NCBI GenBank assembly: GCA_024508725.1 | Contig: JANINS010000003.1 | Span: 744,001 to 808,000, forward strand | Length of the DNA stretch: 64,000 bases | From: Chitinophagaceae bacterium | GTDB taxonomy: Bacteria; Bacteroidota; Bacteroidia; Chitinophagales; Chitinophagaceae | Direction: 5' to 3' | Shown here: positions 1-64,000 of the stretch, one piece after another | Layout of the letters: every line of letters begins with the position of its first letter | Numbering within the stretch: position 1 is the stretch's first letter | Notes under the pieces: model-generated | Database searches by the model: none | What the model saw: the letters and a program-made list of their open reading frames with translations, nothing else | Told to the model about the DNA's origin: nothing | Program-made: the position numbers and the translations under genes

Positions 1-173
1 ACGGAAACGGAGTGTATGCCTTTGTTTTGGAAGGTGAAATAAGCATCAACGGCAACAAGTTGAACAAAAGAGATGCATTGGGTGTTTGGGAAACCAACTC
101 AATTGATATTAAAGCTGAGACTAAGGCAGAATTATTGTTGATTGAAGTGCCAATGCTGGAAGATGAATATTAA
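1..173 (+). CDS. Pirin family protein, C-terminal fragment (5' end outside window)
   Basis: An open frame entering from the left edge (codons in phase with position 3) ends at TAA 171-173. It encodes 56 residues with the beta-rich pattern of a pirin or YhaK C-terminal cupin, including YAFVLEGEISING, a short turn, RDALGVWE and a final strand LLLIEVPM. The next gene, 10 nt downstream on the same strand, is a complete pirin, so two pirin genes probably sit in tandem and are co-transcribed. The metal-binding N-terminal cupin is outside the window, so it cannot be judged whether this copy keeps its ligands. Confidence 0.7.
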   Translation, partial: GNGVYAFVLEGEISINGNKLNKRDALGVWETNSIDIKAETKAELLLIEVPMLEDEY

Positions 174-183
174 ACCATCAGCC

Positions 184-1047
184 ATGAAAAAAAGAACAGT
201 AAAACAAATTTTATACGCCCAGCAGGTTGATATGGGTGGAATGCCTGTAAGGCAGCCATTCCCTTCTGCAAAAGCTGAAAGCATTGATCCATTTTTGTTA
301 TTGCATCATGCAGACATAAAAGTTCCATCGCATATTGAAACAAGACATGCTGGTGTTGGTCCACATCCACACAGAGGATTTTCTCCGGTAACATTCATCT
401 TTAAAGGTGGTGTACATCATAAAGATTCGAGAGGTAATAACAATGTGATCTATGCCGGTGGGACACAGTGGATGAACGCAGGAATGGGTATCGTTCACAG
501 CGAAAGACCTCCTTACAATATTCACGAGATGGGAAGTGAGCAGGAGATCATTCAATTATGGGTGAACATGCCGGCAAAGAATAAAATGGATCAACCTGCT
601 TATTATCCATTAACCGCAGAAGAAACACCAAAGATCGAAGTAGAGAATGTCTTGATCAGCGTAGTGGCAGGTGAGTTGAATAATACAGAAGGTAAGATAC
701 CAACATTATCACCGGTGAATGCATTTACAGCAAATTTTAGAAAAAGTGGTAAGTACAATTTCACGTTACCGCAATCGCACAATGCTTTTTTATACTTACT
801 AAAAGGCAAACTGAATGTGAACGGAACAGCAGATGTGGACCAGCATTTTCTTTTTTCTTTCAATAATGATGGAGAAGGCTTTGAAGTTGAGGCTTTGGAA
901 GATTCTTATTTCCTGGTTGCAACCGGTGAACCCTTGAATGAACCAATAAGTTCTCACGGACCGTTTGTAATGAATACACAAACCGAGATCATGGAAGCTT
1001 TCAGGGATTACCAGCTTGGTAAAATGGGTGTATTGATAGAAGACTAA
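184..1047 (+). CDS. Pirin family protein (bicupin)
   Basis: A 287-residue bicupin protein. The N-terminal cupin carries the full pirin metal site: HPHRGF gives His61 and His63, and GIVHSE gives His105 and Glu107, equivalent to the His/His/His/Glu iron ligands of human pirin. The second cupin lies in roughly residues 170-280. Pirins are cytosolic iron proteins; some, such as YhaK and YhhW, oxidise quercetin or act as redox sensors, so the substrate here is unknown. ATG 184 was chosen because the two upstream in-frame ATGs (142, 163) lie inside the preceding pirin gene. No signal peptide is present. It follows another pirin fragment by 10 nt, suggesting an operon. Confidence 0.88.
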   Translation: MKKRTVKQILYAQQVDMGGMPVRQPFPSAKAESIDPFLLLHHADIKVPSHIETRHAGVGPHPHRGFSPVTFIFKGGVHHKDSRGNNNVIYAGGTQWMNAGMGIVHSERPPYNIHEMGSEQEIIQLWVNMPAKNKMDQPAYYPLTAEETPKIEVENVLISVVAGELNNTEGKIPTLSPVNAFTANFRKSGKYNFTLPQSHNAFLYLLKGKLNVNGTADVDQHFLFSFNNDGEGFEVEALEDSYFLVATGEPLNEPISSHGPFVMNTQTEIMEAFRDYQLGKMGVLIED

Positions 1048-1106
1048 ACAATTATTATTTATAATCACTCTGATTCCCATTTGGGATGATGGCAAAAATC
1101 ACAACT

Positions 1107-1679
1107 ATGGCAACTTACAAAATCGATGTAGATCACTCAGACATCATGTTTAAAGTAAAACACCTGATGATCTCAACCGCTACAGGTTATTTCAAAAAAT
1201 TTGATGCTACTGTAGAAGCAAACAATGACGACTTCACTGATGCAAAAGTGTATTTCGAAGCAGATGTAGACAGTGTAGATACGAAGAATGCACAAAGAGA
1301 CACGCACCTGAAAAGTGATGATTTCTTTAATGCAGAACAATTTCCTAAACTCACGTTTAAGTCAACTTCTATTGAGAAAGATGGTAGTGGTGAGTATAAA
1401 CTGAAAGGTGATCTTACCATTCGTGATATCACGAAACCTGTTACGCTTGATGTTGACTTTAACGGAACTACAAAAGACCCATGGGGTTTTGAAAGAGCAG
1501 GATTTGAAGTAACAGGAAAGATCAACCGTAAAGATTTTGGTTTGAAATGGAGTGCAGTGACTGAAGCCGGTGGATTGGTAGTAGATGATGTTGTGAAACT
1601 TTCAATGAATGTTGAGTTTGTAAAGCAGGCTGATGCAACAGCAGATGCCGCTCAAAATACTGAAGCAGCTAAAGCATAG
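1107..1679 (+). CDS. YceI family protein
   Basis: A 190-residue YceI-like lipocalin-fold protein. The start of the mature domain (YKIDVDHSDIMFKVKHLMIS), the central TFKSTSI strand and the LTIRDITKPVTLDV motif are characteristic of the family, which binds long isoprenoid or other amphipathic ligands. There is no signal peptide when the start is taken at ATG 1107, so this copy looks cytosolic, as is common for Bacteroidota paralogues. ATG 1086 would add seven residues (MMAKITT) not expected in the family. The C-terminus ends in an Ala/Thr/Asp-rich tail after residue 178. It lies 59 nt after the pirin gene; YceI and pirin genes often neighbour each other in redox or stress loci (general knowledge). 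The function is not known precisely. Confidence 0.88.
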   Translation: MATYKIDVDHSDIMFKVKHLMISTATGYFKKFDATVEANNDDFTDAKVYFEADVDSVDTKNAQRDTHLKSDDFFNAEQFPKLTFKSTSIEKDGSGEYKLKGDLTIRDITKPVTLDVDFNGTTKDPWGFERAGFEVTGKINRKDFGLKWSAVTEAGGLVVDDVVKLSMNVEFVKQADATADAAQNTEAAKA

Positions 1680-1689
1680 TGGCTAAGAA

Positions 1690-1760
1690 GTGAATAGTCA
1701 ATGGTGAATATTTGTGTTGAGTGATTTGTAAGTTTTGCCAATTCACTATTGACTTTTCAC
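1690..1760. repeat. Inverted repeat of the GTGAATAGTCAATGGTGAAT type
   Basis: Two 20-nt arms, 1690-1709 and 1741-1760, are inverted copies of each other at 18 of 20 positions and enclose about 31 nt. The element sits just after the YceI stop codon, where an RNA hairpin could end or protect the transcript. Related sequence occurs at 17098-17133, and the word TCAATGG recurs in the tandem repeat at 58140. Confidence 0.65.
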
Positions 1761-1784
1761 CTTTTGTTGATAGCGATCTAAAAA

Positions 1785-1851
1785 GTACAAGAGTCACGCT
1801 AAAGACGTGATGAATGCGACGCAACAGAAGTCAAATAGTAGCAATGCAGCT
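1785..1851 (+). repeat. Interspersed intergenic repeat, family A, copy 1
   Basis: This copy reads GTACAAGAGT, then a 20-21 nt insertion, then GCGACGCAAC and a tail with AATAGTAGCAATGCAGCT. The same core without the insertion recurs at 6131, 16491, 18715, 33621 and 38233. It reads in the direction of the upstream gene (YceI). Confidence 0.7.
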
Positions 1852-1869
1852 TAGTTCAAAACAATAGAA

Positions 1870-2433
1870 ATGAATATAGAGATCATATCAGGAAGTCCGA
1901 GAAAGAACAGTGTTTCGTACAGAATCGCTTTACACCTTAAAGCTGCGCTGAGCCAAAAAACCAATCACAATATTGGTTTGATAGATGTGAGAGAATGGGA
2001 CCTGGGTTTGCTGCAGGATGTTTGGAAATCGGTTGATGCAACGCCTGACAGGTTTAAACCTTTAGCCAAAAGAATGTTTGCGGCCGATGCATTTATCCTC
2101 GTAACACCAGAATACAACGGCAGCTATTCACCGGCTTTACAGAATTTACTGGATCATTTTCCAAAACAGGCAAGAAAGCCTTTTGGAATTGTAACCTCAT
2201 CTGTTGGAGCAATGGGTGGCATGAGAGCCAGCCAACAAACGCTATTGTTCGTTCCGGCTTTGTTTGGAGTGGCATCGCCTTATATGCTGATCGTTCCCAA
2301 TGCCGATAAAAAGTTTGATGCAGAAGGAAACCTGGTAGAACAAAGCTTTACCAATTCGGTGCACACTTTTGTAACAGAATTCCTGTGGCTGGCAGAAACA
2401 TTGAAGCCTGAACCGGAATTGGTGCATAATTAA
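1870..2433 (+). CDS. NADPH-dependent FMN reductase family protein
   Basis: A 187-residue flavodoxin-fold protein. The N-terminal GSPRKNS loop (residues 8-14) is the FMN phosphate-binding loop of the NADPH-dependent FMN reductase / chromate-quinone reductase family. PEYNGSYSPALQNLLD (about residues 78-93) is the second family signature, around the isoalloxazine ring. A glycine-rich stretch GAMGGMRA follows near residue 117. These enzymes transfer electrons from NAD(P)H to quinones, azo dyes or metals in the cytosol; the physiological acceptor here is unknown. The gene stands alone: the upstream spacer is filled with repeats, and the downstream purF has its own clear promoter starting at the stop codon of this gene. 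Confidence 0.88.
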   Translation: MNIEIISGSPRKNSVSYRIALHLKAALSQKTNHNIGLIDVREWDLGLLQDVWKSVDATPDRFKPLAKRMFAADAFILVTPEYNGSYSPALQNLLDHFPKQARKPFGIVTSSVGAMGGMRASQQTLLFVPALFGVASPYMLIVPNADKKFDAEGNLVEQSFTNSVHTFVTEFLWLAETLKPEPELVHN

Positions 2434-2463
2434 TTTGCAAACAATAATGGAGTTGTAGATTTG
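2434..2463 (+). promoter_or_regulatory. Bacteroidota-type promoter of purF
   Basis: TTTG at 2434-2437, an 18-nt spacer and TAGATTTG at 2456-2463 match the -33 TTTG / -7 TAnnTTTG consensus of the Bacteroidota primary sigma factor exactly. The purF ATG follows 14 nt later. This is the best promoter match in the window. Confidence 0.65.
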
Positions 2464-2477
2464 CGGCAGAACACACC

Positions 2478-4325
2478 ATGAGTGACGAGATAAAACATGA
2501 ATGCGGCTTGGCATTCATCAGATTAAGAAAGCCTTTCTCCTACTACTTACAGCAACACGGCACAGTGATGTACGGTTTGAACAAACTGTACCTGCTGATG
2601 GAAAAGCAGCACAACCGTGGACAAGACGGAGCCGGAATTGCTACAGTAAAACTGAATACCGAACCGGGTTTCCCTTTTTTATCACGCATAAGAAGCAATG
2701 CACCTCAGCCGATCGCAGATATTTTCTTTAAGATCGGCCAGGAAGTTGGTGAGTTGGAAAAATATCAACCAGACATTAAAAAACATCCGGGATTGATGAA
2801 AGGTCACCTGGCTTTTTTGGGTGAGTTGTTATTGGGTCATCTTCGTTACGGAACACAGGGTAAGAATAATGTTGAGTTCTGCCATCCTTTTATAAAGAAA
2901 GATCTTGGTCCGGGAAAAAATCTTGCACTTGCCGGAAATTTCAATATCGTAAATACAGAAGAGCTTTTTGGATTGATCAATGTTGATCCGGGAGAATTTG
3001 CAAGGCAGAGTGATCTTGCTGCAATGATGGAAGTGATCCATCATTTTTTAGTGAAGGAAGATGAGAAAAGTCCGAACGCTGCAGATGTAAGAACAGTTTT
3101 AAAGAAAGCTGTGCCTCTATTCGATGGCGGATTTACCATTGGTGGATTGGTTGGTAATGGCAACAGTTTCGTGATGAGAGATGCCCATGGAATTCGCCCG
3201 GCATATTATTATGCGAATGATGAAGTGATCGTTGCAGCCAGTGAAAGAGCTGCTATAAGAACGGCATTTAATGTTGGTGAGAATGAAGTGCTGGAGTTGA
3301 TGCCGGGTAATGCCGTGATCGTGGATGCTGATGGAAATTTCTCTGTTGAGCAGATCGTTGAACCGAAAGAAAGAAGAGCCTGCTCTTTTGAAAGAATATA
3401 TTTTAGTCGTGGTAGTGATGAAAAGATCTACCGTGAAAGAATTGCTTTGGGTCATCACTTGAGTAAACCAGTTTTAGAAGCGGTGAATTATGATCTTAAG
3501 AATACCATCTTCTCTTACATTCCCAACACTGCCGAAGTAGCTTATTTTGGTTTGTGTAAAGGCATGGAAGAATACCTGAACGAGATCAAGATCCAGCGTA
3601 TCATGAGCTGGGGAAAGGATTTTGATGAAGAGAAGCTCACCGAAATGGTGACGAGAAAGATCAGGCAGGAAAAGATCGCTATCAAAGATGTAAAGCTGCG
3701 GACTTTTATTACGGAAGATGCGAATCGCAATGAGATGGTGCAACACGTGTACGATATCACTTATGGCACTGTTCGAAGAGGTGAAGACAGCCTGGTAGTG
3801 ATAGATGACAGTATTGTTCGTGGTACTACTTTAAAAGAAAGTATAGTACGGATGCTGGCAAGATTGCAACCAAAGAAGATCATTGTTGTTTCATCGGCTC
3901 CGCAGATCCGTTATCCTGATTGTTATGGAATTGATATGAGCAAGCTGAATGATTTTATTGCATTCAGAGCTGCGATAGAATTGCATAAGGAAAGAGGAAC
4001 CGAAGGTGGTTTGAAAGAGTTGCTGGAGAAATGCAAGCAATTACAAAGAGATAATCAACTGCATACTGAGAATGTAGTACGGCATGTTTACAAACCTTTC
4101 ACTACACAGGAGATCTCAGATAAGATTGCTCAATTAATTACTCCCGCTGATGTAAACATCCCTGTTCAGGTGATCTATCAAACCATAGAAGATTTACACG
4201 AGAGTTGCCCAACCAATACAGGTGACTGGTACTTCACCGGAAACTATCCAACACCTGGCGGTAATAAGGTGGTGAATAAGGCTTTTATGAATTATATGGA
4301 AGGGAAGAATGTGAGAGGTTATTGA
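2478..4325 (+). CDS. purF: Amidophosphoribosyltransferase (PurF, long Bacteroidota form)
   Basis: A 615-residue enzyme for the first committed step of purine synthesis: PRPP plus glutamine to phosphoribosylamine. The N-terminal class II glutamine amidotransferase domain starts at Cys9 (HECGLAF), the presumed nucleophile after removal of a short leader, with the ligand loop EKQHNRGQDGAGI near residue 45. The phosphoribosyltransferase domain carries the PRPP loop VVIDDSIVRGTT at about residues 438-449. The protein is 100 or more residues longer than E. coli PurF (505), with extra sequence inside and after the transferase domain. This matches the divergent long form known in Bacteroidota. Its own promoter lies just upstream. 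Confidence 0.9.
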   Translation: MSDEIKHECGLAFIRLRKPFSYYLQQHGTVMYGLNKLYLLMEKQHNRGQDGAGIATVKLNTEPGFPFLSRIRSNAPQPIADIFFKIGQEVGELEKYQPDIKKHPGLMKGHLAFLGELLLGHLRYGTQGKNNVEFCHPFIKKDLGPGKNLALAGNFNIVNTEELFGLINVDPGEFARQSDLAAMMEVIHHFLVKEDEKSPNAADVRTVLKKAVPLFDGGFTIGGLVGNGNSFVMRDAHGIRPAYYYANDEVIVAASERAAIRTAFNVGENEVLELMPGNAVIVDADGNFSVEQIVEPKERRACSFERIYFSRGSDEKIYRERIALGHHLSKPVLEAVNYDLKNTIFSYIPNTAEVAYFGLCKGMEEYLNEIKIQRIMSWGKDFDEEKLTEMVTRKIRQEKIAIKDVKLRTFITEDANRNEMVQHVYDITYGTVRRGEDSLVVIDDSIVRGTTLKESIVRMLARLQPKKIIVVSSAPQIRYPDCYGIDMSKLNDFIAFRAAIELHKERGTEGGLKELLEKCKQLQRDNQLHTENVVRHVYKPFTTQEISDKIAQLITPADVNIPVQVIYQTIEDLHESCPTNTGDWYFTGNYPTPGGNKVVNKAFMNYMEGKNVRGY

Positions 4326-4335
4326 TATTTGTAGT

Positions 4336-4842
4336 ATGAATTTTCAATGTGAATCCTGCGGTCAAGTTCATAGTGAGTGGCCAGCATTGGCTTTCAACTT
4401 TCCTACAGCATATCATGTGCTTCCAGATGATCTCAAGAATGAAATTACTGAATTTTCCGAAGACTTTTGCATTATTAATCATCCCGAACAAACTGATAGG
4501 TTCATAAGAGTAGTTCTGGTGATTCCGGTTAACGATCATTGCGAAAACTTAGAATATGGTGTTTGGGTTTCACTAAGCGAAAAAAGCTTTGTTGATTACA
4601 TTTCAAACTTTGACAATCCTGATCATGAGGCAGAATACTTTGGTTGGTTATGCAACGATTTTCCTGAATATGAAATAGCAGACATACCAACAACAGTTGT
4701 CGCTATTAAAGGAGATAACAGACCACATATCTTTCCACATGAAGGTTTCGAACACCAACTAGTTCATGACTTCTACAATGGAATATCTAAGGTCGAGGCT
4801 GAAAAAAGGATTAATGATATGGTATCAGGAATAAGTAGCTAA
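4336..4842 (+). CDS. DUF2199 domain-containing protein
   Basis: A 168-residue cytosolic protein matching DUF2199. It opens with a CxxCG knuckle (CESCGQVH) followed by WPALAFNFP, the usual family signature, and has the conserved hydrophobic core GVWVSLSEK near residue 78 and a PHEGFEHQLVHDFYNGIS stretch near the C-terminus. Only one CxxC pair is visible, so a complete zinc ribbon is not certain. The family has no assigned function. The gene begins 10 nt after purF and is probably read through from it. It converges with the aminotransferase gene 10 nt beyond its stop codon. Confidence 0.85.
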   Translation: MNFQCESCGQVHSEWPALAFNFPTAYHVLPDDLKNEITEFSEDFCIINHPEQTDRFIRVVLVIPVNDHCENLEYGVWVSLSEKSFVDYISNFDNPDHEAEYFGWLCNDFPEYEIADIPTTVVAIKGDNRPHIFPHEGFEHQLVHDFYNGISKVEAEKRINDMVSGISS

Positions 4843-4852
4843 GATCATCAAC

Positions 4853-6055
4853 TTATTTACTCAACACCTTCTTAATCACCTCCACCATCTTCTCTCCTTT
4901 CTCTTTCACCTGCTCCTCACTCCACAAAGTTGAAATAGAAGTCGAGATACATCTACCCATCACTGCATCACTTGCAGAGAAATCTTGTGACTGAAACTTA
5001 GTTAATGCATCAGTTTGCTCCGGACTTAACCTGTGCAATGCAACAGCATTTTTCAGGTGATCCCATTTACGGATGTAATGCCAGTTGTTATCGAACCAAT
5101 AGAAATTTCCTGCAAGAATCCCCTGGACTTTTAACTCAGCAACAACAGCCCTTGTAATCTCTTCTGTTGGTAAAAACCAGCTTAAAAAAGTACAGCTATC
5201 ACCTGCAGGATCAGGAATAATTCTAAAAGAAACTTCAGGAACCTGTGATAAAATATTCTTCAGTTGCTGGTGATTCTTCTTTTGCAGCTCAAGTACACGA
5301 TCCACTTTTCTCACCTGTGCCAATCCAATGGCAGCATGTAGCTCACTTATCCTGTAATTATATCCCAGGAAAGGATGCAGATCAGCACCACGATCAACAC
5401 CCAAATGGTCATGACCATGATCGGTATATCCATCACATTTTGTGTACACATCTTTATCGTTCGTCATCACCACACCACCTTCTCCACAGGTCATTGTTTT
5501 TACAAAGTCGAAAGAAAAAGTTCCGGCAGCACCAATTGTTCCTACCATCTTTCCTTTATAAGAAGCACCAATACTCTGGCATGCATCTTCTAATAAAATA
5601 AGATCATGCTCTTTGCATATTTCCTGCAATGCATCAAGATCAGCCATGCTGCCACACATGTGAACAGGCATCACACATTTTGTTTTGGGAGTGATGGCTT
5701 TACGTACAGCACCCGGGTTTAACGTGAGGGTTTCATCAACATCCACCAAAACAGGAACGGCACCAACACTTAGCACACTTTCAAAACTGGCAACGAAAGT
5801 GAAAGCCGGCATGATCACCTCATCACCATAACCAATACCCAAAGCAGCAAATGCAGTGGTTAATGCAGAAGTTCCGCTACTGGTGAGCTGTGCATAGCTA
5901 CAACCAAATCTTTCACAGATAGCCTGCTCCAATTCTTTTGATTTCCAGATGCCTTTTCGTGGTCCATCGAAACCATAACGCATCAGGATCCCCGTTTCCA
6001 TCACATCATTGATCTCTTTTCTTTCCTCTTCTCCAAAAAGTTCAAAACCGGGCAT
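4853..6055 (-). CDS. DegT/DnrJ/EryC1/StrS family PLP-dependent aminotransferase
   Basis: A 400-residue fold-type I PLP enzyme. Visible features are the SSGTSALTTAFAALG cofactor-phosphate region (about residues 59-73), the EDACQSIGA motif with Asp157 contacting the pyridine nitrogen, and SFDFVKTMTCGEGG with Lys186 as Schiff-base lysine. These are the hallmarks of sugar aminotransferases that make amino-sugars for O-antigen or other surface glycans, although some homologues are dehydratases. No nucleotide-sugar genes flank it, so the substrate is open. Convergent with DUF2199; a TACCTTTG -7 element lies 42 nt upstream of the ATG. Confidence 0.88.
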   Translation of the reverse strand: MPGFELFGEEERKEINDVMETGILMRYGFDGPRKGIWKSKELEQAICERFGCSYAQLTSSGTSALTTAFAALGIGYGDEVIMPAFTFVASFESVLSVGAVPVLVDVDETLTLNPGAVRKAITPKTKCVMPVHMCGSMADLDALQEICKEHDLILLEDACQSIGASYKGKMVGTIGAAGTFSFDFVKTMTCGEGGVVMTNDKDVYTKCDGYTDHGHDHLGVDRGADLHPFLGYNYRISELHAAIGLAQVRKVDRVLELQKKNHQQLKNILSQVPEVSFRIIPDPAGDSCTFLSWFLPTEEITRAVVAELKVQGILAGNFYWFDNNWHYIRKWDHLKNAVALHRLSPEQTDALTKFQSQDFSASDAVMGRCISTSISTLWSEEQVKEKGEKMVEVIKKVLSK

Positions 6056-6096
6056 GACTAAAAGTTTAAAGTTTGAAGTTCTTAGTTTGGAAGTGG

Positions 6097-6104
6097 CAAA
6101 GGTA
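6097..6104 (-). promoter_or_regulatory. -7 promoter element upstream of the DegT aminotransferase
   Basis: On the minus strand TACCTTTG matches TAnnTTTG exactly, 41 nt before the ATG at 6055. No convincing -33 TTTG was found at the right distance, so only half of the promoter is supported. Confidence 0.4.
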
Positions 6105-6130
6105 AACGAATGAGAAGAATTATGTAACCA

Positions 6131-6175
6131 ACTATTGTACTACTATGAGGCTACCGTTGCGTCGCACTCTTGTAC
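6131..6175 (-). repeat. Interspersed intergenic repeat, family A, copy 2
   Basis: On the minus strand the copy begins with the intact 20-nt core GTACAAGAGTGCGACGCAAC and runs into CATAGTAGTACAATAGT. It is 3' of the GHL10 gene and reads in the same direction. A degenerate second half, with CAACGACGCTACGTCACAACG, follows at about 6200-6235. Confidence 0.75.
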
Positions 6176-6267
6176 ATTAAGTACTCTTCTGAACAAGTAA
6201 ACCACAACGACGCTACGTCACAACGAAACACAACGTTTTGAGGTGCCTGCCGCTGTGACTTTGGTTA

Positions 6268-7776
6268 TTACTTAAACAACAGAATCTCCTCAGCTTCACT
6301 CTCATTATTATTCACATCGATTGCTGTTACTTTTAAATAACGATTGATCTTCTTATCCGAAGCCGGCAATTTGATCACAGCCCCATTGATCGCTGCGGCT
6401 GGAATAATAGCTAACAGGAAACGGGTATCCTTTATAGTTATATTATTTTCAGTTGAGTAGTAGAACGCATAATTTCTTACATCAGCATTCATATTCTTAA
6501 AACCAACTTTCAACTCATTTTGCGCCAGGCTAACTTTCGATTGATCGAGTATTGGTTTATTGGGAGCAATACTATCAACCCATTTCATCGGTGGAATAAT
6601 AGCAGGCAAACGATAATAATTATTTCTCAGGCTGTCATTCCATCCATGCGGATTTGAATTAAATGTTTTGCTGCTGAAGTACACACTGCCATGTGCATTG
6701 GGTGTTTGCCTTAACATCTGCAATTGAGTAGGAATCTCTTTCGGATCTCTCCATGGTGCATCATTGTACCGGTAAATACCATGACCGATATACAACTCTT
6801 TTCCAAACACATTCTTACTCCACCAATCCAATAAAACCGTGTAATCAGCAAGCTTATGACCGATCTGCCAATACAATTGCGGCGTTACATAATCGATCCA
6901 TCCTTCTTTCAACCACAAACGAATATCTGCATACAAGTCATCGTAATTCGAGCTTCCATTCGTATTACTTCCTTCAGCATCCTGCTTTTTGTTTCTCCAG
7001 ATGCCAAAAGGAGAAATGCCAAACTTCACTCTCGGATTTGTATTCTTGATCGTTTCAGATAAAAGAACAATGATACTGTCTACATTACTCCTACGCCAAT
7101 CTGCCCTGCTCATTCCATTCCCATACTTCGCAAAACTTTTTCCATCAGGAAATTCACCCGACTCTTTATAAGGATAGAAGTAATCATCCATGTGTATCGC
7201 ATCAACATCGTATCTCGACACAATATCCTTCACCACTCTTGCTGTATGCTGTCGAACTTCAGGCACTCCGGGATCTAGCCATTTATATTTTCCGTAAGTA
7301 AGGGCCCAGTCTTTTTTGATCTTAGTAATGTGAGAAGGTGAAACGGAAGATTTACCAACTGCAAACACCGCTCTATATGGATTGATCCATGCATGAAACT
7401 CCATTCCACGTTTATGCGTTTCTTCGATCATAAACTGTAATGGATCGTAATATGGCGTTGGTGGCAATCCCTGCTTACCGTTCAGGTATTCACTCCATGG
7501 TTCTAATGTAGAAGGATAAAATGCATCCGCTACCGGACGAACCTGTACAATAACAGCATTCATTCCGTTGCGGTAATGCATATCAAGAATATTGATAAAC
7601 TCCTGCTTCTGTTGCTCTACCGGCAAACCTTTTTTACTTGGCCAATCGATATTCTCAACCGTTGCTATCCATACAGCACGAAACTCATGTTTTGGTGGTA
7701 ATTGCTGGGCATTCGCATTAACCAGAAAAAACACACCGTAAGTAAACAGTAAAACCTTTGCTAATTGTTTCATCAT
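6268..7776 (-). CDS. GHL10 / DUF187 glycoside hydrolase-like secreted protein
   Basis: About 502 residues with a signal peptide (KQLAKVLLFTYGVFFLVNANA) and then the GHL10 signature FRAVWIATVENIDWPSKKGL, GMNAVIVQVRPVADAFYPS, HAWINPYRAVF and DAIHMDDYFYPY. This is the TIM-barrel family called glycosyl hydrolase-like 10 (YngK in Bacillus). Asp/Glu residues in MDDYF and GISPFGIW sit where the catalytic site is expected. A C-terminal Fn3-like beta domain (from about residue 410) ends the protein. Probable role: periplasmic or exported glycan processing. Start chosen at 7776 (or the next codon, 7773) because longer starts run into the marR gene; AAGG lies just upstream. It follows marR by 10 nt, so the two are likely one transcript. 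Confidence 0.87.
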   Translation of the reverse strand: MMKQLAKVLLFTYGVFFLVNANAQQLPPKHEFRAVWIATVENIDWPSKKGLPVEQQKQEFINILDMHYRNGMNAVIVQVRPVADAFYPSTLEPWSEYLNGKQGLPPTPYYDPLQFMIEETHKRGMEFHAWINPYRAVFAVGKSSVSPSHITKIKKDWALTYGKYKWLDPGVPEVRQHTARVVKDIVSRYDVDAIHMDDYFYPYKESGEFPDGKSFAKYGNGMSRADWRRSNVDSIIVLLSETIKNTNPRVKFGISPFGIWRNKKQDAEGSNTNGSSNYDDLYADIRLWLKEGWIDYVTPQLYWQIGHKLADYTVLLDWWSKNVFGKELYIGHGIYRYNDAPWRDPKEIPTQLQMLRQTPNAHGSVYFSSKTFNSNPHGWNDSLRNNYYRLPAIIPPMKWVDSIAPNKPILDQSKVSLAQNELKVGFKNMNADVRNYAFYYSTENNITIKDTRFLLAIIPAAAINGAVIKLPASDKKINRYLKVTAIDVNNNESEAEEILLFK

Positions 7777-7786
7777 CCTTGTTTTG

Positions 7787-8245
7787 CTATTCTTCAGATC
7801 CACGCATTTTATCTAAAAGATCGTTAAGCATCTTTGCTTCATCAGGAGTAAGATTGAAAAGAATACCATCTAAAGAAGCATTCCTGTTATCCAACCTGTC
7901 GAGCAGTTCCAATCCCTTCTTAGAGATGGTTACATCTACCAAACGTTTATCATTCTGGCTGGTTTTCTTTTCTACCAGTTCCTTTTTTAACAGCCTGTCA
8001 ACGATACGGCTGGTATCACTCATTTTATCGAGCATCCTTTCTCTTATCTGCAAGGTGCTGAGTGGAGTTTCACTACCTCTTAAAATTCTCAGGATATTGT
8101 ATTGTTGCGGCGTAATGTCTTCGTGCTGCAAAAACTTTTTGATGTTTTCCAACAGCCAGTTCGAGCTGAACAAAATGTTCACCGTAGCCTTATGATGCTC
8201 GTTCCTGAAGTGGCGTTGCTGCTGTATATCGTTGTTGATACTCAT
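7787..8245 (-). CDS. MarR family transcriptional regulator
   Basis: A 152-residue winged-helix regulator. The order is family-typical: dimerisation helix, ITPQQYNILRILRG, the HTH LSTLQIRERMLDKMSDTSRIVDRLLKKELVEK and the wing SQNDKRLVDVTISKKGLELL. The HTH is slightly unusual in having MLDKMSDTSR as recognition helix. MarR proteins are dimeric repressors responding to small phenolic or oxidant ligands. ATG 8245 is preferred; the longer frame starts at TTG 8260, which lies inside the -7 promoter element. It is followed directly by the GHL10 gene. Confidence 0.9.
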   Translation of the reverse strand: MSINNDIQQQRHFRNEHHKATVNILFSSNWLLENIKKFLQHEDITPQQYNILRILRGSETPLSTLQIRERMLDKMSDTSRIVDRLLKKELVEKKTSQNDKRLVDVTISKKGLELLDRLDNRNASLDGILFNLTPDEAKMLNDLLDKMRGSEE

Positions 8246-8257
8246 AGGAAAACAGAT

Positions 8258-8265
8258 CAAAGATA
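8258..8265 (-). promoter_or_regulatory. -7 promoter element of marR
   Basis: Minus-strand TATCTTTG is an exact TAnnTTTG match, 12 nt before the ATG at 8245. It supports 8245 as the marR start. No -33 TTTG is evident. Confidence 0.42.
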
Positions 8266-8288
8266 ATAGAGCGCACCAGAACCAGATA

Positions 8289-9320
8289 CTAATCTTCCCA
8301 AACTTTCAATCCTTCGCTGCAATTAGCACAGATGTCAATATTCTTTCGGCTCGTCATCAGTTCACGCCTGAACTGTTTGTAGTTATCATTGTTCCAGACT
8401 TCTTTAAAACTCTGCATCTTCAGGTTACCTAACTGGTGCATCGCATCTTTATCAAAACAACAGGGAACAACCAATCCATCCCAGGTGATCACATTCTGGT
8501 GCCATAGCTTCCAGCAATGATTTCCCATGCCGCTTTTGCTTTGCATCTTTCCATCTTTACCTACACGATAACGGCTGTATTTATCAATGGATGGAATGAG
8601 TTGATGCGGATCGGTCTCAAAATCGTATACCTGTGCTGTTTTAAAACGAACCTGGTCTACACCTATCTCTTTTCCCAATCTTTTTATGTCTTCGATCTGG
8701 TGTTCGTTCGGTTTCACCACCAAAAACTGGAAAAAAACAAAAGGTGTTTTGCTTTTTAACTCCTTCTTCCATTTTACAATATTCCTGGCTCCTTCCAGAA
8801 CTTTGTCTAGCTTACCACCTACACGATACTGCTGGTACACATCCTGCGTGGTTCCATCAATAGAGATGATCAATCTATCCAAACCACTTTCAACTGTCTT
8901 TCTCGCATTCTCATCTGTAAGGTAATGTCCGTTTGTGGATGTGGCTGTATAAACTCCTTTCTCACTGGCATATTTCACCATTTCAAGGAAATCTTTATTG
9001 AGATAAGGTTCTCCCTGGAAGTAAAAGATGAGGTATAACAATTCTTTATGTATCTCATCAATGGTTTGCCTGAAGAAATCTTTCTGCAACATCCCCGTTG
9101 GACGAGTGAACTCTCTCAAACCACTTGGACATTCTGGGCAACGCAAATTGCAGGAAGTGGTTGGTTCAAATGAAATAGATATCGGGTAACCCCATTGCTT
9201 TGGTTTTCCCGTTAAACGACTAAGCCTGTAACTCGTCAAAACCTTCGCTGCATTCACAGCACGGCGCAATGTGAGTTTGCTTAAAAAGTTGATGCTATCA
9301 TTCCAATTGAAATAAGACAT
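8289..9320 (-). CDS. Radical SAM protein with SPASM domain
   Basis: A 343-residue radical SAM enzyme. The SAM-cluster motif CxxxCxxC is at Cys57/Cys61/Cys64 (CNLRCPEC), followed by the GxPxL-type FQGEPYLNKDF region. The C-terminal SPASM module (about residues 265-338) has GNHCWKLWHQNVITWDG, PCCFDKD and CANCSEG, providing Cys ligands for auxiliary Fe-S clusters. SPASM proteins modify peptides or mature enzymes, but the divergent clade seen in Bacteroidota also includes oxidoreductases of unknown substrate. No small precursor peptide is visible next to it. It is divergent from the GH25 gene with about 79 nt between the starts. Confidence 0.88.
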   Translation of the reverse strand: MSYFNWNDSINFLSKLTLRRAVNAAKVLTSYRLSRLTGKPKQWGYPISISFEPTTSCNLRCPECPSGLREFTRPTGMLQKDFFRQTIDEIHKELLYLIFYFQGEPYLNKDFLEMVKYASEKGVYTATSTNGHYLTDENARKTVESGLDRLIISIDGTTQDVYQQYRVGGKLDKVLEGARNIVKWKKELKSKTPFVFFQFLVVKPNEHQIEDIKRLGKEIGVDQVRFKTAQVYDFETDPHQLIPSIDKYSRYRVGKDGKMQSKSGMGNHCWKLWHQNVITWDGLVVPCCFDKDAMHQLGNLKMQSFKEVWNNDNYKQFRRELMTSRKNIDICANCSEGLKVWED

Positions 9321-9399
9321 GAGCGGTAAAAATACAACAGCGACGGCAACAAGGCAGATTTCGATTTTTCTTCACATGATTTTGAAGCAAATTTGTTCC

Positions 9400-10176
9400 A
9401 TGCCCATCGCCCAGCACAAAAGAACATATATCAAAGAAGGTTTATTGTTCATCGCTATTTCCTGTATTGTTACTTACCTAACCTTCAATTGGTATTATAG
9501 CAGTGTTGCCGGAGAACCTGTAACAGATACGTACACTGAGTTTGGTATACAGATACCGGGCAATTACCAGATACATGGTATTGACGTGAGCAAATACCAG
9601 CAAAATGTAAGATGGGAAGCGGTTAAACAGATGAAAGTGAACGATGTACAACTCGGCTTCGCTTTCATAAAAGCTACACAAGGCACAGATAGAACCGACG
9701 CTACTTATGCACTCAACTGGAAACAGGCTAAAGAAGCTTCGATCGCAAGAGGAGCATATCATTTTTACAACCCATCGCAAACCGGCAAAGCACAGGCGAA
9801 ACATTTTATTAAAACAGTGAAACTGGAATCAGGTGATCTTCCTCCGGTTTTAGATATCGAAGTAACCAAAGGTGTGAGCAGCAAAAAACTGAAGAAAGAA
9901 TTAAAAGTTTGGCTCAAGGAAGTAGAAGATCATTACAAAGTAAAACCGATCATTTACACCAATGCAGGCTTTTATACCAGCATTCTTGGAAGTGATTTCG
10001 ACGATTATCCGTTGTGGGTGGCTCACTACCAGGAGCTTGTTCAGCCAAGAGTTACCCGTAACTGGCTTTTCTGGCAACATAGCGACAGAGGCAGGGTAAA
10101 CGGAATTGCCGCAGCAGTTGATTTTAATGTGTTCAACGGAGACTCCACAGCATTTAAAGCACTACTTTTAAAGTAG
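9400..10176 (+). CDS. Membrane-anchored GH25 (lysozyme-like) muramidase
   Basis: A 258-residue protein with an N-terminal membrane anchor (about residues 14-32, EGLLFIAISCIVTYLTFNWY) and a GH25 domain from about residue 62: HGIDVSKYQ, FAFIKATQGTDRTD, GAYHFYNP, the catalytic DIE strand PPVLDIEV, YPLWVAHY and WLFWQHSD. GH25 enzymes cleave the beta-1,4 bond between N-acetylmuramic acid and N-acetylglucosamine, so it probably acts on the organism's own wall from the periplasmic face. ATG 9400 was chosen because longer starts overlap the divergent radical SAM gene; ATG 9376 is also possible. Two small membrane protein genes follow on the same strand. Confidence 0.88.
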   Translation: MPIAQHKRTYIKEGLLFIAISCIVTYLTFNWYYSSVAGEPVTDTYTEFGIQIPGNYQIHGIDVSKYQQNVRWEAVKQMKVNDVQLGFAFIKATQGTDRTDATYALNWKQAKEASIARGAYHFYNPSQTGKAQAKHFIKTVKLESGDLPPVLDIEVTKGVSSKKLKKELKVWLKEVEDHYKVKPIIYTNAGFYTSILGSDFDDYPLWVAHYQELVQPRVTRNWLFWQHSDRGRVNGIAAAVDFNVFNGDSTAFKALLLK

Positions 10177-10188
10177 AATTCTGCTGTT

Positions 10189-10413
10189 ATGGAACCCGAG
10201 ATGAGGATATTCTTTGCAAAGATCATCAAGTCTATTTCAATGGTTGTTTTGTGGATGATGATCAATATGACTATAGGCGTATTTTTCGACTTCGCTTTTA
10301 TCCACTCTTCCATCACATTAGGTAACATATTGTTCTATGTTTTCATGCTAACTACTTTATCAGCCCTCATCTGGTATTTGTTAAAGATGTGGAAACCACA
10401 GCCTGGGGCGTAA
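10189..10413 (+). CDS. Small two-helix membrane protein, unknown function
   Basis: A 74-residue protein with two predicted transmembrane helices (about residues 13-35 and 44-67) and a short charged N-terminus. No family is recognised. It starts 12 nt after the GH25 stop, so it is likely co-transcribed, and is followed by a strong hairpin. A second in-frame ATG at 10201 could be the true start. Confidence 0.6.
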   Translation: MEPEMRIFFAKIIKSISMVVLWMMINMTIGVFFDFAFIHSSITLGNILFYVFMLTTLSALIWYLLKMWKPQPGA

Positions 10414-10418
10414 CTTTC

Positions 10419-10442
10419 TGCTGCTGTATCCGTTCAGCAGCA
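10419..10442 (+). terminator. Hairpin after the small membrane protein gene
   Basis: A perfect 8-bp stem TGCTGCTG / CAGCAGCA with an 8-nt loop, 5 nt after the stop codon. It is not followed by a clean T run, so it may be a transcript-end or attenuating hairpin rather than a textbook intrinsic terminator. Confidence 0.45.
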
Positions 10443-10485
10443 AAGCATTCATCATTTTCTTTATATTCACGCCCTAACTGTACTT

Positions 10486-10878
10486 ATGAATTTGAAAATT
10501 GTATCCCGATGGGTGGTCATTGTTGGTACTCTACTCATCTGGACCATAAAGTTTGTTGTCCGTCCCTTTGTTCACATTCCTTCTGCATGGAAACCTGTTT
10601 TCGGACTTGCCCCTAACCTAATCGGTTCTTTTCTCTTACCATTTGGTGCCTGCTGGATGTTTCAATGGATGTTTGGAATGAGAACGATCAAAGAATTAAA
10701 AATTGCCTGCTGGTTTGGATTGATACTGGTAGTGATCAACGAATACCTTCAACTCATCCCATTCTTTGGAAGAACGTTCGATTATCTCGATATACTTTCT
10801 TCTTTTATTGGTGTTGGAATTGGCTATCTCGCTTTTGCAAAACTGATGTTGAAACTGGAGTACAAAACGTATCCTTAA
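10486..10878 (+). CDS. VanZ-like membrane protein
   Basis: A 130-residue integral membrane protein with about four hydrophobic segments. The stretch NEYLQL, a short gap, RTFDYLDILSSFIGVGIGYL resembles the VanZ-like signature (NE..Q...R..D..D...N..G...G). VanZ proteins alter teicoplanin susceptibility in enterococci, but most family members, including those in Bacteroidota, have no known role. The gene lies 72 nt after the hairpin that follows the preceding membrane protein, and converges with mnmD. Assignment is from the motif only. Confidence 0.65.
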   Translation: MNLKIVSRWVVIVGTLLIWTIKFVVRPFVHIPSAWKPVFGLAPNLIGSFLLPFGACWMFQWMFGMRTIKELKIACWFGLILVVINEYLQLIPFFGRTFDYLDILSSFIGVGIGYLAFAKLMLKLEYKTYP

Positions 10879-10898
10879 TTTTTTTGGAGCAGGAGCAA

Positions 10899-10937
10899 GT
10901 ACTGCTATTAAGCTCCTGTTGTGTCACTCACTTGTAC
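10899..10937 (-). repeat. Interspersed intergenic repeat, family A, copy 3 (diverged)
   Basis: Minus-strand GTACAAGTGAGTGACACAAC, then AGGAGCTTAATAGCAGTA, aligns with the family core and its CTCAATAGTAG tail with several changes. It is 3' of mnmD and reads in the mnmD direction. A CAGGAGC / GCTCCTG inverted repeat overlaps its inner end. Confidence 0.55.
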
Positions 10938-10952
10938 GTCCGGTAATTCTAT

Positions 10953-11612
10953 TCAGCTTTTTGGCTTCACAGCCCTGAGCATCTCCCGTTTTCCTGGTGG
11001 ACCTTGCAGTTTTTCAACCGTAAATCCTGCAGCGATCATGGCTCTTCTCACATCGCCTTTGCTGCAGTAAGTAACGAGTATTCCTTCATTAACCAACAAA
11101 TAATACATCAACGCAAATATTTCTTTCGTCCATAACTCAGGTTGTGCCGAGGGAGCAAATGCATCATAGAATATGAGATGAAATTTTTTTGCAGGCTTCG
11201 CATCAACCAAAGCACATTGTGTTTTATGTAAGACAAAAGAATCATTTATTTCAACATTCGTTTCCCAACCAGCTTCGTGAAGTTTCATCAAGGTTAGTTT
11301 CGAATCATATTCAAGCAGATCATATTCTTCCTTCTCTAAAGGAAATTTCTCAACAGCATAATAGTATAACTTCCTGTTTGATTTTTCAGCAAACTGCATT
11401 GTAAGTAAAGCGTTCAATCCTGTTCCAAAGCCCATCTCAAAAACATGGATACTGTTTTTTGGAAACTTCTCTACTACCAGATTCAATCCTGCATTAATAA
11501 AAACATGCATACTTTCCTGCACTGCTCCATGTTTACTATGATAAGTCACCTTCATCTCAGGTATCGAAATGGTTGGTGATCCATCTGCAGTTATTTCAAC
11601 GGTTCGCTTCAT
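10953..11612 (-). CDS. mnmD: tRNA (mnm5s2U34) methyltransferase MnmD
   Basis: A 219-residue SAM-dependent methyltransferase corresponding to the N-terminal half of E. coli MnmC. It converts the nm5 side chain on U34 of some tRNAs to mnm5 in the last step of wobble modification. Family motifs are DGSPTI, TYHSKHGAVQES, the SAM-binding VFEMGFGTGLNALL, IFYDAFAPSAQPELWT and TYCSKGDVRRAM. It ends with GPPGKREMLRA. A stand-alone MnmD without the oxidase domain is usual for this phylum. ATG 11612 is used; the longer frame begins at TTG. It is divergent from the glycosylase gene, with only 26 nt between the two ATGs. Confidence 0.92.
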   Translation of the reverse strand: MKRTVEITADGSPTISIPEMKVTYHSKHGAVQESMHVFINAGLNLVVEKFPKNSIHVFEMGFGTGLNALLTMQFAEKSNRKLYYYAVEKFPLEKEEYDLLEYDSKLTLMKLHEAGWETNVEINDSFVLHKTQCALVDAKPAKKFHLIFYDAFAPSAQPELWTKEIFALMYYLLVNEGILVTYCSKGDVRRAMIAAGFTVEKLQGPPGKREMLRAVKPKS

Positions 11613-11638
11613 TAGCTGCAAATTACTACCTTGGTTTT

Positions 11639-12247
11639 ATGGACTACATATCCCATCTGCAGAAAGATAAAAGATTGTCGAAGATCCTTGGATCAGAAAT
11701 ACACGAACTAAAACTGCACAAGAATATCCCACTTCGGTTAATGGCTAGTATCATGAGCCAGCAACTGAGTACCAAAGTAGCACAAGTGATCTACAGGAGA
11801 TTTCTTGAACTGTATAAAGGTAAAGAACCAAAACCGAAACAGGTTTTAGATACACCTTTCGAACAACTACGAGGCATCGGACTTTCAAATGCAAAAGTGA
11901 ATTATGTAAAGAATGTTGCCGAGTTCTGCATCGAACACAAGATCACTGATAAGAAACTGCTGGCAATGGAGAATGAAGAGATCATTGAATTGCTTACTCA
12001 AATAAAAGGTGTTGGCAGGTGGACCGTAGAAATGCTGCTGATGTTCACACTAGGAAGAGAAGATGTTTTTGCACCGGATGATCTTGGTATTCAACATGCA
12101 ATGATCAAAGCTTATAAACTGGATAACTCAGATAAAAAAGCGTTGCGTGAAAAGATGATAAAGCTTTCTGAGAAATGGAGTCCATACAGAACGTATGCAT
12201 GTTTGCACTTGTGGAAGTGGAAAGACAATAAGCCGGAGCCAAAATAA
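11639..12247 (+). CDS. AlkA-like DNA-3-methyladenine glycosylase
   Basis: A 202-residue helix-hairpin-helix DNA glycosylase of the AlkA / MAG type, which removes alkylated purines from DNA. It shows SIMSQQLSTKVAQVIYRRF, the HhH motif IKGVGRWTVEMLL (about residues 120-132) and the catalytic aspartate in FAPDDLGIQ. It lacks the N-terminal TBP-like domain of E. coli AlkA, as do the short MAG-like enzymes. The start at 11639 avoids overlap with divergent mnmD. A near-consensus -7 (TACCTTGG) lies just 4 nt before the ATG, so the mRNA may be leaderless. Confidence 0.9.
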   Translation: MDYISHLQKDKRLSKILGSEIHELKLHKNIPLRLMASIMSQQLSTKVAQVIYRRFLELYKGKEPKPKQVLDTPFEQLRGIGLSNAKVNYVKNVAEFCIEHKITDKKLLAMENEEIIELLTQIKGVGRWTVEMLLMFTLGREDVFAPDDLGIQHAMIKAYKLDNSDKKALREKMIKLSEKWSPYRTYACLHLWKWKDNKPEPK

Positions 12248-12323
12248 GCTAAGAGCTTAAAGAGAAAAGGAGCAAAAGAGAAAGAAAAACTCCTTACCTC
12301 TTTTACTCCTTCAAACTCTTAGC
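12248..12323. repeat. Long imperfect palindrome between convergent genes
   Basis: GCTAAGAG at 12248 pairs with CTCTTAGC at 12316-12323. The inner sequences (AAAGAGAAAAGGAG against CTCCTTACCTCTTTT) continue the pairing imperfectly. It starts at the glycosylase stop codon and faces the S46 gene, so it may act as a two-way terminator. Confidence 0.55.
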
Positions 12324-12345
12324 CCCAAGCGGAGCGTTAATAGAG

Positions 12346-14502
12346 CTACTTAACAATCTTCAACTCATTGATCAGATTCTTTGCTCCACCATATTTATCG
12401 ATCACCCACAATACATAACGCACATCTACGTTGATGGTTCTATTAAGGTCTTTATCGAAAGCGATCTTATGACTTAACGCTTCATAGTTACCGTCAAAAG
12501 CAAGACCGATCAATTCTCCATTCGCATTCAACACAGGCGAACCGGAATTACCACCGGTAATATCATTAGAAGAGATGAATCCAACTACGATATCATTTTT
12601 CTTTTTATCGATATACTGACCAAAATCTTTGGCATTATACAGATCGATAAAACGTTGCGGAAGGTCAAACTCATAATCACCCGGAACATATTTTTCCATC
12701 ACACCTTTCAGCGTAGTAACATAGTCGTAATTCACAGCATCTCTTGGCTTATAACTTCTCACGCTACCATAAGAAACCCTCATCGTGAAGTTCGCATCGG
12801 GATACATCATTGCAGCTTTCTTAGTATCCATTGCCATCACTCCTTTCAGGTATCCTCTTGCCAGGTCGGTATTTTTCGTATTGAATGCCTGGTATTTTGG
12901 CAAGATGTTCTGCTGGTAATTTGTATTGAAAGCCTGTGCCAGTTTAATAGCAGGGTCTTTTCTTATGTGATCTTCATCTTTATCCTTGATGAACTTTCTC
13001 CATTTTTCATCATCTAAAATGATGGTATTATTAAACACATCAGCAGCATATTTTTTATATGCATCAGTTGCTGTTCCGTAGTTGCTGGTGAACTCGTCAT
13101 AAAAACCTGCGGGATGTTGTGAAGGATCAATATCCTGCCTGAACATCATCAATACATCAGCCAGTATTCTTTCATCACTTGCCCTGTTCTCAGAAGCAAG
13201 GAAAGCGGTTCTTGCTTTATCTGCAGCCTGCAAAGCTGAATCTATCTTAGACTGTTCAGTGCCTTTGGTATTCATCAGCCTGTTCAATCCCAGCAAAGAA
13301 GTCGCAAACCTGATCAATGGAGATCCCTGAATACCTTCAGTATAATATACTCTGCTCATAGCATATGGCTTCCATGCTGCATAATTCGCAGCGTAATCAT
13401 TGAAGATGTTCTCGTACTCCGGTTTTCCTTTTGCCCAGGTTAAGAAAGCCTGTTCCTGTTTTGACTTCTGACCATACACATCATACTTTTTTAACTGCTT
13501 GCTTTCTCCATCATAAAACTTCCAGTAATTGGCAATACTGGCATAATCAGATGCAAGCTGCAGTTTCACCGCAGGATCTTTCATCATCTCTTCATGCATG
13601 TATTTCAAACGCATGTCACGAAGTTTTACAAGAGAAGGATTATTGATCTCTGTTGCAAGATTCACTCCCATTGAAGTTTCGTAACGATTGGTTCCACCAG
13701 GATAGCCGAAGATCATTGCATAATCACCATCGTTAACGCCTTTAATACTTACCGGAAGAAAATATTTTGGTTTCAAGGGAACATTCTCAGTATTGTATTT
13801 CGCTGGTTTACCGTCTTTACCGGTGTACACACGGAAAACAGAAAAGTCTCCTGTATGACGAGGCCATTCCCAGTTATCCGTATCACCACCAAACTTGCCA
13901 ATACTTTCCGGTGGCGTACCAACTAACCTGATATCTCTATATACATCGTATACATAGAGGAAGTACTGGTTGCCAGCAAACATAGAAGCCACTACAGCAG
14001 TTTTAAATTCATCGCCACCCGTAACTTCTTTTACAATATCTGCACTGATCTGATTGAACTTTGTAGTTCTTTCGTTTCCATTCAGATTACCCAAACCAGT
14101 CATCACCTTGTTGGTTACATCTTCGATCCTGTTAAGGAAGCGAACGGTGAGTGTTGTTGGAATTTCCTGCTGGTGATCTTTTGCCCAGAAACCATCTCTC
14201 AGGTAATTATGTTCTAATGTTGATGCTGCATTGATCGCTCCATAACCACAGTGGTGATTGGTGAAGATCAAACCTTTTGAACTAACGATCTCACCGGTAC
14301 AACCATTACCAAAAATGATGATCGCATCTTTGATAGAGGCTTTGTTGGCAGAATACAATTGCTCAGATTTGAGCTTGAGTCCTTTTTTCACCATGTCGGT
14401 GTACACTTGCTTACCCAACAGCAATGGCAACCACATTCCTTCGTCGGCCTGGCTTTTAAGCACAGACACTAACAGAACAATCGATAAAACGAGTCTTCTC
14501 AT
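12346..14502 (-). CDS. S46 family dipeptidyl-peptidase (DPP7-like)
   Basis: A 718-residue periplasmic serine exopeptidase with a signal peptide (residues 1-19). The S46 catalytic triad is visible: His in TNHHCGYGAI (about residue 83), Asp in the DNWEWPRHTGDFS region, and Ser653 in TGGNSGSP. S46 enzymes release N-terminal dipeptides for amino-acid-fermenting or scavenging Bacteroidota. The residue 18 positions after the catalytic serine is Gly671. In Porphyromonas this position is Gly in DPP7 (hydrophobic P1) and Arg in DPP11 (acidic P1), so a DPP7-type preference is inferred. It is a monocistronic gene with an exact -7 element 56 nt upstream. Confidence 0.92.
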   Translation of the reverse strand: MRRLVLSIVLLVSVLKSQADEGMWLPLLLGKQVYTDMVKKGLKLKSEQLYSANKASIKDAIIIFGNGCTGEIVSSKGLIFTNHHCGYGAINAASTLEHNYLRDGFWAKDHQQEIPTTLTVRFLNRIEDVTNKVMTGLGNLNGNERTTKFNQISADIVKEVTGGDEFKTAVVASMFAGNQYFLYVYDVYRDIRLVGTPPESIGKFGGDTDNWEWPRHTGDFSVFRVYTGKDGKPAKYNTENVPLKPKYFLPVSIKGVNDGDYAMIFGYPGGTNRYETSMGVNLATEINNPSLVKLRDMRLKYMHEEMMKDPAVKLQLASDYASIANYWKFYDGESKQLKKYDVYGQKSKQEQAFLTWAKGKPEYENIFNDYAANYAAWKPYAMSRVYYTEGIQGSPLIRFATSLLGLNRLMNTKGTEQSKIDSALQAADKARTAFLASENRASDERILADVLMMFRQDIDPSQHPAGFYDEFTSNYGTATDAYKKYAADVFNNTIILDDEKWRKFIKDKDEDHIRKDPAIKLAQAFNTNYQQNILPKYQAFNTKNTDLARGYLKGVMAMDTKKAAMMYPDANFTMRVSYGSVRSYKPRDAVNYDYVTTLKGVMEKYVPGDYEFDLPQRFIDLYNAKDFGQYIDKKKNDIVVGFISSNDITGGNSGSPVLNANGELIGLAFDGNYEALSHKIAFDKDLNRTINVDVRYVLWVIDKYGGAKNLINELKIVK

Positions 14503-14558
14503 GTATTGAAATTTTAAATGAAAATGCTAACTGTCGCTTTAGTACAAAAATCAGGCGA

Positions 14559-14566
14559 CAAAAGTA
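14559..14566 (-). promoter_or_regulatory. -7 promoter element of the S46 peptidase gene
   Basis: Minus-strand TACTTTTG matches TAnnTTTG exactly, giving a leader of about 50 nt before the ATG at 14502. No -33 TTTG was identified. Confidence 0.4.
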
Positions 14567-14713
14567 GTGATGATATAGTTGAAAAGTGAAATGTCTTTGA
14601 GATACGAATATCCCGGAGGATGATCTTACTACCATCGACCATCGACTTTTCACCTTTCACTTTTGCCTTTTGACATTCTGCTTTGCTATCTTGCACCAAA
14701 CCAAAACTGTTCT

Positions 14714-15598
14714 ATGGCCTTTAACTGGCAAACTTTCAGAACCCGGGCATTATCTGCAATTGTTTTTGTGATCGTAATGCTTGTTGGATTGCTTTGGAAT
14801 CACTGGAGTTTTTTGGCTTTATTCTCTATTATTCATTTTGGTTGCTGGATAGAATACCAAAGATTGGTTGAAAAGATCGATCCGAACTATGCAAAGATTT
14901 CTGTCTTTCATCGCTATGGTGTAATGGCTACAGGCTGGGGTTTTATGCTATGGATGACGAATGAAGCTTACAGGATCTCTGATGTGAGGATGTCTGATGT
15001 AGGATTTTGGATGATGGTGATTGGAGCTATAGCTGTGAATGTTGATACGGTAATACAGAGAAGAGGTAAGTTGATAGCACATTCACTGATGGGGCTGCTG
15101 TATATTTCTTTGAGTTTGGGGTTACTGAGAGACTTAAGAATCTCCCTTAACCAATATGAACACATGCAAGAAGATTTCAGTCATGGAAATTTTATAACCA
15201 TCAACTTTTGGTTGCCCATTTTCGTAATTCTTTGCATGTGGGTAAATGATACAATGGCTTATATTGTTGGTTCACTGATTGGAAGAACACCTTTTTCTAA
15301 GATTTCTCCAAAGAAAACGTGGGAAGGTACAATTGGTGGCATTGTACTCTGCACTCTGTTTATGGGATTCGCACTATACAATTATAAAGAGTCTATTCAT
15401 TGGTTTATCATTGCCGCCATCGCTGCCATTTTCGGCACTCTCGGTGATCTCTTCGAATCCAAATTAAAACGCATGGCCGGTGTAAAAGATTCCGGGCAAA
15501 TGATGCCGGGCCATGGTGGATTTTTAGACAGGTTTGATTCCTTGTTACTAGCTACACCGTTTGTGTGGTTATATATCTGGTTGTTCGTTGGAAGATAA
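14714..15598 (+). CDS. cdsA: Phosphatidate cytidylyltransferase CdsA
   Basis: A 294-residue polytopic inner-membrane enzyme that makes CDP-diacylglycerol from phosphatidate and CTP. The C-terminal CTP-transferase signature is intact: KISPKKTWEGTIGG, GDLFESKLKR, then KDSGQMMPGHGGFLDRFDSL, with the conserved Lys-Asp, His-Gly-Gly and Asp-Arg-Asp residues. About eight hydrophobic segments precede it. ATG 14714 is chosen, as the longer frame adds a non-hydrophobic, unconserved leader. Together with psd, 198 nt downstream, it belongs to phosphatidylethanolamine synthesis; the serine transferase is not in the window. Confidence 0.93.
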   Translation: MAFNWQTFRTRALSAIVFVIVMLVGLLWNHWSFLALFSIIHFGCWIEYQRLVEKIDPNYAKISVFHRYGVMATGWGFMLWMTNEAYRISDVRMSDVGFWMMVIGAIAVNVDTVIQRRGKLIAHSLMGLLYISLSLGLLRDLRISLNQYEHMQEDFSHGNFITINFWLPIFVILCMWVNDTMAYIVGSLIGRTPFSKISPKKTWEGTIGGIVLCTLFMGFALYNYKESIHWFIIAAIAAIFGTLGDLFESKLKRMAGVKDSGQMMPGHGGFLDRFDSLLLATPFVWLYIWLFVGR

Positions 15599-15678
15599 GT
15601 GTCACGCAAAGAAAATTATTGATATTGTAATTCGAAGTTCGTGACGGGAGAGGTAAAAGGTTCTAACTCATAAATCAT

Positions 15679-15762
15679 TATCGCAAAGATCGCAAAGGGT
15701 TCTTTCCCTCGGAAAGAATAGAGCTTAGCGGTCTCTGCGGTTCCTTTGTGTCCTTTGCGATA
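15679..15762. repeat. 84-bp element with terminal inverted repeats (CGCAAAG family)
   Basis: Arms TATCGCAAAGATCGCAAAGG (15679-15698) and CCTTTGTGTCCTTTGCGATA (15743-15762) are inverted copies at about 17 of 20 positions, enclosing 44 nt. Related arms occur at 17861-17940 and 55032-55092. The right arm supplies the TTTG used as the -33 box of psd. Confidence 0.65.
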
Positions 15763-15779
15763 CTGTTTCTCTATATTTG
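15745..15779 (+). promoter_or_regulatory. Promoter of psd
   Basis: TATATTTG at 15772-15779 matches the -7 consensus exactly. TTTG at 15745-15748 lies 23 nt before it and could serve as -33; TTTG at 15754 is only 14 nt away. The psd ATG is 17 nt downstream of the -7. The -33 box belongs to the inverted-repeat element. Confidence 0.5.
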
Positions 15780-15796
15780 TCGCCTAAATTCTCACC

Positions 15797-16459
15797 ATGA
15801 AAGTTCATAAGGAAGGTTACGCTTCAATAGGTATTGCAGCATTGTTATTCGGCATTATCAATGTGCTTTCCTTCATGTTTTTGATGGATAATTACCCAAG
15901 AACAGCATTGGCATTATTTATAGTTACGATGTTGCTGTTTCTTTTTGTGGTATCGTTCTTCAGAATTCCTTACCGCAACCACACCGTTGGCGAAAAACAA
16001 GTGATCTGTCCGGCTGACGGCAAAGTGGTGGTGATAGAAGAAGTGGTGGACGAAGAATATTTCAAAGACAAAAGAATACAGGTGAGTGTTTTCATGAGCC
16101 CGGCTAATGTTCATGTGAACAGGAACCCCATCAGTGGTGAAGTGTTGTACAGCCAATATCATAAAGGAAAATACCTGGTGGCATGGCACCCGAAATCTTC
16201 TACTGAGAATGAAAGACATAGTGTGGTGCTTCAAAATGCTTACGGAACAATACTCGTTAAACAAATTGCCGGAGCTTTAGCCAAAAGGATCGTTAACTAT
16301 CTTTCTGCGGGTCAGCAGGTGAAGCAGAACGAAGAGCTTGGATTTATCAAGTTCGGTAGCCGTGTAGACCTTTTGTTACCAATTGGAACAGAGGTAAAGG
16401 TGAAGCTGAACCAGGTTGTGAAAGGTGGTGTTACGGTATTGGCGGAGTTGAAATCCTGA
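15797..16459 (+). CDS. psd: Phosphatidylserine decarboxylase (short form)
   Basis: A 220-residue pyruvoyl enzyme that decarboxylates phosphatidylserine to phosphatidylethanolamine. It has two N-terminal hydrophobic segments (about residues 9-29 and 36-54). The short-form family signatures are VICPADGKVVVIEE, FMSPANVHVNRNPISGEV and GAYR-like AWHPKSSTENERHSVV. The self-cleavage site is GFIKFGSRVDLLLP, where the Gly-Ser bond is cut and the serine becomes the pyruvoyl group. The length matches the short archaeal/Bacteroidota class rather than E. coli Psd (322). It follows cdsA and has its own promoter. Confidence 0.93.
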   Translation: MKVHKEGYASIGIAALLFGIINVLSFMFLMDNYPRTALALFIVTMLLFLFVVSFFRIPYRNHTVGEKQVICPADGKVVVIEEVVDEEYFKDKRIQVSVFMSPANVHVNRNPISGEVLYSQYHKGKYLVAWHPKSSTENERHSVVLQNAYGTILVKQIAGALAKRIVNYLSAGQQVKQNEELGFIKFGSRVDLLLPIGTEVKVKLNQVVKGGVTVLAELKS

Positions 16460-16490
16460 GTTGACAGTGACAGATGACGGTTGACAGGAA

Positions 16491-16541
16491 GTACAAGAGT
16501 GCGACGCAACGAAGATCAACCGGAGAACCTGTAGCTGGTTA
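16491..16541 (+). repeat. Interspersed intergenic repeat, family A, copy 4
   Basis: An intact 20-nt core GTACAAGAGTGCGACGCAAC, followed by GAAGATCAACCGG and GTAGCTGG. It is preceded by GGTTGACAGGAA, also found near copy 5. It lies 3' of psd and reads in the psd direction. Confidence 0.75.
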
Positions 16542-16588
16542 CATTAAATTTTTCTTCCTCTGTGTTTTAACAGCTTAGATCAGCCTCG

Positions 16589-16612
16589 TTTTCAGCTGAA
16601 AAGCTATATTTG
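16589..16612 (+). promoter_or_regulatory. Palindrome plus -7 element upstream of the small Cys-rich protein
   Basis: A perfect 14-bp palindrome TTTTCAGCTGAAAA (16589-16602) lies 2 nt before an exact -7 box TATATTTG (16605-16612). The gene's ATG is 20 nt further on. The palindrome covers the spacer region and could be an operator; this is inference from position only. Confidence 0.45.
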
Positions 16613-16632
16613 GAACAGTAAAACGTTTTACA

Positions 16633-16833
16633 ATGAAGAAATTTTTCACTTTGATGGTTGCTGCTTTACTGGTTAGCGGCGCTTCTTATGCTTGTGGCGA
16701 TGGTAAAAAGTGCGACAAAGAAAAGAGTTGCTGCAAAAAAGAAGGCAAGTGCAGTAAAGACACAAAAACCACCAAGAACACAAAAGAAACTAAGAAAACC
16801 AAGAGTGGTAAAACAACCACTGTTAAGGCTTAA
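16633..16833 (+). CDS. Small exported Cys- and Lys/Thr-rich protein, unknown function
   Basis: A 66-residue protein with a signal peptide (MKKFFTLMVAALLVSGASYA). A cluster of five cysteines follows (Cys21, 27, 33, 34, 40) among lysines, then a low-complexity Lys/Thr tail to the C-terminus. The Cys cluster could bind metal or form disulfides. SYA-C could be read as a weak lipobox, but a signal peptidase I cut is equally likely. No family is recognised. It has a good -7 promoter with an adjoining palindrome and ends before a strong bidirectional terminator, so expression appears independent. The composition (Lys about one quarter) is unlike its neighbours. Confidence 0.75.
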   Translation: MKKFFTLMVAALLVSGASYACGDGKKCDKEKSCCKKEGKCSKDTKTTKNTKETKKTKSGKTTTVKA

Positions 16834-16857
16834 TTAGCTTGTGTGTGTAAAGAATTT

Positions 16858-16885
16858 GAAATCCCGCGGTTGCGGGATTTTTATT
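16858..16885. terminator. Bidirectional intrinsic terminator
   Basis: A 9-bp stem, AAATCCCGC / GCGGGATTT, with loop GGTT. A T-rich run follows on the plus strand (TTTTTATTTT), and on the minus strand the sequence continues TTTCAAATTC. It separates the small Cys-rich gene (+) from the 56-residue lipoprotein-like gene (-), whose stop codon lies in the T-rich flank. Confidence 0.8.
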
Positions 16886-17051
16886 TTCTTGCCTTGCCGA
16901 TAAGCCAGATCACCAGAACGATGATGAGCACTACGACAATCACACCTGTCCATATTCCTGCTTTGAAAATTCCACCGATCACCTCACATGAACTCGCTGT
17001 GAACATGATCATGGCAAGCATTGCCAGCACGGGTAAATTGATCTTTTTCAT
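16881..17051 (-). CDS. Small lipoprotein-like single-pass membrane protein (56 aa)
   Basis: The minus-strand frame from ATG 17051 to TAA 16881-16883 encodes 56 residues. It has a signal peptide ending in a lipobox-like TASSC (Cys22), a short EVIGGIFKAGIWTG linker, a strongly hydrophobic helix (about residues 33-51) and a basic end (GKARK). The order lipobox, conserved Gly/Trp linker and C-terminal helix suggests a real gene rather than a chance frame, and I have the impression that such mini-proteins recur in Bacteroidota. The function is unknown. Being shorter than usual gene-calling limits, it is easily missed. The plus-strand frame over the same DNA is taken as its shadow. Confidence 0.7.
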   Translation of the reverse strand: MKKINLPVLAMLAMIMFTASSCEVIGGIFKAGIWTGVIVVVLIIVLVIWLIGKARK

Positions 17052-17097
17052 TCTCGCTTTTTGAGGTAGCGTCTCAAAAGCTTTGCCAACAGTTTGA

Positions 17098-17133
17098 TAG
17101 TGAATGGCGAATAGTCAATGGTCAATAGTCAAT
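17098..17133. repeat. GTCAATGGTCAATAGTCAAT-type repeat
   Basis: Tandem-like units AATAGTCAAT / GGTCAATAGTCAAT lie just beyond the stop of the YjjG-like gene. Related to the inverted repeat at 1690. Confidence 0.55.
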
Positions 17134-17136
17134 CTG

Positions 17137-17838
17137 CTATAAAATGGCTTCCAACTCTCTCAGGTGGGTAATAGTGTAAGTGGGTTTTACATTCTGATGA
17201 ATGGGAATATTCAGATGGTTGACGAATATCGTATCTAGACCAGCATTGATCCCTCCCTGGATATCTGCATCGAGATTATCACCGATCATGATGCTTTCTT
17301 CGCAACAGGTACTGCATTTTTCCAGTGCAAAATCGAAAATTTCTTTGTTGGGTTTAAGACTCTGAGAAGTCTCAGAGGTAATTACTTCTACAAAAAAATC
17401 AGTTAGCTGGGCGTTTTCGAGCTTGCTTCGCTGGGTTATATCGAAACCATTGGTGATGAGGTGAAGCTTGTAGCCTTTATCTTTTAAGTATGTGAGTATT
17501 TCATTGGTGTATGGAAAAAGGTTCTTCTTTAATGGCAGTCTTTCCAGGAACTGCACACTCATGCTTTTGGAAAGCTTTTCATCAGCCAGTTTAAAATCAA
17601 GTAAGGCGAGCCACATTCTTTTCCATTTCAGCTCGTCTTGTTTGATGAAGCCTTTGGTGAACTTATCCCATAAACGTGTGTTGTGGTAGCTGTATCTTTC
17701 GAAGAATGCATCAAAGTCTGGGATATTACGGTCTGCAAGCCTGTTTGATTCGTACAACTCCTGTAAAGTTTCTTTCGCATTCGCTTCAAAATCCCAAAGT
17801 GTATGATCAAGGTCGAAAAACAGGTGCTTGTATTTCAT
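17137..17838 (-). CDS. YjjG-type HAD nucleotidase
   Basis: A 233-residue HAD-superfamily phosphatase. Motif I is FDLDHTLWDF (nucleophile Asp10, acid Asp12), followed by a helical cap domain. Motif II is LITNG near residue 127, the motif III lysine is in SLKPNKEIFDFAL, and motif IV is MIGDNLDADIQGGINAG. The sequence fits the YjjG / noncanonical pyrimidine nucleotidase clade, which dephosphorylates nucleotides such as dUMP or damaged pyrimidine monophosphates; substrate specificity was not tested. It is a cytosolic, single-gene unit, divergent from the SDR gene across a repeat-filled spacer. Confidence 0.88.
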   Translation of the reverse strand: MKYKHLFFDLDHTLWDFEANAKETLQELYESNRLADRNIPDFDAFFERYSYHNTRLWDKFTKGFIKQDELKWKRMWLALLDFKLADEKLSKSMSVQFLERLPLKKNLFPYTNEILTYLKDKGYKLHLITNGFDITQRSKLENAQLTDFFVEVITSETSQSLKPNKEIFDFALEKCSTCCEESIMIGDNLDADIQGGINAGLDTIFVNHLNIPIHQNVKPTYTITHLRELEAIL

Positions 17839-17860
17839 GAGTGGCGAATGTACGATTGGT

Positions 17861-17940
17861 TTTCACGCAAAGGAAATGGTTGAACAATGAACGTTAAACA
17901 ACTTTGCGAGGCTTTGCATCTTCTTTGCGTTCTTTGTGGT
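17861..17940. repeat. CGCAAAG-family intergenic element, copy 2
   Basis: The left arm TTTCACGCAAAGGAAA and right arm CTTTGCGTTCTTTGTGG flank about 40 nt that includes a second CTTTGCGAGGCTTTGC. Less symmetrical than the copies at 15679 and 55032. It fills the spacer between the divergent YjjG-like and SDR genes. Confidence 0.55.
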
Positions 17941-17962
17941 ACTGGCTTTAAAACTTATCACA

Positions 17963-18658
17963 ATGAATATTGTTATCACCGGAGCATCGAGAGGTATTGG
18001 CGCTGCTATTGCAGAACGTTTTGCAGCTGAAGGAAACACACTTATACTTTGTGCAAGAAATGAAGAGAAGCTAAAGCAGTTTGCAGATGAATTGCAACAA
18101 AGAACAGTAACCACTGTGCTTACTTATGCTGCTGATCTTTCTAAGAAAGAACAAGCGATTGCTTTTGGTGATTGGGTGAACCAACATTGCCCGGTTGATG
18201 TGCTGGTGAACAATGCCGGAAGTTTTGTTCCCGGCAGTATTCATGATGAGGCTGATGGTAATCTTGAGAAGATGATCGAAGTGAACCTGTACAGTGCGTA
18301 TCATCTTACAAGAGTTTTAGTGCCGCAGATGATCGAAAGAAGATCTGGTCATATTTTCAATATGTGTTCGATCGCTTCTTTAAAAGCTTATGCCAATGGC
18401 GGATCTTACAGCATCAGCAAATTTGCATTAGCAGGTTTTTCGAAAAATCTTAGAGAAGAATTGATGCCGCATCATATAAAAGTTACTACTGTATATCCCG
18501 GAGCTGTCTATACAGATTCATGGAGTGGAAGTGGTGTTGCTGAAGAAAGGATCATGGAATCGAAAGACATTGCCGAGATTATGTTTGCTGCTGCACATTT
18601 ATCACCTCAGGCCTGTGTAGAGGAGATCGTGATGAGACCGCAGTTGGGAGATCTTTAG
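17963..18658 (+). CDS. SDR family oxidoreductase
   Basis: A 231-residue classical short-chain dehydrogenase. It shows the Rossmann motif TGASRGIG (residues 6-13), LVNNAGSF near residue 82, a serine in MCSIASLKAY and the catalytic YSISK (Tyr and Lys). Arg in LCARNEE after the second strand suggests NADP preference. The closest architecture is the 3-oxoacyl-ACP reductase / YdfG-like group, but the substrate cannot be read from the sequence. ATG 17963 begins right at the Rossmann strand; the longer frame adds nine residues lying in repeat sequence. Confidence 0.88.
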   Translation: MNIVITGASRGIGAAIAERFAAEGNTLILCARNEEKLKQFADELQQRTVTTVLTYAADLSKKEQAIAFGDWVNQHCPVDVLVNNAGSFVPGSIHDEADGNLEKMIEVNLYSAYHLTRVLVPQMIERRSGHIFNMCSIASLKAYANGGSYSISKFALAGFSKNLREELMPHHIKVTTVYPGAVYTDSWSGSGVAEERIMESKDIAEIMFAAAHLSPQACVEEIVMRPQLGDL

Positions 18659-18714
18659 TTGACAGTTTGCAGTTGACAGGAGTTCAGCATCTGTTGCTGA
18701 ATATTGATCAGGAA

Positions 18715-18765
18715 GTAGAAGAGTGCGACGCAAGTAAGGCTTAATAGTAGCACTGGCTCCGGCTC
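18715..18765 (+). repeat. Interspersed intergenic repeat, family A, copy 5
   Basis: GTAGAAGAGTGCGACGCAAG (two changes from the core), then AAGGCTTAATAGTAGCAC. It lies 3' of the SDR gene and reads in its direction. A TTCAGCA / TGCTGAA hairpin and the TTGACAGG word precede it. Confidence 0.7.
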
Positions 18766-18812
18766 AATATCAAACCTCGAATCCCAAATTCTAAATTATT
18801 TATCTTCGCCGG

Positions 18813-19841
18813 ATGGATGAGTTGTTACAACAGATCAATGGCTACAAGCAAGAAGTAGAAAGTGTTTCAGCGAAAAGTGCTGATGAGGTGGAGCAGTTCA
18901 GGATCAAATTCCTGGGTACTAAAGGTATTGTGAAAACCGTGATGGGTGAAATGAAAAATGTGCCGAATGAAAAGAAGAAAGAATTCGGCCAGATATTAAA
19001 TGAATTCAAACTTTTTGTAGAAGCAAAATATGAGTCGTTAAAAGAAAGTGGCGATGCTGCTGAAGAAGCGGGTGATCATTATGACTGGAGTTTACCCGGC
19101 TCTCCTATCGCTGTAGGCACACGTCATCCTTTATCGATTGTTCGCAACAGGATCGTTTCCATTTTCCAAAGATTGGGTTTCGCATTGGCTGAAGGTCCGG
19201 AGATCGAAGACGACTGGCACAACTTCGGCTCGATGAATTTGCCTGAAGATCATCCTGCCAGAGATATGCAGGATACGTTTTACATCAACACCAATCCCGA
19301 CTGGTTGCTTCGTACACACACCAGCAGTGTACAGGCAAGAGTGATGGAAAAACAAAAACCACCAATCAGAATTATCTGTCCCGGAAGAGTGTATAGAAAT
19401 GAAACCATCAGTGCAAGAGCACATTGTTTCTTTCACCAGGTAGAAGGTTTATACATTGATGAGAATGTAAGCTTCGCTGATCTGAAGCAAACCCTTTACT
19501 TTTTTGTACAGGAGATGTTTGGTAAGGATGTGAAGGTGAGATTCCGTCCATCGTATTTTCCTTTTACAGAACCAAGTGCAGAGATGGATATCAGCTGCTT
19601 GATCTGCGAAGGAAACGGTTGCAGCGTTTGTAAACATACCGGCTGGGTAGAAATATTGGGTAGCGGAATGGTTCATCCGAAAGTGCTGGAGAATTTCGGT
19701 ATCGACAGTAATAAATACACAGGATTTGCTTTTGGAATGGGCATAGAACGTATCTGCCAGCTTAAATACAGGGTAAATGACCTGAGGTTGTATTCGCAAA
19801 ATGATATCAGGTTCCTGAAGCAATTTACCAGCGCCATTTAG
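18813..19841 (+). CDS. pheS: Phenylalanine-tRNA ligase alpha subunit
   Basis: A 342-residue class II aminoacyl-tRNA synthetase subunit that charges tRNA-Phe together with PheT. An N-terminal coiled-coil (about residues 1-85) is followed by the catalytic core: RHPLSIVRNRI, AEGPEIEDDWHNF, LLRTHTSSVQAR (motif 2 region), ICPGRVYRNE, HQVEGLYID, FRPSYFPFTEPSAEMDI and the motif 3 region FAFGMGIERICQLKY. pheT is not adjacent in this window, as is common in this phylum. A TATCTTCG -7-like element lies 5 nt before the ATG. A hairpin terminator follows. Confidence 0.95.
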   Translation: MDELLQQINGYKQEVESVSAKSADEVEQFRIKFLGTKGIVKTVMGEMKNVPNEKKKEFGQILNEFKLFVEAKYESLKESGDAAEEAGDHYDWSLPGSPIAVGTRHPLSIVRNRIVSIFQRLGFALAEGPEIEDDWHNFGSMNLPEDHPARDMQDTFYINTNPDWLLRTHTSSVQARVMEKQKPPIRIICPGRVYRNETISARAHCFFHQVEGLYIDENVSFADLKQTLYFFVQEMFGKDVKVRFRPSYFPFTEPSAEMDISCLICEGNGCSVCKHTGWVEILGSGMVHPKVLENFGIDSNKYTGFAFGMGIERICQLKYRVNDLRLYSQNDIRFLKQFTSAI

Positions 19842-19875
19842 TGTAGAAAACTTGACGAAAATCAGTATAACAGGT

Positions 19876-19900
19876 AAGCCTCACATCAGTGGGGCTTTCT
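19876..19900 (+). terminator. Intrinsic terminator of pheS
   Basis: A 9-bp stem AAGCCTCAC / GTGGGGCTT (one G-T pair) with loop ATCA, followed by TCTTACTTTT. It begins 34 nt after the pheS stop. Its T-rich tail overlaps the -7 box of the next gene. Confidence 0.7.
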
Positions 19901-19908
19901 TACTTTTG
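19901..19908 (+). promoter_or_regulatory. -7 promoter element of the class I/II aminotransferase
   Basis: TACTTTTG is an exact -7 match, 23 nt before ATG 19932. It overlaps the T-rich end of the pheS terminator, so the end of one transcript and the start of the next share sequence. No -33 TTTG is present because the hairpin occupies that position. Confidence 0.42.
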
Positions 19909-19931
19909 CCGCAGTTCAAAAACCAATTGCG

Positions 19932-21191
19932 ATGAGTAAACTGAGTAACCTTGCCGAGACTTTAATTGGATCCGAGATAGTTCGTTTGGGTAATGCCATC
20001 AACGAAAGGATCAGACAAGGTGAAAAGATCTATAACTATACAATCGGAGATTTTGATCCTTCTATTTTCCCTATTCCACAAAGATTAGAAGAGCTGATTC
20101 TTGAATCTTACAAGCAGCACAACACCAACTATCCTCCGGCAGATGGTGTGCTGGATCTTAGAAAAGCAGTTGGCTCATTCATCAAAGAATGGGAAGGACT
20201 GGATTATGGAACCGATGAAATATTGATCGCTGCTGGTGGTCGTCCGTTGATCTATACATTGTTTAAGACGCTGGTTGATAAAGGTGATAAAGTGATTTAT
20301 CCCGTGCCTTCATGGAATAATAATCACTACATCCACTTAACTGACGGGCAACATTGTGTGATAGAAGCTACACCTGAGAACAACTTCATGCCTACTGTTG
20401 AAGACATTGCACCTTGCTTACCAGGAGCAACATTGCTGTGTTTGTGTTCTCCTCAAAACCCAACCGGAACCACATTGGGGAAGGAACAACTGGAAAGCAT
20501 TTGTGATCTTGTGCTGGATGAAAATAGAAGAAGAGGTGAGAGAGATAAGAAATTGTATGTGATGTACGACCAGATGTACTGGACACTCACTTATGGGCAA
20601 ACACAGCATTACAACCCAGTTTCATTAAGACCAGAAATGAAAGACTATACGATCTTCATTGACGGAATTTCAAAAGCATTTTCTGCAACAGGTGTAAGGG
20701 TTGGCTGGAGTTTAGGTCCGGCTGCTGTTATCGCTAAGATGAAGAGTTTGCTGAGTCATGTTGGTGCATGGAGCCCAATGGCTGAGCAGAAAGCCACAGC
20801 GAAATATCTTGGTGAAACAGATAATATCAGAACATATCTAATCAACTTCAAGTCGGAGTTGAATGAACGTTTGGTGAGTTTATACGAAGGAATGATGAGC
20901 CTGAAGAACAAAGGTTATGCTGTTGATGCCATCACTCCACAGGCTGCGATATATCTAACCATCAAATTCGATCTAGCCGGAAAAAAGACTGCTGATGGCC
21001 ATACTTTAGAAGACCAGGCTGCAGTCACTGCTTATCTTTTAGCTGAAGCAGGATTAGCGATCGTTCCTTTTTATGCCTTTGGTGCAGGAAAACAAAGTCC
21101 ATGGTACAGGCTTAGCGTTGGTACGTGTAAGAAAGAAGAGATCAGTGAGATGTTTGGAAGGTTAGAGAATGCTTTAAGTAAATTATCTTAA
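19932..21191 (+). CDS. Pyridoxal-phosphate-dependent aminotransferase, class I/II
   Basis: A 419-residue fold-type I enzyme of the aspartate aminotransferase superfamily. Visible are YPPADGVLDLRKAVG, the phosphate-region AAGGRPLIYTLFKTL (where the usual GA/GS is replaced by GR), LCSPQNPTGT (Asn contacting PLP) and FIDGISKAFSATGVRVGWS with the Schiff-base lysine. A C-terminal Arg for the substrate carboxylate is in WYRLSVGT. It is probably a cytosolic aspartate/aromatic transaminase; the precise substrate is unresolved. Monocistronic, convergent with murI. Confidence 0.88.
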   Translation: MSKLSNLAETLIGSEIVRLGNAINERIRQGEKIYNYTIGDFDPSIFPIPQRLEELILESYKQHNTNYPPADGVLDLRKAVGSFIKEWEGLDYGTDEILIAAGGRPLIYTLFKTLVDKGDKVIYPVPSWNNNHYIHLTDGQHCVIEATPENNFMPTVEDIAPCLPGATLLCLCSPQNPTGTTLGKEQLESICDLVLDENRRRGERDKKLYVMYDQMYWTLTYGQTQHYNPVSLRPEMKDYTIFIDGISKAFSATGVRVGWSLGPAAVIAKMKSLLSHVGAWSPMAEQKATAKYLGETDNIRTYLINFKSELNERLVSLYEGMMSLKNKGYAVDAITPQAAIYLTIKFDLAGKKTADGHTLEDQAAVTAYLLAEAGLAIVPFYAFGAGKQSPWYRLSVGTCKKEEISEMFGRLENALSKLS

Positions 21192-21251
21192 GAAAATCGA
21201 TTTATCGAGTAAACGGGACTTTAGAGTGGCTCATTCTTGAAGATTGAACAC

Positions 21252-22085
21252 TTAATCTGAATCAAGATCCAAATGCTTTGAGTTCACTTCTTCTCCAAAG
21301 AATAAACTGCCTTTGTTGTTGAAGTCTTCCGGTGAATCGGTCGTGTAAAATTGCTTTGAACTTCCTTTTGATAAACGTTCTTCCATTTCAGGATGACGTC
21401 TCAGGTAATCGGCCAAACTGTTGGCAACAATGTCTCCCTGTGATATGATGGTAACATCAATTGGTGCATATTCTTTGATCTTCTCCAGCATCAAAGGATA
21501 GTGCGTACAAGCCAGGAGAATGGTATCAATATCGGGAGCTGTTTCGAGTAAGTTCTCCAGGTTTTTTCTTACAAAGAAATCAGCTCCTTTGCTTTGATGT
21601 TCGTTGTTCTCGATCAAAGGAACCCACATTGGACAAGCTTCCTGGTAAACTTTTACATCAGGAAAGAACTTGTGGATCTCTATCTCATAAGAACCTGAGT
21701 GCACTGTTCCATTTGTGCCCAATATTCCAATGCTCCTGCTGTTTGTATAATTACCGATCACTTCTGTAGTTGGACGAATTACGCCCAATACTCTATTGTC
21801 GGGAGCAATTTTTTCCAGGTCATTCTGTTGAATCGTTCTCAACGCTTTTGCCGAAGCAGTATTACAAGCCAGCACCACCAAAGGACAACCTTGTTTAAAG
21901 AACCACTTCACACATTCTAACGTGTAATGATACACTGTATCGAAAGACCTGTTGCCATAGGGTGCTCTTGCGTTATCACCTAAGTAGATGTAATCGTATT
22001 GCGGAAGTTTGGTTACGATCTCTTTCATGATAGTAAGACCACCATAACCGGAATCGAAAATTCCTATCGGGTTTGTTGCAGGCAT
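21252..22085 (-). CDS. murI: Glutamate racemase
   Basis: A 278-residue enzyme making D-glutamate for peptidoglycan. Both catalytic cysteines are present in the expected contexts, VLACNTASAKAL and LLACTHYPLM. The N-terminal GIFDSGYGGLTIMKEI and YLGDNARAPYGNRS are diagnostic. The start is taken at 22085; upstream codons give a non-conserved extension that passes through a repeat. It ends the conserved envelope block (nadK ... bamA, skp, skp, murI), but a strong terminator after skp and its own -7 box suggest separate transcription. Confidence 0.94.
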   Translation of the reverse strand: MPATNPIGIFDSGYGGLTIMKEIVTKLPQYDYIYLGDNARAPYGNRSFDTVYHYTLECVKWFFKQGCPLVVLACNTASAKALRTIQQNDLEKIAPDNRVLGVIRPTTEVIGNYTNSRSIGILGTNGTVHSGSYEIEIHKFFPDVKVYQEACPMWVPLIENNEHQSKGADFFVRKNLENLLETAPDIDTILLACTHYPLMLEKIKEYAPIDVTIISQGDIVANSLADYLRRHPEMEERLSKGSSKQFYTTDSPEDFNNKGSLFFGEEVNSKHLDLDSD

Positions 22086-22089
22086 GTAA

Positions 22090-22097
22090 CAAAAGTA
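22090..22097 (-). promoter_or_regulatory. -7 promoter element abutting the murI start
   Basis: Minus-strand TACTTTTG ends only 4 nt before the ATG at 22085, which would put the transcription start at or next to the ATG. The box is part of a GTACGAAGTAC repeat word. Confidence 0.38.
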
Positions 22098-22143
22098 CGA
22101 AGTACAAATTTGGAAGTATGGTATCCGGCTTTCAGTATCGTAT

Positions 22144-22180
22144 AAAAAAAGTACGAAGCACTTACGCACTTCGTACTTTA
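22144..22180 (-). terminator. Intrinsic terminator after the skp genes
   Basis: A perfect 11-bp stem (AAAGTACGAAG / CTTCGTACTTT, arms 22148-22158 and 22169-22179) is followed on the minus strand by seven T residues. It lies 20 nt past the stop of the second Skp-like gene. Confidence 0.8.
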
Positions 22181-22199
22181 AAATCTATCCAGAATGATA

Positions 22200-22829
22200 T
22201 TAGTTCTTTTTAGGAGCTGGCTTAGTACCTGTTCCGGGATTTGTTTTTGGAGGTGCAGCTTGTTCTTCTTGTCCACCACCTAACTCTTCCGGCAATTGTA
22301 TCTTCAATTCTTTTGCAACAGGAACAAACAGGTTCTCGATCTTGGTAGCTCCCATTCTCAAAGAATATTGCTCAAGTGCCTGCGGATTTAAAACGATAGC
22401 ATAGTTGCCTTTCTGTAATACTTTTTGGTAAGCAGTGAATACCTGGTTAGCCATTGGACCAGCCAGTTGATTTCTTTTTGCTTCAATTTTTTGCTGAGAG
22501 TATTGCTGCCAGTAGATCAGGTTAATGGCAACATCATTTCTTTGTCTCTGGATCAGGTCCAATACATTCTTTGGTTTACCTGAAGTAGAATCAGCCTTAA
22601 AGGTGCTATCCAAACGCTTGAATTCTGATTGGAAGAAATCGTATTCAGCAGTAAGAGAATCTCTTTCAAATATCTGGAGTAGTGAATCTACTCTGCCATA
22701 ACCCGGCATTGCTGTAACCATTGTTTCAAGATCGAAAAATCCAATCTTCACCTGAGCCTGGGCTTTTGTTTCGTTAGAGAAAACCAGTAAACCCACCAGG
22801 GCTACCACAGCGATCAAAACTTTCTTCAT
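22200..22829 (-). CDS. OmpH/Skp family periplasmic chaperone, second copy
   Basis: A 209-residue OmpH-type protein with a signal peptide (MKKVLIAVVALVGLLVFSNETKAQA). It has the GFFDLETMVTAMPGYGRVDSLL entry and a long charged alpha-helical arm region (about residues 50-140) that forms the tentacles of the Skp trimer. A Pro/Gly/Lys-rich tail after residue 180 is not part of Skp. Skp chaperones carry unfolded outer-membrane proteins across the periplasm to BamA. It lies 31 nt after the first Skp-like gene, in the bamA transcript. Confidence 0.88.
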   Translation of the reverse strand: MKKVLIAVVALVGLLVFSNETKAQAQVKIGFFDLETMVTAMPGYGRVDSLLQIFERDSLTAEYDFFQSEFKRLDSTFKADSTSGKPKNVLDLIQRQRNDVAINLIYWQQYSQQKIEAKRNQLAGPMANQVFTAYQKVLQKGNYAIVLNPQALEQYSLRMGATKIENLFVPVAKELKIQLPEELGGGQEEQAAPPKTNPGTGTKPAPKKN

Positions 22830-22860
22830 TGTTTGTAGTTATTAAAAATTGAGGTTTATG

Positions 22861-23373
22861 TTATTTGATTCCCAGCTCACGAAGCAGCTCTTCACTCTTG
22901 TCAAGCTTGGGGTCGGCAAATATAACCGTAATTCCTTCACTTTTGTCTAAGATGAAGTCGTAGCCACGGCTCACAGCCATTTTTTGCACTGCATTATACA
23001 CTTTGTCCTGGATCGGTTTTACAAGCTTCTGTCTTTCTTTAAAAAGATCACCTTCGTAACCAAATCTTTTCTTCTGCAGATCACGAACATCTTTCTCTTT
23101 ATTAAAAAGTTCAGTCTCTCTTTTCTTCTTCAGGTCTTCGCTTAACATGTATTGCTCAGCATCGTAATTTTTATACATCCTGTCTAACTGAGATTGCAAA
23201 GTATCGAGTTCTGCCTGCCATTGAATACTGAGTTGCTCCAACCTTTTTTCTGCAGCAGTGTATTCCGGCAACTTGTTCAAAATATACTTGGTATCAATGA
23301 TAGCATATTTCTGTGCTGAAGCTGCGAAACTAAAAAGCGTAAATGCAAATACGGCAAGTAAAAGCTTTTTCAT
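22861..23373 (-). CDS. OmpH/Skp family periplasmic chaperone, first copy
   Basis: A 170-residue Skp-like chaperone with a signal peptide (MKKLLLAVFAFTLFSFAASAQ). The YAIIDTKYILNKLPEYTAAEKRL start is typical, followed by a long coiled-coil (about residues 45-120) and a C-terminal beta edge (DFILDKSEGITVIFADPKLD). ATG 23373 is chosen because the longer frame passes through an intergenic inverted repeat. Two tandem Skp genes behind bamA is the usual Bacteroidota arrangement and suggests hetero-oligomers or division of clients. Confidence 0.9.
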   Translation of the reverse strand: MKKLLLAVFAFTLFSFAASAQKYAIIDTKYILNKLPEYTAAEKRLEQLSIQWQAELDTLQSQLDRMYKNYDAEQYMLSEDLKKKRETELFNKEKDVRDLQKKRFGYEGDLFKERQKLVKPIQDKVYNAVQKMAVSRGYDFILDKSEGITVIFADPKLDKSEELLRELGIK

Positions 23374-23397
23374 AATCTTGAGTTTGAATGTTTCGTC

Positions 23398-23438
23398 GTT
23401 TGAAAGTTTGAATGTTGTAGTTGCAATAACTTTCAAAC
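23398..23438. repeat. Inverted repeat between bamA and the first skp gene
   Basis: Perfect 11-nt arms GTTTGAAAGTT (23398-23408) and AACTTTCAAAC (23428-23438). Being inside the predicted bamA-skp transcript, it may be a processing or attenuating hairpin. Confidence 0.6.
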
Positions 23439-23467
23439 AATCAAACGCTCAAACTGTTGAACTATTA

Positions 23468-26197
23468 TTATTCCGGTTCAAAACCTAACATGAACGTGAA
23501 CCTTGCGGCATCTTTCATTTTAGTATTTGGTCCTACCCTATCTAAGCCAATTCCATAATCAAATCCAAGCAAACCAAACATTGGCAGGAAGAATCTCATA
23601 CCTACACCTACTGAGCGACGAAGCTTGAACGGATTATAATCTTTCATGCTATACCATCCATTTGCTGCCTCGAAGAAAGTAAGACCATAGATCGTACTGC
23701 TTGGATTTAGACTGAAAGGATAGCGTAATTCTAAAACGTATTTGTTAAAGATGGTAAAATATTGTTGCGCTGCCTGCTGATCAGGGTTTACTCTTGGGTT
23801 AGAACTTTCATATACCGGGTAACCACGATGTGCAATGATGTCGAATCCAAGCAAAGCGAAGTTGTTACTTAAACCTGCATCACCCACCTGGAATCTTTCG
23901 AATGGCGAGATGTTCAACTTGCTGTTGTAACGACCGATAAATCCTGCTTTGATCGCAGCTCTTAAGATCAACTGCTTGTTTCTCTCTTCGCCAGATGCTC
24001 TTGTTAAAGGCACAAACCACTCACCTGTATATTTCCATTTGTGGTATTCAACCAACTCGTAAGGATTGGCTTTGTATACCCTGTTTGGATCGATCAGAGA
24101 ATATGGTGGCGTGAACTGTAAGCTGAGTAAAAAATTAGAACCACTTGTTGGGAAGATCGGGCTTGGACCGGTTGAGTTACGAGCCAATGCCAATCTGAAA
24201 CTCAAATTGTTTGAAACGCCATTATCAAAACCGGGAAGATTCACCGGATCGATAGAATAGTTTTTCAACTTATATCTTGTGTAGTTGATACCGAACGAAA
24301 GACTGAAGAAGTCATCCGGCCATTTCAATTGCTTACCAAGGCTAAGCGATATACCCGAAGTTTTGATATAAGAATTGTTTGCAGCAGAGCTGGTATACTT
24401 TCCCAGAACAGGATCGTAAGCATTTGCAAACTTGGTATCATACACACTTACAGTAAATGCATTTCTTTTCTTTCCACCCAACCAGGGCTCTGTGAATGAG
24501 AAGTTGTACGAACGGAAAGCTCTGCCATTACTTTGTACACGAATGCTGAGTTTTTGTCCGTCTCCGGAAGGCAATGGACTCCATGCCGATTTCTTCCAGA
24601 TATTCCTGATAGAAAAATTATTGAACGAAACACCCAAGGTACCAGTCAAACCGATTCCGCCACCCCAGCCTGCACTCAGCTCAAGCTGATCGCTGGATTT
24701 TTCTTCGAGTTTATACGTAATATCAACTGTTCCGTCATCAGGATTTGGAACTACGTTCGGATCGATCTTTTCCGGATTGAAGAAGTTGAGCTGTCCCAAT
24801 TCACGAACAGATCTCATCAAATCGCTACGACTGAATTTTTCACCCGGAATGGTTCTCAACTCACGACGCACTACATAATCTTTTGTTTTATCGTTACCAA
24901 CGATATTGATATTGCGAAGCGTAGCCTGTGGACCTTCAACGATCCTGATCTCGTAATCGATAGTGTCGTTATACACAGCAGTTTCTACCGGATCTGCACG
25001 GAAGAAAAGATAACCATCGTCCATATATAATCCGCTGATGTCTCCACCTTCAGGCGACATTTGTTTGCCTAGTTTTTTATTCAGCGTTTCGAGATTGTAC
25101 ACATCACCTTTCTTAATACCGAGTATCAGGTTCAATAATGAATCAGAATATTTTGTATTTCCTTTCCAGGCAATATTTCCAAAATAATATTTGCTTCCTT
25201 CATTTACCTGAATGCTGATCTTAAGATTCTTTTTCCCGTTAACATCAATGGTTCTAACAGTTGTGTCAACAATAACAGCATCACGGTAGCCCTGGGAGTT
25301 ATAGAAAGCAATCACTTTATCAAGATCGTCTTTGAACTTTGCTTCATTGTACTTAGCACTTGCAAACGGACGGATCTTTACATAAGGCTCAAGAAAACGC
25401 TTGGTTTTTGTAAAAGTGAGGTAGCCGTAATCTTTACGGTATTGCTCAAGGGTATAAGCATTGCTGTCTTTTGCAGGATGAAGTGTTAACCTGGATTTTT
25501 CCTTTGTATCCTTCATTTCTTTTTTCAACTTCACAGGATCAACAGTATTACCAGAGAATGATATCTGCTCGATCTTTACTTTATCGCCTTTGTCGATATG
25601 AAATACCAGTGATTGGCAGTTCTCCGTATTAGGATCTGTTTTGGTTTCTATCCTAACATTTACATTCTGGTAGCTCTTATCATAAAAATATTTCTGGATC
25701 GCTTCGATTGCTGTCTTACGCATGTTCTCAGTGATCACACGACCTTTCACCATTCCTGTTTTACCTGAAAGATCTTCTGACTCACTTTTCTTAACACCGG
25801 CAAAAGTGAAGTTGCAAAGTCTTGGTCTTTCAGTAACAACGATCTCGAGATCGATTCGGTTGTCTTCGTAAAGCTTGGTGATGTATATCTCAACACTGGA
25901 AAAGTAATTCTGCTTCCAAAGATTCTGAATGGCTTTTGAGAAGTTGTCACCACCAGGAATAACTACTTCATCACCTTTATTCAGGTTTGCGATAGAGATC
26001 AATAAAGCCTGATCAAAGTATTTATTACCGGTAACTCTTATCTCGTTGATGTGATATTTCTTCGGAACTTTTTGATTGAATATATCGATCAGGTTAGGAT
26101 CGACAGAAGTAGGATGGGTAGTATCACTTTGGGCAGATGCCATGAGTGATACAGAAGAAAAAATAAGTATAGCAATTAAGCGGTAAACTTTCTGCAT
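23468..26197 (-). CDS. bamA: Outer-membrane protein assembly factor BamA
   Basis: A 909-residue Omp85 protein. A signal peptide (MQKVYRLIAILIFSSVSLMASAQ) is followed by five POTRA repeats (about residues 45-470, starting at YHINEIRVTGNKYFD). The 16-strand surface-antigen barrel covers about residues 500-909 and ends with a terminal aromatic strand, ARFTFMLGFEPE. BamA folds and inserts beta-barrel proteins. GTG 26233 is an alternative start, but ATG 26197 places the signal peptide correctly. It lies downstream of uppS and upstream of two Skp genes, the standard order in the phylum. Confidence 0.94.
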   Translation of the reverse strand: MQKVYRLIAILIFSSVSLMASAQSDTTHPTSVDPNLIDIFNQKVPKKYHINEIRVTGNKYFDQALLISIANLNKGDEVVIPGGDNFSKAIQNLWKQNYFSSVEIYITKLYEDNRIDLEIVVTERPRLCNFTFAGVKKSESEDLSGKTGMVKGRVITENMRKTAIEAIQKYFYDKSYQNVNVRIETKTDPNTENCQSLVFHIDKGDKVKIEQISFSGNTVDPVKLKKEMKDTKEKSRLTLHPAKDSNAYTLEQYRKDYGYLTFTKTKRFLEPYVKIRPFASAKYNEAKFKDDLDKVIAFYNSQGYRDAVIVDTTVRTIDVNGKKNLKISIQVNEGSKYYFGNIAWKGNTKYSDSLLNLILGIKKGDVYNLETLNKKLGKQMSPEGGDISGLYMDDGYLFFRADPVETAVYNDTIDYEIRIVEGPQATLRNINIVGNDKTKDYVVRRELRTIPGEKFSRSDLMRSVRELGQLNFFNPEKIDPNVVPNPDDGTVDITYKLEEKSSDQLELSAGWGGGIGLTGTLGVSFNNFSIRNIWKKSAWSPLPSGDGQKLSIRVQSNGRAFRSYNFSFTEPWLGGKKRNAFTVSVYDTKFANAYDPVLGKYTSSAANNSYIKTSGISLSLGKQLKWPDDFFSLSFGINYTRYKLKNYSIDPVNLPGFDNGVSNNLSFRLALARNSTGPSPIFPTSGSNFLLSLQFTPPYSLIDPNRVYKANPYELVEYHKWKYTGEWFVPLTRASGEERNKQLILRAAIKAGFIGRYNSKLNISPFERFQVGDAGLSNNFALLGFDIIAHRGYPVYESSNPRVNPDQQAAQQYFTIFNKYVLELRYPFSLNPSSTIYGLTFFEAANGWYSMKDYNPFKLRRSVGVGMRFFLPMFGLLGFDYGIGLDRVGPNTKMKDAARFTFMLGFEPE

Positions 26198-26320
26198 CAG
26201 GGTAGCTATTTGGTTGGTTGTCTTTACACTCACAAAAGAAATTCAGCCTTGTGGAAAAGCAGCAAATTAACGGGATTATTCGAAAACGTTTGTTAAATCA
26301 ACCCTTTATAATGGCTTAAA

Positions 26321-27085
26321 CTAAGCCATTACAGGAGTGGGAGAAACCTGTTCGCTGGTCTTTCCGAAACGTCTTTCACGGTTCTGGAAATCGATGATGG
26401 CTTCATAAAGATTTTCTTTTCTGAAGTCTGGCCAACGGGTATTGGTAAAGTAGAGTTCGGCGTAAGCAAGCTGGTATAATAGAAAATTGCTGATGCGGTA
26501 CTCTCCACTCGTCCTGATCATCAGCTCCGGATCGGGAAACTGGCTGGTGGTTAAATAGGCCTGTAATGTGTTCTGATCAATATTCTCCGGATCGATCTTT
26601 CCTTCCTTCACATCTAATGCAATAAGTTTTACTGCATTTACCAATTCCCACCTGCTACTATAACTCAAAGCCATCACAAGGTTTAGCCCTGTATTCTGGC
26701 TGGTCATTTCCAGTGCTTCCTGCAATTCATTCCGGGCATAGTCAGGTAACATTTCCTTGTCGCCGATAACATGTAGCCTGATATTATTTTTATTCAGCAT
26801 GGAAACTTCTTTGCGTATCGTATCAACGAGAAGTTCCATTAAACCATCTACTTCGTTCTTAGGACGATCCCAATTTTCTGTACTGAAGGCATATAAAGTA
26901 AGATAACCTACACCCAATTCGGCACAGCCTTCAACTATGTTTCTTACACTTTCAACTCCATGAAAATGGCCGTACAGCCTGTCCTGTCCTTTTTCTTTTG
27001 CCCAACGTCCATTACCATCCATGATGATGGCAATATGACTTGGCAGTCTTGATTTATCGATTTTTTCTAACAGGTCTTCAGGCAT
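26321..27085 (-). CDS. uppS: Isoprenyl transferase (undecaprenyl diphosphate synthase)
   Basis: A 254-residue cis-prenyltransferase that extends farnesyl diphosphate to the C55 carrier for peptidoglycan and surface glycans. The catalytic motif HIAIIMDGNGRWA (Asp23), the GHFHGVESVRNIV helix, TLYAFSTENWDRP, SYSSRWELVNAVK and the diphosphate-binding PELMIRTSGEYRISNFLL and WPDF motifs are all present. A TACCTTTG -7 element lies upstream, so it probably heads the uppS-bamA-skp-skp transcript. Confidence 0.95.
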   Translation of the reverse strand: MPEDLLEKIDKSRLPSHIAIIMDGNGRWAKEKGQDRLYGHFHGVESVRNIVEGCAELGVGYLTLYAFSTENWDRPKNEVDGLMELLVDTIRKEVSMLNKNNIRLHVIGDKEMLPDYARNELQEALEMTSQNTGLNLVMALSYSSRWELVNAVKLIALDVKEGKIDPENIDQNTLQAYLTTSQFPDPELMIRTSGEYRISNFLLYQLAYAELYFTNTRWPDFRKENLYEAIIDFQNRERRFGKTSEQVSPTPVMA

Positions 27086-27105
27086 GGCATTCTTCCTCTG
27101 GAGTG

Positions 27106-27113
27106 CAAAGGTA
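27106..27113 (-). promoter_or_regulatory. -7 promoter element of the uppS-bamA operon
   Basis: Minus-strand TACCTTTG, an exact TAnnTTTG match, 20 nt before the uppS ATG. No -33 match was found. Confidence 0.42.
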
Positions 27114-27150
27114 GAAAAATCAGTGGTTGGAGACAGCTATTTTAGTGGTA

Positions 27151-28008
27151 TCAATACTTAGGACAACGGTAAGATGTAATATTGAACGAAACACCAACCT
27201 GTGCTATGATGTAACCATCTTTCTGCTTGCTGTTTCCACGTTGTCTTCCTTTGATGCCAATAGGTGTACCATACTCGTAGCTTCTGTCGCTAAGTAACTG
27301 AGCAATAGAAGGATCTCCTGTTGGCGTTGCCGAAAATGCATCGGGAGCATAAGTGGTGCTTACATCATCCAGGTAGTCTGTATTTGTGAAGCGATAGCCT
27401 GCCTCTGCAAAGAAATTAAGGCTGGGACTATAATTATATTTGAAGCCAACAGATAATGGAAAGCAAACTGCCATTGGTGAATAAGGCTTTCTTTCAGGAT
27501 AATTTACATTGCCTTGTCCTTCAGTTCCCAATGGACGTAAAAAATGCTTTTGCTCTTCTCCGTTCACAATTAAATAAGCATAAGGATCATAAGAGAAAAT
27601 GCCTACTCCCAATGAAACATACGGAGTAAACGAGTAACCTTCAACCCCTGGATAGAATTTAAAGAAGTTAAATTGTCCATGCAATGAAAGTTCCCAGATG
27701 TTAGAATTAAAGCTCAGGTTACGGATCTTTTGTGCTTCATTTTTACTGTAAGCATCAGAATAACCCACTTTAGCATAGTTTCCTGCAATCTTTAACCCGA
27801 TATAATTATTGAACTGCTTGGTAAAAAACACACCTGCAGAAAATTTAGGGCGGCTTGCACTTCCTCTTGTATTCAGATCTCCATAATAATGTGCAGCCCC
27901 GATCGCTACGCCAAATTCACCTGCATGTACATAAGCATCCAGGGTTTGTGCTTTTACTGTAGTACCAGCTAACAAACACAATACGGGAATAATGATTCTC
28001 TTAAGCAT
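27151..28008 (-). CDS. DUF6089 family outer-membrane beta-barrel protein
   Basis: A 285-residue exported protein with a signal peptide (LKRIIIPVLCLLAGTTVKAQ). The family hallmark EFGVAIGAAHYYGDLNT is at the mature N-terminus. Alternating-hydrophobic strands follow (GLKIAGNYAKVGYSD, PYVSLGVGIFSYDPYAYL, NFFAEAGYRFTNTDYLDD). The C-terminal strand YIIAQVGVSFNIT precedes a Cys-containing YRCPKY end. The family has no defined role but is almost always found next to uppS/bamA in Bacteroidota, suggesting an envelope function. ATG 28008 gives a proper signal peptide; the longer frame does not. Confidence 0.86.
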   Translation of the reverse strand: MLKRIIIPVLCLLAGTTVKAQTLDAYVHAGEFGVAIGAAHYYGDLNTRGSASRPKFSAGVFFTKQFNNYIGLKIAGNYAKVGYSDAYSKNEAQKIRNLSFNSNIWELSLHGQFNFFKFYPGVEGYSFTPYVSLGVGIFSYDPYAYLIVNGEEQKHFLRPLGTEGQGNVNYPERKPYSPMAVCFPLSVGFKYNYSPSLNFFAEAGYRFTNTDYLDDVSTTYAPDAFSATPTGDPSIAQLLSDRSYEYGTPIGIKGRQRGNSKQKDGYIIAQVGVSFNITSYRCPKY

Positions 28009-28083
28009 GACGCAATATAATAATTGAAAGAACGTCAAATTTGCGATTTTCTTTTATGAAAAACGTTAATCAGTCAAATAAAA

Positions 28084-28947
28084 TCAGTTTCTGCGGTCAA
28101 GGCCCCAGGTAAGTTTGGTACGAAGTGTAGAAAGAAAACTGTTCTCATTAAGCCGTATCAAGCTCACCGTAAAGCGTTCTTTCTTAACGGCTAACTGGAT
28201 ATCTTTTGATACGATCTCACGTCTTGCATCCAGTGCACAGATGAATTCTTCTGTTCTCCCTTCCACTTCGAAAGAAATAATATTGCTATCGGGTACCACG
28301 ATCGATCTTACAGTGAGATTATGAGGCGCTACCGGAGTGATAACGAAGCTATTGGAGTCCGGAAACACGATCGGGCCGTTACAACTCATATTATAACCTG
28401 TTGATCCTGTAGGAGTTGATACAACCAGGCCATCTGCCCAATAACTATTGAGGAACTCACCATTGAGATACGTGTGTATCTTGATCATGGATGATGTATC
28501 TCTTTTATGAATCGCAAACTCATTAAGTGCAAAAGATGCGTTGCCGAAAAGTGGGATGCTTGCATCAAGATGAATGAGGGTTCTTTTATCAACCAGGTAA
28601 GTTCTGTTGGCCAAAGCATCTACTGCAGATGCCAATTCATCTTTACCAATGCTTGCCAGGAAACCCAAACGACCGAAATTGATACCCAAAACAGGAATGT
28701 TTTTGTCGTGCACATAAGTAATGGTATCGAGTAAAGTTCCATCACCACCCAAACTAATGATACAATCAAGGCTTGGATGCAGATCTTCGGCAGAATTAAA
28801 AACTTCATGATCGGTAACGCCAAACTGAGTAGCCAGTGGCTGGTAAATGATCACACCAAATCCCTGCTTGGCCAGTTCGTTTATTAACAGGTGAAGCTGA
28901 CTGCCTTGTTCTAATTCTAATCCACGACTGTATATGGCAACTTTCAT
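28084..28947 (-). CDS. nadK: NAD kinase
   Basis: A 287-residue ATP-NAD kinase that makes NADP in the cytosol. It has IISLGGDGTLLDTI (GGDGT motif, about residues 66-72), GINFGRLGFLASI, NEFAIHKRD, the NAD-binding DGLVVSTPTGSTGYNMS and APHNLTVRSIVVPD. These are the full family signatures. It lies between DUF6089 and an Omp85-like gene in the conserved block. A 14-bp perfect palindrome sits 19 nt upstream of the ATG. Confidence 0.95.
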   Translation of the reverse strand: MKVAIYSRGLELEQGSQLHLLINELAKQGFGVIIYQPLATQFGVTDHEVFNSAEDLHPSLDCIISLGGDGTLLDTITYVHDKNIPVLGINFGRLGFLASIGKDELASAVDALANRTYLVDKRTLIHLDASIPLFGNASFALNEFAIHKRDTSSMIKIHTYLNGEFLNSYWADGLVVSTPTGSTGYNMSCNGPIVFPDSNSFVITPVAPHNLTVRSIVVPDSNIISFEVEGRTEEFICALDARREIVSKDIQLAVKKERFTVSLIRLNENSFLSTLRTKLTWGLDRRN

Positions 28948-28965
28948 TCTTAGCTATTGGTTCCG

Positions 28966-28979
28966 CAGCAAATTTGCTG
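28966..28979. promoter_or_regulatory. 14-bp palindrome upstream of nadK
   Basis: CAGCAAATTTGCTG is a perfect 14-bp palindrome, 19-32 nt before the nadK ATG. It could bind a dimeric regulator or be chance; no second copy was found in the window. Confidence 0.3.
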
Positions 28980-28991
28980 GCTTAAAGATAT

Positions 28992-29040
28992 GCCGCCCAA
29001 GTGTCACGCCAAAAGTTGTGATAAATGCGACTTGTATCAC
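28992..29040. repeat. Degenerate family A repeat, copy 6
   Basis: AAGTGTCACGCC, then AAAAGTTGTGATAAATGCGAC, resembles the inserted form of copy 1 (GAGTCACGCTAAAGACGTGATGAATGCGAC). The orientation is unclear because the insert is itself nearly palindromic. It lies between nadK and the Omp85-like gene. Confidence 0.4.
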
Positions 29041-29051
29041 AACGTAATCAA

Positions 29052-30509
29052 TCAAAAATCACTTCGGGAGTGTAAAAATAGTCCTTGTTGGTTAAGTTGA
29101 TTGAAGCTATACTCAAACCGGATCACAAAATCATAAAAGCTCACCACATCTATTCCCACACCATAGGTTCGCAGCCATTTGTTGCTGAGTGATGTGTAGT
29201 GAGATGGTTGTTTGTCGTAAGCGTAACCCACATCGCCAAAAACTTTTAATAATATCCGAAAAGGAATTTTATCGTGACCCTGGATTACGATAGGTGGTTT
29301 GATATTAAAGTTGAGTACTTCGTGCCTGGCAGTAGCTCTTGCAACAAAGCCGGCCACACCATCGGCAACATAATATTCCAGCCCTCTCATATACAGATCA
29401 CCGTATCCAAACAATCTTTTATTATAATATGGCTGATCAAAAGGAAGTTTAAGTGTTCCTGTAGCCTGCAGGTATAACTGGGACTTTGGAAAAACCGGGA
29501 TGGTATATGTTGCTGATGCATTCAATTGCCACATATCAATATCCCTGCTGAAGCCTCTTTTTAGCAGAGAGCCATAAAAAGTTACACCTTTTGTTGGGTA
29601 AGGTATGTAATCAACATTTGCATGATGAATGGAATAAGTAATATCTACAAAGCTGAGGTTTGTTTTTGCTGAAGGAAAGAAATCGGGGTTGAGTTTTATA
29701 ACCGCAGTATCAATTGTGCTGTTGGTATAACTGAATTTGAGGAAATGCCTTGTTCTGATCTTTGGCCGGTAGCTGAATCCAATTTCTCCCCTAAAACCCT
29801 TTGCCAAAAACCTGTCTTCTCTGTAAGCCACCATTTTGTTGCTGTCTGTTTTATAAGCAACTTCTTTATTACGGGAGTAATCGAATCCTACATCAAAACC
29901 AAACTTGAGCGATTTATCTGCAGCCGGCTGGCTATAACTGAAAGAAACAAGCTGGCTGTAACCTGTTACAAGGTATAAACGAAGATTATCATTTCTTCCG
30001 CTGAAGTTGTTGTGCGTAAACTTCAATCCATAATTCACACGGCTGAGGCTACGATTGTAATCTTTCCACCATTCATTAAAATTTCTTGCAACGATCTTGA
30101 AATAAGGCAATGGAAAAAGGTACCATCTTTCTTTAACGGTGACTTTAATAAACACAAGATCATCTACCTGCCTGTCTAGTTTTACATCTACTTCAATAAA
30201 TAATGCGGTATTCATTAACTGCTGACGGGCCAGCTCCATTTTTTCAGGAAGCTCACTCAACAACATGGCATTACCTATTTTAAAAGGTATTTCTCTTTCG
30301 ATGATGTATGGCTTTGTTTTTTTATTGCCTACTGTGTAGATATCGGCAATGATCACTGGTGTTTTATCAGATTTGAATGATGCAGCAGAATCATTCACTA
30401 TTGCAGGATCAGCTGATCCGGCAAAAACAGTATTGCTGGTTTGAGAATTACCGCTCACCATCCACAAAACCTGTATCAGGCCCACCAAAAAAAAGCGGTA
30501 CAGTTTCAT
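29052..30509 (-). CDS. POTRA-containing Omp85-like outer-membrane protein
   Basis: A 485-residue exported protein. After a signal peptide (about residues 1-23) there is one or two POTRA-like units (VIIADIYTVGNKKTKPYIIEREIPF and VDDLVFIKVTVKERWYLFPLP). A beta-barrel follows from about residue 170 with YGLKFTHNNFSGRNDNLRLYLV, FLKFSYTNS and a C-terminal strand FVIRFEYSFNQL. It is much shorter than BamA and has fewer POTRAs, resembling TamA/BamA-family proteins of Bacteroidota with unknown cargo. It is inserted between nadK and the CBS gene, where this extra member is not always found. Confidence 0.8.
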   Translation of the reverse strand: MKLYRFFLVGLIQVLWMVSGNSQTSNTVFAGSADPAIVNDSAASFKSDKTPVIIADIYTVGNKKTKPYIIEREIPFKIGNAMLLSELPEKMELARQQLMNTALFIEVDVKLDRQVDDLVFIKVTVKERWYLFPLPYFKIVARNFNEWWKDYNRSLSRVNYGLKFTHNNFSGRNDNLRLYLVTGYSQLVSFSYSQPAADKSLKFGFDVGFDYSRNKEVAYKTDSNKMVAYREDRFLAKGFRGEIGFSYRPKIRTRHFLKFSYTNSTIDTAVIKLNPDFFPSAKTNLSFVDITYSIHHANVDYIPYPTKGVTFYGSLLKRGFSRDIDMWQLNASATYTIPVFPKSQLYLQATGTLKLPFDQPYYNKRLFGYGDLYMRGLEYYVADGVAGFVARATARHEVLNFNIKPPIVIQGHDKIPFRILLKVFGDVGYAYDKQPSHYTSLSNKWLRTYGVGIDVVSFYDFVIRFEYSFNQLNQQGLFLHSRSDF

Positions 30510-30622
30510 CAGCTCGGTTGGAATCTGGTTTAAAAATATTGGAATTCAACTTAATAGAACAATATTCCCCAAAACAACTACTTTGCCAATATGCTAATGG
30601 AATGATGAAGCCGTTGTGGTGT

Positions 30623-31282
30623 TTAGATATTGAGGTAGTGCATCAGCGAATCGTAGTTATCTTTCAACTCGTTGGTATATAGTTCTTCGCCAAAATAGTA
30701 TCGCACATTGTATTCGTAGCGTTGGAAGGTAGCAACGATATCAGATATCTCGAATTTGTTTACCTTGATCGTAACGAGTATCAGGTTGGTATCGGGCTCT
30801 ACGAAAGTGTTGAGCTGTGTGATATATGCATCGTTTGTTTCTACCAGCCTGCCCAGATCACTGAAGGAAAAGTTGCGTTTCTCCATTTCAAGTACGATCA
30901 TTCCGCCGGGTTCTTCAGTTCCGGTAAATTTTGCCATTGCTTTCAGCAGATCCATATTACTCAATACCGCTGACACTTCATTCTCTTTTGTAACGATCGG
31001 TATTAAAGTAAGGTTATGATCTACGCAAAGCTTTACTGCAGTAAGAAAGTGATCGTCTTCTTTAACTGAAGCTTTGATCAACTGACATTCAAGGGTAGCC
31101 AGCAGCACATCTTCATCAGCATCTAAAAGATCATCTTTTGCTAACAACCCAACATACTTATCGTCTTTGGTTACGGGCATGTGCAGCACATCGTAATCAT
31201 CCATCATCTGCAAAACAAGGCTCACCTTGTCTTCAAGTTTTACTGTAGGGTAATGAGAAGCTATTAACTGTGGCGTTAGCAT
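30623..31282 (-). CDS. CBS domain-containing protein
   Basis: A 219-residue cytosolic protein with two CBS motifs (about residues 7-55 and 72-125: DVLHMPVTKDDKYVGLLAK and LTLIPIVTKENEVSAVLS). A C-terminal ACT-like region follows (MIVLEMEKRNFSFSDLGRLVETN, then LILVTIKVNKFEISDIVATFQRY). CBS pairs bind adenine nucleotides and report energy state. The gene is the customary upstream neighbour of nadK in Bacteroidota. A clear purine-rich Shine-Dalgarno-like AGGAGAAAGG sits about 7 nt before the ATG, unusual here, where most genes lack one. Confidence 0.88.
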   Translation of the reverse strand: MLTPQLIASHYPTVKLEDKVSLVLQMMDDYDVLHMPVTKDDKYVGLLAKDDLLDADEDVLLATLECQLIKASVKEDDHFLTAVKLCVDHNLTLIPIVTKENEVSAVLSNMDLLKAMAKFTGTEEPGGMIVLEMEKRNFSFSDLGRLVETNDAYITQLNTFVEPDTNLILVTIKVNKFEISDIVATFQRYEYNVRYYFGEELYTNELKDNYDSLMHYLNI

Positions 31283-31317
31283 GTAAATCCTTTCTCCTGA
31301 AATTTAGACAGCCAAAC

Positions 31318-32097
31318 TTACACCAATGTTGCAGCAGGCTGTCTTTGTCTGGATAAAAACTGCTCCAATATCTTGTTAAACTCAGCGGGAACTTCCATCA
31401 TTGGAGCATGACCACATTTATCGATGAAATAGAGTTCGCTATTTGGTATTAACCTGTTGAACTCTCTTGCAACGAATGGAGGTGTTATCGTATCATTATT
31501 TCCCCAGATAAGCAGCGTAGGTTGTTGTATCTGATTAAGTTCTTCTCCCAGGTTATTTCTGATGGCACTTTTTGCCAGTGAGATGATCTTGATAACTTTT
31601 AAACGATTACTTGTGATCTCGAAAACCTCATCTACCAATTCTTTTGTAGCTGTTTTCGGATCATAAAAAGTAAGTTCTGTTTTCTTCTTTATATAATCGT
31701 AATCACCTCTTTTAGGATAAGTATCTCCCATTCCATTCTCGAACAATCCAGAACTACCGGTAAGAGTGAGTGTTTTTATTTTTTCTGGATGTTTAAGCAC
31801 ATGCACCAAAGCCACATGACCTCCCAGTGAATTTCCAAGCAGGTGAATATTGGTATATCCTTTTGCTTCGATAAACCTGTGAACATATTTGGCTATTCCG
31901 CCAACTGTAGTGTGAAAAATATCAAGCTCAAACAAAGGAAGCATTGGAACTATCACCTTATGCGTATGCCTGAAGTGTTCAATAAGATCTGCGAAATTGC
32001 TTAATGCTCCAAACAAACCATGCAACAGCATTAGCGGCTCTCCTTCTCCCTCTTCTAAATACTTGAACTTATCGTGTTGTTTAATCTCGTATTGCAT
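31318..32097 (-). CDS. Alpha/beta hydrolase
   Basis: A 259-residue alpha/beta-hydrolase fold protein. It has the oxyanion strand LLHGLFGALSNF (HG motif), the nucleophile elbow LLGNSLGGHVAL (Ser in GNSLGG) and the acid region LLIWGNNDTITPP. The catalytic His is in KCGHAPMMEVP. It lacks a signal peptide. The profile is close to C-C bond hydrolases and esterases such as the MhpC/YcdJ group, but the substrate is unknown. It lies 36 nt upstream of the CBS gene on the same strand, so it could share its transcript. Confidence 0.87.
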   Translation of the reverse strand: MQYEIKQHDKFKYLEEGEGEPLMLLHGLFGALSNFADLIEHFRHTHKVIVPMLPLFELDIFHTTVGGIAKYVHRFIEAKGYTNIHLLGNSLGGHVALVHVLKHPEKIKTLTLTGSSGLFENGMGDTYPKRGDYDYIKKKTELTFYDPKTATKELVDEVFEITSNRLKVIKIISLAKSAIRNNLGEELNQIQQPTLLIWGNNDTITPPFVAREFNRLIPNSELYFIDKCGHAPMMEVPAEFNKILEQFLSRQRQPAATLV

Positions 32098-32192
32098 TCT
32101 TTGATCTTGAGCTAAAGCAGTTGGTTTCGTAAAACGAGTTCAATCTCTGCTAAAATAATGGTTTTAATACAAATACGGTTCCATTTGCCGTG

Positions 32193-32735
32193 TCAGTTTG
32201 AATTAACCTTGCTGGCAGCACCGTCAAAAAAAGACTCTAATTGGTTGAAAAGTCCTTTAAAAGCCGGGATCATAGAGCCGATTGCTTCAATGGATTTTGG
32301 TCCCCATGGCTGCACAAAAGGGTAGATTTTTGAATCGGCGATCGTTTCTTCGGTTAATATTCCAAGATGTTCTGCAAAAAATAATATGATGCTGAAGAAG
32401 ATAATATACATCGCTGCATAAAAAACCACGCCGCCAAGTTTATTCAGCCAGCCCAGCATGGCAAAACCTGCTGCTTTTTCTATCAGGTTGGCGCCAAGCC
32501 GTATCAGTAACATTACAACAGCCATTACTAAAATAAAAGCGATGAATGGCATCCATGTAGTTTGTGTGCCGCTTTTATTTTGTAACCATACAGCAACGGC
32601 AGCCGACATTTTCATAGCGGCTATCAACCCAATAAAAAAAGCCAGTAATGAAAATACAGCAATGATAAGCCCTCTGCCGAAGCCTTTGAACACAGCCATC
32701 AGCATGATAATACCAAACAGGAAATCGATAAACAT
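32193..32735 (-). CDS. CvpA family membrane protein
   Basis: A 180-residue inner-membrane protein with four hydrophobic helices and the CvpA start FIDFLFGIIMLMAVFKGFGRG. The LGWLNKLGGVVFYAAMY motif carries the conserved Gly residues of the third helix. CvpA is needed for colicin V secretion in E. coli and for envelope homeostasis and biofilm in others; its mechanism is unknown. Its ATG shares one base with the yqeY stop codon (TAATG), implying translational coupling in the gldC-yqeY-cvpA operon. Confidence 0.88.
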   Translation of the reverse strand: MFIDFLFGIIMLMAVFKGFGRGLIIAVFSLLAFFIGLIAAMKMSAAVAVWLQNKSGTQTTWMPFIAFILVMAVVMLLIRLGANLIEKAAGFAMLGWLNKLGGVVFYAAMYIIFFSIILFFAEHLGILTEETIADSKIYPFVQPWGPKSIEAIGSMIPAFKGLFNQLESFFDGAASKVNSN

Positions 32736-33187
32736 TATTTGGCAAGAAGTTCTTTAACGATCGCAGAAATTATTTTTCCATCAGCCTGCCCTGCCAGTTG
32801 CTTTGTAACAACTCCCATCACTTTTCCCATATCCTGTGGACCGGCAGCACCCGTTTCTGCAATAGCAGCCTGTACTTTCTCTCGTATCTCAGACTCATCC
32901 AGTTGTTTTGGAAGAAATTTTTCAATCACGGCAATTTCTTCTTCTTCCTTTTTAGCGAGGTCAGCACGATTCTGCTGATTGTAAATTTCCAGTGAATCTT
33001 TTCTTGACTTCACCAATTTCTGTAACAACTTCAATTCTCCTTCAGCAGAAACAGTTCCACCAGATCCTGGTTCTGTTTTCGCTTTAATGATCTCAGCTTT
33101 GATCGCTCTTAAACCTCTTAAAGTAGGTTCGTCTTTGCTTTTCATGGCTTCTTTCATTTCAGCCATTACTTTTTCTTCTAAGCTCAT
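32735..33187 (-). CDS. GatB/YqeY domain-containing protein
   Basis: A 150-residue helical protein matching YqeY. It has MKEAMKSKDEPTLRGLRAIKAEI, the VKSRKDSLEIYNQQNR helix, IEKFLPKQLDESEI and GPQDMGKVMGVVTKQLAGQADGKI. The fold resembles the C-terminal tail domain of GatB and binds tRNA or other RNA, but the stand-alone protein has no proven activity. It lies 10 nt after gldC and overlaps cvpA by one base. Confidence 0.92.
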   Translation of the reverse strand: MSLEEKVMAEMKEAMKSKDEPTLRGLRAIKAEIIKAKTEPGSGGTVSAEGELKLLQKLVKSRKDSLEIYNQQNRADLAKKEEEEIAVIEKFLPKQLDESEIREKVQAAIAETGAAGPQDMGKVMGVVTKQLAGQADGKIISAIVKELLAK

Positions 33188-33197
33188 AAGGTATATT

Positions 33198-33548
33198 TTA
33201 ACTCAGTTTATTCTGCTGCAATTGCTTTTCCCTGAACTTCTGGTAAAAGTTCTTTGCAAACTCTTTCATTTCGTTCACCAGTTCCTGGTCGTGTGTGGCA
33301 CGGTTAAAAGTATCGGCCATGGTGATGAGTGTCTGGTAATAAAAATCAGCCATTTCATCAACCATCATATCTTTTGTCCAAAGGTCTATTCGCAAAGCTG
33401 TTTTATCAGCCCCATCCCACAAAGACAAAATAAATGCTTTTGCTTTCGACTTATCCGCATTCGGATCAACCGCTGCATTCCAGTAAATTTCCTGCGGCAC
33501 TTTCTGCTCATCTAAATGAACATCCACCGTTATTGTAGATTTTTCCAT
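33198..33548 (-). CDS. gldC: Gliding motility protein GldC
   Basis: A 116-residue soluble protein matching GldC: STITVDVHLDEQKVPQEIYWNA, then FILSLWDGADKTALRIDLWTKDM and a helical C-terminus. In Flavobacterium, GldC is an accessory factor of the gliding/type IX secretion machinery and is often coded next to gldB. Here no other gld gene is adjacent and presence alone does not prove gliding. The gene has both an exact -7 box and a Shine-Dalgarno-like GAGGAG, and heads the gldC-yqeY-cvpA operon. Confidence 0.88.
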   Translation of the reverse strand: MEKSTITVDVHLDEQKVPQEIYWNAAVDPNADKSKAKAFILSLWDGADKTALRIDLWTKDMMVDEMADFYYQTLITMADTFNRATHDQELVNEMKEFAKNFYQKFREKQLQQNKLS

Positions 33549-33566
33549 TGCTCCTCTTTAAGGCAG

Positions 33567-33574
33567 CAAATGTA
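33567..33574 (-). promoter_or_regulatory. -7 promoter element of the gldC operon
   Basis: Minus-strand TACATTTG, an exact -7 match, 18 nt before the gldC ATG, followed by a GAGGAG ribosome-binding site. Confidence 0.45.
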
Positions 33575-33620
33575 AGGTTTCAGTGAGGTTTTTTATGGAG
33601 CAGGGTTTCAGAACTCCGAT

Positions 33621-33652
33621 TTAGCTGAAGTTGCGTCGCACTCTTCAACTTC
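33621..33652 (-). repeat. Interspersed intergenic repeat, family A, copy 7
   Basis: Minus-strand GTTGAAGAGTGCGACGCAACTTCAGCTAA. It overlaps the 3' end of the GT4 gene: the TGA stop lies within the repeat's first bases. It reads in the GT4 direction. Confidence 0.65.
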
Positions 33653-34760
33653 CTTTTCGCTGATGAACAGTTTCTTCGATAAGCTTCCATAATTTTTCAG
33701 CAGCATTCTGCCACGAAAATTCATTGGAATGTTGCAGGCCTTTTCCAATTAACCTGCTTCTGAAATCTTCGTCCTGGTACAGTTTGATCATTGCATTGCT
33801 GATGTCTTTCTCATTATCTGCATCGACATACATCACTGTTTCACCACCAACTTCAGGTGCAATTGCAGTACTTGCAATTACCGGTGTACCGCATCTCATT
33901 GCTTCCAAAACAGGCATTCCGAATGTTTGCAGTTTGGAGGGATACAACATTACATAAGCCGATGCCATCATCTTATGTAATTGATCAGGAGAAAGTTTTC
34001 CAGCAACAACAACATCATCCCTGAATTTAAATGTATCGATCTTCTCTTTCAAACCCGAAAGATCGTTCTCAACATTTCCAGCGATCAACAGTTTCATATT
34101 GCTTTGCTGCCATTTCTTAAACCATGAAAAAGCTTTCAAAGTTGTAAGCAGGTTTCTTGAAGGATCAAATCCACCGGTGAAAAGGAAAAATTCTTTACCA
34201 TCGGTGTATTGCTCGAGAATATATTGTTTCTGCTGCCATTCGATGGGCTGATACAATGAAACAGGAGACTGAGCGATCACTGCGATTCTCTCATCTTCCA
34301 ACTGAAAGTCATCTTTTACCGCTCGTTCTACCTGTGTAGAAACAACGATAATCTTTTCTGCTTTTACTGATAACTTTTTAAAATGCCTGTGTTTAAACCA
34401 GCTTTCAAACCAGGAGCTCCCCTTCAGCATCTTTGTATCTTTCAACCCAATGATCTGCGGGAAATTTGCAGTGGTGTAACCTGTTCCATCAAGGCTTACC
34501 AGGATATCAGCTTTTTGCTGAACTGCTTTTTTCAATTTTGAATGGAGCCAGTAATTGAATTGCAGCACATTCTTTACAGGCTTTCCAATTACTTCTACCC
34601 TAACATTATTGTTTGTAGAAATATGTATAGGACGATCGGCAAATAAAATAAACTCATGCTCAGGATGATGTTTACTCAGTTCTTGCAGAAGATTGAATGT
34701 CCAATATCCTGGACCCATCTGCACATTGCTCAAACATCTTGCATTTACAGCTATACGCAT
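33645..34760 (-). CDS. Glycosyltransferase family 4 (GT-B fold)
   Basis: A 371-residue glycosyltransferase. The N-terminal Rossmann half starts MRIAVNARCLSNVQMGPG. The C-terminal half has the donor site: FLFTGGFDPSRNLLTTLKAF, LLIAGNVEN, YPSKLQTFGMPVLEAMRCGTPVIAS (the EX7E-like region) and GGETVMYVDADNEKDIS. GT4 enzymes use nucleotide-activated sugars, here probably for a surface polysaccharide or glycolipid; no glycan cluster surrounds it. The start at 34760 follows directly after a -7 box, suggesting a near-leaderless mRNA. The stop codon lies in a repeat. Confidence 0.88.
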   Translation of the reverse strand: MRIAVNARCLSNVQMGPGYWTFNLLQELSKHHPEHEFILFADRPIHISTNNNVRVEVIGKPVKNVLQFNYWLHSKLKKAVQQKADILVSLDGTGYTTANFPQIIGLKDTKMLKGSSWFESWFKHRHFKKLSVKAEKIIVVSTQVERAVKDDFQLEDERIAVIAQSPVSLYQPIEWQQKQYILEQYTDGKEFFLFTGGFDPSRNLLTTLKAFSWFKKWQQSNMKLLIAGNVENDLSGLKEKIDTFKFRDDVVVAGKLSPDQLHKMMASAYVMLYPSKLQTFGMPVLEAMRCGTPVIASTAIAPEVGGETVMYVDADNEKDISNAMIKLYQDEDFRSRLIGKGLQHSNEFSWQNAAEKLWKLIEETVHQRKGS

Positions 34761-34765
34761 GACAG

Positions 34766-34773
34766 CAAAAGTA
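34766..34773 (-). promoter_or_regulatory. -7 promoter element abutting the GT4 start
   Basis: Minus-strand TACTTTTG, an exact match ending 5 nt before the ATG; the same geometry as murI. Confidence 0.38.
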
Positions 34774-34831
34774 ATTCTCCCGCTTGTAAAGATTAGATAA
34801 CTATTCACATGCTTTTTAAGAAATTGCAGCT

Positions 34832-35992
34832 ATGAAGCCACTTCTAGCAACCCTACTGCTTATCTTATTATGCATTTCGCTGCAAGCAAATGATAGCATA
34901 CAGGTAAAGATCAACCAGCTGAGTTTTTCTGCGAAAGACAGTATTCAATTCGCATGCAGAATTCCTAACTACGCAACCCAGGGATTAGCTGCTGTAACAC
35001 TAAATGTTTGGATACAGGACCTCGAATCGAAACAAACCTGGAAATTCCGTTATCCTGTTCTCAATGGTGAATGTGATGCTTCGCTTGCTATAGATAGTGC
35101 CATAAAGCCAGGGAAATATGCAGTTAATTTTATCGTGCAGAAAGGATTGTTCAGACTGAGAGGTTTGGTAAAGAATCATTACAAGGAAAAATCATTGAAC
35201 TACCTGATGATAGTAAAAGGCAAGAAGAGTTTCTTTAATACAGTTGACCTGGGCTCTGCCAATAATTTCACTATTAAAAATGTATTGTTTGAAGATGAAG
35301 CATTTTTTGTATTCACGCCACCCGGGAAAGTAAAACGCAACGAATTATTGATTGATGTTGCTGCACCACTCGATTCCACTTTTGAACCTTTAGCCATCTT
35401 CACACAATTGATAGATGTAAAACCTGAGCTGAATCCAAATGGAAATACCGGGCATCCGAAATACAATTTTGATTTTCAAAAAACATATACCAACACTACC
35501 TTACCTGATGTTGTGGTTACCTACAAGGGCAAGAAGAAGATCGAGCAGTATGATGAAACCTATTCTAACGGCTTGTTTAAAGATAATAATGCAAAAGTTT
35601 TTGATGGATTGGAAAGTGATGAGATCGCAAGAGCCTCTGACATTGAAACTTTTCTTCAATCAAAAATCCCTGGTCTTTCCATCACCCGATCTGAAATTGG
35701 GGAAAGCGTGATTCAATGGAGACAGGAACCGGTTGTGATCTATGTTGATGAATTTATGATGGAGACAGGAACTCCTATACCTGTTGCGCCAAGTGATGTT
35801 GCGATGATCAAAGTATATAATCCTCCAGCTTCAGTCAACAGTGGCATCGGCAAATCTGCAGAGTCACCATCAATGGGTTTTTCCGGAGCGATCGCTATCT
35901 ACACTAAAAAAGGATCGTTCGATAACAATACCAATCGTCGCTTTCGTTTTACCTTTAAAGGATATACTGCTTTAGAAGGAATTTGGAGATAA
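34832..35992 (+). CDS. Exported protein ending in a TonB-receptor-plug-like domain, no barrel
   Basis: A 386-residue protein with a signal peptide (KPLLATLLLILLCISLQA). One or two beta-sandwich domains (about residues 20-130) resemble the MG2-type domains of larger Bacteroidota proteins. The C-terminal half looks like a TonB-dependent receptor plug: TTLPDVVVTYKGKK, ARASDIETFLQSKIPGLSI, VVIYVDEFMM, SDVAMIKVYNPPAS and FSGAIAIYTKKG. No beta-barrel follows, so it cannot be a transporter itself. It may be a periplasmic binding or assembly partner. Divergent from GT4 with 71 nt between the starts. Confidence 0.75.
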   Translation: MKPLLATLLLILLCISLQANDSIQVKINQLSFSAKDSIQFACRIPNYATQGLAAVTLNVWIQDLESKQTWKFRYPVLNGECDASLAIDSAIKPGKYAVNFIVQKGLFRLRGLVKNHYKEKSLNYLMIVKGKKSFFNTVDLGSANNFTIKNVLFEDEAFFVFTPPGKVKRNELLIDVAAPLDSTFEPLAIFTQLIDVKPELNPNGNTGHPKYNFDFQKTYTNTTLPDVVVTYKGKKKIEQYDETYSNGLFKDNNAKVFDGLESDEIARASDIETFLQSKIPGLSITRSEIGESVIQWRQEPVVIYVDEFMMETGTPIPVAPSDVAMIKVYNPPASVNSGIGKSAESPSMGFSGAIAIYTKKGSFDNNTNRRFRFTFKGYTALEGIWR

Positions 35993-35995
35993 GGT

Positions 35996-36030
35996 AAGTC
36001 CATGGACCATAGTCTATAGTCCATGGACTT
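35996..36030. repeat. Palindromic terminator-like inverted repeat
   Basis: Perfect 12-nt arms AAGTCCATGGAC (35996-36007) and GTCCATGGACTT (36019-36030), with the middle nearly symmetrical too. It lies between two convergent genes, 4 nt from each stop codon, and could end both transcripts. Confidence 0.65.
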
Positions 36031-36034
36031 AAAA

Positions 36035-37801
36035 CTATTTCTGCTTGTCAGCCCATGCATTCATTTTTCTTTCTGCAATTTCCAAAGGCATTACACCGTC
36101 TTTCAATAACTCATCATGGAAAGCTGAAAGTTTGAACTTATCGCCAAGGCTTTGCTGGTATTTGGCTCTCAACTCCTGTATTTTCAAAGCTCCGATCTTA
36201 TAACTTAACGCCTGACCCGGGATTGCCATATACCTTTCGATCTCTGCTGTGGCACCTTCTTCACTGATGGCTTCATTCTCCATCATGTATTTGATCGCTT
36301 CTTCTCTTGTCATATTCCTGGTGTGCATGGCAACATCCACTACCAATCGAATGGCACGATGCATTTCATCACCCAAAGCACCCATGTATTGATACGGATC
36401 TGTATACAACCCGAGTTCTTTACCCAGACTTTCTGTGTATAAAGCCCAGCCTTCACCAAAAGCACCATACCATGCAAAACGACGAAACTTTGGCAGCTTA
36501 TCATTTTCCTGTTGCAACGATATCTGGTAATGATGACCAGGTATTGCTTCATGCAAGAACAAACTTTCAAAACCTGAAGTAGTGTTGAATTTCGTTGCAT
36601 CTACAATAGGAACATAAAAAATTCCCGGCCTTGTACCATCCGCAGATCCCTGGTTGTATTCAGCACTGGCACTGGCAGCACGAAAAGCTTCTGTTTGTCT
36701 TACTTCGAATGGTGTTTTAGGTGTTCTGCCAAACATCTTCTTCAGATTCGGTTCGATCTTTTTCAATATAGAATAGAAGCTATCCGTTACCTGTTTTGGC
36801 TGGGTAAAAGGCATGAACTGTTTATCGTTCTTCATGAATTCAAAGAATGCATTCAGATCACCTTTAAAGCCTACGGCATTCTTAACACTGTCCATCGTCG
36901 TCCTGATACGTTTTACTTCTCCTAAACCAGTTTGATAAATCTCTTCAGATGTTTTATTGGTCGTTGTCCAGTAACGGATCAAATAATTATAATACTTATC
37001 GCCACCCGGCACTGCACTAATGCCGGTAGAAGTTCTTGCCTTAGGCAGATATTCGTTCTTTAAAAAATCCCTGAGCCTTGCATAAGCCGGAACCAGGCTT
37101 TGTGTGATCACACGATTGTATTCAGTTGCATATTTAGATGAATCTGCACTTTTCAACTTTTTCAACGGACCAAAGAAGATATTCTTTGCAGTGTCTGTTG
37201 TGGTCATGGCATCCATCTGGGGGATCATCTTTACTACCAGCGATTGCGGTAACACAAATCCTGAAACGATTCCCTTTCTAAAGTAGATGATAGCACTATC
37301 AGCCCAGGGCGAAAATGCCTCGGCTCTTTTGAGCCAGTTGTCGTGATCTTTTGTTGTTTTAAATGGTTGAAAACTTTCACCGGCACCAATTTGCCCCAGC
37401 GTCAGCGGCAAACCCCAGAACTGCTGAAACGGAATATAGTTATCGTGGTAACCCAGGCTTTCAATATTCATTTCCATTTCACGTTTGAAAATGTCGAAGC
37501 TCACCTGGTCGTTTGCATTCAATGTTTCCCGATCATATTTTGTAACATATGCCAGGTATTTATTATAGAATTCTTTTAGTTTGGCTCTGTAGCTATCAGT
37601 GAAATCTGCATAGAGTTTATCGTTGTACATCGAATCTCCATTCTGGGTTGACTCCAGTGGGTACAATTCCATTCGTTCGTTGTAGTACCTTTCGAACAAA
37701 GCAGCAAGTTCTTTATTGTCTTCACCGGTTTGATTGCTGTTAGATAGTTTGCATGCTGCAAATGCCAGTAAAGACAGGAGTACGAATAGTAATTTCTTCA
37801 T
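36035..37801 (-). CDS. DUF885 family lipoprotein (putative metallopeptidase)
   Basis: A 588-residue lipoprotein with signal MKKLLFVLLSLLAFAAC (lipobox, Cys17). DUF885 proteins have a gluzincin-like helical fold. The family zinc motif HEAIPGHHYQ (about residue 417) contains the HExxxHH-type ligands, with further conserved GEGWALYTESLG near residue 455, whose Glu is the likely third ligand. Family members are thought to be carboxypeptidase-like peptidases, but few have been tested. Located at the outer or inner membrane face by lipidation. It is divergent from a small hypothetical gene. Confidence 0.88.
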   Translation of the reverse strand: MKKLLFVLLSLLAFAACKLSNSNQTGEDNKELAALFERYYNERMELYPLESTQNGDSMYNDKLYADFTDSYRAKLKEFYNKYLAYVTKYDRETLNANDQVSFDIFKREMEMNIESLGYHDNYIPFQQFWGLPLTLGQIGAGESFQPFKTTKDHDNWLKRAEAFSPWADSAIIYFRKGIVSGFVLPQSLVVKMIPQMDAMTTTDTAKNIFFGPLKKLKSADSSKYATEYNRVITQSLVPAYARLRDFLKNEYLPKARTSTGISAVPGGDKYYNYLIRYWTTTNKTSEEIYQTGLGEVKRIRTTMDSVKNAVGFKGDLNAFFEFMKNDKQFMPFTQPKQVTDSFYSILKKIEPNLKKMFGRTPKTPFEVRQTEAFRAASASAEYNQGSADGTRPGIFYVPIVDATKFNTTSGFESLFLHEAIPGHHYQISLQQENDKLPKFRRFAWYGAFGEGWALYTESLGKELGLYTDPYQYMGALGDEMHRAIRLVVDVAMHTRNMTREEAIKYMMENEAISEEGATAEIERYMAIPGQALSYKIGALKIQELRAKYQQSLGDKFKLSAFHDELLKDGVMPLEIAERKMNAWADKQK

Positions 37802-37862
37802 GTAGTTGAAAGTTGGAATGCTGAAAATAGATAAAGCATCTGTTTTGCTGATAAAGATTTTT

Positions 37863-38219
37863 ATGAATGGCTATTTACTCATTGTGATCCCTTACTTACA
37901 GAATCAGATACAGAAAACACCTGAAAACCTTTATGAATACCTACAACAGATAGGGTTCAGACTTCCGATGTATATAGGGTCAAAATCTTTGAAAGATTTG
38001 CAAATTCATATCGAAGGCTATCGAGCTGCTGAACGTGTAAACAATATTGTGGAACGAAAGGACTTTATGCATTTTCATGATTTTGTAGCTTCCGAGTATC
38101 GACTTAGCTCTTCAGGTGAAGGTTGGCCTAAGATCATATTAAAACATTGTCGTAATAACGAGGATTCTGCTATTGAAGAATTTTATCGCCTTCTTGATAG
38201 GTTCTATCTAGAAAGCTGA
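37863..38219 (+). CDS. Uncharacterised small cytosolic protein
   Basis: A 118-residue protein, mainly alpha-helical by pattern, with a conserved-looking C-terminal half: DFMHFHDFVASEY, SSGEGWPKIILKHC and AIEEFYRLLDRFYLES. This FxxFV, GWxxII, FYxLLDxF spacing looks like a small protein family often annotated hypothetical in Bacteroidota, but I cannot name it. An immunity-type protein is one possibility, and no toxin lies next to it. ATG 37863 is used; the longer frame adds 19 residues reaching the divergent DUF885 start. A repeat follows directly. Confidence 0.62.
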   Translation: MNGYLLIVIPYLQNQIQKTPENLYEYLQQIGFRLPMYIGSKSLKDLQIHIEGYRAAERVNNIVERKDFMHFHDFVASEYRLSSSGEGWPKIILKHCRNNEDSAIEEFYRLLDRFYLES

Positions 38220-38232
38220 TTTACTTCCTTCA

Positions 38233-38278
38233 GTACAAGTGTGCGACGCAACAAAAGCTCAATAGTAGTAATACAGCT
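38233..38278 (+). repeat. Interspersed intergenic repeat, family A, copy 8
   Basis: GTACAAGTGTGCGACGCAAC (one change from the core), then AAAAGCTCAATAGTAGTAAT and ACAGCT. This is the most complete tail of the family. It is 3' of the small hypothetical gene and reads in its direction. Confidence 0.75.
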
Positions 38279-38301
38279 AAGTACATCATCTCTTATCCCT
38301 T

Positions 38302-38319
38302 ACTTCTTACCGCTTACTT
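38302..38319. repeat. ACTTCTTACCGCTTACTT repeat, copy 1
   Basis: The 18-nt word ACTTCTTACCGCTTACTT occurs identically at 63704-63721. It is part of the lysS leader region, 13-30 nt before the -7 box. Confidence 0.55.
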
Positions 38320-38331
38320 CCAGCCTTTCCT

Positions 38332-38339
38332 TATTTTTG
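38332..38339 (+). promoter_or_regulatory. -7 promoter element of lysS
   Basis: TATTTTTG, an exact TAnnTTTG match, 21 nt before ATG 38361. No -33 TTTG is present at the usual distance. Confidence 0.42.
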
Positions 38340-38360
38340 CCGCCTTAACCAAAAGTGAGC

Positions 38361-39890
38361 ATGAACCAGCATTTATCTGAGCAGGAGATCATTCGTCGTG
38401 ATAAGTTAAAGCAATTACAGGAGTTGGGAGTTGATCCTTATCCTGCACCATTATACCCGGTTACACATCATTCAACCGAGATCAAAGAAAAATTTACTGA
38501 AGAAAATGCAGCCGACTTTGCCAATGTTTGCGTTGCCGGAAGGATCATGAGCATTAATGATAAAGGAAAAGTTTTCTTTATTAAGATACTTGATGCGAAA
38601 GGCATTATTCAATTGTATGTAAAGAGAGATGATGTTTGTGCCGGTGAAGACAAAAGCTTTTTCGATAAAGTGATCAAACACCTGGTTGATCTTGGAGACA
38701 TTATTGGTGTTACGGGTTTTGTTTTTAGAACGAAGCTGGGAGAAATTTCTGTACATGCACAGAGCTTTACACTGCTCACCAAATCTTTGAAGCCATTACC
38801 TGTTGTAAAAAGAGATGAAGAAGGAAATGTGTTTGATGCAGTGACCGATCCCGAGTTTCGTTATAGGCAACGTTATGCAGACCTGATCATTAATCCTGAT
38901 GTGAAAGACACTTTCGTTAAAAGAAGTAAGCTCATCAACACGATGAGAGACTTTCTAAACGAAAGAGGTGCACTGGAAGTTGATACTCCTGTGTTGCAAT
39001 CTATTCCGGGTGGTGCTGCTGCAAGACCCTTTATTACACATCACAATGCATTGGATGTTCCGTTTTATTTGAGGATTGCAAACGAACTTTATTTAAAGCG
39101 TTTGATCGTTGGTGGATTTGACTGGGTGTATGAGTTCAGCCGCAATTTCAGGAATGAAGGAATGGATAGAACACACAACCCAGAGTTTACGATCCTTGAG
39201 TGGTACACTGCTTACAAAGATTATTTCTGGATGATGGAAACCACTGAACAATTGTTCGAGAAGATCGCTCTTGCACTTCACGGAACAACAGATGTGCAGG
39301 TGGGTGAAAATATCATCAGCTTTAAAGCACCATTTAAACGAATCAGCATTTTTGATGCAGTAAAAGAAAACACCGGCATCGACATCAGTAATATGGATGA
39401 AGCGCAACTTTTTGAAACAGCTAAGCAGCTGAAGATCGAAGTTGACAAGAGCATGGGCAAAGGAAAACTGATCGATGAGATCTTCAGCGAAACATCTGAA
39501 GCGAAATTCATTCAGCCAACTTTTATTATTGATTACCCGGTTGAAATGAGTCCGTTAACAAAAAAGCACAGAAGCAAAGAAGGATTGGTAGAAAGATTCG
39601 AGTTGATGGTAAACGGAAAAGAAATTGCCAATGCCTATTCAGAACTGAACGACCCGATCGATCAACGTGAAAGATTTGAAGAGCAGGTGAGATTGATGGA
39701 AAGGGGTGATCTTGAAGCCATGTTCATTGATCATGACTTTTTAAGAGCACTGGAATATGGAATGCCGCCTACATCTGGAATTGGAATTGGTATAGACAGG
39801 CTTTGTATGTTGATGACGAATCAACCTTCAATACAAGATGTTTTATTATTCCCTCAAATGCGACCTGAGCGTTTGGATAATGAAGTTTAG
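38361..39890 (+). CDS. lysS: Lysine-tRNA ligase (class II)
   Basis: A 509-residue cytosolic class II synthetase. The N-terminal OB-fold anticodon-binding domain covers about residues 55-150. The catalytic domain has motif 1 near DTPVLQSIPGGAAARPFIT, motif 2 FSRNFRNEGMDRTHNPEFT and motif 3 PPTSGIGIGIDRLCMLM. All are intact. ATG 38361 is preferred to GTG 38355, six bases earlier. A strong terminator follows about 110 nt downstream. Confidence 0.95.
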   Translation: MNQHLSEQEIIRRDKLKQLQELGVDPYPAPLYPVTHHSTEIKEKFTEENAADFANVCVAGRIMSINDKGKVFFIKILDAKGIIQLYVKRDDVCAGEDKSFFDKVIKHLVDLGDIIGVTGFVFRTKLGEISVHAQSFTLLTKSLKPLPVVKRDEEGNVFDAVTDPEFRYRQRYADLIINPDVKDTFVKRSKLINTMRDFLNERGALEVDTPVLQSIPGGAAARPFITHHNALDVPFYLRIANELYLKRLIVGGFDWVYEFSRNFRNEGMDRTHNPEFTILEWYTAYKDYFWMMETTEQLFEKIALALHGTTDVQVGENIISFKAPFKRISIFDAVKENTGIDISNMDEAQLFETAKQLKIEVDKSMGKGKLIDEIFSETSEAKFIQPTFIIDYPVEMSPLTKKHRSKEGLVERFELMVNGKEIANAYSELNDPIDQRERFEEQVRLMERGDLEAMFIDHDFLRALEYGMPPTSGIGIGIDRLCMLMTNQPSIQDVLLFPQMRPERLDNEV

Positions 39891-40210
39891 CACGAGCATT
39901 CACGAATACAAAAAATAAATTGAAAGATTCGTGAGTAAATGAGACTACAAAACATCCAGGGATAAGAAAACAACTAAACTTAAAGATGATAAAAACAGAA
40001 AAAGCAGCTCTTACGAGCTGCTTTGATTTTTCAGAAACCTACTACTAAAGCCAATCTTTTAATAAAGCCTTCATCATTCACAATCTCATCGGTCCCACCG
40101 CTGCCAATGAATGATGCTATGTCTGTTGATTCATTGTTCCGATTGTATTATTTACAAAACTGTGCCAAATTATTAATGAATTCACTACAAGAAATCTAAA
40201 CAATTGAAAG
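39891..40210. other. 320-nt spacer without a convincing gene
   Basis: It contains an ATTCACGAAT / ATTCGTGA inverted repeat (about 39898-39935), the terminator at 40001-40024, and then about 180 nt of unassigned sequence. On the minus strand about 40032-40142 is open for 36 codons between stops, with gene-like composition (ASFIGSGGTDEIVNDEG) but no ATG start. It may be the 3' remnant of a lost gene or chance. Confidence 0.4.
40001..40024. terminator. Intrinsic terminator after lysS
   Basis: A perfect 10-bp stem AAAGCAGCTC / GAGCTGCTTT with loop TTAC. A-rich sequence precedes it and GATTTTT follows, so it could work in both directions between convergent genes. Confidence 0.78.
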
Positions 40211-41407
40211 TCATTTTATTTTTCTTGCCGATCGATTCTTTGCAGTCTTCTCTGCAACAACAGATGTTTTCAGCGGCAGCTTACTAATACTCTTTTGCTT
40301 TTTCAATTTAGGAATAACAACCCTGTAAACAATTCTGATTGTTTTTAGCTTACCGAAGATTACTTCTTTATCGATTTTCATTGCATCAAACTGTTCATCT
40401 AAAATTCTGAACTGAGTCAAATCAATTTTATTCAATAAGTATTGACCCTGGTTATCATTATCCTCTTTTCTTTTGATCTCTTCAGATGGATAAACATAGC
40501 CGGTAAAGAAAATATTTCCATTTCCTTTATCCTTGATAGCAATTAAATAAGGCTCAACTTTTCTCCATTCCTTACCACTCTTACTTTCATAATAAAACTC
40601 AACCGGCTTTCTTTGTTGAATAGCAGAAATAACCAACGAAAGAACTTCTGCTTCATGCCTGGTAATAGGTTCGTCTTTATTCAGCATCATCTCAATCACC
40701 TGTGCATTAAAAGCAGCGAAGCCTGAATCATCATTATCGAAATAGATATACACGTCTTTACCTGCTGCTTGCCATTCACGACTTTTCTCAGCCCAATCTT
40801 TTAAAGTTTTAAAATCATAGCTTCCCTGGTATTTGTTTTTTGTTGGCCCGTGGAGTCGCAGATAAACAAAATCTGTGGTTACTTCAATCGGACTCAAGTG
40901 ACCTGCTAGTTGATAAATACAGAAAGCACATTTGTACTTCTTCAACAGCTTATACACGTCAGGATGATACCATGTTTTGTTTCTGAATTCAAATGCAAAA
41001 CGATAACCTTTGGGTAAGATTTTTAAAAAAGTCTCAAAGCGTTCTATATTCAATTCCCAGCCAGGAGGTAGCTGAAAAAGTATCGGACCGAGTTTATCTT
41101 CAAGCCCATCGCAATTATTTAAAAAAAGTTCAAGAGCAGCTTCTGTGTCTTTAAGCTTTTTCATGTGAGTGATGTAACGGCTTGCCTTAACGATGTAAAG
41201 AAAATCAGGTTTGCTTTTATATCTCCAACCTTCAAATGTTTCCCTGTTGGGTAATCGATAAAAAGGATTGTTCAGCTCAACCGTATTAAAGAACTGGCTG
41301 AAGTATTCGAACTCATCTTTTTGTGGTAATCCTTTTGGATAAAATGTGCCTCTCCAATGCTTATACAACCAACCAGAAGTTCCAACCCTGATCTTTCTTT
41401 TTTTCAT
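40211..41407 (-). CDS. DUF72 protein fused to a WYL-like domain
   Basis: A 398-residue cytosolic protein. Residues 1 to about 235 are DUF72, a TIM-barrel family of unknown function: RVGTSGWLYKHWRGTFYP, FNTVELNNPFYRLP, ILFQLPPGW, FEFRNKTWY, YLRLHGP and VYIYFDNDDSGFAAFNA. DUF72 proteins normally end here. The remaining part, about residues 245-345, has the strand order of a WYL domain: a helix with LVISAIQQRKPVEFYYE, then WRKVEPYLIAIK, GNIFFTGYV and a closing KIDLTQFRIL. WYL domains sense nucleotide-type ligands in regulators. A basic tail (residues 360-398) ends the protein. It lies 43 nt after the HD gene. DUF72 is certain; WYL is by pattern. Confidence 0.8.
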   Translation of the reverse strand: MKKRKIRVGTSGWLYKHWRGTFYPKGLPQKDEFEYFSQFFNTVELNNPFYRLPNRETFEGWRYKSKPDFLYIVKASRYITHMKKLKDTEAALELFLNNCDGLEDKLGPILFQLPPGWELNIERFETFLKILPKGYRFAFEFRNKTWYHPDVYKLLKKYKCAFCIYQLAGHLSPIEVTTDFVYLRLHGPTKNKYQGSYDFKTLKDWAEKSREWQAAGKDVYIYFDNDDSGFAAFNAQVIEMMLNKDEPITRHEAEVLSLVISAIQQRKPVEFYYESKSGKEWRKVEPYLIAIKDKGNGNIFFTGYVYPSEEIKRKEDNDNQGQYLLNKIDLTQFRILDEQFDAMKIDKEVIFGKLKTIRIVYRVVIPKLKKQKSISKLPLKTSVVAEKTAKNRSARKIK

Positions 41408-41450
41408 GATCGAACTGCCCGAAATAATGTGCCATCAGCAAGCAGCAGAA

Positions 41451-41993
41451 CTATTGAACAGATTTCTGATGATCAATAACAAACTGGATCACTTCATCTA
41501 ACGAATGCTCTATCCTTGAAAAAGCATCAGCAATATCATCCCGATTTACCTGGGCGGCAAAAGATGGTGTTCTCAGTTTCTTTTGAATGCTTTTTACATC
41601 CATTCCCTCATATCGTGTGGGACGAATCAATGCAGCAGCATGAATAAATCCTGATAACTCATCAAAAGCATAGATCATTTTATCCATCTTCGAAACAGGC
41701 TGTACACCAAAATATCGTGGTCCATGCGAAGCAATACAATGAATGATATCAGGATCAACATTTCTTCTTTCTAATTCTTCAATGATGATGCGACAATGAT
41801 CGCCAGGATATTTTTCCCAATCGGCATCATGCAATAAACCGGCGAGTTCCCACTTTAATGCAGTTTGTTCATCGGCATTTTCTTTTACTAAGGCCCAGGC
41901 TTTCATTACAGCAGCAACCTGTTTCATATGCAACCGCAATCGTTCATTAGGAACCCATTCGTTTAATAGCTCATGGGCTTCATCCAGGCTCAT
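41451..41993 (-). CDS. HD domain-containing protein (predicted metal-dependent phosphohydrolase)
   Basis: About 180 residues with a typical short HD domain: EAHELLNEWVPNERLRLHMKQV with the first His, then LAGLLHDADWEKYP (the HD pair), CIASHGPRYFG and the Asp in AFDELSGFI. These ligands predict a metal-dependent phosphohydrolase, often called a hydrolase of the HDIG type, with unknown nucleotide substrate. ATG 41993 starts at the first family helix; ATG 42053 would add 20 unconserved residues and cannot be excluded. It lies upstream of the DUF72-WYL gene on the same strand. Confidence 0.84.
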   Translation of the reverse strand: MSLDEAHELLNEWVPNERLRLHMKQVAAVMKAWALVKENADEQTALKWELAGLLHDADWEKYPGDHCRIIIEELERRNVDPDIIHCIASHGPRYFGVQPVSKMDKMIYAFDELSGFIHAAALIRPTRYEGMDVKSIQKKLRTPSFAAQVNRDDIADAFSRIEHSLDEVIQFVIDHQKSVQ

Positions 41994-42081
41994 TAAATTA
42001 CCTGCATTCTTTTCATCTCCAAATATGTCTCTGCCAAGAGCATGACTTGCCATGGATGTGTTTTTATAAATATAAGATTGA

Positions 42082-42465
42082 TCAGCGTTTGAGTTTTTTA
42101 GCTGCTTTCTTTTCCTCGTTTTCTTTCAGCCTGTATTTGACGATCTTTTTTATAAGATGAACTGGCAACGGTTTATGAGTAGTAAACTGAATGGTGCCAC
42201 CAAATGTTTTGAAGGGCTTTAATTCTTCTTTGAATATTTCAAGAACTTGCTTGCTTGCAGGAAATAGAGAACAGTGATCTTTAAAAGCAGCGAAGTACAC
42301 CAGCATTCCATTTTGTTTGTATGCCGGCATTTGATAGCTGATTATTTCCTCGGCATTGGGAGCGGCAAATAGAATTGCAGCACGAACTTTTTCCATTAAA
42401 GGCAAAACATCAGCAGGCAAGTTCGACAGGTAATCATCAACAGTTTTGGGAGTAACTGCTTTCAT
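42082..42465 (-). CDS. DUF1801 (YdhG-like) protein
   Basis: A 127-residue protein with the DUF1801 pattern: VDDYLSNLPADVLPLMEKVRAAI, AAPNAEEIISYQMPAYKQNGMLVYFAAFKDH (two parts of one conserved block) and SLFPASKQVL. FKTFGGTIQFTTHKPLP then precedes the final helix. The fold is related to the bacterial iron chaperone YdhG/frataxin-like proteins, but activity is not established. It ends with a Lys-rich tail. It lies 28 nt upstream of the HD gene (counted from its longer start). Confidence 0.86.
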   Translation of the reverse strand: MKAVTPKTVDDYLSNLPADVLPLMEKVRAAILFAAPNAEEIISYQMPAYKQNGMLVYFAAFKDHCSLFPASKQVLEIFKEELKPFKTFGGTIQFTTHKPLPVHLIKKIVKYRLKENEEKKAAKKLKR

Positions 42466-42515
42466 AAAAATTAGTAGAAGCTAATATAGGAATTTACATT
42501 TAGTAAGATTCTATG

Positions 42516-43076
42516 CTATGTTTTGGTTTCAACAATTGCCGATGGATTTAGTTGCACCGGACTTTGTGTTGTTTGCCTTTCATCATTCGGTATTAGAATA
42601 AAATTCCTGATAGATTGTACCAATTGAGGTGAAGCATATTGACTGATCACCTGCATCGGCCTGAGCTCATTCTTTTTATAATGTTCCATCAAAATAAAAA
42701 GTTCATCTGAAGTATTTGCAATATTCAATGCTAAGCTATCTCTCAGCATATTACAGGTGGCAAGTTGGTGATCATTGCGGTGTTCTTTTAATGAAGCTAC
42801 TCTTGGAAATAATATCAAAGGCTTACCTGCTTCGGCTGCAGCCACCATTGTTCCGATCCCGGCATGACTGATAATAAGAGATGCTTTTTGAACATAACTA
42901 TCAAATTCAGAAGGAGCGATGAATTCTACTACACTTATATTGGTGCTTGTTACTGTATAATTTTCTTTCTTAACCTGAACAATAAATTCATCAGCAGGAA
43001 ATCTTGCAGCAAGTGCATCTACCGCTTTCAATAAGCGATCGAAAGGAAGTTGAGTTCCCGTAGTTACAAATATCAT
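42516..43076 (-). CDS. Alg13/PssE-like glycosyltransferase subunit
   Basis: A 186-residue protein equal to a GT28 C-terminal half. It starts MIFVTTGTQLPFDRLLKAVD and has SLIISHAGIGTMVAAAEAGKPLILFPR and KEHRNDHQLATCN, the nucleotide-sugar-binding signature of Alg13, PssE and MurG. Such proteins normally work with a membrane partner (Alg14/PssD) that supplies the acceptor half. No partner gene is adjacent, so it may act alone or with a distant partner. ATG 43076 begins at the conserved MIFVTTGT; a start at 43103 adds nine residues. Confidence 0.85.
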   Translation of the reverse strand: MIFVTTGTQLPFDRLLKAVDALAARFPADEFIVQVKKENYTVTSTNISVVEFIAPSEFDSYVQKASLIISHAGIGTMVAAAEAGKPLILFPRVASLKEHRNDHQLATCNMLRDSLALNIANTSDELFILMEHYKKNELRPMQVISQYASPQLVQSIRNFILIPNDERQTTQSPVQLNPSAIVETKT

Positions 43077-43361
43077 AGACGTTGAAAAAACTATGAATAT
43101 CAACTTTAATGCCTCACAACTTTGTGAATTAGCTGAGAAGTTTAGAGTGCAGCTAATTTCTACAGTTTACTATTGTATTGAAGCATATATTGTAGAAAAA
43201 ATGACGAGTTAATTGAATTATTTCATCAACAAAAAAGGCTGGTAGCAAGCGTTCGCTTTGTGTTTCAGTTTCTTAAGCCAAGCGACAGTGTTGATTTTAA
43301 TACACAGCTTCAGCAGGTATGAACTTTGTCTTGATTTTTGTTTTACCCGAAGCAATTAGTC

Positions 43362-43544
43362 ATGAATCAATCGAATAAAGTCAATTGTCCGGCTTTGGAA
43401 GAGCAGCTTAAAGAAAAACTAAACCAGTACTACCAGGCCGAGGCTGAAGGGAAACCTAAAGTAGAACTTACAACGCTATATCGGGAGTTAAAGGAGCTGA
43501 ACTACCAGCTCACTTTTTGCAAATCCCGTTATAGTTTTAGCTAG
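43362..43544 (+). CDS. Small helical-hairpin protein, paralogue 1 of a four-member family
   Basis: A 60-residue protein predicted as two amphipathic helices joined at EGKPKVEL. From the glycine in the turn it matches the three related proteins at 43608, 45312 and 45603 without gaps: helix 1 has a hydrophobic face ending YYQAEAEG, and helix 2 reads LxxLYxELKEL. The C-terminal CKSRYSFS is unique. There is no signal peptide or TM segment. It is the most divergent member and lacks the [YF]xEL[TNS] motif of the others. ATG 43362 is used; a longer frame begins at 43338. Function unknown. Confidence 0.65.
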   Translation: MNQSNKVNCPALEEQLKEKLNQYYQAEAEGKPKVELTTLYRELKELNYQLTFCKSRYSFS

Positions 43545-43607
43545 CGCTATCACGCAACTTTTATGCTCCTGTAATTTTTTGCAGTGTTTTTGCTTGTTTA
43601 ATATTGG

Positions 43608-43844
43608 ATGGACAAGCAGGTACAACTAGAATTTTTAAAAGGGAAATTTACAGAATTGAGCATGCAATATTTGAATGTATTGCAAACGGGAAACTCATTG
43701 CAACAGATAAAAGACTTATCCTATGTTTTGGAATGCCTTAGAACAGAAATTCAAATGCTGGAAAAAGAACTGGTAAATGAACCTGGAAGCAAAGTATCAA
43801 AAAACACTTCTATAGATCGAGCAATTATTCCAGAAGAGCAATAA
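43608..43844 (+). CDS. Small helical-hairpin protein, paralogue 2
   Basis: A 78-residue protein. Helix 1 KFTELSMQYLNVLQTG and helix 2 SLQQIKDLSYVLECLRTEI share the family pattern, with the conserved Gly-x-Ser turn. A polar 25-residue tail (residues 53-78) follows and looks disordered. It lies 63 nt after paralogue 1 and converges with a response-regulator gene 19 nt beyond its stop codon. It has no clear homologue that I can name. Confidence 0.68.
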   Translation: MDKQVQLEFLKGKFTELSMQYLNVLQTGNSLQQIKDLSYVLECLRTEIQMLEKELVNEPGSKVSKNTSIDRAIIPEEQ

Positions 43845-43863
43845 CGCCTCTTATATCTATGAA

Positions 43864-44322
43864 CTATGCAGCATCCGTTTTCCTGGCATTGGATCTAAAC
43901 AATCCTGCAGGTAAAAGCATCTCGAGTGTTGAAAAAAGTTTCTCCCTGAATTGTTTAACATCACCCGGTTTTACAATGTATGGAATATCATACCTGCTAA
44001 AGAAAGATATATCCTTTGTATCGTTTGAAGTGGTGAGAACTACAACAGGTATTTTGGCAATGTCTTTATCTGCTTTAAGACATACGAGTGTTTCTTTACC
44101 ATCGAGACGAGACATGTTTATGTCTAATAAGATAAGAGAAGGTAAAGGTTTGAAAGGCTTATAATCATTCAGCAATCGCAATGCTTCTTCACCATTATTT
44201 ACATGCAAAACCGTAAATCCTGCTCCACTATTTTCTAAAGTGAAATTCAGAAGTTCAACATCTTCTATATCGTCTTCTATGTATAACACATAGGGTTTGG
44301 GATTGCCTAATTCGTTGAGCAT
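43864..44322 (-). CDS. Single-domain response regulator (CheY/Rcp1-like)
   Basis: A 152-residue receiver domain without an output domain. It shows YIEDDIEDVELL (acidic pair Asp17/Asp18), LILLDINMSRLDG with the phospho-acceptor Asp67, VVLTTSND and the Lys in YIVKPG. The EDDxxD(V) start and the long loop before Asp67 are typical of the Rcp1-type receivers that pair with phytochrome-like or hybrid kinases. No kinase gene is nearby. It lies on the opposite strand to the flanking small helical proteins. Confidence 0.88.
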   Translation of the reverse strand: MLNELGNPKPYVLYIEDDIEDVELLNFTLENSGAGFTVLHVNNGEEALRLLNDYKPFKPLPSLILLDINMSRLDGKETLVCLKADKDIAKIPVVVLTTSNDTKDISFFSRYDIPYIVKPGDVKQFREKLFSTLEMLLPAGLFRSNARKTDAA

Positions 44323-44455
44323 TGGATTCGTTTTCTAGTTCAAATGTAAGAACAAACTAAGCTTATTTTAAGCTGCCGTAAGCTGAATTTAACATTCTAC
44401 AGCCGCTTAGTTTTCTTGATTAATTATTTGAAACCAGAAACAAATTGATAATCAT

Positions 44456-44878
44456 TTAATCATGGATTGTGACGTATTTTGAATGCATAACAACTTCATT
44501 CAAAAAACTTTTAATCACTGTCTCTAGATCGCTAAGGTTATTGGGTTTTGCAACTAAGGGAATATTTTCTTTTTCGAAAAAAGATTCATCAGGTATTGAC
44601 CTTGCAGTTGAAAAAAGAATAATTGGAATGTTTTTGAAAACAGTATGCTGCCGGATTTCTTTAGCAAGTTCGCTCCCGGTTTTGCCTGGCATATTAATAT
44701 CAAGAATAATAAGTGAAGGTATTCGATGCTCTTTCTGTAACTCATGTAAAACATTCAAACCTGTATCACCGTTGTGGGCTTGTTTAACTATAACCGATTG
44801 ATCGATCTTGTTGATCGTTTCTGAGACCAGTTGCCTGTCATCTGCATCATCGTCGATATGTAATATGATCGGTTGCAC
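44456..44878 (-). CDS. Single-domain response regulator, second copy
   Basis: A receiver domain of about 140 residues: IILHIDDDADDRQL (acidic pair), LIILDINMPGKTG (phospho-acceptor Asp), IILFSTARS and VAKPNNLSDLETVI with the conserved Lys. GTG 44878 is chosen as the start because the longer ATG 44959 frame adds 27 residues of Cys/Trp-rich sequence unlike receivers; that start cannot be excluded. It is clearly diverged from the receiver at 43864. No kinase or output domain is linked to it. Confidence 0.82.
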   Translation of the reverse strand: MQPIILHIDDDADDRQLVSETINKIDQSVIVKQAHNGDTGLNVLHELQKEHRIPSLIILDINMPGKTGSELAKEIRQHTVFKNIPIILFSTARSIPDESFFEKENIPLVAKPNNLSDLETVIKSFLNEVVMHSKYVTIHD

Positions 44879-45311
44879 AGGAAGATTTCCGCTCCAATAA
44901 AAGCAAAAACATAGCCATGTTGATGTTTGTTGCGTTAAAGCTCCAACATCATTCAACAAACAAACAACTCACATTTGATTTTAATTATACAGTAAAGACT
45001 TATATAAGCCGCTTCGTCTGGAATAGTTTATGTGTTTCTTCTAAAGGGAACTTAAAATACTTACATGAATCTTTATAGCAACACAGAAAAATCATCTGGC
45101 ACTGATGATGACAGCATCACACCAAAACACTACAATTGGTTATTGATGTTAGCAGCCTTGATCATTTACCTGATTGCATCGTTATCATTTTAACGATTTA
45201 CAAAATGATGAACTGATGTTGAGGTTGTGGTAAATGGGCTACATCAACTATAGCTGTGCACCTGGAAAACAGTGTTAATAAAATTTGCACACTTGTTGTT
45301 TCATTCCAGGT
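44879..45311. other. 433-nt intergenic stretch with one possible short gene
   Basis: Apart from the 42-residue frame at 45065-45193 there is no supported gene. If the response regulator at 44456 starts at its earlier ATG (44959), the free stretch is shorter. No repeat family member was found here. Confidence 0.5.
45065..45193 (+). CDS. Possible 42-residue single-pass membrane protein
   Basis: ATG 45065 to TAA 45193 encodes 42 residues: a polar Ser/Thr/Asp-rich N-terminus, then PKHYNWLLMLAALIIYLIAS, a good transmembrane helix, and a two-residue end. AAAGGGAAC about 15 nt upstream is a weak ribosome-binding site. It lies between the response-regulator pair and small-protein paralogue 3 on the same strand as the latter. 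Coding status is uncertain because of its size. Confidence 0.42.
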   Translation: MNLYSNTEKSSGTDDDSITPKHYNWLLMLAALIIYLIASLSF

Positions 45312-45509
45312 ATGCAGAAAGAACTTGTGGCAAAGGGGCGGATGAAATACATTGAACTAAACAGGCTGTTCCTGCAAGAGGTTGAAAAAGGAACCTCATG
45401 GGAAGAACTGCAGCCATTATTAGAAGAAATGAAATCACTCGCTATTTATCTCCAGTATATTCCTGTTTCTACTGCCGCTTTAGATATAACCAATGCTACT
45501 GAACCATAA
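45312..45509 (+). CDS. Small helical-hairpin protein, paralogue 3
   Basis: A 65-residue protein with helix 1 RMKYIELNRLFLQEVEKG, turn Gly-Thr-Ser, and helix 2 WEELQPLLEEMKSLAIYL. This is the same ungapped pattern as paralogues 2 and 4. A 15-residue polar tail ends it. ATG 45312 is used; the longer frame (45285) adds MHTCCFIPG, not seen in the others. It lies 93 nt before paralogue 4. Confidence 0.68.
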   Translation: MQKELVAKGRMKYIELNRLFLQEVEKGTSWEELQPLLEEMKSLAIYLQYIPVSTAALDITNATEP

Positions 45510-45602
45510 ACAAGCTTAATTGTTTGGCAGTTTGATTATACTTTTCACCTAATAATTCTTATTCGTTTGTATTCTAATAGTTTATTGCCGTACCTTAACG
45601 CT

Positions 45603-45791
45603 ATGGCAGACCTTTCTCTGATCGCAGACCTCAGGAAACGTTATGTAGAGCTTACCCGTCAATTCTTTCGTGAAATAGACGAGGGCAAATCTCTAAACGA
45701 CTTACACGACCTTCAGCAAGAGATAGAACAACTAATGCTGAAGATGGATTCTCATGAACAAAGCAATACTGCTGACGGATCTCCTTCCTGA
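45603..45791 (+). CDS. Small helical-hairpin protein, paralogue 4
   Basis: A 62-residue protein with helix 1 LRKRYVELTRQFFREIDEG, turn Lys-Ser, helix 2 LNDLHDLQQEIEQLMLKM and a polar tail. It is the clearest member of the family and closest to paralogue 3 (shared RxxYxEL, EGxS and EL/DL positions). The ATG at 45603 (MADLSL) is preferred over the longer frame at 45567. The TerC gene follows 85 nt later. No domain is recognised. Confidence 0.7.
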   Translation: MADLSLIADLRKRYVELTRQFFREIDEGKSLNDLHDLQQEIEQLMLKMDSHEQSNTADGSPS

Positions 45792-45876
45792 TCTTTTTAC
45801 ATTTTATTGAGATAATTACGATCCATGATCGTTGTTTCTGCATCTTTATGGATCATAAGAATTGAAACTATATAAG

Positions 45877-46668
45877 ATGGACTTTACAGTATTGTTTTCT
45901 GTTGACGGACTTATAAGCTTACTTACCCTGGCTGTACTGGAGATTATCCTGGGTATTGATAACGTGATCTTTGTTTCCATCATTCTTGGAAGAATAAAAA
46001 AAGAGCAACGTCCTAAAGCAAGAAGACTCTGGATGTTCACCGGCATTGCTGTTAGAATTGTACTGCTGCTTTGTCTTGGCTGGTTAGTACAACAAAAAGG
46101 AACGGCTGTTTTTACCATCTTCGGAAAAGGTTTTGACCTTGCAAGTATTGTAATGCTTTCTGGAGGTTTATTCCTGCTGTATAAAACAGTGAAAGAGATC
46201 CATCATAAATTAGAGGGAGATGAAGAAGCACTTGAAGCGAACGTAACCAATACGATTAACAGCTTTTCACATGCCATCGTACAGATCGTTTTAATAGATA
46301 TGATCTTTTCATTCGACAGCATGATCACTGCCGTAGGCATTGCAAAACATGTAGAAGTAATGATCGTTGCAGTGGTGATTGCAATGTTCATTATGTTTCT
46401 ATTTAGTGAGAAGATATCCAACTTTATTCATAAACATCCAACTCTTAAAATGCTGGCTTTATCATTCCTGGTTCTTGTAGCTGTTACACTTCTGGTTGAA
46501 GGATGGAACAGCGATAAAGCACACGAGTTACACCTCAAGAACTACGTTTACTTCGCTATGGCTTTCTCGTTTGGTGTAGAAATGCTCAACATGGCACTTC
46601 GTAAGAAAATGAAAACGAAAACAGTTCAGTTGAATGAGCCAATCTTTAAAGAAGAAAAAGAATCGTAA
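45877..46668 (+). CDS. TerC family membrane protein
   Basis: A 263-residue integral membrane protein with seven to eight helices. It has the TerC hallmarks: ILGIDNVIFVSIILGR in the first helix pair (conserved Asp/Asn) and IDMIFSFDSMITAVG in the second half (conserved Asp and Ser). TerC proteins are associated with tellurite resistance; the Alx/MntX-like members export Mn2+ and may help metallate exported enzymes. Manganese handling is the more likely role here (inference). The start at 45877 avoids a TTG start five codons upstream. Confidence 0.9.
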   Translation: MDFTVLFSVDGLISLLTLAVLEIILGIDNVIFVSIILGRIKKEQRPKARRLWMFTGIAVRIVLLLCLGWLVQQKGTAVFTIFGKGFDLASIVMLSGGLFLLYKTVKEIHHKLEGDEEALEANVTNTINSFSHAIVQIVLIDMIFSFDSMITAVGIAKHVEVMIVAVVIAMFIMFLFSEKISNFIHKHPTLKMLALSFLVLVAVTLLVEGWNSDKAHELHLKNYVYFAMAFSFGVEMLNMALRKKMKTKTVQLNEPIFKEEKES

Positions 46669-46688
46669 CCAGCTTTTACAGAAAAAAA

Positions 46689-46721
46689 TTTGGATAAATA
46701 CGAAGTTGATCCTTTACTTTG
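46689..46721 (+). promoter_or_regulatory. Promoter of the membrane protein/winged-helix operon
   Basis: TTTG at 46689-46692, a 21-nt spacer and TTACTTTG at 46714-46721 (7 of 8 to TAnnTTTG). The -7 box overlaps the left half of the palindromic operator at 46716-46737, an arrangement expected for repression. Confidence 0.48.
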
Positions 46722-46737
46722 TATTTCAAAGTGCTTT
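46716..46737. promoter_or_regulatory. Palindromic operator, site 1
   Basis: The sequence ACTTTGTATTTCAAAG plus GTGCTTT-type flank matches site 2 (47737-47758) at 18 of 22 positions. The inverted half-sites ACTTTG / CAAAGT are separated by 5 nt. It overlaps the -7 box and ends 3 nt before the ATG at 46741. Confidence 0.6.
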
Positions 46738-46740
46738 CAT

Positions 46741-47412
46741 ATGTCAGCCAAGCCACAGCCAATAGATACTTTACAAGATATTAAACAGATGATGGAACGC
46801 AGCAGCCGTTTCATCAGCCTTAGCGGACTAAGTGGTGTTGCTGCAGGTTGTTGTGCATTGGTAGGTGCCTGGTTTGCTTATGATATCATTTACGGAAGTC
46901 ACAGATCGTATTCAACCGGACATACACGCTATTATGGAGATCCTGAGGTGGATGTAACCACAGGAAGAGGTGTTTCGCTTTCCGAATTCATGGGCAACAG
47001 TTTATTCCAGATCGCATTATTCACTTTCATCGCAGCTTTGGCACTTGCGTTTCTTTTTACTTATCTCCGTAGCCGTAAAACAAATACACCGCTATGGGGA
47101 AGTCAATCAAAAAGATTGATGTGGAATGTCGCAATCCCGATGGTAGTAGGCGGAATTTATTTGTGGAAGATGATACAGGAAGGAATTTTTGGATTGATTG
47201 CTCCTGGTTGTCTCATCTTCTATGGATTGGCTTTGGTAAATGCCAGTAAATACACCTTGAAGGAGATCAGGTATCTCGGCTTTTGCCAGATCGCATTGGG
47301 ATTGATCAATCTCTGGAACATCGGGTACGGAATTCATTTCTGGGCTTTGGGATTTGGAGTGCTGCATATTATTTATGGCATCGTGATGTGGTGGAAATAT
47401 GAAAAAGGATAG
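46741..47412 (+). CDS. Membrane protein of the winged-helix/CreD locus
   Basis: A 223-residue protein with about six hydrophobic helices (about residues 35-55, 90-115, 130-150, 155-170, 180-200, 203-217) and a polar cytosolic start QPIDTLQDIKQMMERSSRFISLSG. The family is unnamed to me, but the position directly before a small winged-helix regulator suggests it is the regulator's functional partner. The long loop between helices 1 and 2 (HRSYSTGHTRYYGDPEVDV) is probably extracytoplasmic. ATG 46741 follows the operator; an upstream TTG frame was rejected. The regulator gene starts 8 nt after its stop codon. Confidence 0.75.
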   Translation: MSAKPQPIDTLQDIKQMMERSSRFISLSGLSGVAAGCCALVGAWFAYDIIYGSHRSYSTGHTRYYGDPEVDVTTGRGVSLSEFMGNSLFQIALFTFIAALALAFLFTYLRSRKTNTPLWGSQSKRLMWNVAIPMVVGGIYLWKMIQEGIFGLIAPGCLIFYGLALVNASKYTLKEIRYLGFCQIALGLINLWNIGYGIHFWALGFGVLHIIYGIVMWWKYEKG

Positions 47413-47420
47413 CAGAAAGA

Positions 47421-47720
47421 ATGAAGAACATTATAGAAAATCTGAATAAAATCTTCGATAACCGGATTCGCCTCGGCATTATGAGTGCCTTGATGGTGAA
47501 CCAGGACCTTAGTTTTAACGAACTCAAAGAACTGATGCAGGTAACAGATGGAAATTTAGCGAGTCATCTTAAACCACTGGAAGAAAGTGGCTATTTACTC
47601 GTACAGAAAGGATTCATCGGCAAAAAAACGAATACCACTTATTCTGCAACACAGCTCGGCGTGAAAGCTTTCAAAGCGCATCTTACAGCATTGGAAGAAA
47701 TGATCAGATCAACCAGATAA
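47421..47720 (+). CDS. Small winged-helix transcriptional regulator
   Basis: A 99-residue regulator made of a single winged-helix domain. It opens LNKIFDNRIRLGIMSALM, has the recognition region LSFNELKELMQVTDGNLASHLKPLEESGYLLV and a wing FIGKKTNTTYSATQLG, then a final dimerisation helix. This is the HTH_34 (winged helix DNA-binding) type often coded beside creD in Bacteroidota. As the only regulator between two copies of the same palindrome (46716 and 47737), it is the best candidate to bind them. Co-transcribed with the membrane protein upstream (8-nt gap). Confidence 0.88.
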   Translation: MKNIIENLNKIFDNRIRLGIMSALMVNQDLSFNELKELMQVTDGNLASHLKPLEESGYLLVQKGFIGKKTNTTYSATQLGVKAFKAHLTALEEMIRSTR

Positions 47721-47736
47721 ATTTTTTTATCTATAC

Positions 47737-47758
47737 ACTTTGAAATTCAAAGCACTTT
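47737..47758. promoter_or_regulatory. Palindromic operator, site 2, upstream of creD
   Basis: It contains CTTTGAA-A-TTCAAAG, a perfect 7-bp-arm palindrome, inside a 22-nt stretch 18/22 identical to site 1. It ends 16 nt before the creD ATG. A TATACACTTTG stretch overlapping it may include a weak -7 element. Confidence 0.6.
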
Positions 47759-47774
47759 TAAAAACAACAACACC

Positions 47775-49130
47775 ATGAACACAGAACACACACCACACAC
47801 ACATTCAGACAATTCCAACAAGCTCCTCATCAAAGGACTCATCACCGGTTTGCTCATTCTTATCATGCTCATTCCAACATTATTCGTCAACAATCTCGTA
47901 AAAGAAAGAGAAGAAAGGCAAAAGCAGGTGGTTCAGGAAGTGAGTAGCAAATGGGCTTCGGCACAAACGATAGCAGGCCCTTATTTAAATGTTCCATATC
48001 GAACGATAGAAACAGATGCAAATGGTAAACAAATTTCTGTTCTAAAAACCCTGGTACTGTTGCCTGAAAACCTTGTTGCGAATGGCAATATCATTCCCGA
48101 AGAAACACATCGTTCCATCTATCATGTATTGTTATACAAAACAGATGTGCAGTTAAAAGGAACATTCAATATTCAGCTTCCTGATGATGTTGCAAAAGAA
48201 AATCTTGAGTTGAGCAAAGCAAGGATCTGCCTGGGAATCTCAGATTTTAAAGGCATTGAAGAAAAGATCAGTATAAAACTAAACGGAAACAATATCACAT
48301 TAACACCTGGCTTACCAAGTCGTGAGTTGAGTGAATTCGGGCTTTCTGCACCGGCAAATTTTACAATGGAAAACTTATCACAGCCGATCAGTTTTGAAAC
48401 CTCAGTAAAAGTGAAAGGAAGTGAGCAATTGCACTTCATGCCTTTGGCAGCCAACAGCCAGTTCACCTTGCAATCAAAATGGCAGAACCCTTCTTTCGAT
48501 GGCAACACCATTCCAAATACAAGAACTGTTGATGAAAAAGGTTTCATTGCTACATGGAAATTCAACGAAGCCAATCTTCCTTTCACCACTGTGATTCGTG
48601 AAGGTTCAGCAAAGAATGCGGTAAGCAGTTTTGGGGTAAGCATGCTGCAACCTGCAGATCAATATGCGAAAACAATGAGAAGTGTGAAGTATGCAATTCT
48701 TTTCATCGGTTTAACCTTCGCTTTGTTCTTCATCATAGAGCTAATGCAGCAAAAACCATTTCACCCGGTGCAATATGTTTTGGTGGGATTGGCACTCATC
48801 ATCTTTTATACATTACTGCTCGCTATAAGTGAAGTGATGGCATTTGATATTGCTTACCTGATTGCAGCAACCGCTACCGTTTCACTGATCACTTTATATG
48901 CAAAAGGGCATTTCCAGAGTTGGAAAGTTGCTTCTGTATTTGCCGGTGTACTGGCTAGTTTGTATGCCTTCATTTTTGTGTTGATCCGTTTAGAAGATAC
49001 TGCACTACTTGTTGGCAGCATAGGATTATTCATCGTTCTGGCTTTAGTAATGTATGCAAGCCGTAAGGTGAATTGGTACGGACAACCAAAAGCAATTATT
49101 GCTCCTGAAACAATCAACACTCAATTCTAA
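47775..49130 (+). CDS. creD: Inner membrane protein CreD
   Basis: A 451-residue protein. After a His/Thr-rich cytosolic start there is one TM helix (about residues 20-42, LIKGLITGLLILIMLIPTLF), a large periplasmic domain with VQEVSSKWASAQTIAGPYLNVPY, and then five or six C-terminal TM helices (from about residue 300). These fit CreD (PF06123) over its whole length. In E. coli, creD is controlled by CreBC and linked to colicin E2 tolerance and envelope integrity. Here the regulator is instead the adjacent winged-helix protein, whose putative operator lies just upstream. It is followed at 12 nt by another membrane protein. Confidence 0.93.
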   Translation: MNTEHTPHTHSDNSNKLLIKGLITGLLILIMLIPTLFVNNLVKEREERQKQVVQEVSSKWASAQTIAGPYLNVPYRTIETDANGKQISVLKTLVLLPENLVANGNIIPEETHRSIYHVLLYKTDVQLKGTFNIQLPDDVAKENLELSKARICLGISDFKGIEEKISIKLNGNNITLTPGLPSRELSEFGLSAPANFTMENLSQPISFETSVKVKGSEQLHFMPLAANSQFTLQSKWQNPSFDGNTIPNTRTVDEKGFIATWKFNEANLPFTTVIREGSAKNAVSSFGVSMLQPADQYAKTMRSVKYAILFIGLTFALFFIIELMQQKPFHPVQYVLVGLALIIFYTLLLAISEVMAFDIAYLIAATATVSLITLYAKGHFQSWKVASVFAGVLASLYAFIFVLIRLEDTALLVGSIGLFIVLALVMYASRKVNWYGQPKAIIAPETINTQF

Positions 49131-49142
49131 ACAATCATTTAT

Positions 49143-49550
49143 ATGAAACCAGTAGCAATTTATTTCAGGGCTTACCTCATTTATTTAATGATCACATTGC
49201 CAAGCATGCTGTTTCCACCAATGTATATGCTATCAGCGCTCTATGCTTTTGTTTTTGGGTTTGCCTCGTGCCTTGTGTTTACAATGGCATATTTCGCTAT
49301 CAAGACTGCAAGAATCAATTTCAAGAGCAAATTCATCTTATTAGTTATTACGATACCAATTGCAGTAGCTGTTGGGCATACGCTGATCGGTGTATTCAAT
49401 GTAGAAGATAAAGTATGGGATCTTAATCTGTTCTTATGTTTCCCATCAGTAGCAATAGTATCAGGTTGGATAAGCTTGCATGTAAACAAAAGATCAGTGA
49501 GAGAAGAATTTACTGGTGAAGAAGCACAGGAATTCCCAATCGTAATTTAA
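49143..49550 (+). CDS. Small four-helix membrane protein of the creD operon
   Basis: A 135-residue protein with four hydrophobic helices (about residues 7-27, 30-50, 60-82, 95-112) and a polar C-terminal tail with REEFTGEEAQEF. No family is recognised. It lies 12 nt after creD and 9 nt before the COQ4-like gene, so it is part of the same transcript. The plus frame was kept over the antisense frame because of these operon spacings and helix pattern. Confidence 0.7.
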   Translation: MKPVAIYFRAYLIYLMITLPSMLFPPMYMLSALYAFVFGFASCLVFTMAYFAIKTARINFKSKFILLVITIPIAVAVGHTLIGVFNVEDKVWDLNLFLCFPSVAIVSGWISLHVNKRSVREEFTGEEAQEFPIVI

Positions 49551-49559
49551 AACTGAGAT

Positions 49560-50054
49560 ATGAAATATTTAATACAGCTCAGGTGCAGGTTATTGGTATC
49601 GCTAACACATAATGTGGCCTTACCATTATTAAAACATGTAAGAAAACCTAAACCCTTTCCTTATACATTACAAGAGCTTTCTGATCTGCCAAATGGCACT
49701 TTAGGAAAAGACCTGTATGATTTTATTGATAAAAAAGACCTGCAACTGCTTACTCATTATGCCCGGCACGATATGAAACATATTGTGCTGGGTTATGATA
49801 CAACTGAGCAGGGCGAACTATGCCTCCAGTCGTTTATGTTCGGTAATGGCAGAATATCCTTTCCTGTTTTGGCTACTGTACTTTTCGGATTGTTTACAGC
49901 ACCGGAATATTGGAAAGCCATGTGGAAGTCTTACAAAACAGGCAAACAATGTACGTCTATTCATAATTGGGATTGGTTTGATCTTATTCCGGTTTCTACC
50001 GAGCTGCTGAAGAACAAGATATTCTCAACTAAAATATTGGTAAATGAAAAATAA
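49560..50054 (+). CDS. COQ4-like protein
   Basis: A 164-residue protein with a COQ4-type start (PYTLQELSDLPNGTLGKDLYDFI). The zinc motif HDxxH-x11-E is at His70, Asp71, His74 and Glu86 (HDMKHIVLGYDTTEQGE), followed by LCLQSFMFGNG. COQ4 is a scaffold, reported to have C1-oxidative decarboxylase activity in ubiquinone synthesis. Bacteroidota make menaquinone, so a non-quinone role is likely. No TM segment is evident beyond a weak hydrophobic patch (residues 99-112). The start is 9 nt after the upstream gene, and its end overlaps the next gene by 11 nt. Confidence 0.8.
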   Translation: MKYLIQLRCRLLVSLTHNVALPLLKHVRKPKPFPYTLQELSDLPNGTLGKDLYDFIDKKDLQLLTHYARHDMKHIVLGYDTTEQGELCLQSFMFGNGRISFPVLATVLFGLFTAPEYWKAMWKSYKTGKQCTSIHNWDWFDLIPVSTELLKNKIFSTKILVNEK

Positions 50055-50706
50055 ATTCAGTTCTACAGAAAGGATGTTACTGGTATCGCTTGGATTTACC
50101 ATGATTTTACTCGCATTTCGAATTGTTTACTCGGGAACATTAAACTATATCTTCTATGCATGGAACCTGTTTTTAGCGGTGGTTCCGTTGTTGTTCAGCA
50201 GGAAGTTACAGCGCCATTCACAGTTTAGTTCCGTATCGACCGGATTATTGCTTGGATGGTTGCTGTTCTTCCCTAATGCACCTTATGTGATCACCGATAT
50301 TTTTCATTTTAAAGAAAGGTTGCCGGTTCCAAAGTGGTACGATCTTCTGCTTGTAACCTCAGCAGCATGGAATGGAATGATACTCGGATTTGTTTCGTTG
50401 ATACAGGTTGAACAATTTTTATCGAGACAATTCAGTCGGATAAAAGTAAGTGCTATGATAAGTTGCTTCGTTTTCTTATGTGGCTATGGTATCTATATTG
50501 GCAGGTATATGAGATACAATAGCTGGGATATTATTACTAACCCTTTCAGGTTGATAGACGAAACAACCGATCATTTTTTTAATCCCATACAACACTTCAG
50601 GGTTTGGGAGTTTACATTATTATTCTCTGTAATGCTGATCATTATTTATGCTACACTCAAGCATTTGTCGATGAATTCTTTTATAAAGCCTGAGCAAAAA
50701 AGTTGA
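50044..50706 (+). CDS. DUF1361 membrane protein
   Basis: A 220-residue integral membrane protein with about six TM helices. It carries the DUF1361 signature LLFFPNAPYVITDIFHF (about residues 78-94) and FLCGYGIYIGRYMRYNSWDIITNP split over two conserved blocks. Family function is unknown. It starts 11 nt inside the COQ4-like gene, so the two are translationally coupled. It ends the operon, followed by a repeat copy and a strong terminator. Confidence 0.86.
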   Translation: MKNKFSSTERMLLVSLGFTMILLAFRIVYSGTLNYIFYAWNLFLAVVPLLFSRKLQRHSQFSSVSTGLLLGWLLFFPNAPYVITDIFHFKERLPVPKWYDLLLVTSAAWNGMILGFVSLIQVEQFLSRQFSRIKVSAMISCFVFLCGYGIYIGRYMRYNSWDIITNPFRLIDETTDHFFNPIQHFRVWEFTLLFSVMLIIIYATLKHLSMNSFIKPEQKS

Positions 50707-50720
50707 ATAATGATATGAAC

Positions 50721-50768
50721 GTTGAAGTGAGTGACACAACAGCAGCCGAAGTTATTTCCATAGCTGGC
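50721..50768 (+). repeat. Interspersed intergenic repeat, family A, copy 9 (diverged)
   Basis: GTTGAAGTGAGTGACACAAC, then AGCAGCCGAAGTTATTTCCATAGCTGG when read in two parts, aligns with the core with several changes (closest to copy 3). It is 3' of the DUF1361 gene and reads in its direction. Confidence 0.5.
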
Positions 50769-50773
50769 TAACT

Positions 50774-50803
50774 AAAAAAGCCCCGCAATTGCGAGGCTTT
50801 TTT
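50774..50803. terminator. Bidirectional intrinsic terminator
   Basis: AAAAAAGCC-C-CGC / GCG-A-GGCTTTTTT with loop AATT (12 paired positions, one mismatch). A/T runs on both sides serve the DUF1361 gene (+) and the propeller/barrel gene (-). Confidence 0.85.
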
Positions 50804-50820
50804 ATAGATAATTTGTCTGT

Positions 50821-53800
50821 TTAAAAATCAAATCCCATTGCTATATACCAGTAAGGTTTTCCCTTAAATACACCTTTCATTTCCCATGAAGCATCTACTT
50901 TTAAGAAATAACCAAGTAAAGTGCTTCTTGCACCAAAACCATAACCACCTACAAATGGCCCGATGCCACCCACTTTATATCTTACAGTCACCGGGTTATT
51001 GGGATCCTGGAAAACTCTTGTTGGTCGTTCTATGCCATTGAATTTACCATTCCATGCAGTTCCAAGATCAACAAACTGTGTTAGCTGGAAATTCCTGAGG
51101 AAAGCATTATTAACTGGTTTATTGAACAAGGTTGTAAAAACCGGGAAGCGGAATTCACTGTTAAACACAACGGCATTGTTTCCATTTGCTATATTCTGAG
51201 GAAATCCACGCATGTTCACCGCTAATGATTGAAACGCATAATTCTGATCTGCGGCAGGCGTATTTGAATTGTTGAATTGCGGATTCAGCCAGCCATCCAC
51301 ACCACCAAGATAATAGATGATCTTCCTGTTGCCCCATGAAAAATCTCCGGCACCTCTTACAGCCCAGATGAAATTTCTTACGATAGGTACATAATACCTT
51401 GCATCGAATCCGGCGTTGAAAGTGTACTGTGCTTTATTTGCAGAGTTCTTATTGATCTGTGCATTCGCATCGAAATAAACTTTCCAGCGTAAGCCGAACC
51501 AGATGTTTTGTGTGGGGTTTAAAGTGTTGTCATGTACATATTCAAGTCTTGAAACAATGTATTGCAACACTGAATCTTTTCTTGCCAGGCCTGTTACATC
51601 AGGAATAATGATGCCGCTTCCATCGCCTTTTCCTGATTTAACGATGCCTCTGTCGCTGCGTAATCCCAAAGCCAGTTGTAATCTTTTTATCTCGTTAAAA
51701 GGATAAGAAACATTAGCCTGGTACAAACTGGTGATCAGTTTCGTTCCATAAAAATTATAGTTACCTAAAGGAGAATTGAAAATCGGTCCTTTGAAGTTTG
51801 AATTGGTGCTGCGATAATATGTCAAACCCCAATCGATCCTTTTACGATAGTTCTGGATAGACAAAAGGTAATCTCTGTCTTTTAGATTTGAACCCATTCT
51901 TATAGCACCGGTGAGCCTGTAATCTTCCATTACATCGCTGATACCCACACGAAAATTCCAGTTGATGTTATTACCATTATTTAACCGGATCGGTCCTGAA
52001 CCACCACCATAAGGCTGGTACCTGTTAAGCAGAACCGTATTAGATATACCACTTTGCAGGAAATCGGCACTAAACTTTAGTTTGTAGTTGAACAGCCGTG
52101 CTTTGCCTAAAGCATTCGGAGGAGTTTCTCTTCCTTCCGTTGGACCTGCAATACCGGTTGTATCTCTATCATCAAACTCTGATTGGAAAACTTTTTTCCG
52201 GGTACTGTCGTTGGCAGGATAATTTGTTGGTCTTCCTGTCGAAGCCCGGTATTCAGCCATTCGTTGACGCATGAACTCAGTTGGACGAGCATTTACATTC
52301 CGTTTTCTCAATGCTATAGAATCTATTCTCAGTTTATAAATGAACTTGAGGTCACCTTCTTTTCTTACCTCACTCACCTGTCCACGATCGCCTGCAATTC
52401 TTGTTTCCAACAAACTGCTTTGATAGTTGGTGATGGGAAATGAATAAGTAGAATCTTTATACGTTCTGAAATAACTCACACTATCAGGCTCAGGCTTCTG
52501 CCATGCAACGAGTGTTGAATCCAGTTCTTTGTCTGATGGATTTCTGAGTATCTCATCACCAACATAAAATAAGGTATCCAGACCATCGCTTTGCGTAGTG
52601 AAAAATCCTGCCCACCTGTTATTGATACCATTTTCATTTGAAATGAAAGTAAAGTGTGTTACGTTGTATTGCATCGGGTAACGGGCATCGCCAAAACGCA
52701 TATTGGTGAGTTTGGTGATCTGGCGGAAATCATTGTTCTTATTAAAGATATCTGCCAGGTAGATATTGAATGGATAACGGCTTGGTAAAGCAGTATCAGC
52801 ATTCGCTGCAGTTCCTGAAGGCCGGTTAGAAGAAAATATGATCGCAGACCTGTTAGGGAAAGAAACAAAAGTTGGATCAAGATCGTCGTAGATATCGTTG
52901 GTTACCTGCTCGGTCTTTTGACTTTGTGTGTTGTAGATAAAGATGTCTGATTGACCATTCTTCACAGCACTCATCAATATCTGGTTTTGATTCAGCATGA
53001 AGCCGGCATCGAGTATCTGATCAAAGCCTGTTATCTCCTGGCGGTCTCTTTTTATTCTTGCGATCTGGTCGTAAACGAACATGTATATCTTTCCATCTTT
53101 CCAGTAAACCACCAACAAACGTGTTCCTTTTCCATCCCATGCCAGAATTGGATAATTTGGATTGATATCACCTTCTCTAACTCTCACACCATATTTCAAC
53201 AGTACTTTTTCTTCGCCCTGTTGATTAAGTATGATGCTGTAAATACCTTTCTTAAACTTAACAGCCGCATAAGTGTTATTACGTGGATTGGGATTCACCT
53301 GGAAACGATAGAAATCCTGCTTTTCTACATCTTCTACTACCGAGATCGTTCCTTTTGGTGCATTTCTACGTTGACGGATATCTTTAAAATACCTGTCTTC
53401 CATTGACGTCATGAACTCTGCCAGCAATGGTTTGAATTTTTTCTTCGTTATTCTTTGAGAGGCTGTATTTAAACTTTTATAGATACGGGCCAGGTAAAGG
53501 AAATAAGTAACGTTATCTTTCTTGTATTTCTCACCCAGGTAATACCAGAAAGCATGACCTGCAAGTTCAGGTTCTTTAAAAGCAAACTGGTAAAAGTTTT
53601 TGTAATCGCCACTCATCATTACATCTTTCAACTGATCATCCAGTTTGGCATTCCAGTTCTCTGCGTGATAGCGTATATAACCTTCTACCAACCATTTTGG
53701 AAGATCCAGTAAAGCCTGGTTGCTGGCGAATTCACCAATATCATCACCAAACAAAAGATTTTCAACCAGTGACCTTACAATACCTGTTCTAAGTTGACGA

Positions 53801-54198
53801 CGGAAATCTGCATGGTTACCATTAAAATAAACGATGATCTTGTTGTTCACCAATCGTGTTAATCCACCGGGGTTAGCAAAATCAGTTCCCAAACCAATAT
53901 TACTCGACTTGAAATCTTCGTAGTTATTATAAATGATAATGCTGGCTTTACGTTGCAAAGAATATTCTACAACTTTTTCAATTTGCTCCAGTTCTTCTTC
54001 GGCAACCTGTGCAGCTTGTTTGGCCAGTTCGTTACCACCTACGTTGAAGTAAGTGTAGAAATTATTTGTCTCATAAAATCTCCAGGTAAATTTCTTATGC
54101 TGTACCCTGTTCTTTCCATATTCAACTGCATTCACCTGGGCCATAGCCGTTACAGTAAGCAGCGATGCAAAAAGGAGGAACGAAAACCGAATTTTCAT
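50821..54198 (-). CDS. Large exported beta-propeller plus outer-membrane barrel protein
   Basis: A 1125-residue protein with a signal peptide (residues 1-20). The order of domains is as follows. About 25-270 is an alpha/beta region resembling peptidase MA domains (NFYTYFNVGG, ASIIIYNNYEDF, LPKWLVEGYIRYHAE), but the expected HExxH is replaced by IVRSLVENLLFG, so it is probably inactive. About 290-600 has PD40/TolB-like repeats (YPILAWDGKGTRLLVVY, DDLDPTFVSFPNRSAIIFSSNRPSG). About 700-1125 is a BamA/surface-antigen-like barrel with a terminal aromatic strand, YWYIAMGFDF. It is likely anchored in the outer membrane with periplasmic domains. Its function is unknown. Confidence 0.8.
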   Translation of the reverse strand: MKIRFSFLLFASLLTVTAMAQVNAVEYGKNRVQHKKFTWRFYETNNFYTYFNVGGNELAKQAAQVAEEELEQIEKVVEYSLQRKASIIIYNNYEDFKSSNIGLGTDFANPGGLTRLVNNKIIVYFNGNHADFRRQLRTGIVRSLVENLLFGDDIGEFASNQALLDLPKWLVEGYIRYHAENWNAKLDDQLKDVMMSGDYKNFYQFAFKEPELAGHAFWYYLGEKYKKDNVTYFLYLARIYKSLNTASQRITKKKFKPLLAEFMTSMEDRYFKDIRQRRNAPKGTISVVEDVEKQDFYRFQVNPNPRNNTYAAVKFKKGIYSIILNQQGEEKVLLKYGVRVREGDINPNYPILAWDGKGTRLLVVYWKDGKIYMFVYDQIARIKRDRQEITGFDQILDAGFMLNQNQILMSAVKNGQSDIFIYNTQSQKTEQVTNDIYDDLDPTFVSFPNRSAIIFSSNRPSGTAANADTALPSRYPFNIYLADIFNKNNDFRQITKLTNMRFGDARYPMQYNVTHFTFISNENGINNRWAGFFTTQSDGLDTLFYVGDEILRNPSDKELDSTLVAWQKPEPDSVSYFRTYKDSTYSFPITNYQSSLLETRIAGDRGQVSEVRKEGDLKFIYKLRIDSIALRKRNVNARPTEFMRQRMAEYRASTGRPTNYPANDSTRKKVFQSEFDDRDTTGIAGPTEGRETPPNALGKARLFNYKLKFSADFLQSGISNTVLLNRYQPYGGGSGPIRLNNGNNINWNFRVGISDVMEDYRLTGAIRMGSNLKDRDYLLSIQNYRKRIDWGLTYYRSTNSNFKGPIFNSPLGNYNFYGTKLITSLYQANVSYPFNEIKRLQLALGLRSDRGIVKSGKGDGSGIIIPDVTGLARKDSVLQYIVSRLEYVHDNTLNPTQNIWFGLRWKVYFDANAQINKNSANKAQYTFNAGFDARYYVPIVRNFIWAVRGAGDFSWGNRKIIYYLGGVDGWLNPQFNNSNTPAADQNYAFQSLAVNMRGFPQNIANGNNAVVFNSEFRFPVFTTLFNKPVNNAFLRNFQLTQFVDLGTAWNGKFNGIERPTRVFQDPNNPVTVRYKVGGIGPFVGGYGFGARSTLLGYFLKVDASWEMKGVFKGKPYWYIAMGFDF

Positions 54199-54386
54199 TT
54201 TGTTCGTCAGTTGGATTTATGCCATAGGAACCTAACCCAGTCCTTACAGCGAAATATTATTCTGAAGCAGTTCCGGGCAAACCACTTTCAAATAAGATAC
54301 GATATTTGATGTGTTTGCTTCTTAACCGATTATTAAGCCTCTAAAATTAGGTAATTAGCCTAAATACAGATTGTAAAAATAAAGTT

Positions 54387-55028
54387 ATGATAACCGTTGC
54401 AAGTTTTACTTTAAACCCGGTACAGGAAAACACATATATCTTGTATAATGAGCATAATGAAGCATTCATTATAGACCCCGGCTGTTATTTTACTGCAGAA
54501 GAAGAAGAACTGCAGCAGTTCATCAATGAACATAGACTGAAACCGGTTAAACTACTAAATACGCATTGCCATTTGGATCATGTTTTTGGCAATAAATGGG
54601 TGCATAAAACCTTCGGACTGGAACTGCATTTACATCCAACAGAAGAAAAAGTATTGGCTTTTGCACCACAATCCGGACAAATGTGGGGTTTGACGTTTAC
54701 CAATTATTCCGGTCCGTTGCATTTTTTAAATGATGGCGATATTTTGAAATTAGGAGAAGACGAACTGGAAGTGATCTTAGCGCCAGGGCATTCTCCCGGA
54801 AGTCTTTGCTTTTATTGCAAAAACCAACATTTCCTGATTGGAGGAGATGTCCTGTTCCGTGATAGCATTGGGAGAACCGATTTACCAGGTGGAGACCATG
54901 AAACATTACTCAACAGCATCAGGCAAAGATTGTATGTGCTGCCAGATGAAACAGAGGCTTTCCCTGGTCATGGACCTTCAACAACGATTGGATATGAGAA
55001 AAAGAATAATCCTTTTGTGAATGGATAA
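54387..55028 (+). CDS. MBL-fold metallohydrolase (glyoxalase II-like)
   Basis: A 213-residue metallo-beta-lactamase-fold hydrolase. The zinc ligands are visible: THCHLDHVFG (the HxHxDH motif), APGHSPGS (third His), GGDVLFRDSIGRTDLPGGD (bridging Asp) and the final His in FPGHGPSTTI. The pattern is that of the glyoxalase II / YcbL group, thioesterases acting on S-lactoylglutathione or other thioesters. Bacteroidota do not generally rely on glutathione, so the thiol substrate is open. It converges with the caspase-like protein gene across a repeat. Confidence 0.9.
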   Translation: MITVASFTLNPVQENTYILYNEHNEAFIIDPGCYFTAEEEELQQFINEHRLKPVKLLNTHCHLDHVFGNKWVHKTFGLELHLHPTEEKVLAFAPQSGQMWGLTFTNYSGPLHFLNDGDILKLGEDELEVILAPGHSPGSLCFYCKNQHFLIGGDVLFRDSIGRTDLPGGDHETLLNSIRQRLYVLPDETEAFPGHGPSTTIGYEKKNNPFVNG

Positions 55029-55031
55029 TTT

Positions 55032-55092
55032 TCACGCAAAGGCGCAAAGGAATCAAGATCTTTTGCTTTGCAAACTCTGCTTCTTTGCGTGA
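55032..55092. repeat. CGCAAAG-family inverted-repeat element, copy 3
   Basis: Perfect 10-nt terminal arms TCACGCAAAG (55032-55041) and CTTTGCGTGA (55083-55092) with an inner GCGCAAAGG / CTTTGC. It fills the whole 65-nt gap between two convergent genes, so it is a likely two-way terminator here. Confidence 0.7.
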
Positions 55093-55093
55093 C

Positions 55094-57277
55094 TTAAATA
55101 CTACTCTTCTGCTCTAACCTGTTATAAGCAATAATAAAGATCGCCCCTAAATTTTTGTGTGGCGGAACGTAATCTTCGAAACGCTCTTTACGTGTTGGAT
55201 CAACAAAACGCTTTTCCAAAGTGCTCCAGATCTGCGGCCAGTTCAGGTCTTTGCCTTGCCTTACATTGTCGGAGATCAGGCTGATCATTGGTCCATTGAT
55301 CAAACCAGAACCGATCTGCTTAGAAGAGATGATATGAGCTTCCGGGCAAATACTCAAAACATCATTCAGGTTATTGTAACCACCACAGCTACCAAGCAAA
55401 ACCACTTTTGCAGATGGAGGCAACTGTTCGATCGTATAATGAACATAGTAGCTATGTCCACGATGAATTACTATGGTTGGATCAATACCATTCTTGTATA
55501 AATATTCGTTCAGGTTCTTCTGGGCTTTTGCGTCAAGATCCTGGTTTTCGTCTAAAGGCTTGTTGGCATAGATCGTAACCTTACTGCCTTTGGTTGACAT
55601 TACTTCAACCCACTCTGGTTTGTCGATGATCTTCCAATTTGCATTTCTGAATTGTGAAAGAAAGACCGAGAATACATTGTTACCATCTTTATCGCCATAG
55701 AAATATTGCTGGATGATCACTCGTCCTGTGGTGTCTTTCAACAAAGCGTTTGGTACAAAATGTACCGGCTGAATTCCCAACGTTGAAGTGATATCTACTT
55801 TGTTGGTAGAATCCATCGAAAGGAATATAGTATTCAGAATGCTGTAAATATTCTTACCTCTTTCTGTTTTTACCTGGCTTTGGTTGTTCTGAACTTCGTT
55901 CAGAATAAACTTCTTAAGATTTGTATTGGAAATGCTGGCATAAGAATCGGCCACATCAACTGCATCTTCCAAAGTAGTGGTTTTATCAAGATTGCTCACA
56001 AAGTTCTTCATGAGTGCCGTTGCATTTGCAGAGTCCATCTTCTTCAGGAAATCATCTAATGTGTTGTATCCTGCAGCGATCTTGATCCATTTTTTAAAAT
56101 GATCGAAGTTCACGGCATTCAATAATGTATCGGCAGCATTCTGCATCTTCATCTTCTGGAAAATGCGTTTGTATACACCAAGATAACTGCTTGTGTATAT
56201 CTGGTCGGCACCCATCACTGCTACATAATACAATTCAATTGGATCAAGACTTTCAATTTTTTTAAAACGTATGTCGTCGTTTTCTTCATGCAATCCATTG
56301 ATCACATTCACATAAGTCTCGATCGCTTTCTGACGAACCTTGTTCTCTAAAGTTTTATAAACAAGCGGTGTTTCGCCATTTGCCATTCTTCCGGCATAAG
56401 CAACCTGGGTTTTTACCAGCAGGTCAAAATACTTTTCATCATCATCAAGAGACGGTGTGATATCATCAAATGTTTTATTTCCCTTGTACAGATCATCTAA
56501 AAAAGGAAAATACAAACGTCCTGTTCGCATGCTGGCCATCTTGCCAATGATCTTCACCAACGAATCTTCGCTGTTAATGATCTTACGGCTGAGAAAATTT
56601 CCTGCACTGGCATAATTGTATACTTCTTCCTGGTTACGTTTTGCAACTTCCCGTATCACACTATCAGCAAAAGGAACATTCGGAAATCTTGCCAGTATCT
56701 GCATCACCTGGTTGGGATGACGCTTCATGTTCTTCAACACAAGATTATCTTTAGAAGCTTTAAGCCCGGAATTCTTTTCGAACGGATACAATTTCACCAG
56801 TATATCTCCCACTTCCATCTCATTTCTCTCCACTACAGGAGCGATAGAGTTACTGAAGAACTCAAGCTGTTGTGCTTCTTTATATGCTTTTACCAAAGCA
56901 GGGAAAAGTTCAGGCTTGATGGATTTGTTACGAAAAGCCGCATCAAAACTGTTCAGCATTTCACTGATGCCACGGAGATATTTGATCTTATTATTATTAT
57001 CGAGGCTGTTATTGATCTCGATATCGATCTGCATATCGTCGATCACTGATGTGACCTTATCGGTGAGTTCTTTATTCGCCTGTTCATCGTTCAGCGGAGC
57101 AAAATAAGCATCATCTGCACCGTCAGATTTAAGAATATTCGCCTGGGCCTTATCTATATTATTATGAAAGATCTGCCGCATTAAAGGCACATCAGGCATT
57201 TTTCTTTTTTCAGGCTGACCGTTTGCAGAAATAGCCAGGGCTAGTGATATCACCAAACTAAGTCTCTTCATCAACAT
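55094..57277 (-). CDS. Exported protein with a caspase-like (clan CD) C-terminal domain
   Basis: A 727-residue protein with a signal peptide (KRLSLVISLALAISANG). The first about 500 residues are predicted mostly helical and match no family I know. The C-terminal 170 residues have the order of a caspase-type fold: strand KVTIYANKPL, a helix, then PTIVIHRGHSYYV with His608, and AKVVLLGSCGGYNNL with Cys631, followed by strand AHIISSKQIGSG. The His-Gly/His and Cys-Gly-Gly spacing fits the catalytic dyad of clan CD proteases (caspase, gingipain, separase). Periplasmic or surface location is inferred. ATG 57271 is an alternative start. The assignment is by pattern and needs structural confirmation. 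Confidence 0.68.
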   Translation of the reverse strand: MLMKRLSLVISLALAISANGQPEKRKMPDVPLMRQIFHNNIDKAQANILKSDGADDAYFAPLNDEQANKELTDKVTSVIDDMQIDIEINNSLDNNNKIKYLRGISEMLNSFDAAFRNKSIKPELFPALVKAYKEAQQLEFFSNSIAPVVERNEMEVGDILVKLYPFEKNSGLKASKDNLVLKNMKRHPNQVMQILARFPNVPFADSVIREVAKRNQEEVYNYASAGNFLSRKIINSEDSLVKIIGKMASMRTGRLYFPFLDDLYKGNKTFDDITPSLDDDEKYFDLLVKTQVAYAGRMANGETPLVYKTLENKVRQKAIETYVNVINGLHEENDDIRFKKIESLDPIELYYVAVMGADQIYTSSYLGVYKRIFQKMKMQNAADTLLNAVNFDHFKKWIKIAAGYNTLDDFLKKMDSANATALMKNFVSNLDKTTTLEDAVDVADSYASISNTNLKKFILNEVQNNQSQVKTERGKNIYSILNTIFLSMDSTNKVDITSTLGIQPVHFVPNALLKDTTGRVIIQQYFYGDKDGNNVFSVFLSQFRNANWKIIDKPEWVEVMSTKGSKVTIYANKPLDENQDLDAKAQKNLNEYLYKNGIDPTIVIHRGHSYYVHYTIEQLPPSAKVVLLGSCGGYNNLNDVLSICPEAHIISSKQIGSGLINGPMISLISDNVRQGKDLNWPQIWSTLEKRFVDPTRKERFEDYVPPHKNLGAIFIIAYNRLEQKSSI

Positions 57278-57299
57278 TTCAGATTTCGTGCTGTATTGG

Positions 57300-57307
57300 C
57301 AAAAATA
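57300..57307 (-). promoter_or_regulatory. -7 promoter element of the caspase-like protein gene
   Basis: Minus-strand TATTTTTG, an exact -7 match, 22 nt before the ATG. No -33 match was found. Confidence 0.42.
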
Positions 57308-57418
57308 CGACCAAAGCCGTCTGCCGTCCTATCTATAACGACCAATAACTGCAAGTTCTTATTTGTAGTGTTAACAATTACATAATGAAACACTGCAAAC
57401 CGTAGTACTTTCGAAAAT

Positions 57419-57426
57419 TAAATTTG
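57419..57426 (+). promoter_or_regulatory. -7 promoter element of the response regulator gene
   Basis: TAAATTTG, an exact -7 match, 16 nt before ATG 57443. TTTC is found where a -33 TTTG is expected. Confidence 0.42.
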
Positions 57427-57442
57427 CGAAAACAAATTGTTA

Positions 57443-58114
57443 ATGGATAGCCCTAGAAAAGTGCTGATAGCTGATGATGAACCGGATATTCTGGAGATCA
57501 TTAAATATAACTTATCGGCTGAGGGATATGATGTTATTACTGCTAAAGATGGATCAGAAGCCATTGATAAAGCAAAATCTTCCAGGCCGGATCTGATCAT
57601 CCTGGATATTATGATGCCTAAGAAAACAGGCGTAGAAGTTTGCGAATACCTTAGGTCGCAAGCCGATTTCCAGGAAACCCTGATCATTTTTCTTACTGCA
57701 TTGAGCGATGAAACTTCTCATATCAAAGGGCTGGAAACAGGAGCCGATGATTATGTGAGTAAACCCATTAGTCCTAAAGTTCTGATAAGCAGGGTAAATG
57801 CATTGTTCCGCAGAAACCGGAAAGATGGAAAGTCACTTAAACTCGGAAATCTTACGATCGATCCCGAACGTTTCATCATTAAGATCGACGATACGGAAGT
57901 GGTGCTTGCGAAAAAAGAGTTTGAATTGCTTTACCTCTTAGCCGGCAAACCGGGAAGAGTGTTTTTAAGAAATGAGATCCTGAGCCAGGTTTGGGGTAAT
58001 GATGTGATCGTAGGTGACAGAACGATAGACGTACACATCCGTAAGATCAGGCAGAAATTAGGGATCGATTGCATCACCACTGTAAAAGGAGTGGGCTACA
58101 AATTCGAATTATAA
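57443..58114 (+). CDS. OmpR/PhoB-family response regulator
   Basis: A 223-residue two-domain regulator. The receiver shows VLIADDEPDILEII, phospho-acceptor Asp in LIILDIMMPKKTG, FLTALSD and the Lys in DYVSKPIS. The C-terminal winged helix has KKEFELLYLLAGKPGRVFLR, VWGNDVIVGDRTIDVHIRKIRQKLG and the wing TVKGVGYKFEL. This is the PhoB/OmpR layout. The partner kinase follows at 58176, separated by a 61-nt gap carrying a tandem repeat. The stimulus is unknown; similar pairs in Bacteroidota are annotated PhoPR-like. Confidence 0.93.
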   Translation: MDSPRKVLIADDEPDILEIIKYNLSAEGYDVITAKDGSEAIDKAKSSRPDLIILDIMMPKKTGVEVCEYLRSQADFQETLIIFLTALSDETSHIKGLETGADDYVSKPISPKVLISRVNALFRRNRKDGKSLKLGNLTIDPERFIIKIDDTEVVLAKKEFELLYLLAGKPGRVFLRNEILSQVWGNDVIVGDRTIDVHIRKIRQKLGIDCITTVKGVGYKFEL

Positions 58115-58139
58115 AATATCATTCCCCTAATTTGCATTA

Positions 58140-58167
58140 ATCATGGTCAATGGATCATGGTCAATGG
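58140..58167. repeat. Perfect 14-nt tandem duplication between kinase and regulator genes
   Basis: ATCATGGTCAATGG occurs twice head to tail (58140-58153 and 58154-58167). The last unit ends 8 nt before the kinase ATG, so it lies in the translation-initiation region. Confidence 0.7.
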
Positions 58168-58175
58168 TCTGAGCC

Positions 58176-59219
58176 ATGTTCAAAGCAAAAAATCTATCGC
58201 CAAGGCAACTTTCTCTTTTTACCGCTATCATACTTTCTGTACCCATTGGTTTGGGCTTTTTGTTAGTTTCACCCGAATGGGAAATTGCAGCCATTGCAGC
58301 CGTCATCACATTTGCCGGCAGTTATTACATGATCAGGTTTGTGCTGGAGTGGTTCATCTATCGAAAAATAAAACTCATCTATAAATTCATTTACCAAACC
58401 AAGGCCAGCAAAAGAGAAGAGATGTACTACAAATACATTCTTCCACAAAAAGGGATTGACCAGGTTAGGCAGGATGTGGAGCAATGGGCTGAACAACGAA
58501 GTGCCGAGATCGAAATGCTCAGGAATAATGAAGTGTACCGCAGGGAGTTTTTACAGAACCTTGCACATGAATTCAAGACGCCCATATTTGCAATACAAGG
58601 ATACGTAGATACTTTATTGGGTGGTGCTTTGGAAAATGCAGCAGTTAACCGGAAGTTTTTAGAAAATGCAGCTAAGAATGTTGACAGGATGGTGAATCTG
58701 GTAGAAGATCTTGACGAGATATCAAAATTAGAAAGTGGTGAGCAGCCATTGTATAAAACCGGTTTTGTGATTCAGGAATTGGTGCGTGAAGTATATGAAT
58801 CGCTTTCTATTAAGACTGCAGAATTGCACATAATAACCTCCATCAAAAAAGGATGCGAACAGCCCATCACTGTTTTTGCCGATAAAGAAAAAATCAGACA
58901 GGTGTTGATCAACCTGGTTGATAATGCCCGTAAATATGGAAAGTTTAGCGGAACCATTACAACAGGTATTTATAAAACCGATGAAAAGCATGTGTTGATC
59001 GAGATCAGCGATGATGGGATTGGCATTGCAGAAGAACATTTGCCAAGGATATTCGAACGTTTTTACAGAACCGATCGTGGCAGAAGTCGTGATGTGGGTG
59101 GAACTGGTTTGGGATTAGCCATCTGCAAACACATCATCGAAGCTCACGGACAAAGTATTCATGTGCGAAGCAAACCAGATGTAGGAACAACTGTAGGTTT
59201 TACTTTGGAAGTGAAATGA
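58176..59219 (+). CDS. Sensor histidine kinase (PhoR-like)
   Basis: A 347-residue inner-membrane kinase with two TM helices (about residues 15-34 and 38-56) joined by a very short loop, so there is almost no periplasmic sensor domain. The cytosolic part has a DHp domain with the phospho-acceptor His in FLQNLAHEFKTPIFAIQGY. The ATPase domain shows the N box INLVDNARKYG, G1 ISDDGIGI and G2 GGTGLGLAICKHII. It pairs with the OmpR-type regulator just upstream. Signal input may come through the membrane helices or a partner protein. Confidence 0.93.
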   Translation: MFKAKNLSPRQLSLFTAIILSVPIGLGFLLVSPEWEIAAIAAVITFAGSYYMIRFVLEWFIYRKIKLIYKFIYQTKASKREEMYYKYILPQKGIDQVRQDVEQWAEQRSAEIEMLRNNEVYRREFLQNLAHEFKTPIFAIQGYVDTLLGGALENAAVNRKFLENAAKNVDRMVNLVEDLDEISKLESGEQPLYKTGFVIQELVREVYESLSIKTAELHIITSIKKGCEQPITVFADKEKIRQVLINLVDNARKYGKFSGTITTGIYKTDEKHVLIEISDDGIGIAEEHLPRIFERFYRTDRGRSRDVGGTGLGLAICKHIIEAHGQSIHVRSKPDVGTTVGFTLEVK

Positions 59220-59241
59220 TAATGACTTTTCAATAGGTCAT

Positions 59242-60288
59242 TTATGAATGAGCCGCCAGGTACTTACAGATCTTTTTGGCAATAGCCGGTCCTTCATAAA
59301 TAAAACCAGTCCATACCTGTATAAGTGAAGCACCCGCTTTGAACTTTTCTATTGCATCTTCTCCGGTAAAAATTCCACCGCTGGCAATGATTGGTATACG
59401 ACCGTTTGTTTGAGAAGCGATATAGTGCACCACTTCAGTTGAACGATGTTGCACAGGCTTTCCACTCAATCCACCAGCACCCATTTGTTCAACAGATGTT
59501 TGATTGGTAAGCAACCCTGAACGACTGATTGTTGTATTGGTAGCAACCAATCCATCCAGTTTTACTTCTGCAGAAAGAGAAATGATATCGTCCAGTTGTT
59601 CCTGTGTAAGATCAGGAGCGATCTTAAGCAACAGTGGTTTTCTTTTTTGTTTTCCTGAATTGATATCCTGTAGATTGGAGAGAATCTTCTGTAACGAATC
59701 TTTCTCCTGCAATTCTCTTAGTCCGGGAGTATTGGGAGAGCTTACATTCACTACGAAATAATCAGCAACATCAAACAATTCATTAAAGCAGATCTCGTAA
59801 TCTTTCCAGGCATCTTCATTTGCTGTGATCTTGTTCTTTCCAATGTTACCGCCTATGATCAGCTTTTCATTTTTAGGATTATTTCGCCATGCTGCTAACC
59901 TGCCACGGATCGCTTTTACACCATTATTATTAAAACCCATCCGGTTGATGAGTGCTTTGTCTTTTGGCAAACGAAACAACCTTGGTTCTTCGTTTCCCGG
60001 CTGTGGCAACGGAGTTACTGTTCCGATCTCAACAAATCCAAAACCAAGTGCAGCAAGTTCATTCAGGTATAAAGCATTCTTATCGAAGCCTGCACCCAAT
60101 CCCACAGGATTTGGAAATCGCAATCCGAATACTTCTTTTTCTAGTGAATGATCGGTAGTAACAAAATTTTTTTTCAATAAACTTCTTACAGGAGAAAACC
60201 GGTTTACATCCCGCAAAATGTTCATCGAAAAATGGTGCACTTTCTCAGGAGGAAAATTGAAAAGCAGTTGCCGCAACAGCGAATACAT
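59242..60288 (-). CDS. pyrD: Dihydroorotate dehydrogenase (quinone), class 2
   Basis: A 348-residue membrane-associated flavoenzyme that oxidises dihydroorotate to orotate with quinone as acceptor (pyrimidine synthesis). The N-terminal amphipathic helices YSLLRQLLFNFPPEKVHHFS mark class 2. FMN-site motifs follow: NPVGLGAGFDKNA, GFGFVEIGTVTPLPQPGN, NRMGFNNNG and VVNVSSPNTPGLRELQ (Ser as base). IIASGGIFTGEDA and IQVWTGFIYEGP close the phosphate site. ATG 60288 begins the first helix. It lies 21 nt after the amidase gene on the same strand. Confidence 0.94.
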   Translation of the reverse strand: MYSLLRQLLFNFPPEKVHHFSMNILRDVNRFSPVRSLLKKNFVTTDHSLEKEVFGLRFPNPVGLGAGFDKNALYLNELAALGFGFVEIGTVTPLPQPGNEEPRLFRLPKDKALINRMGFNNNGVKAIRGRLAAWRNNPKNEKLIIGGNIGKNKITANEDAWKDYEICFNELFDVADYFVVNVSSPNTPGLRELQEKDSLQKILSNLQDINSGKQKRKPLLLKIAPDLTQEQLDDIISLSAEVKLDGLVATNTTISRSGLLTNQTSVEQMGAGGLSGKPVQHRSTEVVHYIASQTNGRIPIIASGGIFTGEDAIEKFKAGASLIQVWTGFIYEGPAIAKKICKYLAAHS

Positions 60289-60309
60289 ACTGCAAATGTA
60301 CAAGGTTGA

Positions 60310-61131
60310 TCAATAGTATTTCTTCATCAACTGGTAGAGCACTTTTTTCTGGTCGAGGTTCAATCCTCTTGTTGTATCCTGTAGCCAATGACGCTTAAAG
60401 GCAACAATGGCTGACGTAGTATCTTTCATATCAAAACCAACAATGCGTAAGGCCTGGAGATGATCAAAACTTTCGGGAACGGTAACATTGGTCGTATCTG
60501 CATACCAGTTACCAAAGCCTTTATCGGCTAATTGCTTCCATGGAAATCGCCAGTTGGGATCGTTCTTTCTTGTGGGAGCAATATCTCCATGACCAATAAA
60601 ATTCGCTGTAGGAATTCCATGACGTTTCTTTAATGTAGCCAGTAACTGCATCAAACTATTGATCTGAGCTTCTGAAAAATATTCAAAGCCATTATTATCG
60701 AGCTCAATACCGATGGAAGTAGAATTGATATCCGTTGTATTACCCCATTTAGAAATTCCACCATGCCATGCCCTGAGATAATCATTCAGCATATGATGAA
60801 TAACACCATCTCTGCAGATCACATAATGAGCACTCACTGCAGTACGGGTGAGTGTAAATGTTTTTAAGGTTTGATCGCAACTATTCTGAGCCGTATGGTG
60901 AATGATCACGAAGTTGGGTTTACGCATGTTGAAGTTGGTAGTGCCCACCCATTCCGGTGCTAACATCAAACCCGAATCTGTTTTGGTTGGATCCTGGCGT
61001 AATTCTTTGGAATATGCTTTCGCCTGTTTTTTGTAAGATTTATTCGCTTCGGCATAAGGTGCTTTGGAACAACCCCAGATCATCAATCCACCAATAACAG
61101 CGATCGCAACCCTGAACATAACGTATTTCAT
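60310..61131 (-). CDS. N-acetylmuramoyl-L-alanine amidase lipoprotein (Amidase_2)
   Basis: A 273-residue lipoprotein. The signal ends in a lipobox LMIWGC (Cys21), followed by a short linker and an Amidase_2 (AmpD/PGRP-like) domain. Zinc ligands are in NFVIIHHTAQNS and FIGHGDIAPTRKNDPNW, with GIELDNNGF between. It cuts the amide between muramic acid and the stem peptide, probably in the periplasm for wall turnover. The final 40 residues (VAFKRHWLQDT onward) form a small helical PG-binding-like domain. It is co-directional with pyrD and divergent from the Nei-like gene. Confidence 0.9.
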   Translation of the reverse strand: MKYVMFRVAIAVIGGLMIWGCSKAPYAEANKSYKKQAKAYSKELRQDPTKTDSGLMLAPEWVGTTNFNMRKPNFVIIHHTAQNSCDQTLKTFTLTRTAVSAHYVICRDGVIHHMLNDYLRAWHGGISKWGNTTDINSTSIGIELDNNGFEYFSEAQINSLMQLLATLKKRHGIPTANFIGHGDIAPTRKNDPNWRFPWKQLADKGFGNWYADTTNVTVPESFDHLQALRIVGFDMKDTTSAIVAFKRHWLQDTTRGLNLDQKKVLYQLMKKYY

Positions 61132-61200
61132 AGAGTAAAGTAACATCAAAAACAGGAACGAAACGGCTTACTATTTGATTGATCATCACTAAAACACAAG

Positions 61201-61935
61201 ATGCCGGAAGGTCCATCAATAGTAATACTAAAAGAAGCCGTAGCTGAATTCAAAGGAAGAAAAGTGACTGAAGTGGATGGAAACACGAAAGTAGATTTCA
61301 GTCGGCTGGAAGGAAAGAAGATCACCGACTTCAAAAGTTTCGGTAAGAATTTCTTTATCTGCTTTGGTAAAAAGCTATCAGTCAGGATCCACTTCATGTT
61401 GTTTGGAACTTACCGTATCAATGAAAGAAAAGAAACAGCTGCCCGTTTAAATCTTGTTTGCAATAAAGGAGAAATGAACTTCTATGCATGTTCTGTTCAA
61501 CTCGTAGAAGATGATCTTGATGAATTGTACGATTGGTCTGCCGATGTAATGAACGATACCTGGGATGCAGCCAAAGCGAAAAAGAAACTAAAGGCAATGC
61601 CAGATAATTTAGTGGTTGATGCCTTACTTGATCAGAACATATTTGCAGGAGTAGGCAACATCATCAAGAATGAAGTATTGTACAGGATACAGGTACATCC
61701 CAAAAATAAAGTAGGCGATCTTCCGGCGAAAAAGCTTACAGAAATGATCAAACAGGCAAGAATTTACAGCTTTGATTTTCTTGAATGGAAGAAACAATAC
61801 GTACTGAAAAAGCACTGGCTGGCTCATACTAAAAAGAAATGCTCAAGGGATGGCTCAGCAATCGTAAAAGAATACCTGGGTAAAACCAATCGGAGAACTT
61901 TTTATTGCAATAAATGCCAGGAGCTCTATAAATAA
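61201..61935 (+). CDS. Fpg/Nei-family DNA glycosylase (endonuclease VIII-like)
   Basis: A 244-residue DNA repair enzyme that removes oxidised bases and nicks the strand. MPEGPSI supplies the catalytic Pro2 and Glu3 after Met removal. FGKNFF contains the conserved Lys of the beta-hairpin. The H2TH region has LLDQNIFAGVGNIIKNEVLYRIQVHP. The C-terminal zinc finger is atypical: the first pair is Cys-Ser-Arg-Asp instead of Cys-x2-Cys, while the second pair CNKCQ is intact. It fits the short Nei-like group of Bacteroidota. Divergent from the amidase gene with 69 nt between starts. Confidence 0.9.
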   Translation: MPEGPSIVILKEAVAEFKGRKVTEVDGNTKVDFSRLEGKKITDFKSFGKNFFICFGKKLSVRIHFMLFGTYRINERKETAARLNLVCNKGEMNFYACSVQLVEDDLDELYDWSADVMNDTWDAAKAKKKLKAMPDNLVVDALLDQNIFAGVGNIIKNEVLYRIQVHPKNKVGDLPAKKLTEMIKQARIYSFDFLEWKKQYVLKKHWLAHTKKKCSRDGSAIVKEYLGKTNRRTFYCNKCQELYK

Positions 61936-62019
61936 TTCAGCAGCGGTTCAGTCTCATGAGCGTCATCAGTTTTCTATGTTTAAGATTACTTTGCTTTACA
62001 GTTTAAGCATTGTAACTTC

Positions 62020-63192
62020 ATGCACCCCTTTATGAAGATCTGTAAACCTGAAACATTTTTCTCTCTACTATGCCTGGCACTTGGCTTAACCTGGATCTTT
62101 TTTAGTAGCTGGATGTTAAGTCAGTTTGGACTTAGTCCTAGTCATCCAAACCAGATCGATTATTATACCGATGCCGGCTTCGTAGTGATCGTTTCACTCA
62201 TCATTTTTATAGGTATTCGTTTTTACAGGACACGATTGTCTCATTCAGAATTTCATTATAAAACATTATTCAACACTTCGCCTTTACCCATGTGGATATT
62301 TGATATTGCTACCAGCAGGTTTTTACTGGTGAATAAAGCAATGATCGATAAGTATGGATACAGTAAAAAAGAGCTATTGAATATGTCTCCGGTAGACATT
62401 CGCCCGTCTGAAGAAGTGGAACGTTTTCTTGCTGATATGGCGTTGAAGAAAAGAGGCATCCAGGATGTTGGTATCTGGACCCATAAAAAGAAAAACGGCG
62501 AACTGTTTACGGTGCAGGTGAGAACAAATATTCTAAATTATCGGGGTAAAGAATGTTACCTGGTGATTGCAGATGACATCAGTGATCTTGTAAAAAAAGA
62601 AACTGAGATAGAAAGGCTTTCACTGGTAGCAAAACATACAGTAAACGGTATCATCATCACAGGAAAAGACCGAACTATTGAATGGGTGAATGATGCTTTC
62701 ATTAAAATGACCGGTTATAGTTTTAATGAGGTGGCAGGCAGATCACCGATCGAACTATTACATGGTGAGGAAACTGATAAAGAAGCAGAAAAGCAAATGA
62801 ATCATATCATTGCTTCGAATGAAAATTATTCAGGTGAGATATTGAATTATCGAAAAAATGGAAGTAAAATGTGGGTGCAGACAACTGTTTCACCTATTGA
62901 AATAAACGGCAAAACAGAAAAGCATGTTGCGATATTTATCGATATCACCGACCGTAAGCAACATGAAGCAATGATCTGGCAACAGAATGAAAGATTAAAA
63001 GATATTGCTTTTGCCAGTTCGCATCTCATCAGGGCTCCTTTGGCTAATATTCTTGGATTAACCGACCTTTTGAACGAAGAAATCCAACCTGACCATGAGA
63101 TCATAGCTCATCTGAAATCTTCTGCAAAAAAACTGGATGATGTGGTGAGAGATCTCGTTATTCAAACCACAAACAGTATCCAGAAACAATAG
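62020..63192 (+). CDS. Membrane PAS sensor protein ending after a DHp-like helix
   Basis: A 390-residue protein with two N-terminal TM helices (about residues 14-33 and 50-67) and two PAS domains: about 78-195, with LFNTSPLPMWIFD, and about 205-325, with VKHTVNGIII-type AKHTVNGIIITGKDRTIEWVND split over the domain start. A DHp-like helix pair at the end has FASSHLIRAPLANILGLTDLL, with His in the kinase H-box position. The reading frame stops shortly after it, and no ATPase domain (N, G1, G2 boxes) is present. It therefore cannot phosphorylate itself and may accept phosphate or regulate another kinase. A TTACTTTG -7-like box lies at 61986. ATG 62032 is an alternative start. Confidence 0.85.
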   Translation: MHPFMKICKPETFFSLLCLALGLTWIFFSSWMLSQFGLSPSHPNQIDYYTDAGFVVIVSLIIFIGIRFYRTRLSHSEFHYKTLFNTSPLPMWIFDIATSRFLLVNKAMIDKYGYSKKELLNMSPVDIRPSEEVERFLADMALKKRGIQDVGIWTHKKKNGELFTVQVRTNILNYRGKECYLVIADDISDLVKKETEIERLSLVAKHTVNGIIITGKDRTIEWVNDAFIKMTGYSFNEVAGRSPIELLHGEETDKEAEKQMNHIIASNENYSGEILNYRKNGSKMWVQTTVSPIEINGKTEKHVAIFIDITDRKQHEAMIWQQNERLKDIAFASSHLIRAPLANILGLTDLLNEEIQPDHEIIAHLKSSAKKLDDVVRDLVIQTTNSIQKQ

Positions 63193-63280
63193 CATTTTCT
63201 TAGCCGATTGATTATTAATTGATTTAAAATAGCTGCTATCCTGGTGGCATGGTTACTGTGCCATTTGCTAAAAAAAGCTT

Positions 63281-63658
63281 ATGCCAGGTAGAGGAGATAA
63301 TAACAAACACAATAGCGCCGGACGTGGTGCTTCCAATCAAAGTAACCAGCCGTTTGTAACAAGCGATAGAGAACATCCGGCTTCGAATCACAACCGAAGG
63401 GAATTCAATAACGAAAGAAGGTTAGAGATTAATGTTGATATGACGCCATATATTCTCATGATCACGCCATTTAAGTTCAATGAAGAAATGCGTTATCATG
63501 TGAGCTATAATGGTAGTCCCGATATATTATTTGCATGGGATAATACTGTAGGACATTATGCAGCGTTTGGAGACGATGCCTCTACACTGCCGGATAATCT
63601 TGAACTGGCAATCGCAGAACGTTTACAGCAAATGATGAAGAAAGATATGGTAAGCTAG
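63281..63658 (+). CDS. Uncharacterised protein with disordered N-terminus
   Basis: A 125-residue protein. Residues 1-48 are rich in Asn, Gly, Arg and Ser and look disordered (RGDNNKHNSAGRGASNQ). Residues 50-125 form a compact beta/alpha unit: INVDMTPYILMITPF, EEMRYHVSYNG, ILFAWDNTVGHYAAFG and a helix LELAIAERLQQMMKK. No family is recognised. It lies 89 nt after the PAS protein and converges with the mutase gene across a palindromic repeat. Confidence 0.62.
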   Translation: MPGRGDNNKHNSAGRGASNQSNQPFVTSDREHPASNHNRREFNNERRLEINVDMTPYILMITPFKFNEEMRYHVSYNGSPDILFAWDNTVGHYAAFGDDASTLPDNLELAIAERLQQMMKKDMVS

Positions 63659-63660
63659 AG

Positions 63661-63721
63661 GCATGAAGTAAGAAGTATGAGGTAGAATCAATTCTTACTT
63701 CATACTTCTTACCGCTTACTT
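63661..63721. repeat. Inverted repeat with ACTTCTTACCGCTTACTT word, copy 2
   Basis: The left arm ATGAAGTAAGAAGTATGAGGTA pairs, read as two pieces, with TACTTCATACTTCTTACC on the right. The right end holds the 18-nt word ACTTCTTACCGCTTACTT identical to 38302-38319. It sits between convergent genes. Confidence 0.6.
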
Positions 63722-64000
63722 TTACATATTTCTTCTATACTGTCCACCTACATCATACAAAGCATGTGTGATCTGGCCAAGCGAACAATATTTTACTGTT
63801 TCCATTAACTCTTCGAATAAGTTTCCATTGTTGACAGCCACTTCCTTTAAACGTTTCAAAGCTTCGTTACGTTTGTCTGCATTTCGCTTCCAGAATGCCT
63901 GGAGATTTTGGATCTGCTGCTCTTTTTCTTCTGTGGTTGAGCGAATCACTTCACCAGGAATAACAGTTGGTGATCCTTTTTTATTGAGGAATGTATTCAC
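63722..64000 (-). CDS. B12-dependent acyl-CoA mutase (methylmalonyl-/isobutyryl-CoA mutase type), C-terminal fragment
   Basis: The last 92 residues of a gene whose start lies outside the window. [49 protein letters not shown] and the end [13 protein letters not shown] are those of the catalytic subunit of acyl-CoA mutases. In Bacteroidota such an end is found in both methylmalonyl-CoA mutase and the long fused isobutyryl-CoA mutase (IcmF); the fragment cannot separate them. The family rearranges carbon skeletons with adenosylcobalamin, linking branched-chain and propionate metabolism to the TCA cycle. Confidence 0.85.

Follow-up and report, generated by a model that had tools for sequence, protein, structure and literature searches.

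A family of very small proteins, predicted to fold as helical hairpins, recurs beside genes for single-domain receivers and, in fewer synteny groups, kinases in Chitinophagaceae. Four members are encoded in the window, the 64,000-nucleotide stretch of DNA from a Chitinophagaceae bacterium that was analyzed here. We tentatively read the hairpins as non-catalytic accessory proteins of two-component signaling in this family, acting mainly with stand-alone receivers, that would pair into a bundle and dock on a receiver or a kinase; we favor this reading, at somewhat less than even confidence. The genes concerned are the following.

43362 to 43544, plus strand: helical-hairpin paralogue 1, 60 aa, the weakest member (other-genome profile E = 0.0039)
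43608 to 43844, plus strand: helical-hairpin paralogue 2, 78 aa (other-genome profile E = 3.5e-7)
43864 to 44322, minus strand: single-domain receiver 1, 152 aa (PF00072 E = 6.8e-13), convergent with hairpin 2 across a 19-bp gap
44456 to 44959, minus strand: single-domain receiver 2, up to 167 aa with an uncertain start position (PF00072 E = 5.7e-15)
45312 to 45509, plus strand: helical-hairpin paralogue 3, 65 aa (other-genome profile E = 5.9e-13)
45603 to 45791, plus strand: helical-hairpin paralogue 4, 62 aa (other-genome profile E = 6.8e-12)

The four small plus-strand open reading frames reported in a preliminary description of this DNA are present, and the features ascribed to them were recovered. 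They carry a Gly-x-[Ser/Pro] turn (GKP, GNS, GTS, and GKS) and, in all four, the helix-2 face [LI]-x2-L-x3-[ILM]-x2-L. The helix-1 motif [YF]-x-E-L-[TNS]-x2-[FY] occurs in three (FTELSMQY, YIELNRLF, and YVELTRQF) and is missing from 43362; variable tails are also supported. Based on sequence similarity, the four genes are predicted to encode paralogous helical hairpins, with a resemblance that exceeds chance. We compared 553 open reading frames of the window with a profile built from 55 members of other genomes, which had in turn been collected with profiles initially seeded from the source genome. The profile recovered the four hairpins at E values from 5.9e-13 to 0.0039; the next open reading frame scored 0.37, and no reversed decoy did better than 0.13. 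The single sequence 43608, used with no profile, found paralogues in its own genome at E values of 3.8e-9 and 1.7e-7. We consider 43362 a probable member, but a weak one. Chance coiled-coil matches were ruled out, as reversed decoys scored far worse (best 0.08 in one search and 0.13 in another).

The hairpin genes are under strong purifying selection (pN of 0.05 to 0.21 versus pS of 0.28 to 0.92 in pairs of relatives from genus g86). With pN so far under pS, and with homologs in several genera, spurious open reading frames were ruled out. AlphaFold2 models 45603 as two antiparallel helices, residues 2 to 26 and 35 to 57, with a mean pLDDT of 85.6, and a second hairpin model has helices at 10 to 30 and 34 to 61 (pLDDT 80.0). 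Foldseek with a hairpin model returned nothing at E ≤ 0.001. Its top matches are de novo designed hairpin homo-oligomers (e.g., 5j0k, 28% identity over 56 columns, E = 0.29), artificial proteins unlike the natural family, and in our reading the likeness reflects the antiparallel coiled-coil pattern only. The highest Z in VIA-align was 9.2; FrmR/CsoR-type repressors rank there together with unrelated helical hairpins and designed proteins. This ranking is uninformative for helical hairpins, as two-helix hairpins match many unrelated proteins.

The family is dispersed: the source genome has 13 profile matches and a sister species (G001) has 10, the latter with tandem clusters, in agreement with the repeated duplication proposed earlier. 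Both gene kinds, hairpins and receivers, duplicate and could share variable regions, a counterpoint to the accessory-protein reading. The search with hairpin profiles that had been suggested as a check recovered conserved homologs across Chitinophagaceae genera, with members in 27 of 394 genomes and 13 of 101 genera. Two profile matches within coiled-coil proteins of more than 1100 aa (in G103 and G179) were discarded. Among 395 genomes of the class, profile A3 matched the source genome alone at E ≤ 1e-4. Profile A5, in the wider class search at E ≤ 0.01, matched five further genomes in open frames of 100 to 521 aa over 23 to 41 positions, which were not counted as members. At this search sensitivity the family seems confined to Chitinophagaceae, the first-look filter of the wider search being one that may miss short divergent members. 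That the family has no name was borne out in the libraries searched, with no convincing match in Pfam (17 distinct members), NCBIfam (10 own-genome members only), PHROGs and PADLOC (11 members only), or a PDB profile search of the hairpins; there are weak scattered matches, the best being 0.006, 0.026, 0.007, 0.0042, and 0.0086. A literature search of titles and the start of abstracts gave no description of the family among the matches listed.

Of 51 synteny groups, 16 have a single-domain receiver no more than three genes away, versus 1 of 40 control regions (p = 3e-4), and 21 have a two-component gene of any kind at that distance, versus 1 of 40 (p = 1e-5), the window being one of the 21. 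A failure to recur beside receivers or kinases had been set beforehand as the outcome that would count against a link; recurrence was found, with 30 of the 51 groups still without such a neighbor within three genes. Counted by locus, a single receiver occurs within 1 kb in 23 of 67 rows versus 1.4% of control positions, and receiver-linked rows make up 22 of 54 with strong members and 1 of 13 with weak members. In the source genome alone, 4 of 10 hairpin loci have a receiver or kinase domain no farther than 1.5 kb away, versus 6.9% expected (p = 0.0035, from the 51 HATPase matches listed, of 53); several distance thresholds were tried for this and the locus-row comparisons, and the p-values are uncorrected for them. 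Controls were 40 regions in 19 of the 27 member genomes (G000 and G001 excluded), placed by hand at round positions without prior sight of their content. In these regions, receivers and kinases were identified not by Pfam but with profiles built up from a single receiver of the window and a single kinase of the source genome. Two loci that duplicate two others (L119 and L120, duplicates of L153 and L154) were excluded from the locus-row, receiver-residue, adjacency, and synteny counts. One Niastella locus is present twice (L121 and L158, both kept), so that the 67 rows represent 66 distinct loci; both copies are unlinked and were merged by the synteny grouping.

The 24 directly adjacent receiver-hairpin pairs include 19 that are co-directional (9 of them a single syntenic group), 4 convergent, and 1 divergent; of four adjacent kinase-hairpin pairs, three are co-directional. 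Linked receivers are scattered over the receiver tree, where well supported branches force at least six label changes, and they come from several lineages. An origin of the linkage by single inheritance was rejected: the label "near a hairpin" is unclustered on the tree, with 11 changes versus 11.7 in shuffles, in a sample of 36 near and 13 far receivers that come mostly from hairpin regions.

The two single-domain receivers described on the opposite strand of the window were confirmed by their PF00072 matches, and both keep the acidic pair, phospho-Asp, Thr/Ser, and Lys. The statement that no kinase is linked holds locally, as the closest kinase within the window is 12.4 kb off. Two hairpin pairs flanking two receivers is a layout found in this window only; elsewhere order and strand vary. 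Receiver 43864 has two relatives in the sister species (49% and 53% identity), on a contig that carries three hairpins and a truncated piece of a fourth; these hairpins are other paralogues, and the contig is too short for judging the remaining gene order. Hairpin 43608 is 42% identical to a hairpin of the sister species located 263 bp from a histidine kinase gene, and 45312 shares 50% identity over 50 residues with another that is about 2 kb from a kinase gene.

In the mechanism that we propose for the accessory proteins, each hairpin consists of a predicted pair of antiparallel amphipathic helices joined at a Gly-x-[Ser/Thr/Pro] turn. Two hairpins, identical or from different paralogues, would probably associate into a four-helix bundle. 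This bundle, with no conserved His, may mimic that of a kinase DHp or phosphotransfer domain and could dock on the receiver face used by kinases and phosphotransferases, or on a kinase. Docking would gate phosphoryl flow by setting how long a receiver stays phosphorylated, or by whom, in a direction that we infer, and diverged helix faces and tails among paralogues may give partner specificity. In a bolder and rather doubtful version, the paralogue-rich, His-less hairpins that Chitinophagaceae have evolved would pair combinatorially into four-helix bundles. These would be a new class of receiver partner, an adaptor layer dedicated to single-domain receivers, in which a conserved basic ridge of helix 2, I-[RK]-x3-[KR], faces the acidic pocket of the receiver.

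Kinases are enriched near hairpins too: they occur within three genes in 8 of 51 synteny groups versus 0 of 40 controls, and within 2 kb in 9 of 67 locus rows versus 3.3% of control positions. Two own-genome hairpins lie 3' of a kinase gene on the same strand, with gaps of 56 and 92 bp. This favors a reading of the hairpins as anti-kinases in the manner of Sda, which would bind the DHp base and block autophosphorylation, with receivers adjoining through the same pathway only. Sda, a protein of 46 aa, is described as binding the DHp base and is likewise a very small helical protein of two-component signaling (PMC8534201). We regard this reading as unlikely, as single receivers are the commoner neighbor (16 groups versus 8) and 17 distinct members fail to match the Pfam Sda family at E ≤ 1.

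Hairpins and orphan receivers may instead be small duplicating genes that gather in shared variable regions with no joint function. The 30 synteny groups without a two-component neighbor, the occurrence of tandem hairpin clusters, and the varying strand and order of the two gene kinds are all points in favor. Against it, label-free clustering of neighbors places receivers in 15 groups and every other cluster in at most three, and the runner-up (3 of 51 hairpin groups) is equally found in 3 of 40 controls; the kinases (8 groups by profile) do not merge into one cluster at the required coverage. Relatives of receiver 43864 also adjoin hairpins in the sister species, though other paralogues and on a short contig, and the strong purifying selection on hairpins argues in the same direction. 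We give this explanation a low probability.

The size class and two-helix build would also suit aspartyl-phosphate phosphatases resembling Spo0E (PF09388), with a catalytic residue of the hairpin reaching into the receiver active site. Spo0E-like proteins have been surveyed with a size filter of 40 to 100 aa as small two-helix proteins acting on a receiver domain, and both Spo0E helices are predicted to touch the Spo0A receiver (PMC11115286). The hairpins share the trait of a small protein with two helices joined by a loop (60 to 78 aa; AlphaFold2 helices) but differ in the catalytic signature: with the register set by eye from the Spo0E pattern, SxxxD is at the aligned place in 0 of 68 members, where the two positions are R/K in 48 and K/R in 45. 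SxxxD occurs elsewhere in the helix-2 region of 3 of 68 members. Helix 1 also appears longer than in what we take to be the Spo0E pattern. No column of the 68-member alignment has Asn or Gln in more than 18 members, so that a common amide is lacking as well. PF09388 exceeds its cut-off in 0 of 6 genomes tested and in 1 of the 14 control genomes; none of its weak matches falls at a hairpin locus, and 17 distinct members have no match at E ≤ 1. The hairpin genes also adjoin single-domain receivers, a further difference. We regard the hairpins as improbable phosphatases of this kind.

A last identity, that of degenerate or atypical histidine phosphotransfer proteins like HmrB, Spo0B, and ChpT, is highly improbable. 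The family has no conserved His, as the preliminary description stated: His occurs in at most 6 of 68 members in any column, and 26 of 68 have none in columns 8 to 58. In favor of this identity, the Caulobacter protein HmrB is described as a 108-aa alpha-hairpin that is predicted to dimerize into a four-helix bundle and that works with a hybrid kinase; HmrB differs from the hairpins in having two His whose replacement abolishes rescue (PMC11481889).

We read the hairpins as a new family of an already known functional kind. The source genome has 26 receiver matches in open frames shorter than 180 aa (orphans and others together), and for stand-alone receivers of this sort it is often not known what they act on or with. 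A hairpin family that recurs beside several receiver lineages offers a concrete candidate for such a partner, and the small size of each receiver-hairpin pair makes it amenable to expression, mixing, and measurement. If the hairpins bind receivers, they would extend the short list of known accessory classes, such as Spo0E, Sda, and Rap, by one that the libraries searched do not contain. The linkage of these tiny hairpins to receiver genes suggests an unrecognized small partner of bacterial signaling.

Four plus-strand genes in the window encode small proteins with a predicted helical hairpin, and all four reading frames of the preliminary description are present:

43362-43544, plus strand, hairpin gene 1, open reading frame of 60 amino acids
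43608-43844, plus strand, hairpin gene 2, open reading frame of 78 amino acids
45312-45509, plus strand, hairpin gene 3, open reading frame of 65 amino acids
45603-45791, plus strand, hairpin gene 4, open reading frame of 62 amino acids

Read directly, all four sequences show the helix-2 hydrophobic face and three show the helix-1 motif, as described; the Gly-x-[Ser/Pro] turn is likewise borne out. The two minus-strand reading frames between the hairpin pairs (43864 and 44456) are receivers, as described (PF00072 at E 6.8e-13 and 5.7e-15), and in an alignment both retain the acidic pair, phospho-Asp, Thr/Ser and Lys. Receivers and hairpins form one convergent and one divergent pair, and the arrangement is not an operon. 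The local lack of a linked kinase also holds: the closest in the window, a PhoR-like kinase (58176-59219), is 12.4 kb away. It follows an OmpR-type regulator (57437-59219 for both, plus strand, types assigned by eye). A further plus-strand gene (62020-63192) translates to a PAS-PAS protein with a C-terminal kinase-like DHp stretch, SSHLIRAPLANILGL, after which no HATPase domain was seen.

We assign 45312, 45603 and 43608 firmly, and 43362 probably, to one family based on sequence similarity. Run on 553 window reading frames, a profile built from 55 members in other genomes matched them at 5.9e-13, 6.8e-12, 3.5e-7 and 0.0039, respectively (next window frame 0.37, best reversed frame 0.13); this test is not wholly independent, as the 55 members were collected using profiles first seeded from the window's own genome. 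Independent of that seeding are single-sequence matches: 43608 alone finds own-genome paralogues on contigs C4 (962.8k, 3.8e-9) and C3 (372.4k, 1.7e-7), and 45603 alone finds C3:372.4k, C3:850k, 45312 and C4:1070k (8e-6 to 7e-4). A profile of ten own-genome members gave, at E<=1, 12 matches in a same-genus genome of 76% completeness (one within a 780-amino acid frame) and five in another genus. A wider profile at E<=0.001 gave 13 own-genome and 10 sister-species matches; out of 244 family genomes it matched 12, two of them coiled-coil artefacts. A profile built from outer members matched 27 genomes out of 394 in the family, representing 13 of 101 genera, and recovers own-genome members at E up to 6.8e-7. 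The named relatives with members are Longitalea luteola, L. arenae, Niastella caeni, a Pseudobacter MAG and a Chitinophagaceae MAG; in two class-wide searches covering 395 genomes, no small-protein match beyond Chitinophagaceae was convincing.

The hairpin genes are under protein-level purifying selection, with pN below pS. In a nine-locus syntenic group of genus g86, pN is 0.06-0.15 and pS 0.56-0.92 (15 pairs from six of the nine members, those whose start the motif search picked). Among four other g86 pairs, dN/dS is 0.09-0.17 in three, while synonymous sites are saturated in the fourth. Comparing the own genome with the sister species, four pairs have pS 0.81-0.95 and pN 0.36-0.44.

AlphaFold2 predicts two antiparallel helices for 45603 (2-26 and 35-57, mean pLDDT 85.6) and for a Longitalea arenae member (10-30 and 34-61, pLDDT 80.0). 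The preliminary description knew of no named family with this pattern, and Pfam (17 distinct members), NCBIfam (10), PHROGs and PADLOC (11 each) indeed gave weak, scattered matches and none convincing. Designed coiled coils rank top in a PDB profile search (best E 0.0086). Fold comparison cannot name the family, because the hairpin model matched designed hairpins and many unrelated natural ones, with zero Foldseek matches at E<=0.001. Judged by titles and abstract openings, no paper listed in literature searches describes it.

Recurring association with receivers or kinases was confirmed. Gene order is common to related species, so loci with at least two common flanking proteins were merged, giving 51 synteny groups. 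Any two-component gene lies within three genes on either side in 21 groups, the window being one, versus 1/40 control regions (p=1e-5). Single receivers account for 16/51 versus 1/40 (Fisher p=3e-4) and kinases for 8/51 versus 0/40. Against this, 30/51 groups have no two-component gene within three genes. Across all fetched regions, 23 of 67 locus rows have a single-domain receiver (at most 185 amino acids) within 1 kb versus 1.4% of control positions, and nine have a kinase within 2 kb versus 3.3% (one Niastella locus is entered twice, unlinked both times). Receiver linkage is 22/54 among strong-member rows and 1/13 among weak-member rows. In the own genome (75 receiver and 51 of 53 HATPase matches used), 4/10 independent family loci have one of these within 1.5 kb, versus 6.9% of random positions (p=0.0035); at 5 kb the figures are 6/10 versus 19% (p=0.005). 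Unlabelled neighbour clustering, which at the coverage asked does not join kinases as a single cluster, ranks receivers most recurrent (15 groups versus one control); the runner-up is in three groups and three controls.

The receiver-hairpin association seems to persist through changes of individual partner. Placed on a tree of receivers, 36 'near' and 13 'far' rows require 11 changes of label versus 11.7 in shuffles, at least six forced by well supported branches; linked receivers are thus spread over the tree, and the pairing arose or was retained with several receiver lineages. Two relatives of receiver 43864 (49% and 53% identity) lie on a sister-species contig of 4084 bases, too short to judge the remaining gene order, with four receiver frames, three hairpin genes and a fourth as a cut-off fragment; these hairpins are other paralogues. 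Other contigs of the sister species carry hairpins that match 43608 or 45312 best among the own-genome regions, at distances of 263 bp and about 2 kb from a kinase.

Among 24 directly adjacent receiver-hairpin pairs, 11 run hairpin to receiver on the same strand, eight receiver to hairpin, four are convergent and one divergent. Nine of those 11 are the g86 group (L113, L114, L155, L157, L159, L160, L162, L163 and L164, in nine genomes), where the hairpin is upstream of a stand-alone receiver without an output domain, of the VDDH type found in LuxR-type regulators. Three of four directly adjacent kinase pairs run kinase to hairpin on the same strand, at 56, 92 and 382 bp. Two g17 loci (L062:6626-6901, L064:6588-6860) have a protein of ~90 amino acids directly adjoining the hairpin, and at L048 (7080-8003, minus strand) a transposase-like gene, which we take to be IS1595-type, adjoins it.

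Over 68 non-redundant members, the core comprises L16, [YL]20, [FY]27, A30-L31, a turn at 34, [ED]39-L40, I43, I47, L50 and [LI]54. The polar sites are E23 (62%), R44 (55%; 48/68 counting K as well as R) and K/R48 (45/68). E23 and a basic residue at 44 co-occur (odds ratio 15, p=1.4e-5, not corrected for relatedness), consistent with an inter-helix salt bridge. The conserved basic pair of helix 2 is a candidate for contacting the receiver's acidic pocket.

For this established coding family, with a predicted hairpin, recurrent receiver and kinase linkage and no shared catalytic residue, we tentatively favor, at slightly below an even chance, paired hairpins that dock on receivers or kinases. 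By analogy, the hairpins would pair into four-helix bundles like that proposed for HmrB and those stated for Spo0B and ChpT, all formed by pairing (PMC11481889). They would dock on receivers, as predicted for Spo0E on Spo0A (PMC11115286), or, like Sda, on the DHp domains of kinases (PMC8534201). They would gate or sequester rather than catalyse, a preference that follows from the lack of a shared SxxxD or amide. That they are anti-kinases in the manner of Sda is unlikely, and hitch-hiking as the explanation of the linkage is equally unlikely. A Spo0E-like phosphatase role is quite improbable: SxxxD at the place aligned with Spo0E is in 0/68 members, Asn/Gln reaches at most 18/68 in any column, and in 0/6 genomes does the Spo0E model PF09388 pass its cut-off, its weak matches missing the hairpins. 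A phosphotransfer role is very improbable; as previously noted no His is conserved (at most 6/68 in any column), and the hairpins should not pass phosphate.

The proposed role, as a small accessory protein in two-component signalling, is of a known kind, and a paralogue-rich, His-less, receiver-linked form of it would be new. The linkage is solid, and the hairpins are a directly testable candidate partner for stand-alone receivers.
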